Assembly (NCBI RefSeq): GCF_034067285.1
Contig: NZ_CP139286.1
Coordinates: 682,001-746,000, forward strand
From: Acinetobacter pittii
GTDB taxonomy: Bacteria; Pseudomonadota; Gammaproteobacteria; Pseudomonadales; Moraxellaceae
Reading direction: 5' to 3'
DNA: 64,000 nt
In this document: positions 1-64,000 of the stretch, piece by piece
Layout of the letters: the number at the start of each line of letters is the position of its first letter
Position numbering within the stretch: the stretch's first letter is position 1
Program-made: the position numbers and the translations under genes
The notes under the pieces: generated by a model
What the model was told of the DNA's origin: nothing
Databases searched by the model: none
The model's input: only the letters and a program-made list of their open reading frames with translations

Positions 1-1
1 G

Positions 2-307
2 GTACGACTTGAGCGTACAGGAATGCGAGCGATTGTTTCTGGTACAGGTGATTTAGGCCGTTTAAAAATGGAATATGTTCCGACCAGTGCTAATATTCTG
101 GTGGGTGATAAAGTGTTTAGCTCAGGCTTGGGTGAACATTTCCCGGCAGGTTACGCTGTGGGTACAGTTGCCAAAATAAGACGTCATAATTCAGGTGAGT
201 TTGCTGAAATTGATGTCACACCAGCAGCGCAATTAGCCACAGGGCACCATGTAGTTGTACTTTTCTCTGAGTCCTTAGCGAAGGAGCAGCCTTATGCCGA
301 TCGCTAA
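2..307 (+). CDS. mreC: MreC, C-terminal part (truncated by window start)
   Basis: Rod-shape-determining protein MreC, a periplasmic scaffold linking cytoplasmic MreB to the peptidoglycan elongation machinery. The reading frame is open from base 2 with no start in the window, so only about the last 101 residues are seen. They contain the beta-rich segment of the MreC family (VSGTGDLGRLKMEY, GDKVFSSGLGEHFPAGYAVGTV). The stop overlaps the start of mreD by 14 bp, which implies translational coupling in an mreBCD operon whose first genes lie to the left. The family assignment rests on residue pattern and on the mreD neighbour. Confidence 0.9.
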   Translation, partial: VRLERTGMRAIVSGTGDLGRLKMEYVPTSANILVGDKVFSSGLGEHFPAGYAVGTVAKIRRHNSGEFAEIDVTPAAQLATGHHVVVLFSESLAKEQPYADR

Positions 308-785
308 ACTCAAACGAGAAAAGCGTAAAGACCCATTATGGGGAATTATTCTCTCCGTTATTGTGGGCTCTGTACTCATGGTTTACCCGCTATCCTATGA
401 TATTTCAGGCTGGCGACCATTATTCATGTTAATGATTATGCTATTTTGGGTAGTATGTCAGCCAACATGGTGTGGGGTTTGGTTCGCATTCGGGATGGGG
501 ATTTTTACAGACTTATTGCTTGATGCACCTTTAGGTCTCAATGCCTTAAGCTTTGTAATTGTGACTTTTCTTACTCGGTTTTTAATTCGGGAACGCCGTA
601 TTTTAACTTTTGTTAATTTATGGACGATAGCAACGCTGGTCATTATTGCCCACTTAGCTTTTATGTGGGTAACACAGACCATGGGCGGAATTCATTTTTC
701 GATTGCTAGACATTGGCAACCTTTGATGACAAGTATTATCACGTGGCCAGTCGTCTATTATTGTTTGGCAAAATGGCGCATATAG
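294..785 (+). CDS. mreD: Rod-shape-determining membrane protein MreD
   Basis: Small integral membrane protein of the elongasome (163 residues, the usual MreD size). About five hydrophobic segments are visible, near residues 15-35, 43-60, 65-82, 100-125 and 140-158. The motif FGMGIFTDLLLDAPLGLNAL is typical of MreD, where a glycine/aspartate-rich stretch lies within the membrane region. It overlaps the end of mreC by 14 bp and the start of maf by 13 bp, so mreC-mreD-maf are translationally coupled. No catalytic activity is known for the family. Confidence 0.93.
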   Translation: MPIAKLKREKRKDPLWGIILSVIVGSVLMVYPLSYDISGWRPLFMLMIMLFWVVCQPTWCGVWFAFGMGIFTDLLLDAPLGLNALSFVIVTFLTRFLIRERRILTFVNLWTIATLVIIAHLAFMWVTQTMGGIHFSIARHWQPLMTSIITWPVVYYCLAKWRI

Positions 786-1333
786 TTTTAGCATCTAGCT
801 CTCCTCGTCGGAAGGAGCTGTTACAACAATTGGGCTTGGATTTTGAAATCTATAGTCCTGATATTGATGAGTCGGTACATGAAAATGAGCTGGTTCATCA
901 TTATGTTGAACGTTTAGCTAGAGAAAAGGCACAAACCGTATTGAAGCTTTTTCCAGATGCAATTGTTATTGCTGCTGATACAAGTCTAGGACTTGATGGT
1001 CAAATTATTGGTAAGCCTGAATCGAAAAAGCATGCCTTTGAAATTTGGAAAAAATTGTCTGGACGTTGGCACGATGTTTTTTCTGGACTATGCGTTGCGA
1101 ATCAACAACAAATGTTAAGTCAGGTAGTGCAAACACAAGTTGAGTTCCAGCACCTGACTACACAAGATATGGAAGATTATTGGACCACAGGTGAGCCTGT
1201 TGGAAAGGCGGGTGGGTACGCAATTCAAGGAATTGCCTCGCAATATATTCCCCAAATTCAAGGAAGTTATAGTAATGTGGTAGGACTTCCTTTATACGAA
1301 TTTGCACAGTTATTAAAAAGAGTAAAGAAATAA
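773..1333 (+). CDS. maf: Maf family nucleoside triphosphate pyrophosphatase (YhdE type)
   Basis: Maf/YhdE house-cleaning pyrophosphatase, which hydrolyses non-canonical or pyrimidine NTPs such as dTTP and UTP. The 186-residue product starts MAHIVLASSSPRRKELL, the family N-terminal signature, and carries AADTSLGLDG, GKPESKKHA and GKAGGYAIQG in the expected order. An open frame extends upstream from a TTG-like codon, but the ATG at 773 is chosen because the conserved family N-terminus begins there. The mreD-maf-rng order is conserved in gammaproteobacteria. Substrate preference is inferred from position next to rng, as in E. coli yhdE. Confidence 0.93.
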   Translation: MAHIVLASSSPRRKELLQQLGLDFEIYSPDIDESVHENELVHHYVERLAREKAQTVLKLFPDAIVIAADTSLGLDGQIIGKPESKKHAFEIWKKLSGRWHDVFSGLCVANQQQMLSQVVQTQVEFQHLTTQDMEDYWTTGEPVGKAGGYAIQGIASQYIPQIQGSYSNVVGLPLYEFAQLLKRVKK

Positions 1334-1446
1334 GGGGTTGTTATCATTCTTAAGTGAATAGCATTGTCGACGAACACTAGACAAAGTTAAAGTTAACAGC
1401 TTCTCTGACTCTTTAATAAAAATTTTATAATGCTTTGAGTTTATGT

Positions 1447-2901
1447 ATGTCAGAAGAACTACTTATTAATGTCACGCCTATGGAGTGTCGGGTGGCATTA
1501 ATCGAAAATGGAACTGTTAATGAGCTGTATGTCGAGCGTACAGTCAAGCGCGGTCTAGTCGGCAATATTTACAAAGGTAAAGTAGTACGAGTGCTTCCGG
1601 GCATGCAAGCTGCTTTTGTGGATATTGGTCTGTCTCGAACAGCCTTTTTACATATCAATGATATGGTTTGGCCTCGTTCGCAGCCTACCCCAAATGTCTT
1701 TGAATTATTACATCCTGGACAAACCCTTACTGTCCAAGTTATGAAAGATATGTTGGGTACAAAAGGTGCACGTCTAAGTACAGACCTTTCAATTCCTTCT
1801 CGCTATTTGGTTCTCATGCCATATGGAAATCATATTGGTGTTTCGCAGCGTATTGAATCAGAAGAAGAGCGAGAGCGACTACGTAATATTATTGAAAGTA
1901 TTCAAGCAGAACATAATTTACCCGGTAGTGTGATTGTCCGTACAGCTGCCGAAGGTGTGGATGAGGCAGAAATCGCACAAGACATGTGCTATTTGAGTAA
2001 GTTATGGGAATACATTCAGCGTAAGCAGACTGATGTTGCTGTCCCTTCATTAATTTTTGAAGAACTTCCGTTACCTCAACGTATTATTCGCGACTTAGCG
2101 AGCGAAGAAACGGCAAAGATTTATGTCGATTCGCGAGAGATTCATGCAAAGTTGCTTGAATTTGTAGAAGAATTTGTTCCGAATATGAAGAGTCGTCTCA
2201 TCCATTATCCGGGTGAGCGACCGCTATTTGATCTTTACAATGTTGAAGAAGATATTCAAAAAGCCTTGCAAACCCGCGTAGCTTTGAAGTCGGGCGGCTA
2301 TCTGATGATTGACCAGACTGAAGCCATGACAACGATTGACGTTAACACGGGTTCATATGTCGGTGGTCGTAGTCTTGAAGACACGGTTTTTAAAACCAAT
2401 ATGGAAGCGACTCAAGTTATTGCGCGTCAACTTAGACTACGTAATTTGGGTGGTATTCTCATTATTGATTTTATTGACATGCAAGAAGCAACTCACCGTG
2501 AAGAGGTGATGCGTCAGTTTGAAAAAATGCTTGAGCGAGATCACGCTAAGACCAAAATTACTCAAGTGTCAGAACTTGGACTGGTCGAAATGACGCGTAA
2601 ACGAACTCGTGAATCGTTAGAACATTTGTTATGTGAATCTTGTCCAACGTGTCAGGGACGTGGTTTTGTCAAAACAGCAGAGACAGTGTGTTACGAAATA
2701 TTTCGTGAGATATTGCGTTATACCCGCGCATTCGAGTCAACGAGTGGCTTTACTGTTGTTGCGCATCCTTCTGTGATTGACCGATTATTAACAGCAGAAG
2801 CACCAGCAGTAGCAGATTTAGAGCATTTTATTAACCGTGTTATTAAATTTCAGGTCGAAAATTTATATACGCAAGAGCAATACGATATCATTTTAAGTTA
2901 A
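1447..2901 (+). CDS. rng: Ribonuclease G
   Basis: Endoribonuclease of the RNase E/G family, which processes the 5' end of 16S rRNA and decays some mRNAs. The 484-residue product matches the length of E. coli RNase G (489) and lacks the long RNase E scaffold tail. An S1-like RNA-binding region is near residues 35-125 (GNIYKGKVVRVLPGMQAAFVDIG). The catalytic metal site is recognisable as TTIDVNTGSYVG and IIDFIDM. The zinc-link motif CPTCQGRG lies near the C-terminus. An in-frame TTG four codons upstream is rejected because MSEELLINVTP aligns with the family N-terminus. Confidence 0.95.
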   Translation: MSEELLINVTPMECRVALIENGTVNELYVERTVKRGLVGNIYKGKVVRVLPGMQAAFVDIGLSRTAFLHINDMVWPRSQPTPNVFELLHPGQTLTVQVMKDMLGTKGARLSTDLSIPSRYLVLMPYGNHIGVSQRIESEEERERLRNIIESIQAEHNLPGSVIVRTAAEGVDEAEIAQDMCYLSKLWEYIQRKQTDVAVPSLIFEELPLPQRIIRDLASEETAKIYVDSREIHAKLLEFVEEFVPNMKSRLIHYPGERPLFDLYNVEEDIQKALQTRVALKSGGYLMIDQTEAMTTIDVNTGSYVGGRSLEDTVFKTNMEATQVIARQLRLRNLGGILIIDFIDMQEATHREEVMRQFEKMLERDHAKTKITQVSELGLVEMTRKRTRESLEHLLCESCPTCQGRGFVKTAETVCYEIFREILRYTRAFESTSGFTVVAHPSVIDRLLTAEAPAVADLEHFINRVIKFQVENLYTQEQYDIILS

Positions 2902-2938
2902 AGTTGTAACAAGATATCGCTTAATCCTTGTTACAACT
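2902..2938 (+). terminator. 12-bp perfect hairpin directly after rng
   Basis: AGTTGTAACAAG at 2902-2913 and CTTGTTACAACT at 2927-2938 are perfect inverted repeats around a 13-nt loop, beginning at the base after the rng stop codon. Only a weak T-tract (GAAATTTTAC) follows, so this may be a transcript-end stabiliser or attenuating hairpin rather than a classical terminator. Confidence 0.45.
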
Positions 2939-3040
2939 GAAATTTTACTTTCATTCATGAATTTTAAATACTACTTACATACAGTAGCCGTAGACGTTCT
3001 CCCTATTAAACGTCTTAGCAAACAATAAGAGGTATAACCC

Positions 3041-3214
3041 ATGAATGTAAGTGAAAACTTAATTAGCAACGGTCTTAAACATGTTTTAGAAAGCACGCCA
3101 GTAAATAGCTGCTATATGTTGAATGACCAAGGTAAAGAAGTACCGATCACAACTGCAATGATTCGTTCAGTATGTCATCAGTTACTTAACCAGTGCCGCA
3201 CAATCAAAAAATAA
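3041..3214 (+). CDS. Small conserved protein, PA1571-like (57 aa)
   Basis: A 57-residue frame with ATG at 3041, preceded by AAGAGGT about nine bases upstream, a good ribosome binding site. The C-terminal half reads LNDQGKEVPITTAMIRSVC. This resembles the small PA1571-type family (DxxGxEVPIT, then a helical tail with Cys), a family of unknown function that I recall only loosely. It lies between the rng hairpin and a strong terminator, so it is probably a monocistronic mRNA. Two cysteines (45 and 52) are near the end. The coding call is strong from the RBS, the frame and the terminator; the family name is tentative. Confidence 0.7.
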   Translation: MNVSENLISNGLKHVLESTPVNSCYMLNDQGKEVPITTAMIRSVCHQLLNQCRTIKK

Positions 3215-3241
3215 GGGGCCAATTTAAAGCCCCTTAATTTT
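3209..3241. terminator. Bidirectional rho-independent terminator
   Basis: AAGGGGC and GCCCCTT form a GC-rich stem around a loop of about nine bases. It is flanked by an A-run on the left and TTAATTTTTT on the right, so it can stop both the small gene (+) and the wax-ester synthase gene (-) that converge here. Confidence 0.85.
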
Positions 3242-3243
3242 TT

Positions 3244-4629
3244 CTAACTTGCTGAATGATGTTTCATTTGTTTCTCTGCAATAATTTCTTCAAAACGTTG
3301 AATCTCATCTTCTAAATGAGTCAAAAGGTTTTGCATTTTCGGCAAAGCATTTCGACAAGCTGTTAATCCAACTTCAAGCTTATCTAAATAACTGGTCATG
3401 GTAATGTTTAGAGCTTGTCCGTCCATGACAATCGAAGCAGGGTAAAGAGCGTCTAGTTTCGCGCCATTCCAATAAAGCGGCTCACGTGGTCCTGGTACAT
3501 TGGAAATCACTAAATTGAATGCCTGACGCTTAGGAAGCATTCCTGACATGATGTTTAATCCTGCCGGTCCATAAACAACAGCACTATAGTTTAAAATTTC
3601 ATTCGCAGTCATTCGACTAAAGCGCTGCTTTGAGTTTTGCATGCTACGGCGAATGATTTCTAGACGTTCTAACGGTTGATCTTTATGGGTCCCTAAATTT
3701 GCCAAAATCATGGTAATTCGGTTGCTTACGTCAGAATCATCTGTACGTAATGAAGCTGGAACCATGGCAATCAGTGGCTTTTTAGGTAAGCTGTTTTGGC
3801 TAATCAAATATTCACGTAAAGCACCTGAACATACAGCCAGCACAACATCATTAATCGTTACGCCTAATGCTTTTGAAATTTTTCTAAGGCGGCTCAGTTC
3901 AAATGATTGGGCCGCAAAACGACGTGAAGCACTGACTCTTTGGTTTAAAATAGAAACTGGTGCCTGAAAGGTAGAAACATAATCAGGATTTTTGCCCATT
4001 TCTTTGAAGATTGTCTGAGATAGCTCTTGCATGACTTTCGGAGCGATATCGAGTTGGGACTTAATTCCACCTAAAATACTTTTAATTTTACTTGTACTTG
4101 GCGTCGGTACTTTTAGGCGTTTAGTTCTTTTGCTCTCAACACACCATAAAGGAACAACATGTTTTTCTTCTGGTGTTTTTGATAGAGATTTCTCAATCAA
4201 ACGCATACCAGCAACACCGTCGACCATTGCATGATGGATTTTAAAATACATGGCAAAGCGGTTGCCTTCGATTCCTTCAATAATGTCACAAGTCCAAAGA
4301 GGCTTGGCACGGTCAATTAGTGAGCTATGCTGCTGTGAAATATAAACCAGAAGTTCGCGAATACGGCCAGGATGAGGCAGAGCAATGTGGCGAAAGTGAT
4401 GATCGATATCGAACTCTTCATCTTCATCCCAAAATAAGCCATTTAAACGGTTATTGAAGGGAGGAATAGGAATACTTTTTGAGCGTCTAATATCTTCTAC
4501 TAAATCATGTACAAAGGTTTCTGGTGCATTTTCAGGAATTTCAAATAAAAATAATCCACCGACATGCATGGGTTGCTGTCTTTTTTCAAGTGACAGAAAA
4601 ATGAAATCAATTGGGTGTAATGGACGCAT
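3244..4629 (-). CDS. atfA: Wax ester synthase / acyl-CoA:diacylglycerol acyltransferase (WS/DGAT)
   Basis: Bifunctional acyltransferase that esterifies fatty alcohols or diacylglycerol with acyl-CoA to make wax esters and triacylglycerol storage lipids. The 461-residue product is nearly collinear with A. baylyi AtfA (458 aa). It starts MRPLHPIDFIFLSLEK and has the catalytic HHxxxDG motif at residues 132-138 (HHAMVDG). The C-terminal blocks NDVVLAVCSGALR and NLVISNVPGPREPLYWNGA are characteristic. It is transcribed alone, with a terminator on each side. The main difference from AtfA is an altered C-terminal tail. The gene symbol follows the A. baylyi homologue. Confidence 0.95.
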   Translation of the reverse strand: MRPLHPIDFIFLSLEKRQQPMHVGGLFLFEIPENAPETFVHDLVEDIRRSKSIPIPPFNNRLNGLFWDEDEEFDIDHHFRHIALPHPGRIRELLVYISQQHSSLIDRAKPLWTCDIIEGIEGNRFAMYFKIHHAMVDGVAGMRLIEKSLSKTPEEKHVVPLWCVESKRTKRLKVPTPSTSKIKSILGGIKSQLDIAPKVMQELSQTIFKEMGKNPDYVSTFQAPVSILNQRVSASRRFAAQSFELSRLRKISKALGVTINDVVLAVCSGALREYLISQNSLPKKPLIAMVPASLRTDDSDVSNRITMILANLGTHKDQPLERLEIIRRSMQNSKQRFSRMTANEILNYSAVVYGPAGLNIMSGMLPKRQAFNLVISNVPGPREPLYWNGAKLDALYPASIVMDGQALNITMTSYLDKLEVGLTACRNALPKMQNLLTHLEDEIQRFEEIIAEKQMKHHSAS

Positions 4630-4761
4630 AAATCATTGTGCCTCATGCATTTTTCTAAGAAGCCCTTATATGAGCTCTTATTAGAATTATAGAACCGTAA
4701 AATTAAGTATATAGCGTTTAGAGTAGAGAAAATATGACTTTGTGTACGCAACATGACACAA

Positions 4762-4791
4762 AAAAAACCACTGATTTACCAGTGGTTTTTT
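4762..4791 (-). terminator. Terminator of cysH
   Basis: Reading leftwards, AAACCACTG and CAGTGGTTT pair around a short loop and are followed by a run of eight T residues. It sits 10 bp beyond the cysH stop. Confidence 0.88.
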
Positions 4792-4800
4792 GATAATAAA

Positions 4801-5535
4801 TTACTTTTTCATATTACCTGCATGTAATCCACATTCTTTTTGAGTGGCTTCTTCCCACCACCAGCGACCTTCACGCTCATGTTGGTTTGGTAATACAGGT
4901 CGAGTACATGGTTCACATCCAATAGAAACGAAACCGCGCTCATGAAGAGGGTTATATGGAATTTCCATCATACGGATGTAGCTCCATACCTCAGCACTTG
5001 TCCAATTCGCTAGAGGATTATATTTAATGAGTTGCTTACCTGGACCAGAGAAGCCCGCATCAGCTTGTACGACCGGAATTTCTGTACGCGTACCAGGGCT
5101 TTGATCTTTACGTTGACCGGTAATCCAGCCATCTAAAGTCGCAAGTTTTTTACGTAAAGGCTGAACTTTTCGGATACCGCAACATTCTTGGTGCCCATCT
5201 GTAAAAAAGCTAAATAAACCTTTTTCGTTGACCATGGTTTGGACAGCTTCAGATTCAGGGAAACAAATTTCGATATTGATATTGTAGTGTTTACGGACAG
5301 TTTCAATAAATTGATAGGTTTCAGCGTGGAGTCGGCCAGTATCAAGACTAAACACACGGAAAGGCTTACCTAAACGTGAAGCAATATCAATTAAAACAAC
5401 ATCTTCTGCTCCCGAAAACGAAATCGCAATTTCACCTTGTTGGCTTAAGGCAAGTTCTAAAATTTCTCGAGGGCTTTTGGTTGCATACTCAGCAGCAAGA
5501 GCATCTACGATATCAATAGTCGGAATAACGGTCAT
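4801..5535 (-). CDS. cysH: Assimilatory adenylyl-/phosphoadenylyl-sulfate reductase with 4Fe-4S site
   Basis: CysH reduces activated sulfate (APS or PAPS) to sulfite in cysteine biosynthesis. The 244-residue product has the PP-loop-type N-terminal motif [10 protein letters not shown]. It has the paired cysteines of ECCGIRK (118-119) and CEPC (207 and 210), which ligate a 4Fe-4S cluster. The redox-active Cys235 lies in KECGLH. Enzymes with the extra cysteine pairs are typically APS reductases, so APS is the likelier substrate. An ATG 10 codons upstream (5565) has no ribosome binding site, whereas AGGA lies six bases before the chosen ATG at 5535. The gene stands alone, divergent from thrH. Confidence 0.92.
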
Positions 5536-5719
5536 GTGTGTTCCTGGCAAAAGGCTTGGGCGCATTGATTTATGAAAAATATTCTAAAGGATAGTTGATA
5601 AAGTGCTTAGCACTTTAATTTCGAAACTTATGAATAAAATTGATTTGATCAATAACAACGCAAAACTGAAAATCTTAATGGTATGATACAGCAATTTTTA
5701 ACCAACGTTGGAAGCATTC

Positions 5720-6337
5720 ATGGAAATCGTATGCCTAGATCTGGAAGGGGTTTTAGTTCCTGAAATCTGGATCAATTTCGCAAAAAAAACAGGGATTAAA
5801 GAACTAGAAGCAACAACTCGTGATATTCCGGATTATGATGTTTTAATGACTCAGCGCCTTAATATCTTAAAACAACACGGTTTAGGCTTAAATGACATTC
5901 AAGAAGTTATTGCTGAGATGGGGCCATTACCGGGGGCAAAAGAATTCGTTGAATGGGTGAGCACTCATTTCCAACTTGTGATCTTGTCAGATACCTTCTA
6001 TGAGTTTGCTCATCCTTTGATGAAGCAATTGGGTTGGCCAACCATTTTCTGTCATAAATTAGAGACAGATGAAGAAGGAATGATTACGGCTTATAAGTTA
6101 CGTCAGCCAGATCAAAAACGCGAATCGGTTAAGGCACTGCATGGCTTAAATTTCCGAGTAATCGCAGCTGGCGATTCGTATAACGATACAACCATGCTTG
6201 GTGAAGCGGACCATGGTTTCTTATTTGATGCGCCAGAAAACGTGATTGCTGAGTTTCCACAGTTTCCTGCTATCCGCGGATATGATGCATTAAAAGAAGC
6301 AATCCGTTCGGTTTCACAGCGTACAATCCCTGCTTAA
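5720..6337 (+). CDS. thrH: Bifunctional phosphoserine phosphatase / homoserine phosphotransferase ThrH
   Basis: HAD-superfamily enzyme that dephosphorylates phosphoserine and can move the phosphate to homoserine, linking serine and threonine synthesis. The 205-residue product begins MEIVCLDLEG, with the nucleophile Asp7. It contains LSDTFYEF (motif II), a lysine in the HKLETD/PDQKRES region, and GDSYNDTTM (motif IV). It aligns over its whole length with P. aeruginosa ThrH. An upstream TTG in frame (5708) is rejected because the family N-terminus starts at ATG 5720. It is followed by a strong bidirectional terminator. Confidence 0.93.
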   Translation: MEIVCLDLEGVLVPEIWINFAKKTGIKELEATTRDIPDYDVLMTQRLNILKQHGLGLNDIQEVIAEMGPLPGAKEFVEWVSTHFQLVILSDTFYEFAHPLMKQLGWPTIFCHKLETDEEGMITAYKLRQPDQKRESVKALHGLNFRVIAAGDSYNDTTMLGEADHGFLFDAPENVIAEFPQFPAIRGYDALKEAIRSVSQRTIPA

Positions 6338-6345
6338 GAATAAAT

Positions 6346-6377
6346 CATAAAAAAGGCGCTTTAAGCGCCTTTTTTAT
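6346..6377. terminator. Bidirectional terminator, copy 1 of an identical 32-mer
   Basis: GGCGC-TTTAA-GCGCC flanked by A6 and T6. It separates thrH (+) from the converging porin gene (-). The same 32 bases occur again at 60898-60929. Confidence 0.92.
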
Positions 6378-6395
6378 ATGAATGAGTTTTGAAAC

Positions 6396-7826
6396 TTAGA
6401 ATTTATAACCAAGTTTTAAACCATAAGCGATTGCATTGTTGTCAGAGAAGTCTGCAACATATTGATCGCTACCAGCTTGTGCGCCTGTTTGAGCTTTAGC
6501 ATCACCCAGCCAGAAATATTTTACACCGCCAGCAAGGAAGGTTTGTGGAGTAGGGCTATATTGAAGACCTAAACCTACGTTCCAATAACCTTCAGTTGGG
6601 CCTAAGGTTGTTACAGGGTTACCTGCGCCAGAGTCCCAACCCACAGAAACGTTACCCGCCCACTTGTCGCTAAGTTTACGACCAACACCGGCGTTAACAG
6701 ACCATTGGTCATCAGAATATTCAACTAAGTTAAAACCATTTGGACGTCCAACAAGTCCACCTACAGCTTCTGAAACTTTACCAAATTTATATGGCTGGAT
6801 AGAGAAGTCTTTCCAGTTTACCCATCGTACATTCGCGAATGCTACTGTATTTGCCATGATACCTGTTTGGAAATCAAGGTTTACAGATTGAGGGGTAGTA
6901 ATTGTAGTTTTGCCTTCTGAATTAATAGCTTGAAGTTTAGATGCAGGTACTTCTAAACCAGCGAGCACAGAAGTAAGACCTGGGAAATTTAATAAAGATA
7001 AGTCTTCATTAATATTGGTTTTATGGTCGATTTCAGAACGATAAGTTAAAGATGCTTTAAGCGCAATTTCTGGAATTTGATAAGCTGCACCTGCTAACCA
7101 ACCTACACCAGTAGTTTCTTTAATATTCGCATCATAACCATTGTAAAGGCTATAAGCTTGACCTCGAAGACTTACATTACCTTTAACGGTTTGTAATACA
7201 GGACCTGCATAGAAGTTAAAGTTTTGATTCGGTTGGAAGCCAAAAACAAAAGATAAGTTTTGAGTATCTACCTCAACTTTAGTTCCGCCAGTACCTAAAT
7301 ATCCATTAGCCGCTGCCAAAGCGCCAGCTAATGTTTTAAAACTGTCACTTGCTAGAATTTGGCCCTTTGCACCAGTTAATGTTTGTTCATTAACTGGTAT
7401 ACCTTTTGATTCTAATAATTGGATTGCTTTTTTAGTAACAATCCCGTCAATTGCACCAGCTGATAAAACTGAGTCAGAACCTGGATTTGAAACGAATGCA
7501 TTATTACCTGAGTATTCTGCATCCGAACCAAATGGTTGATCGTAAAGTAAACCAAAAGAGAATTTATCGTTAAGTTGTAGTTTTAAGGCTGCACTTGGGA
7601 AAAAATAATCATCGGCCATATCACCAATATTACGATTTGTTGTGCTTGATCCTGCTTCTTTACCCGCTACATCTGGGTCTAGAATAGAAATACCCGCTTC
7701 AAAGTAGTTTCCAGGCTGCAAAAATGCAGACATTGATTGTCCAGAGCGATCCAATGCTGCTGCAAAAACCCCAGTTGCAGGCAGCGTTGCTAAAATCATT
7801 GCAGTGCTCAGATGTTTTAATTTCAT
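6396..7826 (-). CDS. fadL: FadL-family outer membrane fatty acid/hydrocarbon transporter
   Basis: A 476-residue outer membrane beta-barrel of the FadL (toluene_X) family that lets long-chain fatty acids or other hydrophobic compounds cross the outer membrane. Residues 1-22 form a signal peptide ending GVFA. The mature start contains the FadL-like SMSAFLQPGNYFEAGIS. The barrel ends AYGLKLGYKF with the terminal aromatic Phe needed for BAM recognition. FSFGLLYDQPFGSDAEY resembles the family's NPF/QPFG region. It is transcribed alone, with about 600 bp of AT-rich upstream DNA. The exact substrate is unknown; the symbol denotes the family and not a proven orthologue. Confidence 0.85.
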   Translation of the reverse strand: MKLKHLSTAMILATLPATGVFAAALDRSGQSMSAFLQPGNYFEAGISILDPDVAGKEAGSSTTNRNIGDMADDYFFPSAALKLQLNDKFSFGLLYDQPFGSDAEYSGNNAFVSNPGSDSVLSAGAIDGIVTKKAIQLLESKGIPVNEQTLTGAKGQILASDSFKTLAGALAAANGYLGTGGTKVEVDTQNLSFVFGFQPNQNFNFYAGPVLQTVKGNVSLRGQAYSLYNGYDANIKETTGVGWLAGAAYQIPEIALKASLTYRSEIDHKTNINEDLSLLNFPGLTSVLAGLEVPASKLQAINSEGKTTITTPQSVNLDFQTGIMANTVAFANVRWVNWKDFSIQPYKFGKVSEAVGGLVGRPNGFNLVEYSDDQWSVNAGVGRKLSDKWAGNVSVGWDSGAGNPVTTLGPTEGYWNVGLGLQYSPTPQTFLAGGVKYFWLGDAKAQTGAQAGSDQYVADFSDNNAIAYGLKLGYKF

Positions 7827-8364
7827 TTTAATCTTTCCTTGAACTTCAAGACATTTTTTTAAAAGTAACAGAGTTAAACCGTTTAAACTGTGTTGCCTTC
7901 AAAGCTCCTAATTACAAGTAATAGAAGCTTTGATAACTCCATGTAACAAAAATAGCATAATTACAATAAGAGTAAATCTGTTATATGAACTGAGGAGTAC
8001 TCACTTTTTATACAAATAGTACCGATAATGAATGAAATATGAAGGAATATTTTCATTATTAAATTAATTTAATTAATTGATATTTATATTTTTTATCTAT
8101 TAGTGATGAGCTTTGTTTTTATGACATTTTTGTCACAAATCTAAGAAAAATGGTCAAAGATTTTTTTGTAAAAATATGAATTAAATGATTATGAAATGAG
8201 TATTAATCATCATTTTTAGTTGATAAGTCTAGTTTTTCTACATCTGTATATTATTGATTCACTTTTATATTCTTAATTTTATAAAAAAGTTTAGCTTAAT
8301 TTTTTTACCATTTGATCTATTTTTTGAGCGAAATTGGAGTCTCTATTTAAAAGCGATCATTAGA
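7827..8364. other. Long AT-rich intergenic region upstream of the FadL-type gene
   Basis: No credible gene. The region is very AT-rich with runs such as TTAATTTAATTAATTG near 8063-8080. It also has a small perfect inverted repeat TGACA-TTTT-TGTCA at 8122-8135, which could be an operator. The porin promoter must lie in its left part. I see no convincing small RNA or ORF with a ribosome binding site. Confidence 0.5.
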
Positions 8365-8400
8365 AAATAACCGAAAATAATCATCTAGATTCGGCTATTT
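8365..8400 (-). terminator. Possible terminator of the quinone reductase gene
   Basis: AAATAaCCGAA (8365-8375) and TTCGGcTATTT (8390-8400) pair with one mismatch around a 14-nt loop. Reading leftwards TTATTTTCTA follows. The stem is weaker than those elsewhere in the window. Confidence 0.45.
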
Positions 8401-8424
8401 AATTTTTAGAGCTCAAACACAGTA

Positions 8425-9123
8425 TTAAAGTGGATATAGTTTTTCATCAAATTGTTCTAGCTTAGGAAATTTTAGTGGTTCAAGCTGGTCCAAGTGAGAG
8501 AGATAATTCACATAGTCTTGAAGAAGGCTTTCTCGTGCTTCTTGGCTAATGTACGGTACGTGGTAAGCAATGAATGGAGGTAGGACTTCAAAACCAGCAT
8601 ATGCCAAAGTACCACGCTGAATTGGCGATAGATAATTTTCGATTGAACCATGAATAGAGTTCTCTCCAAACATGTGTGTTCTACCGCCGAGCGTTAAACA
8701 CAACATCGCTTTTTTACCTGCCATGCCGCCGTGGTTATAAAACCGCTTACCACCATAAAACAAGCCAGAGACGAAAACACGATCAATCCAGCCCTTTAAA
8801 ATTGCTGGAACAGATGTCCAATAAAGTAGGAAATTAAAAATAACTAAATCAGCTTTTTTTACTTTTTCAATTTCTGCTTGAATATCTGGAGCTAGAAGTT
8901 GATTTTTGCTGGCATTTCTTTGTTCAAGTGCATAGTTAAAATAATCAGGTTGATTGAGCTCTAGAAAATCCTCTTTGGACGCAACGGGGTTAAATTTCAT
9001 CGCATATAAATCTGAAACTTCTACGCTGTGCCCCAATTTTTCTAAGGTTTGCTTGGCTGTACTTTTTAGAGCAGTAGTAAAAGACTGTGGTTCTGGATGA
9101 GCATGGACAATCAGAATATTCAT
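8425..9123 (-). CDS. NAD(P)H-dependent oxidoreductase, flavodoxin-like fold (NQO1/KefF family)
   Basis: A 232-residue FMN/FAD quinone or nitro-reductase of the Flavodoxin_2 family. The N-terminus NILIVHAHPEPQSF is the family phosphate-binding loop. NFLLYWTSVPAILKGWIDRVF is the characteristic central block, where the classical P-x-x-W/Y is replaced by LLYWTSVP. GKKAMLCLTLGGRTHMFG forms the next strand and loop. It is divergent from an AraC-type regulator across a 157-bp gap with inverted repeats, so that regulator is a likely controller. The physiological substrate is unknown; two-electron quinone reduction in electrophile stress is the usual role. Confidence 0.8.
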   Translation of the reverse strand: MNILIVHAHPEPQSFTTALKSTAKQTLEKLGHSVEVSDLYAMKFNPVASKEDFLELNQPDYFNYALEQRNASKNQLLAPDIQAEIEKVKKADLVIFNFLLYWTSVPAILKGWIDRVFVSGLFYGGKRFYNHGGMAGKKAMLCLTLGGRTHMFGENSIHGSIENYLSPIQRGTLAYAGFEVLPPFIAYHVPYISQEARESLLQDYVNYLSHLDQLEPLKFPKLEQFDEKLYPL

Positions 9124-9190
9124 AAGGTGACCTGTATTCTTTTTCAGGAATTGTGCTGTCTAATGCAATTCGACGGATTTTGTTTTGATT

Positions 9191-9230
9191 AACTATGCAT
9201 CAATTTAAAAGCATGGCATAGTTCATGAAC
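9191..9230. promoter_or_regulatory. Inverted repeats between divergent quinone reductase and AraC genes
   Basis: AACTATGC (9191-9198) and GCATAGTT (9216-9223) are perfect inverted repeats separated by 17 bp. They overlap the 10-bp palindrome GTTCATGAAC (9221-9230). Their position between two divergent genes suggests an operator. Confidence 0.45.
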
Positions 9231-9280
9231 TGACAGTTTTTACCATTTCACGCCATTTTATTTTGCTCAATGGGTTGCTC

Positions 9281-10306
9281 ATGGATCCAGAATTACCAGG
9301 AACTTATATTAATTTAATTGTAGAAACTATTAAGCGATGGGGGGTCTCTGGTGATCAGCTTTTAGAGGAAAGTGGAATAACTTTAGGCCAATTAGAAAAG
9401 CCTTACTGGTATGTAGAATTCAACATCTTAAATCAACTTATTGAACGGGCTATTGAGTTATGCAAAGAGCCCGCATTAGCGGGATATTTAGCTTTAAACA
9501 TGACAGCTTCCTGTTATGGTTCAGTTGGAATGGCTGCTATCGTTTCTTCAAATTTAGGAGAAGCGCTGAAAATTCTTGAACACTTCATTGGTTCACGTTG
9601 CAAGGTCTTTAAACCAGAATTAAAACAAGAAAATAATGATGCATATTGGTCAATTCATCAGCCAGTTGATGCATTTCAGTTGAGCTCAAATGCCAACATT
9701 TTTTTGTTAATCGGTTTTGTTCAAATTGCAAAAAAATTAACAGGGCTTTCTCATTTGGGAAAAGTTGAATTACAAATGCCAGAACCTATAGGTTTTGCCG
9801 AAATAAGTCATCAACTGGCTGTGACTTGTTTATTTAACCAAAAGCGTAATTGTTGGATATTTCCAAAAGAGTATTTAAAAAAACCTGTATTAACGGCAGA
9901 CCCAATGCTAGCGCCATTGTTAAATGCGCAATGTAAGCGGGATATAGAGAAGTTAAAGTTAAAAAGTGGTTGGAAAGGGCGCGTTAAACAAGTTGCTGAA
10001 AAATTGCTTTTGGATGGGGAGGGGGAGACATTAAAAGTTGGGCAAGTGGCTCAAATCATGAATATGTCAGAGCGAACCTTGCAACGCTATTTAGCCCTTG
10101 ATCATACTAGTTTTACAATCTTGGTAGACTCTCTCAAAAAGGAACATGCCCAGAAACTTTTAGCTCAAAATAACATGTCGATTGAAAAAGTGGCTTTAAT
10201 GCTGGGTTATGCCGAAACTTCTCACTTCACTCGTGCGTTTAAGCGTTGGATGGGGGTTACTCCTAAATATTTCCAAACTAAACATAAGATGGCTGATTTA
10301 AATTAA
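9281..10306 (+). CDS. AraC-family transcriptional regulator (OruR-like, N-terminal arabinose-binding-like domain)
   Basis: A 341-residue regulator. The N-terminal domain (about 1-190) resembles the Arabinose_bd/OruR type: PGTYINLIVETIKRWGV, then ASCYGSVGMAAIVSSNLGEAL. The C-terminal AraC DNA-binding domain (about 235-335) shows two helix-turn-helix units, VGQVAQIMNMSERTLQRYL and IEKVALMLGYAETSHFTRAF, followed by KRWMGVTPKYF. A TTG 18 bases upstream is in frame, but ATG 9281 gives the usual family N-terminus; no strong ribosome binding site decides it. It probably controls the divergent quinone reductase. The inducer is unknown. Confidence 0.85.
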   Translation: MDPELPGTYINLIVETIKRWGVSGDQLLEESGITLGQLEKPYWYVEFNILNQLIERAIELCKEPALAGYLALNMTASCYGSVGMAAIVSSNLGEALKILEHFIGSRCKVFKPELKQENNDAYWSIHQPVDAFQLSSNANIFLLIGFVQIAKKLTGLSHLGKVELQMPEPIGFAEISHQLAVTCLFNQKRNCWIFPKEYLKKPVLTADPMLAPLLNAQCKRDIEKLKLKSGWKGRVKQVAEKLLLDGEGETLKVGQVAQIMNMSERTLQRYLALDHTSFTILVDSLKKEHAQKLLAQNNMSIEKVALMLGYAETSHFTRAFKRWMGVTPKYFQTKHKMADLN

Positions 10307-10335
10307 AAGGCCATAAATTTAATTTTATGGCCTTT
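10306..10335. terminator. Bidirectional terminator between AraC gene and desaturase
   Basis: Perfect 12-bp stem AAAGGCCATAAA (10306-10317) with TTTATGGCCTTT (10324-10335) and a 6-nt loop. The left arm begins in the AraC stop codon, and the stem itself supplies the A and T runs for each direction. Confidence 0.8.
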
Positions 10336-10362
10336 CATTAATCATTTGAATTATTAAGTAGA

Positions 10363-11346
10363 TTATTCTGGCTTAGATGAGAGTGATTCAATCACTTCAA
10401 AATAACTAGGTGGTGCCGGAACATGACCGCGGTCTCTTAATAGTCGATGCATGCGCGGCAAGTTGAAGTAGGGCACCGAAGCCATTAGGTGGTGTTCCAT
10501 ATGATAATTGACATGAATAGGTGCCACAAAGCTTCTAGCAATCCAACCTGCGCGTGTCGTGCGTGTATTGGTTAAGGCTGTATTACTCGTTTGCATGCCT
10601 GCATGTTCGGCCATTGAGCGGATTCTTAAAAATAATGGAAATGGTGTTAAATACGCTAAAGGCCATAACCAATAAAAACGTTGGTGCCCAAATGCCTTTA
10701 AAACGCCATAAAGAGCGACATTGGTTGCAATGGCACCACTACTGTTTTTTATAAGACTTTTGGCATAATCAACGAAATCTTTATTGCTTCGATCTAACCA
10801 GACTTGATCATTTGCAACGGTCCATTTCATTAAATCGAGATCCATTAACACTCGACCAAAGCTAAACTTTAATCCTGTCATACCTGTTAAGTCGCGTAAG
10901 AATTTACGAGTAAGAGATTTTTTACTTACTGGAAAACCAGAAACTAAAGAAAGGTCAGGGTCATCTTGAGTAGAGGTTTTTGCATGATGACGGACATGGT
11001 GTACGCGGTATTTTTGTAGATCATTCCAGATTGGACGGGCGCATAGCCATTCACCTACGAAGTCATTTATTTTTTTATTTTTGAATAGGCTTTTATGCGA
11101 TGCATCATGCATCAAAATTGCTAGACATAACTGGCGGCCCGCCAATATGGCCAAAGCTAGCATACAAGCAAGTAATTTGCCCCAGTTAGGTAAGTAATCC
11201 CACATCATGATTAAACTTGCAAATGTTCCGCCAATAACGGCCCATGTGCTTGCAACAGCCCAAGCGCCGTATGCATCTGAGGGTTGTGTGAGCTCCTGTA
11301 TTTCTTCTCTGCTAAATAGATCGGTCACACTCACTTGTGCATTCAT
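10363..11346 (-). CDS. Membrane fatty acid desaturase
   Basis: A 327-residue di-iron membrane desaturase that introduces double bonds into acyl chains. The three histidine boxes are all present: HDASH (about residue 80), HHVRHH (about 116-121) and HVNYHMEHH (about 276-284). Hydrophobic spans lie between them, near 30-75 and 205-240. The C-terminal block MEHHLMASVPYFNLPRMHRLL is typical of the acyl-lipid/sphingolipid-like branch. Position specificity cannot be read from sequence. The PaaX-like regulator gene lies directly upstream on the same strand, with inverted repeats in the 105-bp gap, so local control is likely. Confidence 0.88.
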   Translation of the reverse strand: MNAQVSVTDLFSREEIQELTQPSDAYGAWAVASTWAVIGGTFASLIMMWDYLPNWGKLLACMLALAILAGRQLCLAILMHDASHKSLFKNKKINDFVGEWLCARPIWNDLQKYRVHHVRHHAKTSTQDDPDLSLVSGFPVSKKSLTRKFLRDLTGMTGLKFSFGRVLMDLDLMKWTVANDQVWLDRSNKDFVDYAKSLIKNSSGAIATNVALYGVLKAFGHQRFYWLWPLAYLTPFPLFLRIRSMAEHAGMQTSNTALTNTRTTRAGWIARSFVAPIHVNYHMEHHLMASVPYFNLPRMHRLLRDRGHVPAPPSYFEVIESLSSKPE

Positions 11347-11389
11347 TTTTATTCTCCCAAATCAGATTTTGGCATTCATATTTTATATT

Positions 11390-11429
11390 ACAAATATAAT
11401 CATAAAATTTTAAAAAGTGAAATATTTGT
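11390..11429 (-). promoter_or_regulatory. Inverted repeat in desaturase promoter region
   Basis: ACAAATAT (11390-11397) and ATATTTGT (11422-11429) are perfect inverted repeats flanking the palindrome TAAAATTTTA (11403-11412). They lie 44-83 bp before the desaturase start, so this is a candidate operator. Confidence 0.35.
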
Positions 11430-11451
11430 TTGTAAAAAAATAAATCGCCTT

Positions 11452-12252
11452 TTAATGGGCTAATTCATTTTCATAAAGTTTTTGCCATAGCTTTTGTCCA
11501 ATCGAATCGAGCTGCTGTACATTTTGAGCAAACTGATTGCGGGCATGTTCATCAACAAATGGAGAGGGCAGTAGAGGATCATTCATGAGTAAGGTAATTG
11601 TTTCACGTCCTAATAACAAAGCTTGAGTAGCAGCCTCGTTTAAGGATAAATTTTTATAGTTCAAAAGCCATTCTTGAATATCTTGACTATACATTTCATA
11701 GTTTTTTTCAAGCTGTTTGGTATCCCATAAAGAAGGAATTAATGAAACTGTTTTTGCGTCAAATTTTTGAATAATAGAAACTTTAGCTTCATTTTCAAGA
11801 CCCGCTAAAACGAGTTCTTCACATGTTTTTTCAAAGCTATACGCTAAATTGTCTGGACGTATATAAATACCAGTTTCGAGCTCTCTAAAACCAAATTGAT
11901 GTAAAGCGTGTTCTCTCTTTTTTAAAGCAGTCCGATCAATACGACCTAAAGTTCCAGTAAATACGGCAAGATACTGCTGTTGCCATTGTTTGGTCTGCTT
12001 AATGCCATTTTTACGATTCAAAATGACTTTTGCCCATTCTTTAGTTGATGGCGACAGTTGATAAATACCGCGCTCTACACTTTCTATCATGCCTTCATTT
12101 AATAGCCGAGTCGTAGCCACACGAATACCGTTGTCACTCATATTAAAAAGTTTAGCGGCAATCAATATTTGTTTAATAGTGAGTTGAGGGTAAGCCGAGG
12201 AAAGAAATAAATCGATAATAAGGTGGCGTGCATTAATTTTGGTATTTTTCAT
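11452..12252 (-). CDS. PaaX-like transcriptional regulator
   Basis: A 266-residue winged-helix regulator resembling the PaaX family, which represses phenylacetate and related acyl-CoA catabolic genes. The N-terminal domain ARHLIIDLFLSSAY, ILIAAKLFNMSDNGIRVATT and RLLNEGMIE has the family helix-turn-helix layout. The central part includes FGFRELETGIYIRPDNL, and the C-terminal domain includes DPLLPSPFVDEHAR, equivalent to the PaaX C-terminal DPxLP block. No paa genes are nearby. The next gene downstream on the same strand is the desaturase, so a fatty-acyl-related ligand is possible but inferred. Confidence 0.72.
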   Translation of the reverse strand: MKNTKINARHLIIDLFLSSAYPQLTIKQILIAAKLFNMSDNGIRVATTRLLNEGMIESVERGIYQLSPSTKEWAKVILNRKNGIKQTKQWQQQYLAVFTGTLGRIDRTALKKREHALHQFGFRELETGIYIRPDNLAYSFEKTCEELVLAGLENEAKVSIIQKFDAKTVSLIPSLWDTKQLEKNYEMYSQDIQEWLLNYKNLSLNEAATQALLLGRETITLLMNDPLLPSPFVDEHARNQFAQNVQQLDSIGQKLWQKLYENELAH

Positions 12253-12605
12253 TCAGATAGAATTTTTGATATGAGTTGCATTTGAACAGAATAATATCAT
12301 GTTTCTTTAAGGACATTTTAAGATCATTTTGTAGAGTAAGTAAGGGCGAAAAGCTTTATCTATAACAAGAAAAATTTTGGGAGTTCTTAACCAAGTTTTA
12401 TCTTTTTACGATAGTTAACCCAAGTTTGTCATCATGTTGTGATACATTATCGCACTTTAAATAAACTGCCTTTAACTAGGGGCAATAACCACAAACGTTA
12501 GAAATGGTCTGATATTGAACATGTGTTAAGTCTAATTTGAGACTTATCAATTGCGATAAAACTAATTTTAGATCGTTCTAATGATTAACTTTCTTTGAGC
12601 AAGTT
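12253..12605. other. Intergenic region between PaaX-like gene and uppP
   Basis: No gene seen. The region must contain divergent promoters. The only distinct structure is a perfect inverted repeat TAAGTCT-AATTTG-AGACTTA at 12527-12546, about 60 bp before uppP. It is a possible regulatory site or 5' leader hairpin. Confidence 0.4.
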
Positions 12606-13424
12606 ATGGAAAATTTTGAAGTTATAAAAGCACTGTTTTTAGGCTTTGTCGAAGGCTTAACTGAATTTTTACCTATCTCGAGTACAGGCCATTTAATTTT
12701 ATTTGGTCATATTATCGATTTCCATTCAGACGGCGGTCGTGTATTTGAGGTCGTAATCCAGTTAGGTGCTATTTTGGCAGTGTGCTGGTTATACCGACAA
12801 AAAATTATTAACTTGATTAAGGGATTCTTTAGTGGCGATGTAGAATCACGTCATTTTGCGATTAGTGTGCTTATTGCATTCTTCCCAGCAGTCATTATTG
12901 GTGTTTTAGCTGTCGACTTCATTAAGAGTGTTTTATTCAGCCCAATCGTCGTTGCGATTGCTTTGATTGTCGGTGCTCTTATCATTTTCTGGGTTGAATC
13001 TAGACAGTTTGAGCATAAGACACTGGATGCAACTAAAATTACTTTTAAACAAGCGCTTTTAGTAGGCCTTGCTCAGTGTGTGGCCATGATTCCAGGAACT
13101 TCACGTTCAGGTGCAACAATTGTAGGCGGAATGTTTGCTGGCTTGTCACGTAAAGCTGCTACAGAATTCTCTTTCTTCCTTGCAATGCCAACCATGTTGG
13201 GTGCTGCAACTTTTGACTTGATTAAAAATGCTGACGTACTCACCTCAGACAATATGATTAATATTGGGGTAGGTTTCGTTGCTGCATTTATTGCTGCGCT
13301 ATTTGTTGTAAAAGCATTGGTATTATTTGTAGAACGTCATACCTTACGTGTATTTGCTTGGTACCGAATTGTACTCGGTGTAATTATTTTAATTGCAGCC
13401 ATGTTCTTTAATTTATCGGCTTAA
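12606..13424 (+). CDS. uppP: Undecaprenyl-diphosphatase UppP (BacA)
   Basis: Integral membrane phosphatase that recycles undecaprenyl diphosphate to the monophosphate carrier for peptidoglycan and surface polysaccharides; overexpression gives bacitracin resistance. The 272-residue length equals E. coli BacA (273). The two signature motifs are present: the glutamate-rich [17 protein letters not shown] near the N-terminus and [10 protein letters not shown] near residue 160. Seven or eight hydrophobic spans are visible. The gene is monocistronic with a terminator 17 bp after the stop. Confidence 0.96.
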
Positions 13425-13440
13425 ATCATTTGATAAAGTG

Positions 13441-13470
13441 AAAAAACCTAGAATGCTCTAGGTTTTTTTT
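13441..13470 (+). terminator. Terminator of uppP
   Basis: AAAAAACCTAGA and TCTAGGTTTTTT pair around ATGC and are followed by further T residues (eight in a row). Confidence 0.92.
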
Positions 13471-13583
13471 ATGCCTAAAAATTGATTTGAATTGCCTATT
13501 TATACAAAGTAAACGCAAGATAGATGTTTTCATTTTAGGTTCATTGTTATATTGATTATTAGATTACTTCTCACAATAAAACT

Positions 13584-14480
13584 ATGCCGCGAAATCATCT
13601 TACAGAACATTTGGTCGATGCTTTTTTGCACTTGGCTCCAGTAGAAGGTCTCTATCCTACTTTTATTTCTAATATCACTTTAATGCGGGTAGACCATTCC
13701 ACGAAACCTATTGCAGTGCTACAAGAGCCTTCAATTGTTTTAGTGATACAGGGATTAAAGCGAGGATATATTGGAAAAGAAATCTTTCAGTTTCAACAAG
13801 GCCAGTGCTTATTCATCTCAATTGCAATACCGTTTGATTGCGATACTATTGTCGAAAATAATGAACCAATGTTGGCGATCGCAATAAAGTTTGAACCACA
13901 AATAATGGCTGATCTCATTACTAAAATGGATAAACAGCAACAAGTGGTTACTGAAGATGCTTATTCAGAAGATTTAAAATTAAGCTGTGGGCTTAGAGTG
14001 ATTGACATGAATGCCACCATTTCAGAGGTTGCTCTCAGATTGCTCAATCTACTTCGCTCTAAACAAGATACTTTTATATTGGGTGAGCAAGTTAAAAGAG
14101 AATTGGTTTATCGTGTAGTTCAAGCTTCAGGTGGCAATCTAGTCGAGAGCTTATCGGCTATGGCAAGTCGAAATGGTGTGATTTACACCATTTGTGAAAT
14201 TATTCAGCGTGATTATTATCATAACTTAACGGTTCAAGAGTTGGCGAAACAAGCAGGTATGAGCATCTCGCTTTTTCATCAGACTTTTAAAAAGGTGACG
14301 AATTATTCGCCCTTACAGTACATCAAAATTACTCGGTTACATAAAGCACGCGAACTTATCATCAACAATAAAATGGGTGTAGCAGAAGCCGCCTATGAAG
14401 TTGGATATGTGAGCGCTTCACAATTTAGCCGAGAATTTAAGCGTCTGTTTGGGGTGCCACCCAAGTCCTCAATTATTTAA
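13584..14480 (+). CDS. AraC-family transcriptional regulator with AraC_N domain
   Basis: A 298-residue regulator. Residues about 20-170 form the AraC_N type sensing domain (VLQEPSIVLVIQGLKRGYIG, the family hallmark, then QCLFISIAIPFDCD). Residues about 195-295 form the AraC DNA-binding domain with LTVQELAKQAGMSISLFHQTF and GVAEAAYEVGYVSASQFSREF followed by KRLFGVPP. The stop is 44 bp before the quinone oxidoreductase gene in the same orientation. Members with this domain often sit beside the oxidoreductases they regulate, which fits here. The ligand is unknown. Confidence 0.88.
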   Translation: MPRNHLTEHLVDAFLHLAPVEGLYPTFISNITLMRVDHSTKPIAVLQEPSIVLVIQGLKRGYIGKEIFQFQQGQCLFISIAIPFDCDTIVENNEPMLAIAIKFEPQIMADLITKMDKQQQVVTEDAYSEDLKLSCGLRVIDMNATISEVALRLLNLLRSKQDTFILGEQVKRELVYRVVQASGGNLVESLSAMASRNGVIYTICEIIQRDYYHNLTVQELAKQAGMSISLFHQTFKKVTNYSPLQYIKITRLHKARELIINNKMGVAEAAYEVGYVSASQFSREFKRLFGVPPKSSII

Positions 14481-14524
14481 CGTAGATTAGTATTTTGAAA
14501 TATAAATCAAACATGGAGTATTTT

Positions 14525-15523
14525 ATGACCCTTCCAACAACCATGAAAATTATTGAAATTACGGCTCCTGGTGGACCTGAGGTTCTAAAAGTTCAAGATG
14601 CAAATATTCCAGCACCTCAAGCAGATGAAGTTTTAATTGAGGTAAAGGCTGCTGGAATTAACCGCCCTGATGTCTTACAGCGTATGGGATTATATCCGAT
14701 GCCTAAAGGTGTTACTCAAATACCCGGACTTGAAGTCGCTGGGGTTGTGGTTGCCGTGGGTGAACAAGTAAATCAATTCAAGGTTGGTGATAAAGTTTGC
14801 GCCCTAACAAATGGTGGCGGTTATGCAGAATACTGCGCGGTAACTGCGACTCAAGTATTGCCAATACCTGAAAATTTAACGTTTACGCAAGCTGCTGCGA
14901 TTCCAGAAACATTTTTTACGGTTTGGGCAAATCTGTTTGATATCGGCCGTTTGAAGAAAGATGAAACCGCACTAATTCATGGCGGTGCAAGTGGTATAGG
15001 AACCACAGCTTTAGCAATTTGCCAAGCTTTAGGAATTAAAACTTTTGCTACGGTTGGTAGTGAAGATAAAGTCGATGCACTTTCAAATTTAACCACAGCA
15101 ATTAACTATAAAACCCAAGATTTTGAGCAAGAAGTTTTGAAACATACTCAAGATCAAGGTGTTGATGTTATTTTGGATATTGTGGGTGGTTCTTATTTCA
15201 CGAAAAATTTAAATCTATTAAAACGTGATGGCCGACTGGTCATTATTGGTTTTATGGGTGGACGAATCGCAAAAGAATTTGATTTACAGAAACTGATTTT
15301 AAAACGTGCCACAATTACGGGTTCAACGATGCGTGCACGTAATAGCCAAGAAAAGGCACAAATTGCCCAATCTTTGCATGAGCATGTATGGCCGCTTTTG
15401 GCTCAAGGTAAATGTTTACCGCAAATCTATAAAACGTATGCTTTTTCAGATGTGCAAAGTGCCCATGCATGTATGGAGCAAGGTGATCACATTGGAAAGA
15501 TCGTTTTAGAAATGAATGCGTAA
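14525..15523 (+). CDS. Zinc-independent NAD(P)H:quinone oxidoreductase (PIG3/Qor-like MDR)
   Basis: A 332-residue medium-chain dehydrogenase/reductase of the quinone oxidoreductase class, likely reducing quinones or alpha,beta-unsaturated carbonyls with NADPH. Motifs seen are EVKAAGINRPDVLQRMGLYP, characteristic of the PIG3-like subfamily, and the nucleotide-binding ALIHGGASGIGTTA. No catalytic zinc ligand set is present. The ATG at 14525 is chosen over in-frame starts at 14495 (TTG) and 14513 (ATG) because GGAG lies exactly six bases upstream. It follows the AraC gene and precedes hchA. Confidence 0.88.
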   Translation: MTLPTTMKIIEITAPGGPEVLKVQDANIPAPQADEVLIEVKAAGINRPDVLQRMGLYPMPKGVTQIPGLEVAGVVVAVGEQVNQFKVGDKVCALTNGGGYAEYCAVTATQVLPIPENLTFTQAAAIPETFFTVWANLFDIGRLKKDETALIHGGASGIGTTALAICQALGIKTFATVGSEDKVDALSNLTTAINYKTQDFEQEVLKHTQDQGVDVILDIVGGSYFTKNLNLLKRDGRLVIIGFMGGRIAKEFDLQKLILKRATITGSTMRARNSQEKAQIAQSLHEHVWPLLAQGKCLPQIYKTYAFSDVQSAHACMEQGDHIGKIVLEMNA

Positions 15524-15543
15524 TGCTGTAATCTCCTAATTAA

Positions 15544-15574
15544 AGTTTAGGTGAACGAGAGGTTTGCCTAAACT
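15544..15574 (+). terminator. Hairpin after quinone oxidoreductase gene
   Basis: A 13-bp stem with two G-T wobbles (AGTTTAGGTGAAC with the facing GTTTGCCTAAACT arm) has a short GAGAG loop and is followed by AAATTTTATAATT. It is a strong hairpin with a modest T-tract, a probable terminator. Confidence 0.6.
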
Positions 15575-15736
15575 AAATTTTATAATTCTAGATCCTGCCT
15601 ATTTCTCTATAAAAATTGCCAAATTCTATTGGCAGATTGCACCAGTTCCATAACTTCACCTATAAATTGATTAAGAAATAATAATTGGTTCTTACCTTAT
15701 TATTTCTTTCCATACTGATGAAAAAGGATAGTAACA

Positions 15737-16612
15737 ATGAATACCGCAAATATTGATGATAAAAATCCTACTCCAGATTTGGCTGAAGATAATGCCTTTT
15801 TCCCATCACCATACTCACTGAGTCAATATACTGCTCCTAAAACCGATTACGATGGCACGACTTATTCAACGCCGTATACGGGCAATAAAAAAGTTTTAAT
15901 GATTGCGACTGATGAGCGTTACATCCAGATGCAAAACGGTAAGTTCTTTTCAACAGGTAACCATCCTGTAGAAATGCTTTTACCGATGTTTCATTTAGAT
16001 AATGCAGGTTTTGAAATTGATATTGCGACACTTTCAGGAAATCCAGCCAAACTTGAAATGTGGGCAATGCCAAAGCAAGAACAAGTGGTGTTAGACACCT
16101 TTCAAAAATATGCAGAAAAATTAAAAAGTCCTTTAAAGCTGGCTGATATTTTAGAAAACGCAGTGGGGGAAAACTCTCCATATGCGGCCGTATTTATTCC
16201 GGGTGGGCATGGCGTTTTAGCTAAAATTCCACATAGCCTTGAGGTGAAAAAAATCCTTAAATGGGCAGTTGAACAAGATAAATTTATTATTACTTTATGT
16301 CATGGTCCAGCTTCATTGCTAGCTGCGGCAGTAGATGAACAGCCAGAAAACTATATTTTTAAAGGCTATCAAATTTGTGTATTCCCTGATTCATTAGATA
16401 AGGGAGCAAATATTGATATTGGTTATATGCCAGGGGCTTTACCTTGGCTAGTAGGGGAAAACCTTGAAAAGCTTGGTGTCGAAATTTTAAATAAAGGCAT
16501 TACAGGTCAATGTCATAGAGACCGTAAATTGTTAACTGGTGATAGTCCGCTTGCTTCTAATAATTTAGGAAAACTTGCAGCTGGCACATTGTTGGCTGAA
16601 GTGAAGGATTAA
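15737..16612 (+). CDS. hchA: Glyoxalase III / protein deglycase chaperone Hsp31
   Basis: DJ-1/PfpI superfamily protein HchA, which converts methylglyoxal to lactate without glutathione and acts as a holding chaperone. The 291-residue product is close to E. coli Hsp31 (283). The catalytic set is visible: Cys188-His189 in LCHGPAS, Glu79 in NHPVEM and Asp218 in VFPDSLD. A linker-like N-terminal region (1-48) precedes the core, as in Hsp31. An AAAGGA motif lies about 10 bases before the ATG. Its position after an AraC regulator and quinone oxidoreductase suggests an electrophile-stress cluster, though a hairpin separates it from them. Confidence 0.92.
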
Positions 16613-16625
16613 CGTGTTAAGTATG

Positions 16626-16698
16626 TGCGCCCTGCGGGACTCGAACCCACGTCGGTCGCTTAGGAGGCAACTGCTCTATCCAGTTAAGCTAAGGGCGC
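16626..16698 (-). tRNA. tRNA-Arg (anticodon CCT)
   Basis: On the minus strand a 73-nt cloverleaf starts GCGCCCT and ends AGGGCGC plus discriminator A. The anticodon loop is CTCCTAA, giving anticodon CCT (reads AGG, Arg). The T-arm GTTCGAGTC is present. The 3' CCA is not encoded; the bases following the discriminator are CAT. It lies 13 bp after hchA, which is on the opposite strand. Confidence 0.95.
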
Positions 16699-16719
16699 AT
16701 AATTTTCTGATTATAAACA

Positions 16720-16749
16720 AAAAAGCCATTGTCTAGACAATGGCTTTTT
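16720..16749 (-). terminator. Terminator of aroP
   Basis: A perfect 30-bp palindrome with 15-base arms (AAAAAGCCATTGTCT and its complement). It lies 8 bp beyond the aroP stop, with T residues following in the minus direction. Confidence 0.88.
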
Positions 16750-16757
16750 AGATTTAT

Positions 16758-18137
16758 TTATTCTTCCGGATTCTCAATAGAATCTAGTTTTTTAGGATTT
16801 AAATAGTCAAAAAGTACGAGCATTGCCGTAATCCAAATAGGGATCATCATTACTGACTCTTTGAAGCCTTGAGTCCACATAATATAGAGAACCACAGCAA
16901 TAAACGCTAAAACTAAGTAATTACTAAAAGGTGACCATAATGCTGGAAAAGAAGTCTTAATATTCGCGTGCTTAACAAAGCGTCTATACTTCAAATGTGT
17001 AATTGATATCATTGCCCAGTTTAGAACAAGTGCACCAACCACAACATACATGAGATGTCCAAGGGCATCTTCAGGTACAAAGTAGTTTAAAAGAACACAA
17101 CCAAAGATTAATAAAGCAGAAAGCAGAACAGCGGGAATAGGAACTCCCTGTTTATTAGTTTTTGCAAAAACTTTTGGTGCATTCCCTTGTTGAGCGAGAC
17201 TGTAGAGCATACGGCTATTTGCAAACATCCCACTGTTATAAACAGAGAGGGCAGCAGTTAAGATAATAAAGTTCAGTAAGTGTGCAGCCCAACCAATACC
17301 CATTTGGCTAAAAATCATAACAAATGGACTTTTGTCGAGACCGCCAAGATCTAACTGGTTCCATGGCACTAATGAAAGTAAGATCGCTAGTGAACCGATA
17401 TAGAAAATCAAGATACGGAAAACGACTTGGTTAATTGCTTTTGGAATGGTTTTTTTCGGATCTTTTGCTTCCGCTGCGGCCATACCAATCAGTTCAATAC
17501 CACCAAAGGCGAACATCAAGAAAGCCAACATATAGAACAGGCCGCTAAAGCCATTTGGAAAAAATCCACCATGAGACCAAAGGTTACTAAATGAAATACT
17601 TGAACCTACATCTGCTGTAAAGAGCAAATAAAGCCCAAACACAATCATAGAGATGACCGCAGCAACTTTAATAATAGCGAGCCAGAATTCGGACTCACCA
17701 TAGAATTTGACGTTAGTTAAGTTAATTGCCGTAATCACGACAAAGAAAAATAAGACAGAAGTCCACGCTGGAATATGAGGCCACCAATAATTAATATATT
17801 TGGCTACCGCGGTGAGTTCACTCATCGCCACCAGAACGTAGAGTATCCAATAGTTCCATCCGGTTAAAAATCCGGGAAATTTCCCCCAATATTTATACGC
17901 AAAATGGCTGAACGATCCTGCAACAGGTTCTTCAACAATCATTTCTCCCAAGTGACGCATAATCAAAAACGCGATTAAGCCGCCAATGGCATATCCTAAA
18001 ATAATGGATGGTCCCGCAGATTGAATCACTTGCGCCGAGCCTAAAAATAATCCGGTACCAATTGCTCCACCCATAGCAATTAATTGGATGTGTCGATTTT
18101 TTAGTCCTCGTTGCAGTGTAGAAGATTCGTTGGTCAA
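16758..18137 (-). CDS. aroP: Aromatic amino acid permease (AroP-like, APC superfamily)
   Basis: A 459-residue amino acid/proton symporter with 12 predicted membrane spans. The N-terminal block LKNRHIQLIAMGGAIGTGLF and EEPVAGSFSHFAYKYWG match E. coli AroP/PheP almost residue for residue. WNYWILYVLVAMSELTAVAKYI and LTAALSVYNSGMFANSRML are further family blocks. Import of Phe, Tyr and Trp is the most likely role, but close relatives carry other amino acids. The gene is monocistronic with its own terminator. The start follows the conserved MTNESSTLQRGLKNRH beginning. Confidence 0.82.
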   Translation of the reverse strand: MTNESSTLQRGLKNRHIQLIAMGGAIGTGLFLGSAQVIQSAGPSIILGYAIGGLIAFLIMRHLGEMIVEEPVAGSFSHFAYKYWGKFPGFLTGWNYWILYVLVAMSELTAVAKYINYWWPHIPAWTSVLFFFVVITAINLTNVKFYGESEFWLAIIKVAAVISMIVFGLYLLFTADVGSSISFSNLWSHGGFFPNGFSGLFYMLAFLMFAFGGIELIGMAAAEAKDPKKTIPKAINQVVFRILIFYIGSLAILLSLVPWNQLDLGGLDKSPFVMIFSQMGIGWAAHLLNFIILTAALSVYNSGMFANSRMLYSLAQQGNAPKVFAKTNKQGVPIPAVLLSALLIFGCVLLNYFVPEDALGHLMYVVVGALVLNWAMISITHLKYRRFVKHANIKTSFPALWSPFSNYLVLAFIAVVLYIMWTQGFKESVMMIPIWITAMLVLFDYLNPKKLDSIENPEE

Positions 18138-18515
18138 AGGTCTTCACTCACAATGAATAAGTAAATTATTCTAATAGATGGAGTTATTTTAGCCTAGACT
18201 ACAAATTAATAAGCTGTGACTGAAAAGTAATTATAAAAAATATTTAAAATCATTGATTTACTTTTAATATTTCAATATAAAGTAAAAAGTCCTCTAAAAA
18301 ATATAATTTCATATAGACTTTTTTTCTTAGATTTTGCTTAGATTAAGTCATTGCCAGCATATTGCTTAATTCTCAAAATATGCTCGCGTCAATACGATTG
18401 ATGTATAAAGCAGATCGCTATCTCTTGGCCTTAAAACAATTTAAGATGAAGAGAAGGGTAAACAAGAATGCTTGTTTTGATATAGAAGAACATAATAGTA
18501 AGGATAACAGTTGAT
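18138..18515. other. Divergent promoter region between aroP and prpF
   Basis: AT-rich with no ORF or RNA gene I can support. The only clear signal is the prpF ribosome binding site AAGGA about eight bases before ATG 18516. I do not see an obvious TyrR-like box, but I have no way to score one here. Confidence 0.5.
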
Positions 18516-19703
18516 ATGAGCTCAGTACCGCAAATTAAAATTCCAGCAACTTATATGCGTGGTGGAACCAGTAAAGGTGTCTTTTTTAAGCTTGATGATT
18601 TGCCGGAAAAAGCCCAAGTTGCAGGACAAGCCAGAGATCAGCTGTTACTACGTGTAATTGGTAGCCCAGACCCATATGGAAAACAAATTGATGGCATGGG
18701 TGGTGCTACTTCGAGTACCAGTAAAACAGTTATTCTCGCTAAAAGTACTCAGCCAGATCATGATGTCGATTATTTATTTGGTCAGGTTTCAATTGATCAA
18801 GCTTTCGTAGATTGGAGTGGTAACTGCGGTAATTTGACAGCTGCGGTTGGTTCTTTTGCGATTTCAAATGGTTTAGTTGATGCAAATCGTATTCCAGAAA
18901 ATGGCCTATGTACGGTTCGAATTTGGCAAAAAAATATTCAAAAGACTATTATTGCGCATGTGCCCATTACTAATGGACAAGTTCAAGAAACAGGTGATTT
19001 TGAGTTGGATGGGGTGACTTTCCCTGCAGCTGAAGTTCAAATTGAGTTTTTAGACCCAGCCGATGACGGTAAAGAAGGCGGCGATATGTTCCCGACGGGA
19101 AATATCGTTGACGAATTAGAAGTCCCTGACGTTGGTCGTTTCCAAGCGACATTTATTAATGCAGGTATTCCAACCATTTTCTTAAATGCAGAAGATTTGG
19201 GTTACCAAGGTACAGAGCTACAAGATCATATTAATAGTGATGCAACTGCACTGGCACGTTTTGAGAAAATTCGGGCGTATGGTGCGGTACAGATGGGCTT
19301 AATTAAAGATATTTCAGAAGCGGCTGCACGTCAGCACACACCAAAAATTGCTTTTGTTTCTAAACCGAAAAACTACATCGCTTCAAGTGGTAAACAAGTT
19401 TCAGATAGTGATGTCGATTTATTGGTTCGTGCTTTGTCGATGGGTAAATTACACCATGCGATGATGGGAACAGCAGCAGTGGCGATTGGTACGGCAGCCG
19501 CCATTCCGGGCACATTAGTAAACCTTGCAGCTGGCGGTGGTGAGCGTGAGGCAGTACGCTTTGGTCATCCATCTGGAACATTACGTGTTGGCGCTCAAGC
19601 TGAACTTGTTAATGATCAATGGGTCGTTAAAAAGGCGATTATGAGCCGTAGTGCACGTGTGTTAATGGAAGGTTGGGTACGCGTTCCGGGTGACAGTTTC
19701 TAA
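18516..19703 (+). CDS. prpF: 2-methylaconitate cis-trans isomerase PrpF
   Basis: PrpF-type isomerase (395 residues) of the diaminopimelate-epimerase-like fold. It acts after AcnD in the 2-methylcitrate route for propionyl-CoA. Motifs include the start PATYMRGGTSKGVFF, the substrate-binding GGATSSTSK ending at Lys70, and the conserved Cys104 in SGNCGNLTAAVG, with RFGHPSGTLRVGA near the end. No prpB, prpC, acnD or GntR regulator is beside it, which is unusual because prpF normally sits in the prp operon. A related isomerase acting on another aconitate-like substrate is possible. Confidence 0.85.
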   Translation: MSSVPQIKIPATYMRGGTSKGVFFKLDDLPEKAQVAGQARDQLLLRVIGSPDPYGKQIDGMGGATSSTSKTVILAKSTQPDHDVDYLFGQVSIDQAFVDWSGNCGNLTAAVGSFAISNGLVDANRIPENGLCTVRIWQKNIQKTIIAHVPITNGQVQETGDFELDGVTFPAAEVQIEFLDPADDGKEGGDMFPTGNIVDELEVPDVGRFQATFINAGIPTIFLNAEDLGYQGTELQDHINSDATALARFEKIRAYGAVQMGLIKDISEAAARQHTPKIAFVSKPKNYIASSGKQVSDSDVDLLVRALSMGKLHHAMMGTAAVAIGTAAAIPGTLVNLAAGGGEREAVRFGHPSGTLRVGAQAELVNDQWVVKKAIMSRSARVLMEGWVRVPGDSF

Positions 19704-19717
19704 AACACTTAAGAATG

Positions 19718-19749
19718 AAAAAGCCTCTCAATTTTGTAGAGGCTTTTTT
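19718..19749 (+). terminator. Terminator of prpF
   Basis: AAAAAGCCTCT and AGAGGCTTTTTT form the stem around a nine-base loop, followed by a T-run. Confidence 0.92.
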
Positions 19750-19864
19750 ACATAGGCCTTCGAAAACTCATCACGCACTTTTCACAGTGAATCGTGTATG
19801 ATGTAGCGCATGAATGCTTCATGACATTCAATAAAATTTCTCTACTGATTTTATCGAGGCGACT

Positions 19865-20776
19865 GTGTCATCACTCTCTCAAGTTAATGCGGATGTTTTA
19901 AAACAAGCTCAACAACGTATTCAACAAGATTTATTGACGACACTGGCCGCATTCTCAATTCCAGAGCCTTTAAAAGGCGCAGTACATCATGCAGTTATGC
20001 TTGGTGGAAAGCGTGTGCGTCCGGCTTTATGTTATGCCACTGCCTCTTTACAGCCAAATCCAAATTTTGCTGCGGCTCGCCGTGCTGCGGTCGCAGTTGA
20101 ACTTATTCATTGTTACTCATTAGCGCACGATGATTTGCCTTGTATGGACAATGATTTGCTTCGTCGTGGTCAACCGACTTGTCATGTTGCGTTTGGTGAA
20201 GATACTGCTTTGCTTGCAGGTGACATATTACAATCAATGGCTTTTGAGGTTTTAGGTAGCCGTTTGTTTGATGAACAAGGGCAGGGTACCGATGCCGCGA
20301 TTGTATTAAAACAAATGCAGATTTTAGCAACTGCCAGCTCTAAAATGGTTTCTGGACAGGTTTTAGATTTACAATCTGAAGGCAAGCAAATTACTCAAGA
20401 CGAACTTGAAAATATCCATCGCAATAAAACTGGTGCGCTCATTCAAGCGGCCATTATGATGGGTGCAGTGACCATTTTCTCTGGAACAGATCAAGCAATT
20501 CCAAAGTTACGTCAATATGGCCAAACAATTGGATTAGCTTTTCAGGTTTTAGACGATATTCTTGATATTACTTCGAGTACTGAAACCTTGGGTAAAACTG
20601 CGGGTAAGGATGAGCAAGTACAAAAATCGACGTACCCAGCCTTAATGGGGCTTGAGCAAGCAAAAAACTATGCTAAAGAGTTGCATGATCAAGCTTTTGA
20701 AGCCTTAGCTCATTTTGGTGACGATGCAAAAGAATTAGTCGATATCTCACAATTCCTTTTAGCTCGTACCAATTAA
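19865..20776 (+). CDS. ispA: Farnesyl diphosphate synthase
   Basis: Short-chain trans-prenyltransferase making farnesyl diphosphate for quinone, undecaprenyl and related lipids. The 303-residue product has the first aspartate-rich motif DDLPCMDND (the DDxxxxD short-chain form with a two-residue insertion) and the second motif DDILD. GGKRVRPALCY lies near the N-terminus. The start codon is GTG at 19865. It is followed after 57 bp by a YjbR-type gene with its own ribosome binding site. In this window the long-chain synthase ispB is encoded separately. Confidence 0.95.
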   Translation: MSSLSQVNADVLKQAQQRIQQDLLTTLAAFSIPEPLKGAVHHAVMLGGKRVRPALCYATASLQPNPNFAAARRAAVAVELIHCYSLAHDDLPCMDNDLLRRGQPTCHVAFGEDTALLAGDILQSMAFEVLGSRLFDEQGQGTDAAIVLKQMQILATASSKMVSGQVLDLQSEGKQITQDELENIHRNKTGALIQAAIMMGAVTIFSGTDQAIPKLRQYGQTIGLAFQVLDDILDITSSTETLGKTAGKDEQVQKSTYPALMGLEQAKNYAKELHDQAFEALAHFGDDAKELVDISQFLLARTN

Positions 20777-20833
20777 TAAGATTAAATCAATATTCATGCT
20801 TCTATTCATATTCAATGAATAAAGGAGAAAAGA

Positions 20834-21202
20834 ATGAATGGTGCTCAGCTTCATCAAAATGCAATTGAAATTGCACGAAATCTTCCTTTTAGTGAGCAGA
20901 CTCATCCATTTGGGCCTGAATATGAAGTTTTTAAAATATTAGAAAAAATATTCATGCTGACTACAGAAGTCGCGGGCGTCAAAATGATTAATGTCAAATG
21001 TGACCCGTATAAAAGTCAGGAATATCAAGAACTCTATTCATTTATTATTCCGGGCTATCATATGAATAAAAAGCACTGGATTTCGATTACACCGCATAAG
21101 AACTTATCAAGTGATTTACTTCAAGATTTGATTCATGATTCTTATGATGTAGTCGTGAAAAAACTTCCTTTGAAAGATCAGAAAAAATTAAAAAATCAAT
21201 AA
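20834..21202 (+). CDS. MmcQ/YjbR family protein
   Basis: A 122-residue protein of the MmcQ/YjbR double-wing family, annotated as DNA-binding from its fold but of unsettled function. The hallmark blocks are present: HPFGPEYEVFKILEKIFML, then VKCDP, PGYHMNKKHWISI and DLIHDSYDVVVKKLP. AAAGGAG lies seven bases before the ATG. It may be co-transcribed with ispA, since the 57-bp gap has no terminator. A strong terminator follows. Confidence 0.88.
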   Translation: MNGAQLHQNAIEIARNLPFSEQTHPFGPEYEVFKILEKIFMLTTEVAGVKMINVKCDPYKSQEYQELYSFIIPGYHMNKKHWISITPHKNLSSDLLQDLIHDSYDVVVKKLPLKDQKKLKNQ

Positions 21203-21213
21203 TATAAAAGATA

Positions 21214-21241
21214 AAAACGGTGGCATGATGGCCACCGTTTT
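21214..21241. terminator. Bidirectional terminator
   Basis: Perfect 11-bp stem AAAACGGTGGC (21214-21224) with GCCACCGTTTT (21231-21241) and a six-base loop. It separates the YjbR gene (+) from qmcA (-). Confidence 0.88.
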
Positions 21242-21271
21242 GCTTTCAATTACTTATTTAAAGTAACTGAA

Positions 21272-22126
21272 TTAATTATGTTTTCCCATAATGCCGCGAA
21301 TTGTATTTAAAACATCGGCAGGTAAAACCACAGTTTTAGCATTGCTTGATTTCGCCATATCTTGCATTGCTTTGACATACTGCTCACCTAACAGGTAAGC
21401 AACAGGTGTTTCTTTATCACCCACTGCACTTGTGACCATCTCAATTGCTTTTTGTGAAGCTTCAGCCAAAACAACTTGTGCTTCTGCATCACGGCGAGAG
21501 GCTTCTAGGCGACCGTCAGCCTCTAAAATAGCAGCTTGTTTTTCACCGTCCGCTCTCGTTACTGTCGCACGGCGTTGACGTTCTGCCGCAGCTTGAGCTT
21601 CCATGGCAGCTTGCATGGTTGAAGAGGGCTGAATATCTTGAATTTCAACAGTTTTTAAAGTGATGCCCCAATCTGAAATATCATCAGAAATAGCTGCTTT
21701 TAACTTGGCTTTAATATGGTCTCGTGAAGACAAAGCATCATCTAGATCCATTTCGCCGACAATAGAACGTAATGAAGTTTGTACAAGGTTTTGAATTGCC
21801 CATGTATAGTTTTCAATACCATAAACTGCTTTTTCTGGTGTGGTTAAATTAATATATGCCACAGCATTCATGAGCAATACCGCATTGTCACGTGTAATCA
21901 CTTCTTGAGAAGGGATATCTAACACAATATCTTTAGTGGTAACTTTATAAGCCACATCATCGACATAGGGAATCACAAAATTAAGCCCTGGATTTAGGGT
22001 AGAGTGATATTTACCTAAGCGTTGAACAATCCACTTATAACCCTGAGGAACAATGCGAACCCCTTTAAAAATAGTGATAGCCACAAAAGCCAAAAAGGCT
22101 AAAACAATAATAGTACCAACTGGCAT
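21272..22126 (-). CDS. SPFH/band-7 membrane protein (QmcA/stomatin-like)
   Basis: A 284-residue slipin/stomatin-type protein that likely organises lipid microdomains and membrane protease activity. Residues 4-20 are a membrane anchor. The SPFH domain starts VRIVPQGYKWIVQRLGKYH and continues through ITRDNAVLLMNAVAY and LRSIVGEMDLDDALSSRD. The region from about 180 to 230 (MEAQAAAERQRRA, RDAEAQVVLAEAS) is a coiled coil. It lies 28 bp after an nfeD gene on the same strand, the standard NfeD-SPFH pair. Confidence 0.92.
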   Translation of the reverse strand: MPVGTIIVLAFLAFVAITIFKGVRIVPQGYKWIVQRLGKYHSTLNPGLNFVIPYVDDVAYKVTTKDIVLDIPSQEVITRDNAVLLMNAVAYINLTTPEKAVYGIENYTWAIQNLVQTSLRSIVGEMDLDDALSSRDHIKAKLKAAISDDISDWGITLKTVEIQDIQPSSTMQAAMEAQAAAERQRRATVTRADGEKQAAILEADGRLEASRRDAEAQVVLAEASQKAIEMVTSAVGDKETPVAYLLGEQYVKAMQDMAKSSNAKTVVLPADVLNTIRGIMGKHN

Positions 22127-22154
22127 GAAAATACCCTCTCTTTATCTTTAATGT

Positions 22155-22616
22155 TTATGAAGTACCGTGGGACTGGACAATTAAGTCATTACCCGAAATA
22201 TCAATAACTCTAACGCGGTCACCGACTTTGACTGGAGTAGTACTTCGACAGTTCCATTCATCGGCTCCTAAAATAGGCATTGGAAAGCGAACAATAATTT
22301 GATCATGGTCAAGATCGGTTTGAATCACCATACCGATTTGACCAATAGTCGCTTCACGGGGTAATCCCGCTTTAGTTTTATCAATTGATAATGGTTTAAT
22401 AAATTTGAACCAAAGAATGGTGCATAGCACTGAAAGAACTATCCACAATACAATTTGCGTTGTAAGGCTAATATCTGGAAATAACCAGTAGAGAAAGCAC
22501 ACCATAATGGCGGCAATACCAAACCAAAGCGCAGCAAAGGCGGGTAGAATCAGTTCAGAAAGAATAAGTAAGATACCCAATACAAACCAGTGCCAAGGTT
22601 GTATAACAAACTCCAT
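22155..22616 (-). CDS. NfeD family membrane protein (short form)
   Basis: A 153-residue NfeD1b-type partner of the SPFH protein. Three hydrophobic spans occupy about residues 8-75. The C-terminal part (about 85-150) forms an OB-fold: GLPREATIGQIGMVIQTDLDH, then EWNCRSTTPVKVGDRVRVIDI. The long ClpP-like protease domain of full-length NfeD is absent, as usual for this form. It is the first gene of the nfeD-qmcA pair, with a perfect inverted repeat 31 bp upstream of its start. Confidence 0.9.
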   Translation of the reverse strand: MEFVIQPWHWFVLGILLILSELILPAFAALWFGIAAIMVCFLYWLFPDISLTTQIVLWIVLSVLCTILWFKFIKPLSIDKTKAGLPREATIGQIGMVIQTDLDHDQIIVRFPMPILGADEWNCRSTTPVKVGDRVRVIDISGNDLIVQSHGTS

Positions 22617-22646
22617 AGATCTGCTCTTTTATATATCTTTATGATG

Positions 22647-22675
22647 GGTAAAAGTGATTCAATATCACTTTTACC
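22647..22675 (-). promoter_or_regulatory. Perfect 12-bp-arm inverted repeat upstream of nfeD
   Basis: GGTAAAAGTGAT (22647-22658) and ATCACTTTTACC (22664-22675) are perfect with a five-base loop. It lies between the patatin gene end and the nfeD start. It could be an operator for nfeD-qmcA or a hairpin ending the upstream transcript; no T-tract follows in either direction. Confidence 0.55.
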
Positions 22676-22721
22676 ACTGTAGCAGATGATGGGGAGTGTG
22701 GATAGAAAAAAACCACCTCAA

Positions 22722-23681
22722 TTAAAATTTAGGGCGTGGTGCAGGTTTAAATGCAGCTGGAGATTTTTTGAAGTTTGCAATTGCAGTTTCAACTTGGCGT
22801 ATTTGCGCTTGAGCAGCTTTTTCACCTTCCAAAATTGCTTGATTACTTGACTTGAGATCAAGCGTACCTAAGTGGCCCACTTTAGGTTGAATCACTACAT
22901 TGGCTTGCTTGAGTTCTTCATTAATACTTTGCTGACCCATAATATTAATGGTTTGATCCAGTAGTCCCCACATGTTTGCTGGGCGGTTCCCTGCTGGACG
23001 CGCAGAAATATCAACCGCAATCACAATATCAGCACCCATATCACGAGCGGTTTTTACAGGAATTGGGCTAACCAATCCACCATCTACATATTTTTGATTA
23101 CCAATAGTTGCTGGTACAAACACATTCGGAATACTACAAGATGCACGTACGGCTTGGCCTGCATTACCTTTAATAAAGTCAGCTTTTTGACCATTATCAA
23201 GGCGCGTTGCGACCGCTGCAAAACGAATTGGAAATTTCTCAATTGGTTTGTTGCCTACGTTACGGTTAACGTAGTCCTGTAACTTTTGTCCAAGAATAAT
23301 ACCCTGACGGTTGAGTGTTAAATCGCGGATATCCGATTCTTGTAACTTCAGCGCTAGACTTTGCAATTGATAAGGCGTTTGTCCACTTGCGTAGATACTT
23401 CCCACAAAGCTACCGGCACTAGTACCTGTCACAATTTTAGGTTTAATTCCGTGAGACTCTAAAACCTTGATTACACCAATATGTGAAAATCCTTTTGCTC
23501 CACCGCCACCTAAAGCAAGCGCAATCACAGGTTCACGGGCTTTCATTGAGGTTGTCGGTGCTGGTGTTTTGCTAAATTTATCACAGCCAAATAGTGCTAA
23601 AGAGATAAATCCAATACTGGCAAATTGAGCAATTTTCATCTTTAAAAATAATCTACGTCGAGATAAATTAAGAAGGGCCAT
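22722..23681 (-). CDS. Patatin-like phospholipase, predicted Tat-exported lipoprotein
   Basis: A 319-residue RssA/patatin-like lipid acyl hydrolase. The Ser-Asp dyad is clear: oxyanion loop GGGGAKGF, nucleophile elbow GTSAG (Ser88) and DGG (Asp200). From ATG 23681 the N-terminus has a twin-arginine motif RRLFLK at residues 9-14, then a hydrophobic stretch ending in lipobox LFGC with Cys33. This suggests Tat export and lipidation. A shorter start at 23639 would keep the lipobox but lose the Tat motif. It lies 24 bp after the acyltransferase gene on the same strand, so the two are probably co-transcribed. Confidence 0.85.
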   Translation of the reverse strand: MALLNLSRRRLFLKMKIAQFASIGFISLALFGCDKFSKTPAPTTSMKAREPVIALALGGGGAKGFSHIGVIKVLESHGIKPKIVTGTSAGSFVGSIYASGQTPYQLQSLALKLQESDIRDLTLNRQGIILGQKLQDYVNRNVGNKPIEKFPIRFAAVATRLDNGQKADFIKGNAGQAVRASCSIPNVFVPATIGNQKYVDGGLVSPIPVKTARDMGADIVIAVDISARPAGNRPANMWGLLDQTINIMGQQSINEELKQANVVIQPKVGHLGTLDLKSSNQAILEGEKAAQAQIRQVETAIANFKKSPAAFKPAPRPKF

Positions 23682-23705
23682 AAGACCAGATTTGCTCAAT
23701 TTTTG

Positions 23706-24332
23706 CTAGGTTTTTTTCACTAGATTTTGTAAAGGTTCAGCGAGCCAATTGCGATTTTTGGGTGATATTTTTCCTTCATAACGCTCAAAAATCTTAGCGA
23801 GATCTTCATCATAGTTACCACTAGGATTTAAGTGCCCTAAGCAGTGAATCGTCTTATGATCATAATCGAAAGAAAACATCACAATAGGAATATCGGCTTT
23901 TGCAGCAATATGGTAAAAACCACTTTTCATTTTTTTTGCTTTTTTACGTGTGCCTTCGGGTGCCATTCCAATCCAGATCTTGTCATGTTTTTGAATGGTA
24001 GCAACGACTTGTTCTGTCAGTCCATTGGCCGTGTCACGTTTAACAGGAATGACTCCAGCCCAATCTAAAGCTCGTTTAAAAGGTGGTTTAAAAAGAGCGT
24101 CTTTACCTAATACTGTAATTTGGATACCTAATCCGAAAATCGCAAGAAAGCCATACCATCCATCAATATTAGAGGTATGGGGTGAGATAATCGCGACTGC
24201 TTTTGGAAAATTGGGAACTTCACCTTCGATTGTCCAACCTTGTGCTAAAAAAAGTTTCTTAAATAGCGCCCGACTTAAAGCAGTGCCACGTTGGGGTACC
24301 AAATCAGGTAAATTAGGGAAATGTTGATCCAT
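23706..24332 (-). CDS. Lysophospholipid acyltransferase family protein (PlsC-like)
   Basis: A 208-residue glycerolipid acyltransferase. The HxxxxD catalytic motif is HTSNIDG (His52, Asp57), and the acyl-acceptor-binding motif APEGTRKK is near residue 125. It lacks an obvious N-terminal membrane span and is shorter than PlsC (about 245), matching a soluble PlsC-like subgroup. The downstream patatin-like gene suggests a paired deacylation/reacylation role in phospholipid remodelling; this is inference from adjacency. Confidence 0.85.
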   Translation of the reverse strand: MDQHFPNLPDLVPQRGTALSRALFKKLFLAQGWTIEGEVPNFPKAVAIISPHTSNIDGWYGFLAIFGLGIQITVLGKDALFKPPFKRALDWAGVIPVKRDTANGLTEQVVATIQKHDKIWIGMAPEGTRKKAKKMKSGFYHIAAKADIPIVMFSFDYDHKTIHCLGHLNPSGNYDEDLAKIFERYEGKISPKNRNWLAEPLQNLVKKT

Positions 24333-24460
24333 ATTTTTTTAAATTTTAACTTGTCCTCGTTTTATCTTAATCTTTTGAAATATATGCTTCATTGGCAAAA
24401 TGTAAGAACAACATGACATTTGATGTTATTCCTCATTAAACAAATAAAAAGTAGGTTTCT

Positions 24461-25720
24461 ATGTTGCGGCAGCAAAATCTTTATCTTCTACTATTTTCTT
24501 TATATTGGGCACAAGGACTGCCTGTTGGGTTTATGACCCATGCTTTACCCGTGATCTTAAGAGCAGAAGGAGTTTCACTCGCCCATATTGGTGGTTTTGG
24601 CTTATTAATGCTGCCTTGGTCAATCAAGATTTTTTGGGCGCCGTGGGTCGATCGACACGCACTTTCCCGTTTAGGGCACTATCGTAGTTGGATATTACCT
24701 ACGCAGTTTTTGACGGTAGGTGTACTTTTTATTTTGTCTTTTTTCCCCGTTCAAGCTTTAGATCAGCCCATTTATTTATTTGCCTTTTTTATTTCACTTC
24801 TTTTTATGAATTTAACAGGAGCAACCCAAGATATTGCGACTGATGCTTTAGCAGTCAATTTATTGAAACATGATCAACAACATTGGGGGAATACATTTCA
24901 GGTCATTGGTTCGCGGTTAGGTTTTATTGTCGGTGGAGGCGCCGTACTTTGGTGTTTAGACTGGCTGACATGGCAACCTACTTTTTTGCTATTAGCAACC
25001 TTAGTATTTTTAAATACTTTACCCGTTTTATTATTTAAAGAGCCTCAACACACTTCTCATCTAAATGAAGAACCCAAACTTGGCCAACAAAATTTAATTC
25101 TAAAAATTAAAGCCTATTTGGGTTATTTCTCCCAAAGTAAAGAGCTCCGTTCTTGGTTAATAGTACTCATCACTTTTAAAGTAGCGGACGGCTTAGCGGG
25201 ACCATTACTCAAACCTTTAATGGTGGATATGGGGTTAAGTTTTACTCAAATTGGTGTTTATATCACGATGCTCGGTGCAGTAGCGGCGCTGATAGGGGCA
25301 GCAATAGCAGGATGGGGGCTTAAATACTTTTCAAGGTCAACAGCTTTAATTGTTTTTTCAGTCTTTAAAATTATGAGTCTAGGAGCCTATGCTTACTTAG
25401 CCTATACCTATGAACAAAAAATTCAGCTCAATGTCTGGGCTATCTATATAGTAAATGCTTTAGAAGATGCCTTCTCGGCAATGTTGTTGGTGGTTATGTT
25501 GACTCTAGTCATGCATTACAGTCGCAAAGAATATGCAGGAACAGATTTTACCTTTCAAGTATCAGTCATGGCGACTGTGAGTGGTCTTCTTTATAGTTGC
25601 AGTGGGGTGATTGGTGATGTACTTGGTTATTTCCATTATTTGATAGCTATTGTCATTATTGCAGTGATTACTTTACTGCCTATTTATCTCTGGAAACATG
25701 CAAAACTACAGGAAAATTAA
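24461..25720 (+). CDS. MFS transporter, AmpG-like
   Basis: A 419-residue major facilitator with 12 hydrophobic spans. The N-terminus (LYWAQGLPVGFMTHALPVIL) and LPWSIKIFWAPWVD resemble AmpG muropeptide permeases and the related acetyl-CoA transporter group, including the conserved NLTGATQDIATDALAV. AmpG imports anhydromuropeptides for cell wall recycling. Length is shorter than E. coli AmpG (491) because the C-terminal extension is missing. Substrate is therefore uncertain. It is divergent from the acyltransferase gene. Confidence 0.78.
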   Translation: MLRQQNLYLLLFSLYWAQGLPVGFMTHALPVILRAEGVSLAHIGGFGLLMLPWSIKIFWAPWVDRHALSRLGHYRSWILPTQFLTVGVLFILSFFPVQALDQPIYLFAFFISLLFMNLTGATQDIATDALAVNLLKHDQQHWGNTFQVIGSRLGFIVGGGAVLWCLDWLTWQPTFLLLATLVFLNTLPVLLFKEPQHTSHLNEEPKLGQQNLILKIKAYLGYFSQSKELRSWLIVLITFKVADGLAGPLLKPLMVDMGLSFTQIGVYITMLGAVAALIGAAIAGWGLKYFSRSTALIVFSVFKIMSLGAYAYLAYTYEQKIQLNVWAIYIVNALEDAFSAMLLVVMLTLVMHYSRKEYAGTDFTFQVSVMATVSGLLYSCSGVIGDVLGYFHYLIAIVIIAVITLLPIYLWKHAKLQEN

Positions 25721-25793
25721 TGTTAACTAAATGAAATAAAGAAATTTAATATTGCTTAAGCCATGATCTAGCCTAGATCTACTACCTTGGTCT

Positions 25794-25985
25794 ATGTTTT
25801 TAAAAATGTATATTTTTAGCTATTTAAATGCGCTATTAATTGTGCCATCTTGTGTGAGTAGCAAATGGAAGCTAACTGGAGAAAAAATGGATTTCGATAA
25901 CAAGAAAAATCATGTGAATCAATCAATATCGGCAGAAAAATGTTCAATTAGATTGGATATTAGCCTAAAGTCTAAAAAAGAATAA
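25794..25985 (+). CDS. Doubtful small ORF, possible lipoprotein-like peptide
   Basis: A 63-residue frame starting ATG, with a short hydrophobic N-terminus and a lipobox-like VPSC, then a charged Lys/Asp/Asn-rich tail. No clear ribosome binding site precedes it and I recognise no homologue. It sits in an otherwise empty 530-bp gap before the porin gene, so it may be chance or the remnant of a gene. Confidence 0.22.
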   Translation: MFLKMYIFSYLNALLIVPSCVSSKWKLTGEKMDFDNKKNHVNQSISAEKCSIRLDISLKSKKE

Positions 25986-26249
25986 TGAAATAACGATTTA
26001 ATCATTCTATAAGATAAGAGAGTTGTGTAGGATTCGTTACAACATGAAGTTAAGGTAAAAATCTGTAAAACAAAGTATGTCTTTGGTTATAGGCTTTAGT
26101 CTTGCACAGCGTTGAAATTGGTTTTGGTTGCGGTAATAAAATTAATGTAACCAAAGTGGAGGAGAGTTGATTTTTTAGCCCCTTAATTTAATGGCGTAAA
26201 TCAACTTGGCATGGATAGGCAACATAAAATATATTTTTAGGAGTTCTTG
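25986..26249 (+). promoter_or_regulatory. Structured leader/promoter region of the DcaP-like porin
   Basis: Two inverted repeats are visible. TTTGGTT (26123-26129) pairs with AACCAAA (26149-26155). AGTTGATTT (26165-26173) pairs with AAATCAACT (26198-26206), with a 24-base loop. The porin ribosome binding site AGGAG follows at 26239-26243. The length suggests a long 5' untranslated leader that may respond to small RNAs or stability factors, but I see no defined riboswitch. Confidence 0.4.
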
Positions 26250-27575
26250 ATGGATCTATTCCTTAATCGTAAATCTTTCGTTATTAAAAGTTTAGCTCTT
26301 ACAGTAACAGCTTTAATGATGAGTGGGGCACATGCTGCAACTTCCGACAAAGCGGAAATTCAACAGCTTCGTAAAGAAGTGGAAGCGCTTAAAGCTTTAA
26401 TTCAACAGCAACAACAAGTACAGCAACAACAACAGCAAGTACAGCAACAACAGCAAGTACAACTCGCTGAAGTTAAAGCACAACCTGTTGCTGCACCAGT
26501 TCCACCTTTAGCAGGATTTAAATCTAAAGCTGGCGCTGATGTGAATCTATATGGTTTTGTTCGTGGCGACGCTAATTATATTATTGAAGGTGCTGATAAC
26601 GACTTTGGTAAAGTAGCTGAATCAAAAGGCGAAGCAAAAGACAAAATTCGTGCAACTGCTAAAACGACTCGTCTAGGCCTTGATTTCACAGCTCCAGTAA
26701 ATGATGCCAAAGTCGGTGGTAAACTCGAAGTTGACTTTGCTGGTTCAACAACAGATTCAAATGGCTCATTGCGTGTTCGTCATGCTTATGTAACATATAA
26801 TAACTGGTTATTTGGTCAAACAACTTCAAACTTCTTAGCTAATCATGCACCAGAAATGATCGACTTCTCGACAAACATTGGTGGTGGTACTACTCGTGTT
26901 CCACAAGTACGCTATAACTACAAACTAGGACCAACAACACAATTGTTTGTAGCGGCTGAAAAAGGTGATAGCGCTGGTCTTACTGGTACAAAAGATACAG
27001 ATGGTAGCTGGGTAAATGACAGTATTAAATATAGTTTGCCAGTATTAACTGCTAAAATCACTCAAGGCTATGCAGATGGTAAAGGTTCTGCTTCAGCTCG
27101 TGCATTAGTTGAAAACTATAAATCAAAAGCTGGCGGTGATAACCAAACCGGTTGGGGTGTAGCTGTTGGTACAGACTTTAAAGTATCTGATCCTTTAAAA
27201 CTATTTGCTGATGCATCTTATGTTGTAGGTAACAGTAACTACTTATATGGTAGTAATAAGGCCTATACAATCGTAAATGGTGATATTGAGCAAAATGAAT
27301 TTGTAGCCGTACAAGTGGGTGGAACTTATAAAATTTTACCTAACTTACGTTCGACTTTAGCTTACGGCGCTCAATTCTCTGATGACGGCACTGACTATGC
27401 TAAAGCATATGCAGCTGGTAATGAAAAAGTTCAACAAGCATGGATTAACTTCATTTATACACCAGTTAAACCAATTGATTTAGGTGTTGAATACGTTAAC
27501 GGTAAGCGTGATACCTTTGATGGTAAGTCTTACAAAGATAACCGTGTTGGTTTAATGGCTAAATATAGTTTCTAA
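26250..27575 (+). CDS. DcaP-like outer membrane porin
   Basis: A 442-residue trimeric porin of the DcaP family, associated with uptake of dicarboxylic acids and some beta-lactamase inhibitors. The signal peptide ends AHA at residue 29. Residues about 33-75 form an N-terminal coiled coil (KAEIQQLRKEVEALKALI) extended by a glutamine-rich stretch. The barrel begins VNLYGFVRGDANYIIEG and ends GLMAKYSF with terminal Phe. ATG 26250 follows AGGAG by six bases; an immediately preceding in-frame TTG is rejected. A terminator follows. Confidence 0.9.
   Translation: MDLFLNRKSFVIKSLALTVTALMMSGAHAATSDKAEIQQLRKEVEALKALIQQQQQVQQQQQQVQQQQQVQLAEVKAQPVAAPVPPLAGFKSKAGADVNLYGFVRGDANYIIEGADNDFGKVAESKGEAKDKIRATAKTTRLGLDFTAPVNDAKVGGKLEVDFAGSTTDSNGSLRVRHAYVTYNNWLFGQTTSNFLANHAPEMIDFSTNIGGGTTRVPQVRYNYKLGPTTQLFVAAEKGDSAGLTGTKDTDGSWVNDSIKYSLPVLTAKITQGYADGKGSASARALVENYKSKAGGDNQTGWGVAVGTDFKVSDPLKLFADASYVVGNSNYLYGSNKAYTIVNGDIEQNEFVAVQVGGTYKILPNLRSTLAYGAQFSDDGTDYAKAYAAGNEKVQQAWINFIYTPVKPIDLGVEYVNGKRDTFDGKSYKDNRVGLMAKYSF
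26415..26462 (+). repeat. Imperfect tandem repeat encoding the porin glutamine-rich segment
   Basis: Units beginning CAAGTACAGCAACAACA recur with 21-nt and 18-nt periods (starts at 26415, 26436 and 26454), encoding Q-V-Q repeats between the coiled coil and the barrel. Such a tract can change length by slippage without breaking frame. Confidence 0.7.
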
Positions 27576-27598
27576 GAACAATATTTAGTTAAAAATTA

Positions 27599-27630
27599 AA
27601 AAAGGCGAGGTTAATTAATCTTGCCTTTTT
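27599..27630 (+). terminator. Terminator of DcaP-like porin gene
   Basis: AAAAAGGCGAG and CTTGCCTTTTT pair (one G-T wobble) around a ten-base loop, ending in a T-run. Confidence 0.85.
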
Positions 27631-27689
27631 GTTATTTAAAATTTAAAAAATAAATATGCAGTAAGGTCGGTGGATTAGATCATTTTTTA

Positions 27690-27722
27690 TTTAAGTCATT
27701 TTTAAGTTTCAATTTCTACATT
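27690..27722 (+). promoter_or_regulatory. PmrA box and -10 of the pmrCAB promoter
   Basis: The direct repeat TTTAAG-TCATT-TTTAAG at 27690-27706 fits the PmrA consensus (two TTTAAG-like half-sites five bases apart). Ten bases further lies the -10-like TACATT (27717-27722). The box ends 48 bp before the pmrC start. Autoregulation by PmrA is established for this operon type. Confidence 0.85.
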
Positions 27723-27754
27723 AGAGCATCATAAAAAGATTGTAGTCGTCCGAG

Positions 27755-29404
27755 ATGCTGAATTTTTTTTCTACATTAAAAAATAAACAGGTTTCACTGT
27801 TTATGTTTAATTTAATTTTAGCTATTTGGTTGGGGGCCATTCTCAATATTGGTTTCTTCCATAGCATTGATATTTTAACTCCATATTTTGGAGTAAAGGC
27901 TATTCTATTTTTAGCTGCTACAGTAGTTATTGTAGTTGCTGCTTATTATGCAGTTTTACAGATTTTAAACTGGACATGGACCGCTAAAATTTTTGCAATT
28001 TTACTGCTCATGATTGGTGGTTTTAGCTCTTATTTCGTCAATACCTTAGGGATAATCATCTCGCCCGATCAGATTCAAAATATGATACAAACAGATGTAT
28101 CTGAAGTTTCTGATTTAATTTCATTACGTTTTGGACTCTGGACAATTTTCTTTGTTATTTTACCTATTATTTTAATTACGCAGGTAAAACTTAAAAAAGA
28201 AAAAGTATCTTATTTATTAATGAAAAAACTTGGTTCGATTGTGGGTTCATGTGCAATCGTGGGTATTTTACTATTTGTTTATTATGTTGATTTTGCATCT
28301 ATTTTTCGTGAGCATCGTGATTTGAAAGGTATGATCTCACCACAAAATAGTATTTCATCTTTAATGTCTTATTATCACAAAATGGCACCTAAAAAGAACC
28401 TGCCACTCATACATTATGGTGAGGATGCTCATCAAGTTCAGCAAGTACAAAACAACTTGCCTAAATTAATGGTTTTGGTGGTAGGCGAGACTGCCCGTGC
28501 GGAAAGTTTTGCATTAAATGGTTATGCTAAAAATACGAATCCAGAGCTTTCTAAACAAGATATTTTGAATTTTTCTCAAGTCAGCTCATGCGGTACAGCA
28601 ACTGCTGTGTCAGTTCCATGTATGTTCTCTGGAATGCCTCGCGTTGACTATGATGAACAACTTGCAAGTCATCGTGAAGGTCTATTGGACATTGCCAAAC
28701 GTGCGGGTTACCAAGTGACTTGGATTGATAATAATTCTGGATGTAAGGGCGCGTGTGATCGTGTTGAGCAGTACCCGATATCAGAAAAGTTAAAGCAAAA
28801 ATGGTGTAAAGATGGCGAATGCTATGATGATATTTTGATTGATAGCTTAAATGAGTATTTAGCAACTATACCTAAAGAAGACACTCGTCCACGACTCATT
28901 GTTTTACATCAAGTCGGAAGTCATGGCCCAGCCTATTACAAACGTGCGCCTGCTCAATATCAACCGTTTAAACCGACTTGTGATACTAATGCGATACAGG
29001 GCTGTTCTCAAACAGAGTTATTGAATAGTTATGATGATACGATTGTGTATACAGATCATGTGTTAAGTCAGTTGATTAATAATTTAAAAGAAATATCGAA
29101 ATATCAAACAGGATTATGGTATTTATCTGATCATGGTGAATCAACTGGTGAACATGGTTTATATTTACATGGTTCACCGTATGCAATCGCACCGAGTCAA
29201 CAAACACATGTACCAATGATTATGTGGTTCTCTGATAAATGGAAACAACACAATTTTGCACAAGTAAGTTGTTTAAGCCAACAAACAAAAGAAACGTTAA
29301 GTCAGGATAATTTATTCCCAAGCTTATTAAGCTTGTTAGGCGTAAAAACTCAGGTCATCAACCCTCAACTGGATATGCTGCACGCGTGTGCCCATGTGAA
29401 TTAA
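27755..29404 (+). CDS. pmrC: Lipid A phosphoethanolamine transferase PmrC (EptA family)
   Basis: Inner-membrane enzyme that transfers phosphoethanolamine from phosphatidylethanolamine to lipid A phosphates, lowering polymyxin binding. The 549-residue product has five N-terminal spans (to about residue 180) and a periplasmic sulfatase-fold domain. The zinc/nucleophile region is seen in LVVGETARAESF and SCGTATAVSVPCMF (likely nucleophile Thr281). The C-terminal metal site is SDHGESTGEHGLYLHG. It is first in pmrCAB, 14 bp before pmrA, under a PmrA box. Confidence 0.96.
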   Translation: MLNFFSTLKNKQVSLFMFNLILAIWLGAILNIGFFHSIDILTPYFGVKAILFLAATVVIVVAAYYAVLQILNWTWTAKIFAILLLMIGGFSSYFVNTLGIIISPDQIQNMIQTDVSEVSDLISLRFGLWTIFFVILPIILITQVKLKKEKVSYLLMKKLGSIVGSCAIVGILLFVYYVDFASIFREHRDLKGMISPQNSISSLMSYYHKMAPKKNLPLIHYGEDAHQVQQVQNNLPKLMVLVVGETARAESFALNGYAKNTNPELSKQDILNFSQVSSCGTATAVSVPCMFSGMPRVDYDEQLASHREGLLDIAKRAGYQVTWIDNNSGCKGACDRVEQYPISEKLKQKWCKDGECYDDILIDSLNEYLATIPKEDTRPRLIVLHQVGSHGPAYYKRAPAQYQPFKPTCDTNAIQGCSQTELLNSYDDTIVYTDHVLSQLINNLKEISKYQTGLWYLSDHGESTGEHGLYLHGSPYAIAPSQQTHVPMIMWFSDKWKQHNFAQVSCLSQQTKETLSQDNLFPSLLSLLGVKTQVINPQLDMLHACAHVN

Positions 29405-29418
29405 AGCGAGCTTAAAAC

Positions 29419-30093
29419 ATGACAAAAATCTTGATGATTGAAGATGATTTTATGATTGCAGAATCAACAATAACGTTGCTGCAATATCATCAATTTGAGG
29501 TGGAATGGGTCAATAATGGCTTAGATGGTCTGGCTCAGTTAGCTAAAAATAAGTTTGATTTAATTCTTTTAGACTTAGGGCTACCGATGATGGATGGCAT
29601 GCAAGTCTTAAAGCAAATTCGCCAAAGAGCAGCGACACCAGTCTTAATTATTTCAGCACGAGATCAGTTACAAAACCGCGTGGATGGCTTAAACCATGGC
29701 GCAGATGATTACTTAATTAAACCCTATGAGTTTGATGAGTTACTTGCTCGTATTCACGCGCTATTACGCCGTAGTGGGGTAGAGGCTCAGCTTGCCAATC
29801 ATGAGCAGCTATTACAAAGTGGTGATCTGGTTTTAAATGTTGAACAGCACATTGCTACTTTTAAAGGTCAACGTATTGATTTGTCCAATCGTGAATGGGC
29901 AATTCTTATTCCTTTGATGAGCCACCCAAATAAAATCTTTTCTAAAGCAAATCTTGAAGATAAGTTATATGATTTCGATAGTGATGTAACCAGTAATACG
30001 ATTGAAGTATATGTGCATCACTTGAGAGCTAAACTCGGGAAAGACTTTATTCGAACGATTCGAGGGCTGGGTTATCGTTTAGGGCAATCATAA
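29419..30093 (+). CDS. pmrA: Response regulator PmrA
   Basis: OmpR-type response regulator (224 residues). The receiver domain (1-115) has acidic EDD at 8-10, likely phospho-acceptor Asp52 in LLDLGLP, and conserved Lys in LIKPYEF. The winged-helix domain covers about 125-220 with NTIEVYVHHLRAKLG and TIRGLGYRLG. It activates pmrC through TTTAAG repeats. The positions I recall as sites of polymyxin-resistance substitutions (Met12, Ile13) carry the usual residues. It is translationally close to pmrC and followed by pmrB. Confidence 0.96.
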   Translation: MTKILMIEDDFMIAESTITLLQYHQFEVEWVNNGLDGLAQLAKNKFDLILLDLGLPMMDGMQVLKQIRQRAATPVLIISARDQLQNRVDGLNHGADDYLIKPYEFDELLARIHALLRRSGVEAQLANHEQLLQSGDLVLNVEQHIATFKGQRIDLSNREWAILIPLMSHPNKIFSKANLEDKLYDFDSDVTSNTIEVYVHHLRAKLGKDFIRTIRGLGYRLGQS

Positions 30094-30117
30094 TTTAAAT
30101 TTTGGAACTTCTTAACA

Positions 30118-31452
30118 GTGCATTATTCATTAAAAAAACGACTGATTTGGGGCACCTCAGTTTTCAGTGTCATTTTAGGTTGTATATTAATTTTTAGTGC
30201 TTATAAAGTTGCACTTCAAGAAGTCGATGAAATTTTAGATACGCAAATGCGCTATTTAGCTGAACGAACAGCTGAATATCCATTGAAAACGGTAAGCAGT
30301 GAGTTTGATTTTCATAAAACTTATCATGAAGAAGACCTATTTGTAGATATTTGGGCTTATAAAGACCAAGCCCATTTATCTCACCATCTCCATTTATTGG
30401 TTCCACCCGTTACACAAGCAGGCTTTTATTCGCATAAAACCAGTCAAGGTTTAATCCGTACTTATGTTTTGCCATTAAAGGATTATCAAATCCAGATTAG
30501 CCAACAAGAAAAAGTTCGTGAAGCTTTTGCTTGGGAGCTTGCGGGCAGTATGTTTATTCCATATTTGATTATTTTACCTTTTGCGATTTTTGCTTTAGCT
30601 GCAATTATTCGTCGAGGTTTAAAGCCGATTGATGACTTTAAAAATGAACTGTCTCATCGTGACTCAGAAGAGCTGACACCTATTGAAGTTGTGGATTATC
30701 CTCAAGAACTGTTACCCACAATTGATGAAATGAACCGTCTTTTTGAGCGTATTTCTAAAGCACAAAATGAACAGAAACAGTTTATTGCAGATGCTGCTCA
30801 TGAACTTCGAACTCCTGTGACTGCTTTAAATTTACAGACCAAGATTTTAATCAGTCAGTTTCCTGAGCATGAATCGCTGCAAAATTTGAGTAAAGGATTA
30901 GCACGTATTCAGCATTTAGTGACGCAGCTTTTAGCGCTGGCTAAGCAGGATGTCTCTTTAAGTGTGATTGAACCGACAAAAGCTTTTCAACTCAATGATG
31001 TCGCTTTAAATTGTGTTGAGCAGCTTGTTAATCTGGCTATGCAAAAAGAAATTGACTTGGGGTTTGTTCGTAACGAACCAATTGAAATGCATAGTGTCGA
31101 GCCAACAGTTCATTCAATTATTTTTAACTTAATTGATAACGCTATCAAATATACGCCTCATGAAGGGATGATTAATATTTCAGTCTTTACTGCTACAGAT
31201 GGCGATGCGTGTATACAAATTGAAGATAGCGGTGCAGGGATTGACCCAGAGCATTATGATAAAGTACTAAAACGTTTTTATCGTGTACATCACCACCTTG
31301 AGGTTGGCAGTGGTTTGGGACTATCGATTGTAGATCGAGCGACTCAGCGCTTAGGTGGGACTCTGACACTAGACAGAAGCTTAGAGCTTGGTGGACTTTC
31401 TGTTTTGGTTAAACTTCCTAAAGTTCTCCATATTCACGAAACAAGAACTTGA
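30118..31452 (+). CDS. pmrB: Sensor histidine kinase PmrB
   Basis: Membrane histidine kinase (444 residues) that senses cations and acid pH and phosphorylates PmrA. The start is GTG at 30118. Spans lie near residues 10-29 and 142-162, enclosing a periplasmic domain. The phospho-acceptor is His228 in AAHELRTPVT, and the ATPase domain has NLIDNAIKYTPH and SGLGLSIV. Residues I recall as resistance hot spots (Thr13, Pro170, Ala227, Pro233, Thr235) are the usual ones. Several other residues differ from A. baumannii PmrB as I remember it (for example Tyr54, Glu62). The stop is 1 bp from the converging PAP2 stop. Confidence 0.96.
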   Translation: MHYSLKKRLIWGTSVFSVILGCILIFSAYKVALQEVDEILDTQMRYLAERTAEYPLKTVSSEFDFHKTYHEEDLFVDIWAYKDQAHLSHHLHLLVPPVTQAGFYSHKTSQGLIRTYVLPLKDYQIQISQQEKVREAFAWELAGSMFIPYLIILPFAIFALAAIIRRGLKPIDDFKNELSHRDSEELTPIEVVDYPQELLPTIDEMNRLFERISKAQNEQKQFIADAAHELRTPVTALNLQTKILISQFPEHESLQNLSKGLARIQHLVTQLLALAKQDVSLSVIEPTKAFQLNDVALNCVEQLVNLAMQKEIDLGFVRNEPIEMHSVEPTVHSIIFNLIDNAIKYTPHEGMINISVFTATDGDACIQIEDSGAGIDPEHYDKVLKRFYRVHHHLEVGSGLGLSIVDRATQRLGGTLTLDRSLELGGLSVLVKLPKVLHIHETRT

Positions 31453-31453
31453 G

Positions 31454-32161
31454 TTAGGTAAGTTCTTGTTTGATTCGTTTCTCAAATTCAAAGCGGTGAA
31501 TACAAATTGCATAGAATAAGATATTCACTGCCCCAACCACCCAACCTGTCCATAAATTATGACTCAGGAAATGTGCTCCACGCATCATTTGTCCCCAACC
31601 CATCATAAAGCCCAAAATAATGCCTGCAATGAGATAAAAATAGGCACGTTTAGGTTGTTCAAGACGATAAACAAAATAACCTGTCATTAAAATAAAACCA
31701 GCGCTTGCATGGCCGCCTGGAAAGCAATGCCCATGCTTAGCAGTGAAGTCCCATACATAACTTAAAGCAGTAGGATGAACCATATTCCAAGGGCACGCAT
31801 GAGCCGATTGTGATTTTAAGAGGCCAACTATACCGCTACCAATCATACTCACAAAAAACATATAACCATATTGCCAGCGATAAAGCTTTAATTTTTCAAT
31901 TTTAAATGATGCAAGCCATAGACCGAAAAAGATGACGTAAATGGTAGTAATGATTTGTTTAACAATTTCATGATTCAGTCTTTCAAGATACCAATTGTCC
32001 CGATTGAAAAAATGACCTGTTGAATCAATCCAAGGGTGGATGAAATACATGTCAATTTTTCCACCCACAGGAAAAACGATCAAAAGCAGGAAAAAACTGA
32101 AAAAAAGAAGAATGATATTAAGCTGAAAAAATTGTTTTTGTTGATTCATGCCATGCAACAT
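31454..32161 (-). CDS. PAP2-family lipid phosphatase convergent with pmrB
   Basis: A 235-residue membrane phosphatase of the PAP2 superfamily, with six hydrophobic spans. The active-site motifs are visible but slightly unusual: KSQSAHACPW in place of KxxxxxxRP, CFPGGHASAGF in place of PSGH, and RGAHFLSHNLWTG in place of SRxxxxxHxxxD. This form resembles LpxE/LpxF-like lipid phosphatases and related sugar-phosphate phosphatases. Start choices are ATG 32161 or ATG 32149. Its promoter carries a perfect PmrA box, so it is a candidate PmrA-regulated lipid A or undecaprenyl-phosphate phosphatase. The substrate is inferred only. Confidence 0.82.
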   Translation of the reverse strand: MLHGMNQQKQFFQLNIILLFFSFFLLLIVFPVGGKIDMYFIHPWIDSTGHFFNRDNWYLERLNHEIVKQIITTIYVIFFGLWLASFKIEKLKLYRWQYGYMFFVSMIGSGIVGLLKSQSAHACPWNMVHPTALSYVWDFTAKHGHCFPGGHASAGFILMTGYFVYRLEQPKRAYFYLIAGIILGFMMGWGQMMRGAHFLSHNLWTGWVVGAVNILFYAICIHRFEFEKRIKQELT

Positions 32162-32183
32162 CAATTAAATCGTGTGTAAAGGC

Positions 32184-32216
32184 ATTACATAAAATTAAGC
32201 TTAAATTGCTCTTAAA
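32184..32216 (-). promoter_or_regulatory. PmrA box and -10 in front of the PAP2 gene
   Basis: Reading on the minus strand, TTTAAG-AGCAA-TTTAAG (32216 to 32200) is followed after exactly ten bases by -10-like TGTAAT (32189 to 32184). Half-sites, five-base spacing, orientation and distance to the -10 are the same as at pmrC. The PAP2 ATG is 39 bp beyond the box. Confidence 0.75.
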
Positions 32217-32252
32217 CTATACGAAGAAAGAAGTTCAATTTTCTTTAAAAAA

Positions 32253-32282
32253 TAAAAAAAGCGACGAGAAGTATCGTCGCTT
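32253..32282 (-). terminator. Terminator of amt
   Basis: AGCGACGA and TCGTCGCT pair around six bases. Reading leftwards a long T-run (TTTTTTTATTTTTT) follows. Confidence 0.88.
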
Positions 32283-32300
32283 ATAGCACTTGAGCAAGTA

Positions 32301-33518
32301 TTAAAACATACCTTCTTCAGAGTTTGCTGAAATCTTATGAATAGACAAATCTGCACCACGGAACTCGTCTTCTTGAGATAAACGAATGCCGATAGTTGCT
32401 TTAAGCAAGCCGTAAACAATAAAGCCGCCAGCAAGTGCAATGGCTATCGCGAGCGCTGTCCCGATGAGTTGAGAGATAAATGAGACACCGCCTAAACCAC
32501 CAAGCCATTGCTGACCAAATAGACCTACTGCAATACCACCAAATGCACCGCATACGCCGTGCAAAGGCCATACACCGAGTACATCGTCCACTTTGAGTTT
32601 GTTTTGAGTATAGGTGAATAGATATACAAACATTGCACCAGCTGCACCACCAATAACAAGCGCGCTGATTGGGTGAACAATGTCAGAGCCTGCACAGATC
32701 GCAACTAAGCCTGCAAGTGGGCCGTTGTGTAAGAAACCAGGGTCATTTTTTCCAATCGCATTTGCTGTAATGGTGCCGCCGACCATTGCCATGAGCGAGT
32801 TAATCGCAACCAGACCAGAAATCGCATCAACACGCTGAGCACTCATCACGTTAAAGCCAAACCAGCCAACAATTAAAATCCATGAACCAAGCGCCAAAAA
32901 GGGAATAGAAGACGGCGGGTGAGCACTTACACGACCATCTTTCTTATAACGACCAGAACGTGCACCCAATAAAATGACCGCTGCAAGTGCAATCCAACCG
33001 CCCATGGCATGAACTACGACTGAACCAGCAAAATCATGAAAAGCTGCACCGAAGGTTGTTTCTAACCACTTTTGCAAACCGTAGTTACCATTCCAGACCA
33101 TGCCTTCAAAAAACGGATAAATCAGCGCCACCAAAGCGAGTGTTGCAATTGCTTGTGAACGCATTTTCGCACGTTCAGCAATACCACCCGAAATAATGGC
33201 AGGAATTGCCGCAGCAAAAGTGAGTAAAAAGAAGCAACGCATCAGGTTGTAGCCATGATCACTTGATAAAACCGTTCCATCATGGAAGAAGTGCTGACCA
33301 TACGAAATGTAATAGCCAACAAAAAAATATGCGATTGCAGAGAGGGCAAAGTCAGTCAGAATTTTACTCAGTGCGTTCACCTGATTTTTATGGCGAACCG
33401 TACCAAGTTCCAAGAATGCAAAACCTGCGTGCATGGCAAGAACCAAAACAGCACCAAGTAATAAGAAAAATAGATCTACATTTTGCATAGCATGCTCGAA
33501 AAAAGTGCTAAATTCCAT
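32301..33518 (-). CDS. amt: Ammonium transporter (Amt family)
   Basis: A 405-residue ammonium channel with about 11 spans. Conserved blocks include AGFAFLELGTVRHKN near the N-terminus, FAGSVVVHAMGGWIALAA with the first pore histidine, and GVWPLHGVCGAFGGIAVGLFG with the second. The usual partner glnK is not next to it; the gene is alone between a terminator and an intergenic gap. The C-terminal cytoplasmic tail is short (LSQEDEFRGADLSIHKIS). Transport of ammonium under nitrogen limitation is the expected role. Confidence 0.92.
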   Translation of the reverse strand: MEFSTFFEHAMQNVDLFFLLLGAVLVLAMHAGFAFLELGTVRHKNQVNALSKILTDFALSAIAYFFVGYYISYGQHFFHDGTVLSSDHGYNLMRCFFLLTFAAAIPAIISGGIAERAKMRSQAIATLALVALIYPFFEGMVWNGNYGLQKWLETTFGAAFHDFAGSVVVHAMGGWIALAAVILLGARSGRYKKDGRVSAHPPSSIPFLALGSWILIVGWFGFNVMSAQRVDAISGLVAINSLMAMVGGTITANAIGKNDPGFLHNGPLAGLVAICAGSDIVHPISALVIGGAAGAMFVYLFTYTQNKLKVDDVLGVWPLHGVCGAFGGIAVGLFGQQWLGGLGGVSFISQLIGTALAIAIALAGGFIVYGLLKATIGIRLSQEDEFRGADLSIHKISANSEEGMF

Positions 33519-33790
33519 TTTGGAACAAATCTGGGTCTGTAAATTGCACCAAAATAGATTTAAGGAATCTAAAAACCTAAGTTTGTCGAAACAAACTCAA
33601 TTGCATAAAAGTGAATATGCAATAAGTGCACCAATTTGAATTAGAAAAGTGGTTTTTGGCGATAAATGGTGCGTCGATTTGGTTAAGATAGGGCAGTTAT
33701 GGCGCTTTTTACGGTACAAGTCATCTAATATACTGATAAATTGACCTGAAAAAGTTCGTTATCAAATTCTTAAAAGTTATCCATAATCAT

Positions 33791-34675
33791 TTAATGATCT
33801 GACCAAACTGATTGTGCGACTTCAATAAATGCCTTTACGGCTGGACTGATGTGTTTTTTGTTTTTCACCGCAAGACCAATAGAACGTTTAAGGTTCGGTT
33901 TAAACGGGCGTTTGACTACATTTGGATAAAGTGAGAGTAACTCTTTGGTGATGACCATATCAGACACAATGGACACCCCTAACTGGTTGTGAACCATGCT
34001 GACGATACTTAAAATTTGTGAAACATAAAATTTAATGTCTGGTTTCACATTAAAGTTTTTTAAAATTAATTCGACCTGATGACGACTACCCGCCATTGTC
34101 ATAATGAAAGGGCAGTTTTCTAGCTGTGCTGGATCAATGTAGAGCTGCTCTGCGAGTGGGTAACCATTTGGAATTAGGGCAACAAAACGGTCTTCAATTA
34201 AGGGGAATGTATCAAAACGCTCATCGGGCATAATTAAAAAACCAACCTCGATGCGCCGTTCTAATAACCACTGAACAACTTCTTTATCTTCACCTTCATC
34301 AATATAAATTTCGATTTTTGGGTAGCGTTGCCGAAAGGCTTCTAAAATTTCAGGCAATAGATAAATAGAGGATGAAGCCCCAAAAGATCCGATACGTAAT
34401 GTGCCTTCATTTAAACCGTGGATGGCAGCCACTTCTTTTTCTAAGGTATCAGAAATACTCAATAACTCTTTCACATGAGTTAATAACTGCTGACCTGTCG
34501 TGGTGAGCTCAATATCACTCTGGGATCTTGAAATCAGGTTAATGCCCCATTGTTGTTCTAATGATTTAAGCGCATGAGAAACTGCCGACTGTGAAATTCC
34601 CAGCTTTTCTGCAGTAGCAGTGAAGCTTTTTAGTTCAGCAATGAGTGCAAAAATTTCAAGCTGGGTAAATGTCAT
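33791..34675 (-). CDS. LysR-family transcriptional regulator
   Basis: A 294-residue LTTR. The N-terminal winged helix-turn-helix is MTFTQLEIFALIAELKSFTA then EKLGISQSAVSHALKSLE (residues about 1-60). The effector domain starts near residue 90 with LRIGSFGASSSIYLLPEIL. It is divergent from an AEC-type transporter gene. The 117-bp gap holds two overlapping inverted repeats based on ATGAGT/ACTCAT, the expected arrangement for an LTTR regulating its neighbour. The co-inducer is probably the transported organic acid, but this is inference. Confidence 0.9.
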   Translation of the reverse strand: MTFTQLEIFALIAELKSFTATAEKLGISQSAVSHALKSLEQQWGINLISRSQSDIELTTTGQQLLTHVKELLSISDTLEKEVAAIHGLNEGTLRIGSFGASSSIYLLPEILEAFRQRYPKIEIYIDEGEDKEVVQWLLERRIEVGFLIMPDERFDTFPLIEDRFVALIPNGYPLAEQLYIDPAQLENCPFIMTMAGSRHQVELILKNFNVKPDIKFYVSQILSIVSMVHNQLGVSIVSDMVITKELLSLYPNVVKRPFKPNLKRSIGLAVKNKKHISPAVKAFIEVAQSVWSDH

Positions 34676-34687
34676 GTTGTATTTGTT

Positions 34688-34718
34688 ATGAGTAAAAACT
34701 CATTTTATCATGAGTTTT
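34688..34718. promoter_or_regulatory. Overlapping inverted repeats, likely LysR operator
   Basis: ATGAGT-AAAA-ACTCAT (34688-34703) overlaps the 9-bp-arm repeat AAAACTCAT-TTTATC-ATGAGTTTT (34695-34718). They lie 13-43 bp from the LysR start and about 75 bp before the AEC gene. Confidence 0.6.
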
Positions 34719-34792
34719 CATTATCTTTAATATATGAGGAAGCCAAGGTCATTGCCAAAAACAGCAAGCCCTAATAAAACTCGAGTAAAGAA

Positions 34793-35698
34793 ATGAATAG
34801 CATTGTTTTATCTCTATTTCCCTTAGTTGCATTAATTGCATCGGGATACCTGTTTAAAAAATATCGTTTTTTCAGCGATGAGTTTTGGGCTGGGGCAGAG
34901 AAGCTCAATTATTATATTTTATTTCCTGCTCTGCTTTTTAGTACGTTATCGACCGCAAAAATTGACTTACAAAGCTTGAGCACAGCCATTATTGTGATGT
35001 TGATTGTGGTCTTAGCTGTGACCATCATTTTATACATACTTCGAATGTTTTGGCACATACCACCCGCACGTTTTGGTGTGCATGTACAAAGTATGGTTCG
35101 CTTTAATACCTATATTGGTCTGGCTCTAGTCACTTCGCTTTTTAAAAGTGAAGGAATGGCAATTCTGGCAATTTTATTGGCACTTTGCATTCCACTAGTA
35201 AACGTTATTTCGGTGCTTGCTCTAACCTCTAAAGAACACATGGCAATTAAACCTGTTTTGATTGCGCTTCTTAAAAACCCGTTAATTGCATCATGTGTAG
35301 TGGGGGCAGCAGTCAATGCGCTTCAAATCCCGATTTGGGAAGGCTTTACTCAGTTTATTAAGCTTTTTTCAGTATCAAGTTTGCCACTAGGTTTGTTATG
35401 TGTTGGCGCAGCTTTGCAGTTTATGCAAATTAAAAAAGACATTGTGGTATTGGCAGCAGACACGTTTGCACGACTTTTAGCAGTGCCTGCTTTGGCGTAT
35501 GTGGTCTGTACGTGGTTTGGTTTACCAAGCTTACAAACACAAATTTTAATCATTTTCTTTGCGCTACCGACAGCTTCTGCTTCATACATTTTAACCAAAG
35601 TTTTGGGTGGCGATAGTCAGCTTATGGCAGCCGTGATTAGCTTTCAAACCTTATGTGCTGCCGTGACTTTACCACTGGTGATTTGGTGGATTTCTTAA
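34793..35698 (+). CDS. AEC-family (auxin efflux carrier-like) transporter
   Basis: A 301-residue membrane protein with ten hydrophobic spans in two five-span halves, as in the AEC/malonate permease family. Typical features are SGYLFKKYRFFSDEFWAGAEKLNYYILFPALLF at the start (two pieces of one conserved region), FNTYIGLALV in the middle and LPTASASYILTKVLGGD near the end. It lies opposite a LysR gene. Likely substrates are small organic acids, but none can be assigned. Confidence 0.88.
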   Translation: MNSIVLSLFPLVALIASGYLFKKYRFFSDEFWAGAEKLNYYILFPALLFSTLSTAKIDLQSLSTAIIVMLIVVLAVTIILYILRMFWHIPPARFGVHVQSMVRFNTYIGLALVTSLFKSEGMAILAILLALCIPLVNVISVLALTSKEHMAIKPVLIALLKNPLIASCVVGAAVNALQIPIWEGFTQFIKLFSVSSLPLGLLCVGAALQFMQIKKDIVVLAADTFARLLAVPALAYVVCTWFGLPSLQTQILIIFFALPTASASYILTKVLGGDSQLMAAVISFQTLCAAVTLPLVIWWIS

Positions 35699-35788
35699 GA
35701 TATAAATCTTTAGCCTGACTCGTATTTAAAGAATGCTTGGCTACCTTCCTCATCTGATTATTGCTACACTTTTTTCTTTTTCGGGTGG

Positions 35789-36811
35789 ATGAGTATGTCC
35801 TTTGATCTCAAAGTCAGCTTGCAGCAAAGGTCGGAACCGTCTGCACAGCAGAAAAAACTGAATCGCCTGATTGATAAAATAGAACAGCAAAAAATTAGCC
35901 TAAGCACATGGCAAAATGCGCAAGCTGAGATTCAACAGCACATACGCCAAAAACTGATGCCTGTATATGGCGATTTGCACGAGGTTTTATTTCAACAGTT
36001 AGAGCAACTTTGGAATATGTTACATAGCCATGAGTTTTCCAAAGCAGATGTACAACAACTCGATGTAAAAAATGCCCAGCTTGCACAAATGTTGAAGCGC
36101 TCCAAAATGCTGTCTGTTGAACAATTGGAGCTAGTGAAGCAAATCGATACCTTTTATCAGCAACATGCACAAGAGTCGGTAAAAAAGAATAAAAAAACTC
36201 ATTCAATAAAATTTGAATACGAAGAAAGTGCTGATCAAGGTTCAGAACTTGAAGAAGATTTTGAACTGTATGCTGCCGAGCAGCAACAAGCAAGAGAGCA
36301 AGCCAAACAGCAAAGGCAGCAACAAAAACGTGAACAAGCTGAGCAGATGGCAGCCCAGTCACTCAAAATAGTCTATTTAAAAATTGCTTCGATGATTCAC
36401 CCAGACCGTGAGCAAGATGAAACTAAGAAAGCAGAAAAAACTGAGTTGTTCCAACAGGCAAGTCAGGCCTATGAAAAGCAGGATTTGTTTTATTTACTCA
36501 AACTTCAGTTACAGCTCGAACAGAATAAGGGGCTAGGGGCTAAAGAATTATCTGCTGAGCAGTTGCGGTTTTATAAACTTGCTTTGGATGCACAAAGTCA
36601 GCAGCTTGAAAGCCAAATTGCAGATATTTTGGACTCTTTTCAAGTAGCAAAGAATGTAAAAGCTGAGCATGTACATATCAGCGATGTTTATAAAGCTGTA
36701 GATGCTGACTGTAGTGAGTTAAAACAACAGTTGAAGTGGGAAAAGGAGCGTTTAAAACATATGAAAAAAGTGAGTGGGATAGAGATGTTATTGAGGCATG
36801 GGGTGCTTTAA
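35789..36811 (+). CDS. J-domain-containing coiled-coil protein (DnaJ-like)
   Basis: A 340-residue cytosolic protein, very rich in Gln, Glu and Lys. Residues about 15-140 and 160-205 are predicted coiled coil. Residues about 192-245 resemble a J domain: LKIVYLKIASMIHPDREQDE with the essential HPD tripeptide, then TELFQQASQAYEKQDLFYLLKL. The J domain is internal rather than N-terminal and has no Gly/Phe, zinc-finger or CTD regions, so it is a class C J protein that would recruit DnaK to an unknown client. ATG 35795 has a better-spaced GGGTGG than 35789. It is not in an operon. Confidence 0.75.
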   Translation: MSMSFDLKVSLQQRSEPSAQQKKLNRLIDKIEQQKISLSTWQNAQAEIQQHIRQKLMPVYGDLHEVLFQQLEQLWNMLHSHEFSKADVQQLDVKNAQLAQMLKRSKMLSVEQLELVKQIDTFYQQHAQESVKKNKKTHSIKFEYEESADQGSELEEDFELYAAEQQQAREQAKQQRQQQKREQAEQMAAQSLKIVYLKIASMIHPDREQDETKKAEKTELFQQASQAYEKQDLFYLLKLQLQLEQNKGLGAKELSAEQLRFYKLALDAQSQQLESQIADILDSFQVAKNVKAEHVHISDVYKAVDADCSELKQQLKWEKERLKHMKKVSGIEMLLRHGVL

Positions 36812-36995
36812 TTTATTAGATAATACTCTAAATTAATTAACTTATAGCAGGAGTAATTAGCATTCAGAAGTTATATGATGCCGTGAGATTAGTAGTGATG
36901 ACTTGGGCGAATTTTAAAAAATTGGGGGCTATTTTAATATAGCTATAAGAAATTAGGCCTAGGTGGGCCTTTTCTATTTTTGAAGTTGAGTTTTT

Positions 36996-37598
36996 ATGTT
37001 AAATAAATTTTTAAGTATAGTTTTAAAGTTAGTAGTTTATATCTTTATTTCAATTGTAAGTTTTTTAATAGTAATAATTTTTTTAGTATGTATGGCGGAT
37101 AATTTTTTTGAAGAGAGTTTAAATAAAAAAAGATTGAAAAATAGTATCTTATATGATCATAAAATCTTTCCTAATTTGACAGAATCGATATTTTTTTATC
37201 AAAGGCTAGATTCATATGACGATGGTTACTGGATTGTAGTCTATCCCTTAGATAATAAAACTAAAGTAAATTTTTTACTTAAAAAGCAGTCGCCAGTTCA
37301 GAAAAAATTTACCTATTCAACAATTGAGTGTATTAAGCCAACTATTAAAAAACGTTGGAAAACATTTAACTCCAATATTCATTATGTTCAACCACCTGAA
37401 TCGTTAAGACATCATGATGATTTTGAAGGACACGATTCTTTTAATGTGTATGGTTCAGAAAAAAAGATTGGTTTAGTGGAACAGGCTTGCCAGCAAAATA
37501 AATTCATTATTTTAGAAGAAAGTCAGAGAAATGATCATTTATATTGGGCAATCTCTGCAAATGGAAAACTATTATTTAGTGTGTATAAAATTGATTGA
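36996..37598 (+). CDS. Unrecognised AT-rich membrane-anchored protein
   Basis: A 200-residue product that I do not recognise. Residues about 8-33 are a single strongly hydrophobic span; the rest is hydrophilic and probably periplasmic or cytosolic, with a Tyr/Trp-rich segment (YQRLDSYDDGYWIVVYPLD) and a C-terminal strand pattern. Codon use is markedly more AT-rich than in the flanking housekeeping genes (AAA, TTT, ATT dominate), suggesting recent acquisition or weak constraint. It stands alone in a 970-bp AT-rich stretch between the J-domain gene and valS. Confidence 0.6.
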   Translation: MLNKFLSIVLKLVVYIFISIVSFLIVIIFLVCMADNFFEESLNKKRLKNSILYDHKIFPNLTESIFFYQRLDSYDDGYWIVVYPLDNKTKVNFLLKKQSPVQKKFTYSTIECIKPTIKKRWKTFNSNIHYVQPPESLRHHDDFEGHDSFNVYGSEKKIGLVEQACQQNKFIILEESQRNDHLYWAISANGKLLFSVYKID

Positions 37599-37738
37599 TA
37601 TTTTTAAATTATTAAATTAATAGGCTAAGATTTGATTGAATTTATATTTTTGATCAATATTTAATGTGGTTATCAAATAGATTTATATCAAAGCTTAAAA
37701 AAAATATATCTTTGAACTAATTTGTAATTATTCCAAAC

Positions 37739-37767
37739 AAAAATCCCCTCAAGTGAGGGGATTTTTT
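37739..37767 (-). terminator. Terminator of valS
   Basis: AAAAATCCCCTC and GAGGGGATTTTT pair around AAGT just beyond the valS stop. The T-run follows in the minus direction. Confidence 0.9.
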
Positions 37768-37783
37768 GAATCAAATCACTACA

Positions 37784-40681
37784 TTAAAGCGCTGCAATTT
37801 GCTCCATATTCGCTTTAACTTTCTCTAACTGAGCAGCAAATTCAGCAAGCTTCGCTTTTTCACCTTCAACAACTGCTGCTGGTGCTTTAGAAACAAAGCC
37901 TTCGTTTGCAAGTTTGCCCGCAATTTGGTCGTGTTGCTTTTGGATTTTATCCAAGTCTTTTTGCAAACGAGCAAGCTCAGCTTTAGGGTCAATTAAGCCC
38001 TTCATTGGTACAAATACCGATGCATGACCTACAACACTTGAAGAAGAAAGCGGTGGTTCTTGGTCTTTACCTAAGAACTCAATACTTTCAACTTTAGCCA
38101 ATGCTTTGAACAACGCTTCAATACGAGTAATTTGCTCACGTTCAGCATCAGAAATGTTTTGAAGTAATACTGGCAACAAGCGCGCATTACCTAAGCCCAT
38201 TTCACCACGAATGTTACGTACCGCACCAATCAAACCTTGAAGCCATTGCATATCTGCTTCAGCTTGCTCGTTGATTTTTGCTTGCTCAGGAATAGGGTAT
38301 TGAGCAGTCATAATCGTTGGGCCGCCTTGACCAAGCATTGGTGCAAGTGTTTGCCAGATTTCTTCTGTCAAATATGGCATTAATGGATGAGCTAAACGTA
38401 AAGAAGCTTCCATCACAGCGAGCAATACACGGCGTACTTCAGCTTTACGCTCTTCAGACACTTCTGCATCGTTAAGAACTGGTTTAGTTAACTCAACGTA
38501 CCAGTCACAGTATTCATTCCAGATAAAGTCATAAATCGCTTGAGCAGCAAGGTCTAAACGGTAAGTTGCAAACGCTTGGTGTACAGCAGCTTCCGCTTTT
38601 TGCAGACGGCTGATAATCCATTGCTCTGGAAGTTCCCAAAGATCAGGACGTGCTTCTTGCCCAACAGTTTGACCTTCAACATTCATCAGAACGAAACGAG
38701 TCGCGTTCCAGATTTTGTTACAGAAGTTACGGTAGCCTTCAACACGTTTTAAATCGAACTTGATGTCACGACCGGTGTTTGCAAGTGCACAGAACGTGAA
38801 ACGTACTGCGTCAGTACCATAAGCATTGATACCTTCTGGGAATTCTTTGCGTGTTGATTTTTCAATCTTCGCAGCATCTTTCGGGTTCATTAGACCAGTT
38901 GTACGTTTTGCAACTAAGCTTTCTAAATCAATACCGTCAATCAAGTCTAATGGGTCAAGTACGTTACCTTTAGACTTCGACATTTTTTGACCTTCACCAT
39001 CACGTACCAAGCCGTGAACGTAAACAGTCTTAAATGGAACTTGAGATGAACCATCTTCATTTTTCATGAAGTGCAGGGTCATCATGATCATGCGGGCAAC
39101 CCAGAAGAAAATGATGTCAAAACCAGTTACCAACACATCTGTTGGGTGGAAGGTTTTTAAGAAATCATTCGCTGCATCTTTTTGTGCGTCGCCAGTCCAA
39201 CCTAAAGTTGAGAATGTCCAAAGTGCAGATGAGAACCATGTATCAAGAACGTCTTCGTCTTGTTTAAGTTCAACGTCAGCAGCGATGTTATTTTTCGCGC
39301 GTACTTCTTCTTCGTTACGACCTACATAGATGTTGCCATTTGCATCGTACCAAGCTGGAATACGGTGACCCCACCAAAGCTGACGTGAAATACACCAGTC
39401 TTGAATGTCACGCATCCATGCCATGTACATGTTGCTGTACTGCTCTGGAACAAACTTAATACGGCCATCTTGAACTGCTTCAATTGCAGGCTCAGCAAGA
39501 GGCGCAATTTTTACGTACCATTGGTCAGTCAGTAACGGCTCAATGATCACGCCTGAACGGTCGCCACGTGGAGCTTTTAAGTCATATGGTTGGATTTGAT
39601 CTAACCAGCCTTCCGCTTCAGCTTGAGCAACTAATTTTTTACGTGCTTCAAAACGCTCTAAACCAGCATAGTCCGCAGGTGCAGTAATCGTTTTAGAAAT
39701 TTGTTCGCCAGCTTTTGCAATATATTCAAACTCACCTAAAACTTCGGCGTTTTTGTTGAAGATATTGATGATTGGCAAGCTATTGCGTTTACCTAGGTCA
39801 TAGTCGTTGAAGTCGTGAGCAGGCGTGATTTTTACACAGCCAGTACCGAAGTCTTTTTCAACGTAGTCGTCGGCAACGATCGGAATTAAACGACCAGTAA
39901 TTGGTAATACAATATTTTTACCAACAAGGTGTGCATAACGCTCATCTTCAGGGTGAACAGCAACTGCAGTATCACCAAGTAAAGTTTCAGGACGAGTTGT
40001 TGCAACGACTAAATAGTCTTTGCCGTCTTGAGTTTTAACTGATTTGTCTTCAAAGAAATATTTAAAGTGCCAAAGTGAGCCTTTTTCTTCTTTGCTTTCT
40101 ACTTCAAGGTCAGAAAGAGCAGTTTGAAGTTTAGGGTCCCAGTTTACAAGACGCTTACCACGGTAAATTAAACCGTCCTCGTGCAAACGAACGAATACTT
40201 CTTTAACTGCGTTTGATAAACCTTCATCCATCGTGAAGCGTTCACGTGACCAGTCTACAGAAGAACCTAAGCGACGAATTTGTTTAGTGATTGTGCCGCC
40301 AGATTGTTCTTTCCATTCCCAAACTTTGTCGATGAACTTTTCACGGCCTAAGTCGTGACGAGTTACACCTTGTAAGCCAAGTTGACGCTCAACAACCATT
40401 TGAGTTGCAATACCAGCGTGGTCAGTACCTGGTTGCCACAACGTATTTTTACCCATCATGCGGTTATAACGGGTAAGGGCATCCATAATGGCATTATTAA
40501 AGCCATGGCCCATGTGCAAACTACCAGTGACGTTTGGTGGCGGAATCATGATACAGAATGATTCACCGTGACCAGAAGGTTTGAAGTAACCTTGTTCTTC
40601 CCACGTTTTGTACCACTTCTTTTCGATCTCGGTTGGATCGTAGGTGGTGGCAATATTTTGAGCGGTTTGAGCGTCAGTCAT
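37784..40681 (-). CDS. valS: Valyl-tRNA synthetase
   Basis: Class I aminoacyl-tRNA synthetase (965 residues; E. coli 951). The HIGH motif appears as LHMGHGF near residue 56 and the KMSKS motif as [10 protein letters not shown] near 565. The CP1 editing domain lies between them ([20 protein letters not shown]). The anticodon-binding domain follows, and a C-terminal coiled coil ([20 protein letters not shown]) is typical of ValRS. It is monocistronic with a strong terminator. Confidence 0.97.
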
Positions 40682-40877
40682 AGTAGCTTAGATCGAATAT
40701 GCATAAAAAATTGCACCTATTGTAGCAAAAAAATGCCTCGAAATTAATGTGCTGAAAACAGATAAACGGTTTTGTATTTTTTTCAAAAAACGGTAGATTT
40801 ATGAAAGATGGATCACAATTTAATCGTGTAGCGACACGGCACAAAAATTACAAAAGAATTGAAAAAGGATGCTGCTG

Positions 40878-41549
40878 ATGAGTTATGAAGTTTTTTTGAA
40901 AATTTCCGATTCGACTTATACCCAATTCGAGGCTATTCGGCAAAGACTGCATGATGGAGTAAGCCAAAGTCAGGCAAAAGTTTTGGGGGATGTATTGTCT
41001 GACCTTTCTTGCGAAATTATTGAGCAGGTTTTTTCTGTACTTTTACAGTCAGGGAATACAACTATGTCTCCAAAACAACAGGCTGAGTCTGAAAAAGTTA
41101 TTCAGCAAGTTTTAGAGACTTTTCGAAAATACATGCCTTGGTCGGTTTCATTTTTTGGAAATGAACGTCTTTTACCCTTAGTTGATTATATGACCTCTCT
41201 CATGAAAGAGCAGGGGCAGCAAGTTTATATTACCTATCCGGTCACACTTCAACTTGTACAACAAGCCGAAACCCTTACGCAGCAAATTCGTGACGGTAAT
41301 ATGCAAAGTATTACGGCTGCATTTGAGACGCTTATAGAAATTGTGGATTTAGGCGTAACAAGCCTAGTACGTGAACCTAAAAAGCGTTTAAAATTTAATT
41401 TAGTTGTCGATAAAACTCTTAACGGAGTCATCAACATGACGACGCATTTGGGCTATAAACGTTTGGAAAAGTTAGGGACACAGGTCGATCAGACCACAGC
41501 AACTCATTATATCAACCACTTTTTGGCCTTCATGCATCAAGCAGCATAA
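40878..41549 (+). CDS. Unrecognised all-helical cytosolic protein
   Basis: A 223-residue protein whose family I do not recognise. It has no signal peptide or membrane span and appears mostly helical (for example YTQFEAIRQRLHDGV and LVQQAETLTQQIRDG). ATG 40878 is preferred over the ATG at 40869 because AAGGA lies about nine bases before it. It is divergent from valS and 26 bp before an SDR gene, so it may form an operon with that gene. Base composition matches the neighbours, so it is probably a resident lineage gene. Confidence 0.7.
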   Translation: MSYEVFLKISDSTYTQFEAIRQRLHDGVSQSQAKVLGDVLSDLSCEIIEQVFSVLLQSGNTTMSPKQQAESEKVIQQVLETFRKYMPWSVSFFGNERLLPLVDYMTSLMKEQGQQVYITYPVTLQLVQQAETLTQQIRDGNMQSITAAFETLIEIVDLGVTSLVREPKKRLKFNLVVDKTLNGVINMTTHLGYKRLEKLGTQVDQTTATHYINHFLAFMHQAA

Positions 41550-41575
41550 TTTAAAAAAGATAATAGGAACATCAC

Positions 41576-42382
41576 ATGGCCAAACTTGATACTTTGCAAA
41601 ATAAAGTGGTATGGATTACGGGCGCATCTTCTGGTTTGGGTAAGGCCTTAGCAGGAGAGCTCGCTTTACAAGGGGCAAAGTTGATTTTGACCTCGCGCCG
41701 TTTTGAAGAGCTAGAAGAGGTTCGGGTTGGTTTATTAAATCCCGATCATCATTTGTCTGTGGTTGCAGATATTACTGATGAAAAGCAGGTTCAAGAAGCT
41801 TACAAAGAGATTTTAAAGGCTAAAGGTCGTATTGATTGGCTTATCAATAATGCTGGTTTGAGTCAACGCGCTTTAATTAAAGATACGACCATGGCAACTG
41901 AACGCGCCATTATGGAAGTCGATTATTTCTCGCAAGTTGCGTTAACTAAAACTGTATTACCAACGATGCTCAAACAAAAGTCTGGCCGAGTTGTATTTGT
42001 GTCGAGTGTGGCGGGTTTATTGGGTACACAGTACCGTGCAAGCTACTCGGCTGCTAAAGCCGCAATTCACATGTGGGCAAATAGTTTGCGTGCTGAGGTC
42101 TCAGATCAAGGGGTCGAAGTTTCAGTTATTTTCCCTGGTTTTGTAAAAACTAATGTTTCATTCAATGCACTTAATGGTGCAGGGGAACCTCAAGGCCACC
42201 AAGATGAAGCAATTGAAAATGGTTTAGAAGCGGATGTTTTTGCAGAGCAAGCTGTGAAAGCTTTAATGCAGGGTCAAGAATATATCGTTGTGGGTGGGAC
42301 TAAAGAAAAACTAGGTGTAATGGTTTCTCGGATGTCACCAAAACTTCTTTATAAAATGATTCGGAAAACAAAAGTAAAATAA
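41576..42382 (+). CDS. SDR-family oxidoreductase
   Basis: A 268-residue short-chain dehydrogenase/reductase. The cofactor loop is TGASSGLGKALA (residues about 14-25), followed by INNAG and the catalytic Ser...YSAAKAA set (Ser near VFVSSVAG, Tyr and Lys in YSAAK). The basic SRRFEE after strand 2 suggests NADPH. The layout resembles DHRS7-like classical SDRs. It lies between the unknown helical protein and an NTF2-like gene in the same direction. Substrate unknown. Confidence 0.88.
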   Translation: MAKLDTLQNKVVWITGASSGLGKALAGELALQGAKLILTSRRFEELEEVRVGLLNPDHHLSVVADITDEKQVQEAYKEILKAKGRIDWLINNAGLSQRALIKDTTMATERAIMEVDYFSQVALTKTVLPTMLKQKSGRVVFVSSVAGLLGTQYRASYSAAKAAIHMWANSLRAEVSDQGVEVSVIFPGFVKTNVSFNALNGAGEPQGHQDEAIENGLEADVFAEQAVKALMQGQEYIVVGGTKEKLGVMVSRMSPKLLYKMIRKTKVK

Positions 42383-42435
42383 AAAAGTGATATTGCCGTG
42401 CTAAATTGGTGAAAAACCCGTATAGAAGGTTCGCC

Positions 42436-42870
42436 ATGGATCAGGATTATCACCGTATTTTAGAAGTCATCACGCGTTTTCAATTGGTCTTTGACCAGAA
42501 AAATTGGGACGCTTTTGATGAGTTGTTGGCAGAACAACTTGAGGTGGATTATTTTCAGTTTAGGGGCGAGCCTTTATGTGTCGTGTCTTGTCATGAATAT
42601 AAAGGTTCTCGGCAGCAAGCTTTATCGCATTTGCGACTACAGCATAATTTGAGTAATCCAATTATTCGTATTGAACAAGACCAAGCATGGCTAGAGTGTA
42701 ATTATCAGATTTATCGTTTTTCAGAAAATGACTATTTTCATTCTTTTGGTCGTTATTACTTCACTTTGGCTAAACAACAGGATCGTTGGAAAATTACGGG
42801 GATTTGCCAACATTTAACTAAAAATATTGGTAATCCACGTATTCACTTTTCTGCTGTGGGGCAGTATTAA
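42436..42870 (+). CDS. NTF2/SnoaL-like domain protein
   Basis: A 144-residue single-domain protein with the cone-shaped NTF2-like pattern: an N-terminal helix pair (YHRILEVITRFQLVFDQKNW, DAFDELLAEQL), then four strands, including AWLECNYQIYRF, FHSFGRYYFTLAK and DRWKITGICQHL. ATG 42436 is preceded by AGAAGG at the right spacing; an upstream in-frame start (42406) has none. Such proteins act as small hydrolases, isomerases or ligand binders. The final 4 bp overlap the convergent YbjQ-like gene. Confidence 0.75.
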   Translation: MDQDYHRILEVITRFQLVFDQKNWDAFDELLAEQLEVDYFQFRGEPLCVVSCHEYKGSRQQALSHLRLQHNLSNPIIRIEQDQAWLECNYQIYRFSENDYFHSFGRYYFTLAKQQDRWKITGICQHLTKNIGNPRIHFSAVGQY

Positions 42871-43301
42871 TCTTTGACAGCAGTTCCATAAGCAAAAACT
42901 TCAACCATTCCACCTTGCATACCAAGTTCGGTTGTACTCAGCCGAACTCCCATAATATGGTTAGCTCCTGCGGTATGTGCTTGTTGTTTTAAACGTACAA
43001 TAGCCTCTCGGCGAGCACGCTCAACAATACTTTCATAACTGGTCAGTCTTCCACCCAAAACATTTTTTATAGATGCCAGTACATATTTAAAATAGTCATG
43101 AGAAATGACCACATTACTGCTAATAAAATGGCCCAGTTGATCACTTGTTGCAAAACGATTGGTATCAATTCTGATATGGGCAAATTGTTGCTCTTTTTCT
43201 AAAAGTTCATTCAAATGTTTTCTTTCAATATGACGTCCAAAAGCCCAGCCAATACTGAAAAGAATGAGAAAAATAACAAGCTGAAAAATAAGATTGTCCA
43301 T
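42867..43301 (-). CDS. YbjQ-like (DUF74) domain protein with N-terminal membrane anchor
   Basis: A 144-residue protein. Residues about 5-22 form a hydrophobic anchor. Residues about 60-142 match the YbjQ/heavy-metal-binding-like domain (IKNVLGGRLTSYESIVERAR, REAIVRLKQQAHTAGANHIMGVRLSTTELG, MVEVFAYGTAV). The downstream gene order places its cytosolic paralogue seven bases upstream on the same strand. YbjQ proteins form pentamers; their function is not established. Confidence 0.85.
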   Translation of the reverse strand: MDNLIFQLVIFLILFSIGWAFGRHIERKHLNELLEKEQQFAHIRIDTNRFATSDQLGHFISSNVVISHDYFKYVLASIKNVLGGRLTSYESIVERARREAIVRLKQQAHTAGANHIMGVRLSTTELGMQGGMVEVFAYGTAVKD

Positions 43302-43308
43302 TTTCTAC

Positions 43309-43659
43309 CTATGCATTAAATGGATCGGGTAGATGGGGCGCTTGAGGCTGCACAACCACTGCTGTGCCATATACGAATAACTCAGAAGCACCTTGGGCAA
43401 TATTTGAAGTTGAAAAGCGTATACCGACAATTGCATTCGCACCAAGCTGCTGGGCTTTTACAATCATACGCTGCATAGCTTCTTGGCGAGATTCTTCTAA
43501 TAATTCGGTATAACCCGTAAGTTCGCCACCTACAATATTTTTTAAACTTGCCATCAAGTCACGGCCAACATGCTTACTACGAACCGTACTTCCATAAACA
43601 ACATCAAGCTGTTTCAAAATCTGGTGGCCTGGAACACTTTCTAAATTACTCAGTAACAT
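43309..43659 (-). CDS. YbjQ family protein
   Basis: A 116-residue soluble YbjQ (DUF74) protein: GSTVRSKHVGRDLMASLKN, IVGGELTGYTELLEESRQEA and LGANAIVGIRFSTSNIAQGA, ending YGTAVVVQP. E. coli YbjQ is 107 residues. It is the first gene of a tandem pair with a membrane-anchored paralogue, suggesting a mixed or layered oligomer. No convincing ribosome binding site is seen in front of the ATG. Confidence 0.88.
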   Translation of the reverse strand: MLLSNLESVPGHQILKQLDVVYGSTVRSKHVGRDLMASLKNIVGGELTGYTELLEESRQEAMQRMIVKAQQLGANAIVGIRFSTSNIAQGASELFVYGTAVVVQPQAPHLPDPFNA

Positions 43660-43721
43660 TGTTTTTTATCAATCTAAATTCTTAAGGTTTCAAGATAAAA
43701 AATATTCAGTTGAGTTGCAAT

Positions 43722-43748
43722 AAAAAAGCCCACCGAAGTGAGCTTTTA
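43722..43748 (-). terminator. Terminator of adeIJK
   Basis: Reading leftwards, AAAGCTCAC-TTCG-GTGGGCTTT (one T-G wobble, stable TTCG tetraloop) followed by TTTATT. It lies 20 bp beyond the adeK stop. Confidence 0.9.
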
Positions 43749-43767
43749 TGAATAAGTTATTTAAAAC

Positions 43768-45222
43768 TTACTGCTTTTTAAGTTCAGCACTAGATGGTTG
43801 ATTAACCACTGTATCTGAAGTATTTGCTTTTAAACCACCACCTAGAGTTTTGTATAACTCGATTTGGTTGTTTAAGTTTGCTTGTTGAAGCAATAACAAA
43901 CCTTGTTCTGCTGAATAAGATGAACGCTGTGCATCAAGAACCGTTAAGTAACTATCAATACCAGCACGGAAGCGGGCATTTGAAAGTGTGTAGTTGCGGT
44001 TAGTTGCTTCTACTAAACGTTGTTGAGCTGTTAAACGCTCACCAATGTTGGCACGAGTTGCAAGTGCGTCATTCACTTCACGGAACGCAGACTGAACTGA
44101 TTTTTCATAATCAGACAATGCAATTTTCTGATCAGTTTCAGAAATTTTTACATTGGCACGACGAGTGCCCCAGTCAAAGATTGGTAAATCTAAGCTTGGA
44201 CCAATTGACCATACAAAACCACCAGACTTAAATAGATCACTTAAGTCAGTTGATGCGTAACCTGCAGAACCCGTTAAGCTAATCGTTGGGAATAAACGTG
44301 CTTTTGCAGCACCGATATTCGCACCAGCAGCGCTTAAGTTATATTCGGCAGCTTTTACATCTGGACGGTTGTTAAGCAAGTCACTTGGTAAACCAGCTGT
44401 AAACACATTTTGTTGAGTAATGCGTTTTACAGGTTGGGTTGGCAACAAGTTTTGTGGAACTGATTGGCCTACTAACAAGTTCAACAAGTTTTGTGCTTGA
44501 GCAATTTGTGTTTTGTAGTTTGCTACATCATTACGCGCAGTTTCTACAGAAATCTGTGCCTGACGTAGTGGAACTTCACTGTCGATACCCACATCAAAAC
44601 GTTTTTTGTTGAGATTGTAAGAGTCTTGCTGTGCTTTAAGTGTTTGCTCTGCAAGTCTTAAATTCGCTGTTGCGAAAGAATAGTTTAACCACGCTTGAGC
44701 AACTTGACTGATTAGACTGATTTGAGTCGAATCACGTGCACTTTGGGTTGAAAGGTAACTATCTAACGCAGCATCTTTTAAGCTACGTACACGGCCCCAA
44801 AAATCAAGCTCATAGGCAGTTACCCCCAAACCTACTTGATAAGTAGAGTAGGGGTTATTCGGATCACGGCTTTGAGAAACCTGACGAATTGCACTACCAC
44901 TTGCCCCGATTGTTGGAAGCTGGTTGTTCTGCGTAATTCGATATTGCTGTTGAGCACGTTCGATATTGAGCGTTGCTGTACGTAAGTCGCGGTTGTTGGC
45001 AAGTGCCAAATCAATCACTCCGAGCAAACGAGGGTCAGCAAAGAACTGTTTGTAACCCTGTTCAGCAATAGACGTACCAGAAGCGCTATATGCATAGCTT
45101 TGTGGAATATCGGTTTTCACGACTGGTTCTGGGCCGCGCATGCTTTGACAAGCTGACAAAGCAAGCGCAAGTGCAGATACCGCAATGCTACGACCTGAAA
45201 TAGACCATACGTTTTGCATCAC
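43768..45222 (-). CDS. adeK: RND efflux outer membrane factor AdeK
   Basis: TolC/OprM-like outer membrane channel of the AdeIJK tripartite pump (484 residues). The signal ends in lipobox LSAC with lipidated Cys25. Two OEP repeats each provide long coiled-coil hairpins (TLNIERAQQQYRITQNNQLP, FREVNDALATRANIGERL). Its start overlaps the adeJ stop by 4 bp (ATGA), so translation is coupled. AdeIJK is the constitutive, broad-substrate pump of the A. baumannii complex. Confidence 0.95.
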   Translation of the reverse strand: MMQNVWSISGRSIAVSALALALSACQSMRGPEPVVKTDIPQSYAYSASGTSIAEQGYKQFFADPRLLGVIDLALANNRDLRTATLNIERAQQQYRITQNNQLPTIGASGSAIRQVSQSRDPNNPYSTYQVGLGVTAYELDFWGRVRSLKDAALDSYLSTQSARDSTQISLISQVAQAWLNYSFATANLRLAEQTLKAQQDSYNLNKKRFDVGIDSEVPLRQAQISVETARNDVANYKTQIAQAQNLLNLLVGQSVPQNLLPTQPVKRITQQNVFTAGLPSDLLNNRPDVKAAEYNLSAAGANIGAAKARLFPTISLTGSAGYASTDLSDLFKSGGFVWSIGPSLDLPIFDWGTRRANVKISETDQKIALSDYEKSVQSAFREVNDALATRANIGERLTAQQRLVEATNRNYTLSNARFRAGIDSYLTVLDAQRSSYSAEQGLLLLQQANLNNQIELYKTLGGGLKANTSDTVVNQPSSAELKKQ

Positions 45223-48200
45223 GATTTATGCTCCTGAGTGTTTATGGTTTTTGGTTTGTACTTAAAGATACTACGAATCCACACATAGAATACAGGGATA
45301 AAGAAGATACCTAAGAATGTTGCACTGAGTACGCCACCGAGTACACCGTAACCGACAGAGTGCTGACTTCCTGCACCAGCACCTGTTGAAAGGGCAAGCG
45401 GAAGTACACCAAAACCGAAGGCAAGGGTAGTCATGATAATTGGACGTAAACGCATTTTTGCGGCATGTAAAGTTGCCTCAATCAGGTCTTCACCTTTTTC
45501 CTGCAGCTCTTTTGCGAACTCAACAATCAAGATCGCATTTTTTGCAGAAAGACCGATTACCGCAATCATTGCTACCTGGAAGTAAATGTTATTTGAGAGA
45601 TTTGGATCTCCTTTAATAATCATGCCCAAGTAAGTTAATACGATTGCACCAATAATACCGAGTGGTACTACAAGTAAAACCGAGAACGGAATAGACCAGC
45701 TTTCATACAATGCAGCCAAGCAAAGGAAAACGATTAACAATGAAAGTGCATATAAGAATGGAGCTTGAGCACCAGACTCACGTTCTTCAAGTGATAAACC
45801 TGTCCATTCATAGTCGAAACCTTGTAAGCCCATAGATGGTAACTTAGCAATAATTTCTTCCATCGCTTTCATTGAGTCACCAGAGCTTACGCCAGGTGCA
45901 GGTGTACCTTGAATGTTAACAGATGACACGCCGTTATAACGTTCAAGACGTGGAGAACCGTATGTCCATTCGCCAGTAGCAAATGCAGAGAACGGAACCA
46001 TCTCGCCTTTGTTATTACGTACATACCACTTGTTTAAGTCTTCAGGCATCATACGGCTACCCGCATCACCTTGAACATAAACTTTTTTCACACGTCCACG
46101 GTCAACGAAATCGTTAATGTATGAGCCACCCCATGCAATACGCATCGTATTGTTAATATCGGCAATACTCACGCCCATGGCACCAGCTTGAGCCTGATCT
46201 ACATTAATTTGATACTGAGGTGTATCTTCTTGACCATTAGGGCGAACACCCACAAGACGTTTATCTTGTGCAGCCAAACCTAAGATCGTATTACGTGCAG
46301 CAATAAGTTTCTCATGGCCTTGACCACTTGAATCTTTAAGTTGCAAGTTGAATCCGGCTGTTACACCAAGTTCAGGCATTGCTGGAAGCTGTAATGGCAT
46401 AACGTAAGATGCGTCTTTAACGATCATGTTCAATGCCATACCACGCTGAATCAATGCGCCAATTTGAGACTCTGGTGAAGTACGTTCACTCCAGTCTTTC
46501 AATTTAACGAAGCCAATACCAGCATTTTGACCAACACCTGTGAATGAGAAGCCCGAAACGGTGAAAATAGATTCCACAGTGTCTTTTTCATTCATGAAGA
46601 AGTTTGTCATGGTGTCAATCACTTTACCTGTACGGTCAAGTGTTGCATTTGGTGGTAATTGAACAAGTGTCATTACCACACCCTGATCTTCTTCTGGTAA
46701 GAATGAAGACGGGAGTTTTTGGAACAAGAACACTAATAAAGCAATAACCACAGCGTAAAGTACGCCAGAGAAGATTTTGCCTTTAAGCATGCGATTAACA
46801 CCATTTTGGTAGCTATGCGACATGCGGTCAAAACCATTGTTAAAGCCTCTAAAGAAACGAGCAAAAATATTATTACTTGGTTCTTTGTTAGGATCATGCT
46901 GTTTTAAAATGGTTGCACAAAGTGCCGGTGTGAATGTTAACGCCACAATTAACGATAAAACCATTGCTGTTACAAGGGTAATCGAGAATTGACGGTAAAT
47001 TACACCAGTTGTACCACCAAAGAATGCCATTGGTACGAATACAGCCGTTAGTACACTCGTAATACCTACTAACGCGCCAGAAATCTGCTGCATTGAGCGT
47101 GAAGTCGCCGTCACCGGATCGGTATGCTCTTCACTCATAACACGTTCGACGTTCTCGACGACGACGATGGCATCATCGACCAGAAGACCAATTGCCAATA
47201 CCATGGCGAACATGGTTAAGGTGTTAATTGAGAAGCCAAAGATATTAATAACTGCGAATGTACCTAATACAACAACTGGTACAGCAAGTGTTGGAATAAT
47301 CGTTGCACGCCAGTTCTGTAAGAACAAGAACATGACAATGAATACCAAAATTACCGCTTCAATTAATGTGTGTACAACACTTTCAATTGAAAGACGAATA
47401 AATGGAGTTGTGTCATAAGCCAGTTTGTCTTCAAGACCCGCTGGATAGTTCTTACGTAGTTCAGATAAACGATGTTCAACTGCTTCTGCCGTATCAAGTG
47501 CGTTGGCACCAGTTGCAATCTTAATTGCAAGACCAGCTGCTGGTTTACCGTTAAACTTCGAGTCGAATTGATAGTTATCAGAACCTAATTCTACGCGAGC
47601 AACATCTTTTAATCGAACCTCAGCACCAGATGCTGTGTTCTTTAAGAAGATATTTTTAAACTGTTCAGGAGTTTGCAGCAAACTTTGTGCATTTACTGTT
47701 GCGTTAAGCACTTGACCTTGAACAGCCGGTGCACCACCTAATTGACCTACAGCTACTTGTGAGTTTTGCGCTTGTAAAGCTGTCGCAATATCACTAGGTG
47801 TAAGCTGATAACTGGTTAACTTAGCTGGATCAAGCCAGATACGCATTGCGTATGAACCACCAAAGACCGTTACCTCACCAACACCAGCCACACGGCTAAG
47901 CGGTTCTTTAATAGACGAGTTTACATAGTCTTTAATGTCAGAGTCAGACAAGTTGTTATCTGGTGAATAAAATGCAATAACTTGCAAGAAGCTTGCACCA
48001 GATTTAGTAACAGTTACACCTTGACGTTGTACATCTTCAGGTAAAAGTGCAGTTGCAGATTGCAGCTTGTTTTGAACCTGAACCTGTGCAATATCTGGAT
48101 CAATACCTTGTTCAAAGTTTAATTGAATAGAGGCTTGACCGTTACCAGCACTGTTAGATGAAATATAACGTAAACCATCTAGACCATTCATTTGTTGTTC

Positions 48201-48395
48201 AATGATCTGGGTTACGGTGTTTTCAACAGTCTCAGCCGATGCACCAGGATAAGTTGCAGCAATCGTAACTGTCGGCGGTGCAATCGTCGGATACTGTGCA
48301 ATAGGCATTTTTGTTAGCGTGAGAATACCCGCCAACATAATGACTAATGCAATCACCCACGCAAAAATGGGGCGATGAATAAAAAATTGTGCCAT
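45219..48395 (-). CDS. adeJ: RND efflux inner membrane transporter AdeJ
   Basis: Proton-driven RND pump (1058 residues, HAE1 class). It has 12 spans and two large periplasmic loops. The start MAQFFIHRPIFAWVIALVIM is typical. The proton-relay aspartates are in LLVDDAIVVVENVER in span 4. IGLSAKNAILIVEFAKE is the matching span 10 block. It exports beta-lactams, fluoroquinolones, tetracyclines, chloramphenicol, biocides and fatty acids in the A. baumannii complex. It sits 12 bp after adeI and overlaps adeK. Confidence 0.97.
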   Translation of the reverse strand: MAQFFIHRPIFAWVIALVIMLAGILTLTKMPIAQYPTIAPPTVTIAATYPGASAETVENTVTQIIEQQMNGLDGLRYISSNSAGNGQASIQLNFEQGIDPDIAQVQVQNKLQSATALLPEDVQRQGVTVTKSGASFLQVIAFYSPDNNLSDSDIKDYVNSSIKEPLSRVAGVGEVTVFGGSYAMRIWLDPAKLTSYQLTPSDIATALQAQNSQVAVGQLGGAPAVQGQVLNATVNAQSLLQTPEQFKNIFLKNTASGAEVRLKDVARVELGSDNYQFDSKFNGKPAAGLAIKIATGANALDTAEAVEHRLSELRKNYPAGLEDKLAYDTTPFIRLSIESVVHTLIEAVILVFIVMFLFLQNWRATIIPTLAVPVVVLGTFAVINIFGFSINTLTMFAMVLAIGLLVDDAIVVVENVERVMSEEHTDPVTATSRSMQQISGALVGITSVLTAVFVPMAFFGGTTGVIYRQFSITLVTAMVLSLIVALTFTPALCATILKQHDPNKEPSNNIFARFFRGFNNGFDRMSHSYQNGVNRMLKGKIFSGVLYAVVIALLVFLFQKLPSSFLPEEDQGVVMTLVQLPPNATLDRTGKVIDTMTNFFMNEKDTVESIFTVSGFSFTGVGQNAGIGFVKLKDWSERTSPESQIGALIQRGMALNMIVKDASYVMPLQLPAMPELGVTAGFNLQLKDSSGQGHEKLIAARNTILGLAAQDKRLVGVRPNGQEDTPQYQINVDQAQAGAMGVSIADINNTMRIAWGGSYINDFVDRGRVKKVYVQGDAGSRMMPEDLNKWYVRNNKGEMVPFSAFATGEWTYGSPRLERYNGVSSVNIQGTPAPGVSSGDSMKAMEEIIAKLPSMGLQGFDYEWTGLSLEERESGAQAPFLYALSLLIVFLCLAALYESWSIPFSVLLVVPLGIIGAIVLTYLGMIIKGDPNLSNNIYFQVAMIAVIGLSAKNAILIVEFAKELQEKGEDLIEATLHAAKMRLRPIIMTTLAFGFGVLPLALSTGAGAGSQHSVGYGVLGGVLSATFLGIFFIPVFYVWIRSIFKYKPKTINTQEHKS

Positions 48396-48407
48396 TCAAT
48401 CTACCCC

Positions 48408-49658
48408 TTATGCATTTGAAGATGCTTTCTGTTCTGCTTGAGGTTTACCTGATTGAGCCGGTTTTGTCGCATTTGGAGCTGCGCCTTGTGGATTTGCTGG
48501 TTGAGCTTGGTAAGGTTTTGCTGAAACTTCTTGCCCTTCTTTAACCTTGGCAACACCATCAACAATCACTTTATCACCAACTTTAAGACCGTTAGTCACA
48601 ATCCAGTTTTGTCCTTGAACACCAGAGGTTTCAACAGGACGACTCTCAACAGTACCTTTGGCATTAACAAGCATTGCTACAGCTTGACCTGTAGGTAAAC
48701 GCGTAATTGCAGCTTGAGGAATCAGGTAAGCATTAGGCACTACACCTTGAACAATCTGTGCAGTGGTATACATGCCTGGAAGTAACAGGTGATTCGGGTT
48801 TGAGAATACGGCACGTAAAGTAATCGTTCCTGTATCCTGATTAACCGAAGCATCAGAGAAAGCAAGTTGTCCTTCGATTGGGTAGGTTGAACCATCTTCG
48901 AGCTTCAATTTCACTTTCGTGTTGTTACTATTGTTTAAACTGCCTTTGCTGAGTTGTTGACGTAAACGCAATAACTCGGCACTAGACTGGTTAATATCAA
49001 CGTAGATCGGGTCTAACTGCTGAATCGTCACTAAAGGATCAGTTTGGTTTGCAGTAACTAAAGCACCTGCTGTTACAGAAGAACGTCCAGACTGACCAGA
49101 AATTGGTGAACGAATTGTAGAGTAGCCAAGATCAACATTTGCATTCGTTACTTGAGCTTTAGCTGCAGAAACTTGTGCTTCGGCAACATTAACCTGACCA
49201 AGTAAGTCGTCATATTCCTGTCTAGATACAGCATTACTTGAAACAAGTTGCTTATAACGGTTTAGCTTGGTACGTAGTGAAGCTAGATTTGCCTGTTGTT
49301 GTAAAAGAGCAGCTTTTGCATTCTCAAGCGTTGCACGGTTCGTTCTAGAGTCGAGCTCATAAAGCGCCTGACCTTCACGAACATAGCTTCCTTCAGCAAA
49401 CAAGCGTTTTAAAATCACACCGCTTGTTTGAGGGCGAACTTCAGAAATTTGATATGCTGAAGTACGGCCGGAAAGCTCAACGCTTTGTTCAACACTTTGT
49501 GGTTGAGCAACAATAACACCTACTTCTGCAGGCGGCATTTTCTGAGCAGCAGCAGCTTGCTGTTTCTCATCGGAGCCTTTGCTACAACCAACAAGTGCGA
49601 TACTTGTTGCTAATGCGCAAGCAGTAAGGGCAGGAGCCCAAAGCTTAGCCGACATCAT
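48408..49658 (-). CDS. adeI: RND efflux periplasmic adaptor AdeI
   Basis: Membrane fusion protein (416 residues) anchored by a lipid on Cys25 (lipobox LVGC). Domains in order are lipoyl (SGVILKRLFAEGSYVREGQALY), an alpha-helical hairpin (AALLQQQANLASLRTKLNRY), a beta-barrel and a membrane-proximal part. The C-terminal tail is a low-complexity Pro/Ala/Gln-rich stretch. AGGTGG lies just before the doubled ATG. The upstream PAP2 gene ends 24 bp before this start on the same strand, leaving no room for an independent promoter other than inside that gene. Confidence 0.96.
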   Translation of the reverse strand: MMSAKLWAPALTACALATSIALVGCSKGSDEKQQAAAAQKMPPAEVGVIVAQPQSVEQSVELSGRTSAYQISEVRPQTSGVILKRLFAEGSYVREGQALYELDSRTNRATLENAKAALLQQQANLASLRTKLNRYKQLVSSNAVSRQEYDDLLGQVNVAEAQVSAAKAQVTNANVDLGYSTIRSPISGQSGRSSVTAGALVTANQTDPLVTIQQLDPIYVDINQSSAELLRLRQQLSKGSLNNSNNTKVKLKLEDGSTYPIEGQLAFSDASVNQDTGTITLRAVFSNPNHLLLPGMYTTAQIVQGVVPNAYLIPQAAITRLPTGQAVAMLVNAKGTVESRPVETSGVQGQNWIVTNGLKVGDKVIVDGVAKVKEGQEVSAKPYQAQPANPQGAAPNATKPAQSGKPQAEQKASSNA

Positions 49659-49682
49659 TGTTCCACCTCGTTTAGATAAAAT

Positions 49683-50309
49683 CTAAAAATATATTTGTTT
49701 TCTACTTAACCTACTTTGTGTTTGTAATAACCAGAGCCAAAGCAGTGCAATCCAAATAAAACCTATGCCCCAACCGGCGAGTACATCTGTTGGAAAATGA
49801 ACTCCAGCATATATTCTTGAAAGCCCCATGCAGATAAACCAAAAACAGGAGATCAAAATGATATAAGGAGAGTTAATGTTGGGCCTATGGCATAACATTA
49901 ACATTGCCAGACAAGCTAGTGTTGATGCATAAACACTATGTGCACTTGGGAACGATGCACCATAACTTTCGACAATATGATATGCCTGTGAAGGTCTAGG
50001 ACGGTCAACACACCACTTGAGCAGCCAACCCATGGTGATACTGCCAAGAACCCCCACGCTAATGAAAATAACAGTAATATATTTTTTATACCATGCTTGA
50101 TATACACATACCAGAAAGGATAAAAAACATACAAAAGGCATACCGCCTATACGTGCTAAAAAGATCGTAATAGAGTTAAGATAATCTGAACGATTTTCAC
50201 TCAATATTTGAACGGTGAGAAGATCCAAAGATTGAAGTCTCGGCACAAAAAGACCAAGAACACCTAATCCTAAAAAAATACAACCAATAAAAAGCAATAT
50301 ATAGGGCAT
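49683..50309 (-). CDS. PAP2-family phosphatase upstream of adeIJK
   Basis: A 208-residue membrane phosphatase with six spans. The classical PAP2 signature is intact: KWCVDRPRP (KxxxxxxRP), SFPSAHS (PSGH-like) and SRIYAGVHFPTDVLAGW (SRxxxxxHxxxD). It is most like undecaprenyl-diphosphate or phosphatidylglycerophosphate phosphatases of the PgpB/BcrC type. AAGG lies seven bases before the ATG. It ends 24 bp before adeI in the same direction and is preceded by a promoter with a strong palindrome, so it probably heads a PAP2-adeI-adeJ-adeK transcript. Confidence 0.88.
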   Translation of the reverse strand: MPYILLFIGCIFLGLGVLGLFVPRLQSLDLLTVQILSENRSDYLNSITIFLARIGGMPFVCFLSFLVCVYQAWYKKYITVIFISVGVLGSITMGWLLKWCVDRPRPSQAYHIVESYGASFPSAHSVYASTLACLAMLMLCHRPNINSPYIILISCFWFICMGLSRIYAGVHFPTDVLAGWGIGFIWIALLWLWLLQTQSRLSRKQIYF

Positions 50310-50356
50310 GTATATACCTTTGCTTATTCAAGCAGTGTCCACTACTGAAAGCCGTT

Positions 50357-50388
50357 AAAAGTGTACTTGCCAGTACACTTTTTTTCAA
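50357..50388 (-). promoter_or_regulatory. Candidate promoter and operator of PAP2-adeIJK
   Basis: On the minus strand TTGAAA (50388 to 50383), a 17-base spacer and TACACT (50365 to 50360) make a plausible sigma-70 promoter. It overlaps a perfect palindrome with 11-bp arms, AAAAGTGTACT-TGCC-AGTACACTTTT (50357-50382). This is the kind of site a TetR-type repressor would occlude; AdeN, a known TetR-type repressor of adeIJK, is the obvious candidate. Confidence 0.6.
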
Positions 50389-50492
50389 GCCTGATAGATC
50401 ATCGTAAATTCATTTTGAAATTTTTTTAACATTTGGAAAAACAATCACAACAAAATTGACGAAAGTCACATTCTGTGTACAAAGCAAAACTT

Positions 50493-52553
50493 TTAGTGTT
50501 CTGTTTTTTTTCCGCTATTTGTTGAGGTATTTTCTTCAAGTTCTAATGGTTGTTTTGGTGGCCAGAAAAAATCGCTCGGGCGAGTCAGGAAATGGGTCAT
50601 GACTAACTTGGCTAAAGGTTTCCATTGTTCAAAGCGGACTCGACGCGCTCTTAATGCCACAATAATAGTAAGGGTGAAACTCACGAATAAGTTAGTCAGA
50701 CCAATACATAGCACACCGAGAAAGGAGACTATAATCAAGCCAATATCCGGGCTGCCATTAATGGTCATTAAACCTTGAATAAAGTTAGCAGATGCAAAGG
50801 CAATATGACGAATATCTAAGGGTAAGCCTAAAATAAAGCCTATGGTCCCCATACTTCCTAACATGATCCCGAATAAGAAGTTACCGGCTAAAGCACCTAA
50901 ATTACGTTCAATATATTCAGCAAAACGATTAAGTCGATCTTGCCCAAACCAGTTAGCTAAACGACGATGCGCTCTTAAGCGTGGACCAACTTTTCGATAA
51001 ACAGCCATGTTGTCAAAATATCCAGCAATCAGACCGGACAAAAATAGACATACTCCAGCAATTGCGGCATGAGGCACTGCTAATGACGTAAAGGGGTTTA
51101 AGCTGTGTAGTAGATAAGTCGCCTTGGTATGGGTTAATAACGGTTCATCGAGGTAAAACTGCCAAGCAAAAGTAATCAGTGCTGCAGTAGGGATTGCAAT
51201 TGAAATGTTACCCAAAATAGCAATGAACTGCGTTCGGATAATATTAATAATGAGGGCCGCTAACTCTGCAATCTGAGCTGTTTTAGAACCTTTACGCTGT
51301 TGTACCGTTGCAGCGAGGGCCGCAGCAGTCATAGCGGGTTGTTTGGTTGCAACAGTAAAGTGCAGAACATGAATCAGAATGAAACCCAGAGAATAATTCA
51401 TACTGAACGTAAAGGCTTGCATAAGCGGAGCCATGGTCATTCTTGATGCAAGAATTTTTAAAGATGCCATGAAAGCAATAATGACACCTGCACCAGCGGC
51501 CGCTTTATACATTCCCCAAAAGCCTTTGGTATCTGTACTTACATAATGCTCACCTGTACGGCTGGCATTTTCTGTAACTTGAAAGGCAATGAGCTCACTG
51601 GTTGTGCTGAGTAAAGAGCGCACACTTTTTTCGCTGTAGTGCGCCTTGGTTAAATCGGAAATAAGATGTCCTAAGGAAACATATTTTCCATGAGTGTTGT
51701 CTACGACCAGATAAAGTAATAATTCAATACGATCAAGACATTGTTCAAGTAATGACAGTAAATAAGTCAAACTTAAACTGACACCAATTCTTTTCGTAGC
51801 ACGGCGAATCTTTAACACCACATCCCGACATTGTTCCAACATAACGAATGCTTGTGATGCATCGGGAGGAGCAATAACTGCAATTTCATGATCAGAAAGT
51901 TCTTGTTTCTTATATTTTTCTATAAACTCAATAATTTCACGATTTTGAACTAAAAATGGAGATTCATATTCCGTTAATTCTGGTTGAGCATTAATAAATT
52001 CAGGATAAAGTCCAATTCCACTAATTCGATAAGATAAGACAGTGATGGCTTTAATCATTTCACTTTGAATGACAAGCTTTTCATCGACATTACTTTGGCT
52101 TTGCCCAATAAGACTAAATAAATTTGACCAATCTTCATCAGCAATATTATTGAGCCAGATTTTGTCACTTTCTAAATAGAAAATTTTTCCAATTAAAATT
52201 TTGAGTTGGCTTGAGTCTTCGATTAGCGGTAAAAAATGTGCTCCGAGTCTTTGTCCAAGCTGGTTCCAGAAACCATCTAAAGACAAAATTCCGCTGTCCG
52301 CATATAAGCTGACTTGCTTATAGCGATTAATCAAACGTAATAAGAAAGTTTGTAATAAAAAGGGTGCTGTAGGTGTGCGTAAAAGACTTTCAATTAAAGC
52401 CTGTATTTTGTTTTTAATTTCATCCGTATCCTCTGGGTCGGATGGGCGGACGACATTGACGAGTTCAATCAGTAGATTTTCATCAATGACAGCTTGAGGA
52501 TCCTCAAGCTGCTTCTCTATTTTTAAAAAATGTTCTGAAAAATTTACATGCAT
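50493..52553 (-). CDS. Gcr-family membrane protein (annotated site-specific recombinase)
   Basis: A 686-residue protein of the family named after gonococcal Gcr 'site-specific recombinase'. The N-terminal half (1-330) is soluble and helical. Residues about 345-640 hold at least six hydrophobic spans (for example GVIIAFMASLKIL, FSMNYSLGFILIHVLHF, GNFLFGIMLGSMGTIGFILGL). I see no serine- or tyrosine-recombinase catalytic set, so the name is doubtful; a membrane role is more likely. The ATG at 52553 is chosen over a TTG at 52559. It follows ispB by 14 bp. Confidence 0.82.
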   Translation of the reverse strand: MHVNFSEHFLKIEKQLEDPQAVIDENLLIELVNVVRPSDPEDTDEIKNKIQALIESLLRTPTAPFLLQTFLLRLINRYKQVSLYADSGILSLDGFWNQLGQRLGAHFLPLIEDSSQLKILIGKIFYLESDKIWLNNIADEDWSNLFSLIGQSQSNVDEKLVIQSEMIKAITVLSYRISGIGLYPEFINAQPELTEYESPFLVQNREIIEFIEKYKKQELSDHEIAVIAPPDASQAFVMLEQCRDVVLKIRRATKRIGVSLSLTYLLSLLEQCLDRIELLLYLVVDNTHGKYVSLGHLISDLTKAHYSEKSVRSLLSTTSELIAFQVTENASRTGEHYVSTDTKGFWGMYKAAAGAGVIIAFMASLKILASRMTMAPLMQAFTFSMNYSLGFILIHVLHFTVATKQPAMTAAALAATVQQRKGSKTAQIAELAALIINIIRTQFIAILGNISIAIPTAALITFAWQFYLDEPLLTHTKATYLLHSLNPFTSLAVPHAAIAGVCLFLSGLIAGYFDNMAVYRKVGPRLRAHRRLANWFGQDRLNRFAEYIERNLGALAGNFLFGIMLGSMGTIGFILGLPLDIRHIAFASANFIQGLMTINGSPDIGLIIVSFLGVLCIGLTNLFVSFTLTIIVALRARRVRFEQWKPLAKLVMTHFLTRPSDFFWPPKQPLELEENTSTNSGKKTEH

Positions 52554-52567
52554 AGGCAAAATAATAT

Positions 52568-53545
52568 CTATTGTATTCGATGTAACGCAAGCTGAGTTAA
52601 GTTAATCAATGCCTGACGATACGGTGTATCGGGTAGGTTTGATAAAGCTTGCAGTGCTGCTTCTGTTTCTTCTTGGGCACGTTGGTTGCAATAATCTAAA
52701 GCACCAGACTTCTGTACAATTTCGATGACCTGAGGTAATTGGTCTACTCCACCAGTGGCGATACTGCGACGAATAATCGCATGCTCTTCACCTGTTGAGT
52801 GTGCTAATGCAGAAATTAACGGTAAAGTTGGCTTACCTTCCATTAAATCATCACCAATATTTTTACCTAATGTTTCAGCATCTGATGTGTAGTCTAAAAT
52901 ATCATCAATGATTTGGAACGCATTACCAAAATGACCAGCAAACAATCTTAATGGTTCACGGTAAGCTTCTTGCCCTGCCAAAATAGCAGCACCTTCTGTA
53001 GCCAACTCAAACAGGCGAGACGTTTTACCATGAATAATTTTTAAATAAGTTTCTTCGGTTGTATCTGGTTGATGCTGGGATTGCAGTTGTAATACTTCAC
53101 CTTCAGCAATTTCACATGTACCCGTTGAAAAGTCTTTCAATAAAGTCATGTTATTTAAATCAACCAATAAATCGAAAGCACGGGCAATAAGGAAGTCACC
53201 GACTAATACGGCTGTTTGATTGTTCCATGTCGCATTTGCTGTAGGACGACCACGACGAAGCCCAGATTCATCTACTACATCATCATGGACTAATGTCGCA
53301 GTATGCAACATTTCAATGATTGCAGCTAAACGCTGTGCGTTTACCATGTTATCTAAACCACAAGCACGGGCTGCAAGTAAACACATGATTGGGCGCATAC
53401 GCTTTCCGCCAGCTTCAACGACATGCTTGCTGACAGACATGACTAAACCGACTTTTGAGCTAATTCCTTCATTAATCAAGTGATCCATCGCAGCAAAGTC
53501 TGAGGCAACAGGCGCAAGAATGTCTTGCTTGAAATCGATGACCAT
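52568..53545 (-). CDS. ispB: Long-chain polyprenyl diphosphate synthase (octaprenyl/solanesyl)
   Basis: Trans-prenyltransferase that makes the ubiquinone side chain (325 residues). GGKRMRPIM near the N-terminus, first aspartate motif DDVVDE and second DDILD are present. The compact first motif without insertion marks a long-chain enzyme, unlike ispA. Acinetobacter generally has ubiquinone-9, so the product may be solanesyl (C45) diphosphate. It is divergent from rplU-rpmA, as in E. coli, and is followed after 14 bp by the Gcr-like gene. Confidence 0.94.
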   Translation of the reverse strand: MVIDFKQDILAPVASDFAAMDHLINEGISSKVGLVMSVSKHVVEAGGKRMRPIMCLLAARACGLDNMVNAQRLAAIIEMLHTATLVHDDVVDESGLRRGRPTANATWNNQTAVLVGDFLIARAFDLLVDLNNMTLLKDFSTGTCEIAEGEVLQLQSQHQPDTTEETYLKIIHGKTSRLFELATEGAAILAGQEAYREPLRLFAGHFGNAFQIIDDILDYTSDAETLGKNIGDDLMEGKPTLPLISALAHSTGEEHAIIRRSIATGGVDQLPQVIEIVQKSGALDYCNQRAQEETEAALQALSNLPDTPYRQALINLTQLALHRIQ

Positions 53546-53986
53546 ATGAAGAAAAACCCCGTATTGGTAGATAAGTGGCGTTAGTGTATCAATTAAAGAT
53601 GAGTTGCACAGGTTAACAAGTGGCTGATATTAATCATTTCTATTGTCTTTAAGCGTTCTTTGTTCTTTATTTAAGCAAAACATGATGTTTCCGGCAAAAC
53701 AATAAATTTAATGACATCAGCATTAATACAACTTGTTCTTGACGCAATTTGTGTCTGGAACTGTATTTTAATTTTCATTCAGAATCAATGAAAACTGCTA
53801 AATTCCAATCCAAGCTGTTCGATTTTGTAAGAATAGAGGATCATGCTTTACTGATAGATAGAAAATACTTGTCGTTTGATCAAATTTCACTTAAAATCTG
53901 TCGCCTTGTATAACCCCAGTGGCGATCGTTTTAAGATCGATATATCCCTTTATCGACACGACGACACGGGCTGATTGGAGTACATT
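53546..53986 (+). promoter_or_regulatory. Divergent ispB/rplU region with rplU promoter and leader
   Basis: No gene in these 440 bp. For rplU, -35 TTGTCG (53869-53874), a 17-base spacer and -10 TAAAAT (53892-53897) form a good sigma-70 promoter. It gives a leader of about 80 nt containing a short CGATC/GATCG hairpin near 53923-53940. A leader of this type could allow ribosomal-protein feedback, but I cannot assign a known motif. Confidence 0.6.
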
Positions 53987-54298
53987 ATGTACGCAGTAAT
54001 CCAAAGCGGTGGTAAACAGCACCGTGTAGTTGAGGGTGAAACCCTTAAAGTTGAATTATTGAAAGCTGAATCTGGTGCGACTATTACATTTGATGATGTA
54101 TTAATGGTTGTAAACGGTGACAACATTCAAATCGGTGCTCCAGTTGTAGCTGGCGCTAAAGTAACTGCAGAAGTGATTGGTCATGGTCGTCACGACAAAA
54201 TCCGCATCATCAAAATGCGTCGTCGTAAACACTACCGTAAACAACAAGGTCACCGTCAATGGTTCACTGAGTTGAAAATTACTGGTATTTCAGGCTAA
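53987..54298 (+). CDS. rplU: 50S ribosomal protein L21
   Basis: Large-subunit protein L21 (103 residues). It starts [14 protein letters not shown] and contains the signature [23 protein letters not shown] basic region (seen as [19 protein letters not shown]). An in-frame start 12 bases upstream is rejected because GGAG lies seven bases before ATG 53987 and L21 always begins MYAV. It is first in the rplU-rpmA operon. Confidence 0.98.
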
Positions 54299-54316
54299 TC
54301 ACGAGGAGTAAGAGAC

Positions 54317-54574
54317 ATGGCAACTAAAAAAGCCGGTGGATCGACGAAGAACGGTCGTGATTCAAACCCAAAAATGTTAGGTGTTAAAGTTTACGGCGGT
54401 CAAGCTGTAACTGCTGGTAACATCATCGTTCGTCAACGTGGTACAGAGTTCCACGCTGGTGCAAATGTTGGTATGGGCCGTGACCATACTTTATTTGCTA
54501 CTGCTGACGGCGTAGTAAAATTCGAAGTGAAAGGTCAATTTGGCCGTCGCTACGTAAAAGTTGAAACTGTATAA
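54317..54574 (+). CDS. rpmA: 50S ribosomal protein L27
   Basis: Large-subunit protein L27 (85 residues), whose N-terminal tail reaches the peptidyl transferase centre. [16 protein letters not shown] and ILRQRG-like [13 protein letters not shown] with [11 protein letters not shown] are diagnostic. It lies 18 bp after rplU with ribosome binding site GAGGAG, and a terminator follows 11 bp after the stop. Confidence 0.98.
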
Positions 54575-54585
54575 GTTTTAGCTTC

Positions 54586-54615
54586 AAAAAAGCCCACATT
54601 TTGTGGGCTTTTTTT
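54586..54615 (+). terminator. Terminator of rplU-rpmA
   Basis: AAAAAAGCCCACA and TGTGGGCTTTTTTT pair with a three-base loop, ending in seven T residues. Confidence 0.95.
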
Positions 54616-54813
54616 ATGGTTTTAATTTTTATTTATCTTCATCATGATGAATGAAATTCTACAAACAACATGAATAACATAACAAAATATCTTATTTTCT
54701 CAATGATTAGCACAGAGTTTGTCGGTTAATATGAGTCTTGAATTAAGAGCTTGCCAAGTTTCATAACTTTGAAAGAAGGCAAGTTGTCTTACAGCAACTA
54801 AAAAGGTGATGAC

Positions 54814-55509
54814 ATGAATATGCTTCGTAAAACTATGTGTGCTATTACACTTAGCGCGTCAGTGCTTGCTCCTGTAATGAGTACTACAGTGTTTGCTGCG
54901 CCTGTAGCAGCACCGGAGCAACAGGCAATTGGGAACCTGGTTAATCAGTTATCAGGTTTACAGCGTTTGACTGCCGACTTTGAACAAACAACAAAAGCCA
55001 ATACAAAAACTGTGGCACAGAAAAAGAGTTTAAGTGCACAGCATATGAATCAGACATTTAAAGGCTCAATGAAAGTTGAACGTCCGGGGAAATTTTATTG
55101 GGAAACAGTAAGTCCGGCTAAACAAACAATTGTAACGAGCGGGAAAACAGTTTGGATCTATGACCCAGATTTACAGCAAGCAGTCCGTCAAAGCTTAGAT
55201 GAGCAGGTTGCAGATACGCCAGCGTTATTACTCTCTGGTAATACCAACCAAATCATGAAGTCTTATCGTGTAACGCAACCCGATAAATCTAAACTCTATT
55301 TCACATTATTTCCTAAAAAAGAAGATGGTGCATTCCAAAGCTTAACCATTAGTTTTGGAGCAAATAAAGCCCCTACACTTATGGTGTTGCAAGACTCATT
55401 AGGTCAAACCACCTATGTGCGCTTTAAGAATGTTAAGGTAAATGCCTCAATTCCTGCATCTGTCTTTAACTTTACGCCGCCAAAAGGTACAGATGTTATT
55501 GACCAATAA
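54814..55509 (+). CDS. lolA: Outer-membrane lipoprotein carrier protein LolA
   Basis: Periplasmic chaperone that ferries lipoproteins from LolCDE to LolB (231 residues). A signal peptide of about 29 residues ends VFA-A. The mature start LVNQLSGLQRLTADFEQTT is the family hallmark, followed by GSMKVERPGKFYWETVSPAKQTIVTSGKTVWIYDPDL (one conserved block, here named by its ends) and the C-terminal YVRFKNVKVNASI. GGTGATGAC precedes the ATG. It is slightly longer than E. coli LolA (203) because of an insertion near residues 60-75. Confidence 0.94.
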   Translation: MNMLRKTMCAITLSASVLAPVMSTTVFAAPVAAPEQQAIGNLVNQLSGLQRLTADFEQTTKANTKTVAQKKSLSAQHMNQTFKGSMKVERPGKFYWETVSPAKQTIVTSGKTVWIYDPDLQQAVRQSLDEQVADTPALLLSGNTNQIMKSYRVTQPDKSKLYFTLFPKKEDGAFQSLTISFGANKAPTLMVLQDSLGQTTYVRFKNVKVNASIPASVFNFTPPKGTDVIDQ

Positions 55510-55521
55510 TGAATACCTCTC

Positions 55522-55551
55522 AAAAAAGCTACCTTCACGGTAGCTTTTTTT
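55522..55551 (+). terminator. Terminator of lolA
   Basis: AAAAAAGCTACC and GGTAGCTTTTTTT pair around TTCAC. Confidence 0.92.
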
Positions 55552-55635
55552 ATACAAGAGAGATAGATACATTTTTTAACCCCGTCTTATTCTTACGCTT
55601 TGTATAGTGATAGGGTTAAATTCATGGGGATTATT

Positions 55636-56424
55636 ATGCGACTTTACGATAAAAAAATTATTTGTATTCTTCCATTAATGGCTGCAATGGTAATTGTAAG
55701 CGGTTGCCAACCAAAGTCAGCAGCTAAAGAAGAGCAGGCTGCTTCAACTGCAAAAGTTAAAGAGACTAAAGAGGCTGATGTTCCTGTGATTCAAGCAAAA
55801 GTAATCCCAGTAAAATTGCCAAAATCAAAAGTTTGTTTAGAAGACGGATGTACGGAGTATGATTTTCAAACCGTACAGACTAATCAAAAATGGATTAATG
55901 ATTACTTCACCAATCGTATAAAGAAAGCAGATCCGAATGCTTTTGCAAATTTAGCCGATCAACCTGTCGAAGTACCTGAAGGTGAACCGCGTTCGAGCCA
56001 AAGTGCAATTTATGTTCGTTATTTAGGACAAAATTATAATCTTGCGACTTTTGCATTACAGACTTATTCGTACTCAGCTGGTGCGGCTCATGGTATGTCT
56101 CATCAAGAGTTTGTAAATTTTGATTTATTAAATAAAAAGCACATTACTGTTGCTGAGCTTATTCAACCAGATGTTGAAAAACAGTTGGTTGATGCCCTCT
56201 ATGATGCAAATACAAATTGGCTTCAAGAGCACAATATCAATCGTGAAAAACTTCAGCTAAGCGATAATTTTTACTATGGAGCGAATGGCATTGTATTTGT
56301 CTATCCAATCTATGAGTTGGCGTCTTATGCAGAGGGAATGTCTGAATTAACACTGCCGTATTTTGAAGCGAGTAAATTCATTAAACCTGAGTATTTGCCG
56401 AGTGTGCCAAACTATAAGTTCTAA
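55636..56424 (+). CDS. DUF3298/RsiV-like domain lipoprotein
   Basis: A 262-residue predicted lipoprotein. The signal peptide ends in lipobox VSGC (Cys24), followed by a Lys/Glu/Ala-rich linker. The mature domain has the DUF4163/DUF3298 pattern: VRYLGQNYNLATFALQTYSY, then SAGAAHGMSHQEFVNFDL, and a C-terminal strand FVYPIYELASYAEG. The ATG at 55636 is preferred over 55624 and the upstream frame because GGGG lies about six bases before it. Function is unknown; the domain resembles that of anti-sigma factor RsiV and of lysozyme-type inhibitors. Confidence 0.8.
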   Translation: MRLYDKKIICILPLMAAMVIVSGCQPKSAAKEEQAASTAKVKETKEADVPVIQAKVIPVKLPKSKVCLEDGCTEYDFQTVQTNQKWINDYFTNRIKKADPNAFANLADQPVEVPEGEPRSSQSAIYVRYLGQNYNLATFALQTYSYSAGAAHGMSHQEFVNFDLLNKKHITVAELIQPDVEKQLVDALYDANTNWLQEHNINREKLQLSDNFYYGANGIVFVYPIYELASYAEGMSELTLPYFEASKFIKPEYLPSVPNYKF

Positions 56425-56536
56425 AATAGGTGATCTATTCTAAGAATTGTGTGAAAGCTATTCGTTATGAAGATGATCACTATATTTTTTAGTGTTAAGG
56501 CCTTACACTATAGCCAGTTTTTTACCCATATTATGA

Positions 56537-57814
<1,278 letters not shown>

Positions 57815-57881
57815 GCTTTGCATCTAAATTGTGCACGGTTTTTGCTTAACCTAAATCAGATGATTCATGTAGAGGTTTAAG

Positions 57882-59255
57882 GTGGATATTTTTCCAATCT
57901 CTTTAAAGTTGCAAAAGCAACGTTGTCTGATTGTGGGTGGTGGGCATATTGCGCTACGTAAAGCAAACCTTCTAGCCAAAGCAGGAGCGGTAATTGATAT
58001 TATTGCTCCTGCAATTGAAGAGCAGCTTTTACAGTTGGTCAAAACGGCCGGTGGAGAGTATTTTGCCGAGTCTTTTGCTGAAAAAGTATTAAATACGTCT
58101 TATCGATTAGTCATTGCGGCAACTAATGATGCGCAGGTGAACAAAGCTGTTTTTGAGCAATGTGAAGCGCGTAATTTACTGGTAAATAGTGTCGATGATA
58201 TTCCGCATTGCCGATTTATGGTTCCAGCCATTATTGACCGTTCTCCATTAATTATCTCTGTTGCTTCAAATGGGGCGTCACCAGTTTTATCGAGACAACT
58301 TCGTACTCAAATAGAGACAATTGTTCCGCATGGCATGGGTAAGTTGGCTGAGTTTTCTGGTCAATGGCGTAAGCAAGTAAAAGAAAAGATTATTAACCCC
58401 GATGAGCGTCGAATCTTTTGGGAAAACCTCTATGCTAGCCCATTAAAAGAACAAGTTTTTAATGACAATTTAGACGTTGCAAATGATTTGATTCAGCAAG
58501 CCTTAACAGAATGGACAGCACCTAAAGGTGAAGTTTATTTGGTAGGGGCTGGACCCGGTGATCCAGAGTTGCTGACACTAAAAGCATTACGTCTTATGCA
58601 ACAAGCAGATGTCGTGATTTATGATCGTCTTGTTTCTGCACCCATCTTAGAACTTTGCCGCCGTGATGCGACTAAAATTTATGTGGGTAAAGCTCGTTCG
58701 AATCACTCTGTTCCCCAAGATGGCATCAATGCTTTACTGGTTGAGTATGCTCAAAAAGGAAAGCGTGTTTGTCGTCTAAAAGGTGGTGATCCGTTTATCT
58801 TTGGGCGTGGTGGTGAAGAAATTCAAGAGCTGGTTGAAGCGAATGTCACTTTCCAAGTTGTACCGGGTATAACTGCAGCATCAGGCTGTTCAGCTTATGC
58901 AGGTATTCCCTTAACACATCGTGATTATGCGCAAAGTGTTCGTTTCTTGACTGGGCATTTAAAGGAAGGTTCACCTGAACTTCCTTGGAATGAGCTGGTT
59001 TATGAAAATCAAACTTTGGTTTTATATATGGGGCTGGTTGGCTTGGAGCGTATTTGTGAGCAACTTATTGCTCATGGTCAGCGTGCCAATATGCCGGTGG
59101 CTTTAATCTCTAAAGGAACCACACCAGAACAGAAAGTTGTTGTTGGAACATTAGCTGATATCGCAACTAAAGTATCTGAACATCATATCGTGGCGCCAAC
59201 TTTAACTATTATTGGTGAAGTGGTAAGTTTACGTGAACAGTTAAAATGGCAATAA
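57882..59255 (+). CDS. cysG: Siroheme synthase CysG (multifunctional)
   Basis: A 457-residue fusion that makes siroheme for sulfite and nitrite reductases. The N-terminal CysG-B half (dehydrogenase/ferrochelatase) has NAD-binding VGGGHIALRKANLL and SVASNGASPVLSRQLR. The C-terminal CysG-A half (uroporphyrinogen III methyltransferase) has VGAGPGDPELLTLKA, GDPFIFGRGGEE and VPGITAASG. The start is GTG at 57882 with AGAGG just upstream. It supports the same sulfate assimilation pathway as cysH at 4.8 kb. trmL follows after 43 bp. Confidence 0.95.
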   Translation: MDIFPISLKLQKQRCLIVGGGHIALRKANLLAKAGAVIDIIAPAIEEQLLQLVKTAGGEYFAESFAEKVLNTSYRLVIAATNDAQVNKAVFEQCEARNLLVNSVDDIPHCRFMVPAIIDRSPLIISVASNGASPVLSRQLRTQIETIVPHGMGKLAEFSGQWRKQVKEKIINPDERRIFWENLYASPLKEQVFNDNLDVANDLIQQALTEWTAPKGEVYLVGAGPGDPELLTLKALRLMQQADVVIYDRLVSAPILELCRRDATKIYVGKARSNHSVPQDGINALLVEYAQKGKRVCRLKGGDPFIFGRGGEEIQELVEANVTFQVVPGITAASGCSAYAGIPLTHRDYAQSVRFLTGHLKEGSPELPWNELVYENQTLVLYMGLVGLERICEQLIAHGQRANMPVALISKGTTPEQKVVVGTLADIATKVSEHHIVAPTLTIIGEVVSLREQLKWQ

Positions 59256-59298
59256 GCTCATTTGAGTTTCTTGCTGATTATTTAAGTCGAGAAAATTT

Positions 59299-59772
59299 GT
59301 GATTCATGTTGTCCTATACGAGCCTGAAATTCCTGCCAATACAGGCAATATCATTCGTTTATGTGCTAATACGGGCGCACAGTTGCATTTAGTCAAACCT
59401 CTAGGTTTTGAATTAGATGATAAAAAACTCAAACGAGCAGGCCTTGATTATCATGAATGGGCACGTATGCAGATTTGGGACAACATAGAGCTTTGCCTTG
59501 CAGATTTAAAAGCTAAAGGTGTCGAGCATGTTTTTCCCCTCACCACTAAAGGTTCCGCAACTCCACATACGGTTGATTTGAATCGGCCTGTGGCTTTACT
59601 GATGGGGCCAGAAACACGTGGTTTGCCTGAGCATGTTCGCTTAATGTTTCCACAAGAACAGTGGATTCGTTTGCCGATGGCTGAAAACTCAAGAAGTTTA
59701 AATTTATCTAATGCAACGGCCGTGATTGTTTATGAAGCATGGCGTCAGCAGGGTTTTAAAAACTTAGGATAA
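59299..59772 (+). CDS. trmL: tRNA (cytidine(34)-2'-O)-methyltransferase TrmL
   Basis: SPOUT methyltransferase (157 residues; E. coli TrmL 157) that modifies the wobble base of tRNA-Leu isoacceptors. It starts at GTG with [21 protein letters not shown]. The knot motifs are [11 protein letters not shown] and [20 protein letters not shown]. It is probably co-transcribed with cysG. Confidence 0.94.
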
Positions 59773-59788
59773 GTTAATAGTTTTTAAA

Positions 59789-59823
59789 TAAAAATAAGGT
59801 CACAGTTGTGGCCTTATTTTTTT
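59789..59823. terminator. Bidirectional terminator between trmL and hxlR-type gene
   Basis: AAAATAAGGTCAC (59791-59803) pairs with GTGGCCTTATTTT (59808-59820) around AGTT, with A and T runs on the two sides. Confidence 0.9.
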
Positions 59824-59832
59824 CTAAATTAT

Positions 59833-60213
59833 TTAAGCCTGTTCTAATGCTTTTTCGTCATATGTATTTTGGGCTGCTAAAACCTGTTCAATATTGGTTT
59901 CAGCCCATTCCTTTAATTGGAAGGCCATTGCAGCTACATTTTGCCCCAGCGACGTTAGTGAGTAATCAACACGAATAGGAGAGGTATTCTGGATTTTACG
60001 TTCGATAAAACCATCTCTTTCTAGCATTTTTAGTTTTTGTGATAAGACTTTAGGAGAAATGCCTTGTATATTCTTTTTGAGCAAATTGAAGTGCTGAGTT
60101 TCCTCTTCAAGCACATTTAAAATCAATAAAACCCACTTATCTGCAATTTTTTCAAAAAATAAACGAGCAGGGCAATGTTGTTGAAAAATATTATATTTTA
60201 GACATTCATTCAT
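59833..60213 (-). CDS. HxlR-family transcriptional regulator
   Basis: A 126-residue MarR-like winged-helix regulator of the HxlR type: FEKIADKWVLLILNVL, then FNLLKKNIQGISPKVLSQKLKML, and the wing RVDYSLTSLG. Two N-terminal cysteines (Cys4, Cys14 in QQHCPAR) are the usual redox- or electrophile-sensing positions in this family. It is divergent from a flavodoxin-like oxidoreductase gene with an operator-like repeat at the promoter, the standard arrangement for quinone- or aldehyde-responsive pairs. Confidence 0.92.
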   Translation of the reverse strand: MNECLKYNIFQQHCPARLFFEKIADKWVLLILNVLEEETQHFNLLKKNIQGISPKVLSQKLKMLERDGFIERKIQNTSPIRVDYSLTSLGQNVAAMAFQLKEWAETNIEQVLAAQNTYDEKALEQA

Positions 60214-60247
60214 ACTATTTACCTACTAATTTCTTAAAAAATTACCA

Positions 60248-60296
60248 TAGTTACCAGTTAGTAACTAATTGACACCTAGTTTCTAAAATATATCAT
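60248..60296 (+). promoter_or_regulatory. Promoter of the flavodoxin-like gene with HxlR operator-like repeat
   Basis: The inverted repeat TAGTTAC-CAGTTA-GTAACTA (60248-60267) abuts a perfect -35 TTGACA (60269-60274), followed by a 16-base spacer and -10 TATCAT (60291-60296). Position directly against the -35 box is typical of a repressor or redox-switch site. Confidence 0.7.
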
Positions 60297-60330
60297 AAAG
60301 TGGAATTTAATAAAACAAAGGTTTGCTCCC

Positions 60331-60891
60331 ATGTCTAATTCTAATATCGCGGTTGTATATTTCTCTGGTTATGGCCATACCAAAGTAGTGGCTGAAACGT
60401 TTGCAAATGAAATTAATGCTCAGCTCATTCAAATTGATCAGGAAGGTAATATTACTGATCAAGATTGGCAGACATTAAATGATGCAGAGGGGATTGTTTT
60501 TGGTGCTCCGACTTATATGGGCACAGCGCCATGGCAGTTTAAAAAGTTTGCTGATGCAACTTCGAAAGTGTGGTTTACACGTGGTTGGCAAGATAAAGTC
60601 TTTGCAGGTTTTACAAACAGCGCGAGCTTAAATGGGGATAAGCAGGTTACTCTTATTCAATTACAAACTTTAGCTTCGCAGCATGGCGGAATCTGGGTGA
60701 GCCTTGGTTTATTACCGGCGAATACAAAAGATGCAACACGTGAGGATGTAAATAACTTAGGCGGTTCAGTTGGGCTTTTGGTTCAATCACCTTCAGATGC
60801 AAGTGTAGAGGAAGTTCCTACTGGAGATCTTGAAACAGCGAAGCTTTATGCTCAACGTGTACAAAAGATTGTGAACAAAATTTTTGGTTAA
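60331..60891 (+). CDS. Flavodoxin-family NAD(P)H:quinone/FMN oxidoreductase
   Basis: A 186-residue flavodoxin-like reductase of the WrbA/NADPH-FMN type. FMN-binding loops are YFSGYGHTKVVA, with the phosphate-binding loop at residues about 10-18, then FGAPTYMGTAPWQFKKFAD and FTNSASLNGDK. The signature resembles the NAD(P)H-quinone reductases next to HxlR regulators. It has a strong own promoter and is followed by a terminator identical to the one after thrH. The natural quinone or electrophile is not known. Confidence 0.85.
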   Translation: MSNSNIAVVYFSGYGHTKVVAETFANEINAQLIQIDQEGNITDQDWQTLNDAEGIVFGAPTYMGTAPWQFKKFADATSKVWFTRGWQDKVFAGFTNSASLNGDKQVTLIQLQTLASQHGGIWVSLGLLPANTKDATREDVNNLGGSVGLLVQSPSDASVEEVPTGDLETAKLYAQRVQKIVNKIFG

Positions 60892-60897
60892 TTTGAC

Positions 60898-60929
60898 CAT
60901 AAAAAAGGCGCTTTAAGCGCCTTTTTTAT
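60898..60929. terminator. Bidirectional terminator, copy 2 of an identical 32-mer
   Basis: GGCGC-TTTAA-GCGCC with A6 and T6. The 32 bases are identical to 6346-6377. It ends both the flavodoxin-like gene and the convergent APC permease gene, whose stop codon begins at its edge. Confidence 0.92.
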
Positions 60930-62329
60930 TATTCATGTTCATTATGCTGCGGAGCATTATATTTGAAGCCTTTGGTTTTGTAGGCCAAATAACCTACACC
61001 AATAACCGCCCAAGCTAAGCCAATTTGTAAGGCAAGCTTATCAATCTCAAGCCACATCATAAACACACTGGCAAAACCAAGTGTTGGTATAACAATATAA
61101 TTGACGATGTCTTTAAACGTTTTATTCTTGCCATCTCTTAATGCATAGCGAGAAATAACAGAGAAGTTAACAAAACTAAAAGCGGTTAAAGCACCAAAAC
61201 TAATCAAGTTGACAATATGCTCAAGATCTAAGAAACCAGCGGATAAAGCAACTACACCTACAATAAGAATGTTGTAAGTTGGGGTGTGTAGTCTTGGACT
61301 AATATGACCAAATAATTTCTTGTTGATTACGCCGTCGCGTCCCATCACATACATTAAACGAGATACGCCTGCATGTGCAGAAATACCCGATGCCATAACA
61401 GCGACTACAGCAAAATATAAAACCAAAGTTTTAAATGCAATACTACCAATCGCAGCGACCATCACTGGCTGTGACTCATCGAGGGGATTAAAGTAAGCAT
61501 TTGGGTTACTTGGGAAATATAATTGGATGAAGTAAGTACTTACAATAAAAATAATACCTGCAAGTAATGCCGTAGTGAAAATAGCTTTCGGAAGTGTTTT
61601 CTCGGCGTCTTTTGTTTCTTCGGCGAGAGAAGATAAAGCATCAAACCCAGTGAAAGAGAAGCAGAGTACAGTAGCACCAGCAATTAAGGCACTTACAGAT
61701 GTCATGTCGTTCCAAAAAGGAGTCAATGACCACAACGCAGCTTTATCCGGATTTAAAGTTCCGTCTGCATATACACCTTGAGTAAGTAAAATATATACCT
61801 GATAAACGAAATAAAAAATTACGCCAAGCTGAATAACAACGATCGTACTGTTAAAACGCGCGACGAATCGTGCACCAAATAAGTTAATAACGGTCATTAG
61901 GGTGGTTAAACCAATCACCCATAGCCAGTTATTTACCTCTGGAAAAAGAGCTCTTAGATAAATATCTGCCAAAATAATATTAACAAGCGGTGACAGTAAA
62001 TAGTCTAACCAAGAAGACCAACCCACCATAAAACCAACATTAGGATGAATTGATTTTTGGGCATAAGTATAGGCTGACCCAGAAGAAGGGTAGCGCTTAA
62101 TCATATGTCCATAACTGATCGATGTTAATAAAATTGCGACTAATGCAAAGATGTAGGAAGTTGGTACATGACCGCCACTTCGCTCTGATACTAAACCAAA
62201 AGTATCGAATAACGTTAATGGCTGAATGTAAGCTAAACCAATAATAATAATGTGCCAAAGCACAAGATTCTTTTGAAGTTTAGCTGTTGGTTTAGTCCCA
62301 GATAAATTTGTCAACGGCGTTATCCTCAT
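60929..62329 (-). CDS. APC-superfamily permease (PuuP-like amine/amino acid importer)
   Basis: A 466-residue transporter with 12 spans. N-terminal LTLFDTFGLVSERSGGHVP and SGSAYTYAQKSIHPNVGFMVGWSSWLDY resemble the putrescine importer PuuP family. CFSFTGFDALSSLAEETKDAEK is the conserved APC loop. It is divergent from nothing on the right; the upstream alcohol dehydrogenase has its own terminator, so this is a separate unit. A perfect inverted repeat lies 32 bp upstream of the start. The substrate is probably an amine or amino acid and is not certain. Confidence 0.8.
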   Translation of the reverse strand: MRITPLTNLSGTKPTAKLQKNLVLWHIIIIGLAYIQPLTLFDTFGLVSERSGGHVPTSYIFALVAILLTSISYGHMIKRYPSSGSAYTYAQKSIHPNVGFMVGWSSWLDYLLSPLVNIILADIYLRALFPEVNNWLWVIGLTTLMTVINLFGARFVARFNSTIVVIQLGVIFYFVYQVYILLTQGVYADGTLNPDKAALWSLTPFWNDMTSVSALIAGATVLCFSFTGFDALSSLAEETKDAEKTLPKAIFTTALLAGIIFIVSTYFIQLYFPSNPNAYFNPLDESQPVMVAAIGSIAFKTLVLYFAVVAVMASGISAHAGVSRLMYVMGRDGVINKKLFGHISPRLHTPTYNILIVGVVALSAGFLDLEHIVNLISFGALTAFSFVNFSVISRYALRDGKNKTFKDIVNYIVIPTLGFASVFMMWLEIDKLALQIGLAWAVIGVGYLAYKTKGFKYNAPQHNEHE

Positions 62330-62360
62330 AATCGTTGATCAAGGATCAGCTTGGTGTTAA

Positions 62361-62383
62361 GGATCGTTTGAGACGAACGATCC
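62361..62383 (-). promoter_or_regulatory. Inverted repeat upstream of the permease
   Basis: GGATCGTT-TGAGACG-AACGATCC (62361-62383) is perfect with 8-bp arms, 32 bp before the permease start. It could be an operator or a leader hairpin. Confidence 0.45.
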
Positions 62384-62513
62384 CCCCTACAGAAAAAGAT
62401 AAAGTGCGCCAATCTATCCTAAATTGATGCAAATTGTCAGTACTTTCATCGATTTTTTAGCAAATTTTTTGCCATATTTCCAAATAAAATGATGAGCAAA
62501 AATTCATGACTAT

Positions 62514-62549
62514 AAAAAAGGTCTGATTTTGTTTAAAAATCAGACCTTT
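62514..62549 (-). terminator. Terminator of the alcohol dehydrogenase gene
   Basis: AAAGGTCTGATTTT (62517-62530) pairs perfectly with AAAATCAGACCTTT (62536-62549). Reading leftwards it ends in TTTTTT. Confidence 0.92.
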
Positions 62550-62579
62550 AGAATTGAGGTTCAAATTTAACTTATCGAA

Positions 62580-63764
62580 TTACCATGCTTTTTGTAAGAT
62601 ATCTCGAATATCTTTTAAGCTAGCTTCTTTAGGATTGTAAATAATTGAGCCATCATTTAGTGCTTTTTCTGCAATTTCATCGAGCTGAGCTTCATTTACT
62701 TTACCTGTTTCGCGTAAAGTGCGTGGTAACTTGGTTAAAGTAAATAGACGGTCACGCATTGCCAAAATCGTAGCAATTGCTCTATCTGCACGTTGAGTTG
62801 CTGGAGTTTGTGCATAGATATCAGCACCAGCTAACGGTAATAGTAACTCACCAACTTTCTGCCCATTTACCTGCTTATTATATTCAAGCACATAAGGTAA
62901 GAATAAATTCATGCATAACCCATGGGGCAGGTGAGCAACAGCACCTAAAGCATGTCCTAAAGAGTGTACAAGTCCTACCATTGAATTAGAAAATGCAATT
63001 CCCGCCATTGTTGAGGCTTGTGCTAGTTCTAAACGACCTTGCTGGTCATTTGGATTTTCTAAGACATTAAATAAGTTTTCACTAATTTTCTTAATCCCCG
63101 CACTTGCATATGCATCACTTAATGGATTAGCAGCCAAACATGTATAGGCTTCAACACAATGCGTTAAAGCATCCATACCTGTCATTGCGGTTAAATGAGG
63201 TGGTAGTGTAAGGGTCATGCGTGGATCTAAAATCGCTGCATGTGGCATGAGGTAGGCAGATGTGAATGCTAATTTAACATTCTTTTGTGTATCTGAAACC
63301 ACAGCAACCATAGTCACTTCAGATCCAGTACCTGAAGTTGTGGGAATTACAAAAAATGGTTTTAATGGTTTTGGTAAGTTATGTGCGCCAACATATTGCA
63401 GAAGGTCATCTCCACCTTCAGATACTAAAATGTTAGTGGCTTTAGAGGTGTCAATAACTGAACCACCACCTACTGCAATAATCGCATCACATTTATTGGT
63501 GCGATAAGCTTCTGCTGCCAAACGAACCACTTCTAAACTTGAATCAGGTGGTACATCATCAAAGACATGAGCAATAACAGTATCTGTGGTACTAAATGCA
63601 GCTTCAATCGGGGACAACAAACCATTCGCACGTACACCTTTATCTGTAATGATAAGAGGACGTTTTGCACCTAAAGTTGCAAGTTCAAATGGAATATGTT
63701 CTAACGCAGCGTTACCAGCAATGACTTTTACAGGACAAAAGAATTCGTAATATGGTTTAGCCAT
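62580..63764 (-). CDS. Iron-containing alcohol dehydrogenase
   Basis: A 394-residue group III (iron-activated) alcohol dehydrogenase. The NAD-binding GGGSVIDTSKA, PTTSGTGSEVT and the metal-site block ALTHCVEAYTCLAANPLSDA are clear. HSLGHALGAVAHLPHG supplies metal-binding histidines. It resembles the YiaY/EutG/4-hydroxybutyrate type dehydrogenases; the alcohol substrate cannot be inferred. The ATG (63764) comes one base after the stop of the upstream gene (TAA-C-ATG), with GGAG in the stop region, so the two are translationally coupled. Confidence 0.92.
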   Translation of the reverse strand: MAKPYYEFFCPVKVIAGNAALEHIPFELATLGAKRPLIITDKGVRANGLLSPIEAAFSTTDTVIAHVFDDVPPDSSLEVVRLAAEAYRTNKCDAIIAVGGGSVIDTSKATNILVSEGGDDLLQYVGAHNLPKPLKPFFVIPTTSGTGSEVTMVAVVSDTQKNVKLAFTSAYLMPHAAILDPRMTLTLPPHLTAMTGMDALTHCVEAYTCLAANPLSDAYASAGIKKISENLFNVLENPNDQQGRLELAQASTMAGIAFSNSMVGLVHSLGHALGAVAHLPHGLCMNLFLPYVLEYNKQVNGQKVGELLLPLAGADIYAQTPATQRADRAIATILAMRDRLFTLTKLPRTLRETGKVNEAQLDEIAEKALNDGSIIYNPKEASLKDIRDILQKAW

Positions 63765-63765
63765 G

Positions 63766-63999
63766 TTATGCGCTCCGCTTGAAATAGGATTTGGCTACTT
63801 TTAAGTAAATATTTGCAGCCTCGTTGAATTTTTCTTTTAGGGTAAGTTCTGTTGGGTATTCTTTGACTGCAAGTGACGCAACCAATTTAGGTAAAATAAG
63901 AGATTCCATTCTATTTAAACAACGAACAAAGCGGATTCCAGCAGACACATCACCATCGGCGATCATACGATCATTAGCAAATGCCTGAGCAGTACTTTC
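63766..63999 (-). CDS. C-terminal fragment of an unrecognised protein (truncated by window end)
   Basis: Only the last 77 residues are inside the window; the frame continues open to the right edge (ESTAQAFANDRMIADGD at the truncated end). The segment is helical and hydrophilic, ending YLKVAKSYFKRSA. I do not recognise the family. Its stop codon is one base before the alcohol dehydrogenase start, so it is probably the preceding gene of the same operon and would help identify the pathway. Confidence 0.6.
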   Translation of the reverse strand, partial: ESTAQAFANDRMIADGDVSAGIRFVRCLNRMESLILPKLVASLAVKEYPTELTLKEKFNEAANIYLKVAKSYFKRSA

Positions 64000-64000
64000 T

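What the first reader, a model, noticed from the sequence alone, without database searches (positions are those of the whole stretch)
31454..32216. A PAP2 lipid phosphatase next to pmrCAB carries its own perfect PmrA box
Seen directly: TTTAAG-N5-TTTAAG precedes pmrC (27690-27706), and the same direct repeat, in transcription orientation, precedes the convergent PAP2 gene (32216 to 32200). Both are followed after exactly ten bases by a -10-like hexamer (TACATT, TGTAAT), and the start codon is 39-48 bp downstream. PmrA activation of pmrC through such repeats is established. Inference: this phosphatase, with variant active-site motifs (PGGH, RGAHFLSH), is a second PmrA target and could dephosphorylate lipid A or recycle undecaprenyl phosphate alongside phosphoethanolamine addition.
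Basis: partly seen in the sequence, partly recalled or inferred. Interest (0 to 1): 0.75.

Follow-up and report, generated by a model that had tools for sequence, protein, structure and literature searches.

The report
PmrA-box PAP2 phosphatase beside Acinetobacter pmrCAB
In Acinetobacter, the switch that turns on the polymyxin-shielding enzyme PmrC has a matching, evolutionarily conserved docking site in front of a neighbouring lipid phosphatase gene and, in a number of species, in front of a lipid kinase gene, which suggests that all three are turned on together.

Summary
A perfect TTTAAG-N5-TTTAAG box lies before pmrC (27690-27706) and before the convergent PAP2 gene (32216-32200, minus), each followed at exactly 10 bp by a -10-like hexamer. 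The motif is published for A. baumannii pmrC and naxD (PMC10927774). The regulatory inference holds up in comparison. Of 115 distinct Acinetobacter PAP2 promoter regions, 49 have a perfect box and 40 one mismatch; with the motif read backwards the figures are 0 and 5. In 82 of 89 stand-alone regions with at most two mismatches, AAT falls at the fixed -10 position. The box also precedes the lipid kinase gene dgkA: as first gene of a dgkA-PAP2 operon in 19 of the 115 regions, and as a stand-alone gene in 12 of 15 genomes of the close group. The dgkA-PAP2/pmrBAC module also sits on Acinetobacter plasmids. The altered catalytic motifs are near-invariant: a conserved, divergent PAP2 subfamily of untested substrate. 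Control of PAP2 and dgkA genes by PmrA or ColR is known in E. coli and Pseudomonas, so this is a new member of a known kind. No binding or PmrA-dependence data for this gene were seen.

The parts
27690..27706 (+). Perfect PmrA box upstream of pmrC; -10-like TACATT at 27717-27722
   Evidence: same motif published for A. baumannii pmrC (PMC10927774)
27755..29404 (+). pmrC, phosphoethanolamine-lipid A transferase
   Evidence: NF028537 704.2 bits, cut-off 500; the only match of this family found in the genome
29419..30093 (+). pmrA, OmpR-family response regulator
   Evidence: Pfam Response_reg and Trans_reg_C; named by synteny, since the NCBIfam PmrA equivalog cut-off is not reached (206 of 330 bits)
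30118..31452 (+). pmrB, sensor histidine kinase
   Evidence: Pfam HisKA and HATPase_c; named by synteny
31439..31471 (+). Terminator-like hairpin between the convergent pmrB and PAP2 genes
31454..32149 (-). PAP2 lipid phosphatase gene, 231 aa from ATG 32149 (alternative ATG at 32161, TTG at 32164)
   Evidence: Pfam PAP2 43.2 bits, cut-off 27.2; relatives
32184..32189 (-). -10-like hexamer TGTAAT, 10 bases after the box
   Evidence: AAT at this position in 82 of 89 stand-alone regions with at most two mismatches
32200..32216 (-). Perfect PmrA box of the PAP2 gene
32259..32282 (-). Terminator-like hairpin after amt, just before the PAP2 promoter
12306..12322 (+). Third perfect box, 283 bases before uppP/bacA (12606-13424); restricted to a subset of close relatives

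Best explanation
The 31454-32149 gene is an accessory lipid phosphatase of the PmrA-controlled phosphoethanolamine pathway. Phosphorylated PmrA is inferred to bind the two direct half-sites near -35 and to recruit RNA polymerase to the -10 ten bases downstream, so that PAP2 is made together with PmrC and, in most of the close group, DgkA. PmrC moves phosphoethanolamine from phosphatidylethanolamine to lipid A and leaves diacylglycerol, which DgkA re-phosphorylates (established chemistry; role of DgkA discussed in PMC7559476). I infer that PAP2, a membrane phosphatase with a presumed periplasm-facing site, removes phosphate from a membrane lipid whose level changes in, or blocks, this traffic. 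My ranking of substrates: phosphatidic acid or another glycerolipid phosphate (0.35), lipid A 1-diphosphate or phosphate (0.3), undecaprenyl pyrophosphate (0.25), none (0.1). Shown here: box, spacing, conservation, synteny, family, motif conservation. Inferred: PmrA binding, induction, substrate.
For: The box matches the motif tested by EMSA and ITC for A. baumannii PmrA (PMC10927774, passages). Over 115 distinct PAP2 promoter regions the best box has 0 mismatches in 49, 1 in 40, 2 in 19, 3 in 5, 4 in 2; the backward motif has 0 in none, 1 in 5, 2 in 14, 3 in 39, 4 in 52, 5 in 5. Controls on other genes of the same loci, at most one mismatch: amt 0 of 29, pmrB 0 of 93, pmrA 1 of 95; pmrC 81 of 89. 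AAT at the -10 position in 82 of 89. PAP2 and pmrC box mismatches rise together over 91 loci (Spearman 0.45, 0 of 2000 shuffles as high; relatedness not corrected). PAP2 is next to and convergent with pmrB in 110 of 115. A. baumannii has the perfect PAP2 box. dgkA: 19 operon promoters with 17 perfect and 2 one-mismatch boxes; stand-alone box 44 bases before the start plus TATAAT in 12 of 15. dgkA transcript rises with pmrC in two colistin-resistant clinical strains with pmrB changes (39 to 179 and 67 to 741; PMC6330354). The module is on plasmids with both boxes perfect in the two examined.
Against: No PmrA binding, start site or PmrA-dependent transcript for this PAP2 gene was seen. In PMC6330354 the seven transcripts raised in both resistant strains include pmrC and dgkA but no PAP2. 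The 33 raised genes of PMC4872528 name no PAP2; that list does not name pmrC either and holds several hypothetical proteins. 7 of 115 PAP2 regions have 3 or 4 mismatches. A. baylyi lost the PAP2 box (best 3 mismatches) although it keeps a perfect box 202 bases before pmrA; no pmrC was found in its locus. The dgkA box is missing or poor in 3 of 15 of the close group, and only 15 of 29 distinct dgkA promoters of a wider set have at most one mismatch. The usual PAP2 catalytic residues are replaced, so catalysis is not assured. PA phosphatase activity would run against DgkA.
Confidence: 0.75

Rival explanations
1. The box is a real regulator site, but the PAP2 product is a lipid A phosphatase of the LpxE/LpxF kind that takes phosphate off lipid A and lowers surface charge directly.
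For: The best NCBIfam match is 'PAP2 family lipid A phosphatase'; weak fold match to Aquifex LpxE (rank 8, E 0.52); pap2 genes beside mcr are annotated this way (PMC10285318).
Against: 46.9 bits against a cut-off of 275. PMC7559476 says this role could be ruled out for the mcr-1-linked protein, because it gave no such phenotype without mcr-1.
Confidence: 0.3
2. PAP2 is an undecaprenyl-pyrophosphate phosphatase, induced to keep carrier-lipid recycling going, as E. coli YbjG is under PmrAB.
For: E. coli PmrAB raises ybjG, a PAP2-family undecaprenyl-pyrophosphatase (PMC7559476). A perfect box also lies before uppP/bacA in this genome.
Against: The uppP box is perfect in 10 of 30 uppP regions read, all among the closest relatives, and broken in others. 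Where the usual motif has Asp this protein appears to have His (read by eye), and the mcr-1-linked PAP2, which mismatches the catalytic Asp, gave no bacitracin resistance.
Confidence: 0.25
3. The box is used in vivo by another OmpR-family regulator (for example a QseB-like protein), or PAP2 is effectively constitutive, and PmrA control is incidental.
For: The NCBIfam QseB model scores almost as high as PmrA on the window regulator (199 and 206 bits, both below cut-off). PAP2 is absent from the common induced set of PMC6330354.
Against: The box varies in step with the pmrC box, and PAP2 is next to and convergent with pmrB in 110 of 115 loci.
Confidence: 0.12
4. The box is a chance match.
For: About three perfect boxes are expected by chance in the whole genome, and some of the seven perfect sites have no well-placed gene.
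Against: At most two mismatches in 108 of 115 regions with fixed spacing, against controls.
Confidence: 0.03

Closest known systems
PmrAB regulon of E. coli (eptA, dgkA, ybjG)
   Same: PmrAB is stated to control a phosphoethanolamine transferase, diacylglycerol kinase and a PAP2-family phosphatase (PMC7559476, Discussion read in full)
   Different: Acinetobacter PAP2 has altered catalytic motifs; here PAP2 adjoins pmrCAB, with dgkA before it in 19 of 115 regions
ColRS regulon of Pseudomonas putida (PP0900 PAP2, PP1636 dgkA)
   Same: A two-component regulator activates a PAP2 and a dgkA gene (PMC2689224, passages)
   Different: Different regulator and binding consensus
mcr-1/hpap2 and mcr-3/dgkA cassettes; mcr-7.1 near a pap2-dgkA operon
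   Same: Phosphoethanolamine transferase linked to PAP2 and/or DgkA; the mcr-linked PAP2 also mismatches the catalytic Asp (PMC7559476, PMC10285318)
   Different: Only distant similarity (32 bits to PAP2_near_MCR1, cut-off 475)
A. baumannii PmrA targets pmrC, naxD, eptA
   Same: Same box sequence for pmrC and naxD (PMC10927774); PmrA sites at pmrCAB, eptA and naxD in PMC12330716
   Different: PAP2 and dgkA are not named as PmrA-box genes in the passages read; no YdjC-family (naxD-type) gene was found in this genome

Membership tests
PmrA regulon of Acinetobacter | Direct repeat TTTAAG-N5-TTTAAG in the promoter | tested here: met
   at most one mismatch in 89 of 115 regions
PmrA regulon of Acinetobacter | Box at a fixed distance from a -10 element | tested here: met
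   10-base spacer in the window; 82 of 89 regions
PmrA regulon of Acinetobacter | PmrA binds the site | not testable with these tools
   needs a binding assay
PmrA regulon of Acinetobacter | Transcript depends on PmrA | not testable with these tools
   The published 21-gene Pmr list (PMC5340874) is in a figure and table that were not available
PAP2 superfamily | Pfam PF01569 over its cut-off | tested here: met
   43.2 bits, cut-off 27.2
PAP2 superfamily | Membrane PAP2 fold | tested here: inconclusive
   Model mean pLDDT 81; best PDB match is a B. subtilis PAP2-type phosphatase, probability 0.99 but E 0.16
PAP2 superfamily | Canonical motifs KX6RP, PSGH, SRX5HX3D (recalled) | tested here: not met
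   KX6CP, PGGH and QMMRGAHFLSH instead; K112, C119, P120, P144-H147, R190, H193 and H197 each kept in at least 114 of 115 homologues. The three other PAP2 proteins of the genome look closer to the usual pattern (by eye)
NCBIfam NF028538 PAP2_lipid_A | Score over 275 bits | tested here: not met
   46.9 bits
NCBIfam NF028536 PAP2_near_MCR1 | Score over 475 bits | tested here: not met
   32 bits

The most novel reading that the evidence does not exclude
In Acinetobacter, PmrA commands a complete lipid by-product module: PmrC transfers phosphoethanolamine, DgkA disposes of the diacylglycerol, and a PAP2 phosphatase with a rebuilt active site (motif Asp replaced by His, motif Arg by Cys) acts on a lipid phosphate peculiar to this pathway. 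The module is one locus in some species, moves on plasmids, and in the A. baumannii group the regulon also includes a small RNA and a 116-residue orphan protein.
Probability: 0.35. Interest if true: 0.65.

Novelty: new member of a known kind. Interest (0 to 1): 0.45.

Why it matters
PmrAB is a main route to colistin resistance in Acinetobacter, yet the PmrA-box genes named in the papers read are pmrC, naxD and eptA. If PAP2 and DgkA are induced with PmrC, the cost and extent of lipid A modification may depend on lipid recycling, which is a testable weakness. A conserved PAP2 subfamily tied to phosphoethanolamine transfer would also be a clean model for the debated role of pap2 beside mcr-1.

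Tried and rejected
Third box before uppP as evidence for undecaprenyl recycling: rejected as general evidence. It is perfect in 10 of 30 uppP regions read, all among close relatives, and broken in others, while a promoter-like block nearer the gene is conserved.

naxD link: no YdjC-family gene was found in this genome (25 of 149 genomes have one), so galactosamine addition was not pursued.

Other perfect boxes of the genome: 1567084 has no gene in the right place; 2744793 is about 206 bases before a 66-residue ORF; 2649543 precedes a META-domain-like lipoprotein gene (label by eye) with a weak -10; 2015803 precedes a conserved 116-aa gene.

Solved-structure sequence search, PHROGs and PADLOC gave no match. 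Foldseek gave only weak E-values. A second PAP2 gene in the window (49683-50309) was not pursued.

A faulty control: the amt rows with 0 or 1 mismatch (5 of 35), and some pmrB rows, were indexing errors at locus ends that read the PAP2 box itself. The control was rerun with those rows left out; only its figures are used, except for the operon count, which one search gave separately.

Papers: PMC7559476 outline, passages and the whole Discussion; PMC10927774, PMC12330716, PMC5340874, PMC5319971, PMC4872528, PMC6330354, PMC12691633, PMC2689224, PMC10285318, PMC5757984, PMC5660220 passages only; all others search listing only. No listing, abstract start or passage that I saw names this PAP2 gene as a PmrA target. 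The 21-gene Pmr list of PMC5340874 (Fig. 3C, Table S7) could not be seen and may contain it.

Rows dropped: of 131 PAP2 loci, 16 with identical upstream DNA were merged. Of 120 genomes with a PAP2 match, 12 low-scoring or fragmentary ones were not fetched. For dgkA and uppP only the 30 loci returned were read, of 127 and 148 genomes with a match. Of 30 loci of the 116-aa protein, 2 were not read at the right place.

Full report
What is there. The window lies in an Acinetobacter genome of 3,688,740 bases. Its same-species relative G007 has a contig of 3,836,826 bases, the same length as A. pittii ANC 4050 NZ_KB976987.1, so A. pittii is the likely species (inference). The order is pmrC, pmrA, pmrB on the plus strand, then a convergent PAP2 gene, then amt on the same strand as PAP2. 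A terminator-like hairpin follows amt just before the PAP2 box.

Chance. The window has three perfect boxes where 0.05 are expected, but the genome has seven where about three are expected. The motif count alone is therefore not proof. A pattern that includes the -10 hexamer gives 32 places in the genome at up to one mismatch, against 15 for the backward pattern; pmrC, the 2015803 gene and a site beside dgkA match without mismatch, PAP2 and dgkA itself with one.

Conservation. The PAP2 gene was found in 120 of 149 Acinetobacter genomes and in 21 named loci. I read 131 loci and kept 115 distinct upstream regions; 12 of the 120 genomes, low-scoring or fragmentary, were not fetched. Mismatches of the best box: 0 in 49, 1 in 40, 2 in 19, 3 in 5, 4 in 2. 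The backward motif on the same DNA: 0 in none, 1 in 5, 2 in 14, 3 in 39, 4 in 52, 5 in 5. Control genes of the same loci, at most one mismatch: amt 0 of 29, pmrB 0 of 93, pmrA 1 of 95 (A. baylyi); pmrC itself 81 of 89, 58 of them perfect. A first version of this control was spoilt by indexing errors and is replaced. In the A. calcoaceticus-baumannii group all 17 distinct sequences keep the 12 box bases, while 38 of the 40 columns before the box vary. In 82 of 89 stand-alone regions with at most two mismatches, AAT lies at the -10 position. A. baumannii itself, read from NZ_CP077849.1, has the perfect box, the 10-base spacer and TGTAAT. PAP2 is next to and convergent with pmrB in 110 of 115 loci; 3 had no pmrB match and 2 another arrangement.

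Covariation. Over the 91 loci where both could be read, mismatches of the PAP2 and pmrC boxes rise together (Spearman 0.45; 0 of 2000 shuffles as high), but relatedness of the species is not removed. Of the 7 regions with three or four mismatches, three have a pmrC box with two or three mismatches, three (A. baylyi among them) lie in loci where no pmrC was found, and one locus was too short to tell. One further long locus without pmrC has a two-mismatch PAP2 box. A. baylyi keeps a perfect box 202 bases before pmrA, so there the box at PAP2 has gone while PmrA and a site for it remain; this fits a PAP2 that matters only with PmrC, or simply shows that PAP2 control is dispensable.

dgkA. In 19 of the 115 regions dgkA lies directly before PAP2 and the box lies before dgkA: 17 perfect, 2 with one mismatch. 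Where dgkA stands alone, as here (genome 838648-838953, minus), a box TTTAATAATTTTTTAAG with TATAAT ten bases on lies 44 bases before the start; 12 of 15 genomes of the close group (own genome included) keep this arrangement with one mismatch and 3 do not. In a wider set of 29 distinct dgkA promoters, some of them operon type, 8 are perfect, 7 have one mismatch and 14 have two to five. In two colistin-resistant clinical strains with pmrB changes the dgkA transcript rose from 39 to 179 and from 67 to 741, alongside pmrC (PMC6330354). PAP2 is not among the seven common transcripts listed there, which counts against a strong effect on PAP2 or reflects the threshold used.

Module. On the two plasmids examined (A. 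variabilis NZ_CP104652.1, A. radioresistens pAR2) the unit dgkA-PAP2 convergent with pmrB-pmrA-pmrC is complete, with perfect boxes before dgkA and pmrC. A PAP2-dgkA pair with a phosphoethanolamine transferase some 4 kb away is on a record labelled Klebsiella variicola, and a PAP2 next to an LTA-synthase-family gene and a two-component system is on a P. aeruginosa plasmid.

The protein. It is over the Pfam PAP2 cut-off but below both specific NCBI models. In 115 homologues Lys112, Cys119 and Pro120 are kept in 114, Pro144-Gly-Gly-His147 and Arg190 in all, His193 and His197 in 114. The other three PAP2 proteins of the genome look closer to the usual pattern, with the motif Arg and Asp (by eye; the canonical pattern is recalled). 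The change is therefore a conserved feature, not decay. The predicted model (mean pLDDT 81, weakest around the PGGH loop) matches PAP2 enzymes best but with poor E-values.

Mechanism and novelty. I conclude that PmrA very probably activates this gene and that it works as an accessory lipid phosphatase of the phosphoethanolamine pathway; the substrate is open. PmrAB control of dgkA and ybjG in E. coli and ColR control of PAP2 and dgkA in Pseudomonas make this a new member of a known kind. PMC10285318 already noted one PmrAB-like operon next to a pap2 gene. A mucin study lists A1S_2749, annotated as PAP2, as lowered about threefold in mucin, so the gene, if it is the same one (by its number next to A1S_2752 pmrC), is expressed.

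Noticed in passing
L083/L282: genome 838532-838640 (+), outside the window: Candidate small RNA: PmrA-like box, 10-base spacer, TATATT, about 75 bases with a 5' hairpin and a terminator, between the groL terminator and the 3' end of dgkA. Found in 15 of 149 genomes; box with one mismatch in 12 and two in 3, the -10 being TAAAAT or TAAACT in 4 of the 15; no Rfam family reached its gathering score. No transcript data.
   Followed up: partly
L297: genome 2015397-2015744 (-), outside the window: A 116-residue protein without a Pfam match has a perfect box 58 bases upstream; of 30 loci read, 26 perfect, 2 with one mismatch, 2 not read at the right place. Candidate PmrA target of unknown function.
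   Followed up: partly
L278 (NZ_CP104652.1) and L281 (NZ_CP038024.1, pAR2): Complete dgkA-PAP2/pmrBAC modules on Acinetobacter plasmids, with insertion-sequence genes nearby; pAR2 is typed conjugative.
   Followed up: partly
12306-12322: Perfect box 283 bases before uppP/bacA, kept only in part of the closest relatives.
   Followed up: yes
L041, upstream of pmrA (A. baylyi): A perfect box 202 bases before pmrA although no pmrC was found in the locus and the PAP2 box is degraded.
   Followed up: no
49683-50309: A second PAP2-family gene, with more usual motifs, in the same window.
   Followed up: no
L104: genome 2917967-2917998 (+), outside the window: Box-like site with a good -10 (one mismatch) before a membrane-protein gene that looks like DUF2062 (my label, not tested).
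   Followed up: no
NZ_CP077849.1, NZ_CP064203.1, NZ_CP104448.1 in PLSDB: Records of 3.7-4.1 Mb filed as A. baumannii plasmids are chromosome-sized and hold the PAP2 gene; pmrCAB beside it was seen in the one fetched.
   Followed up: no
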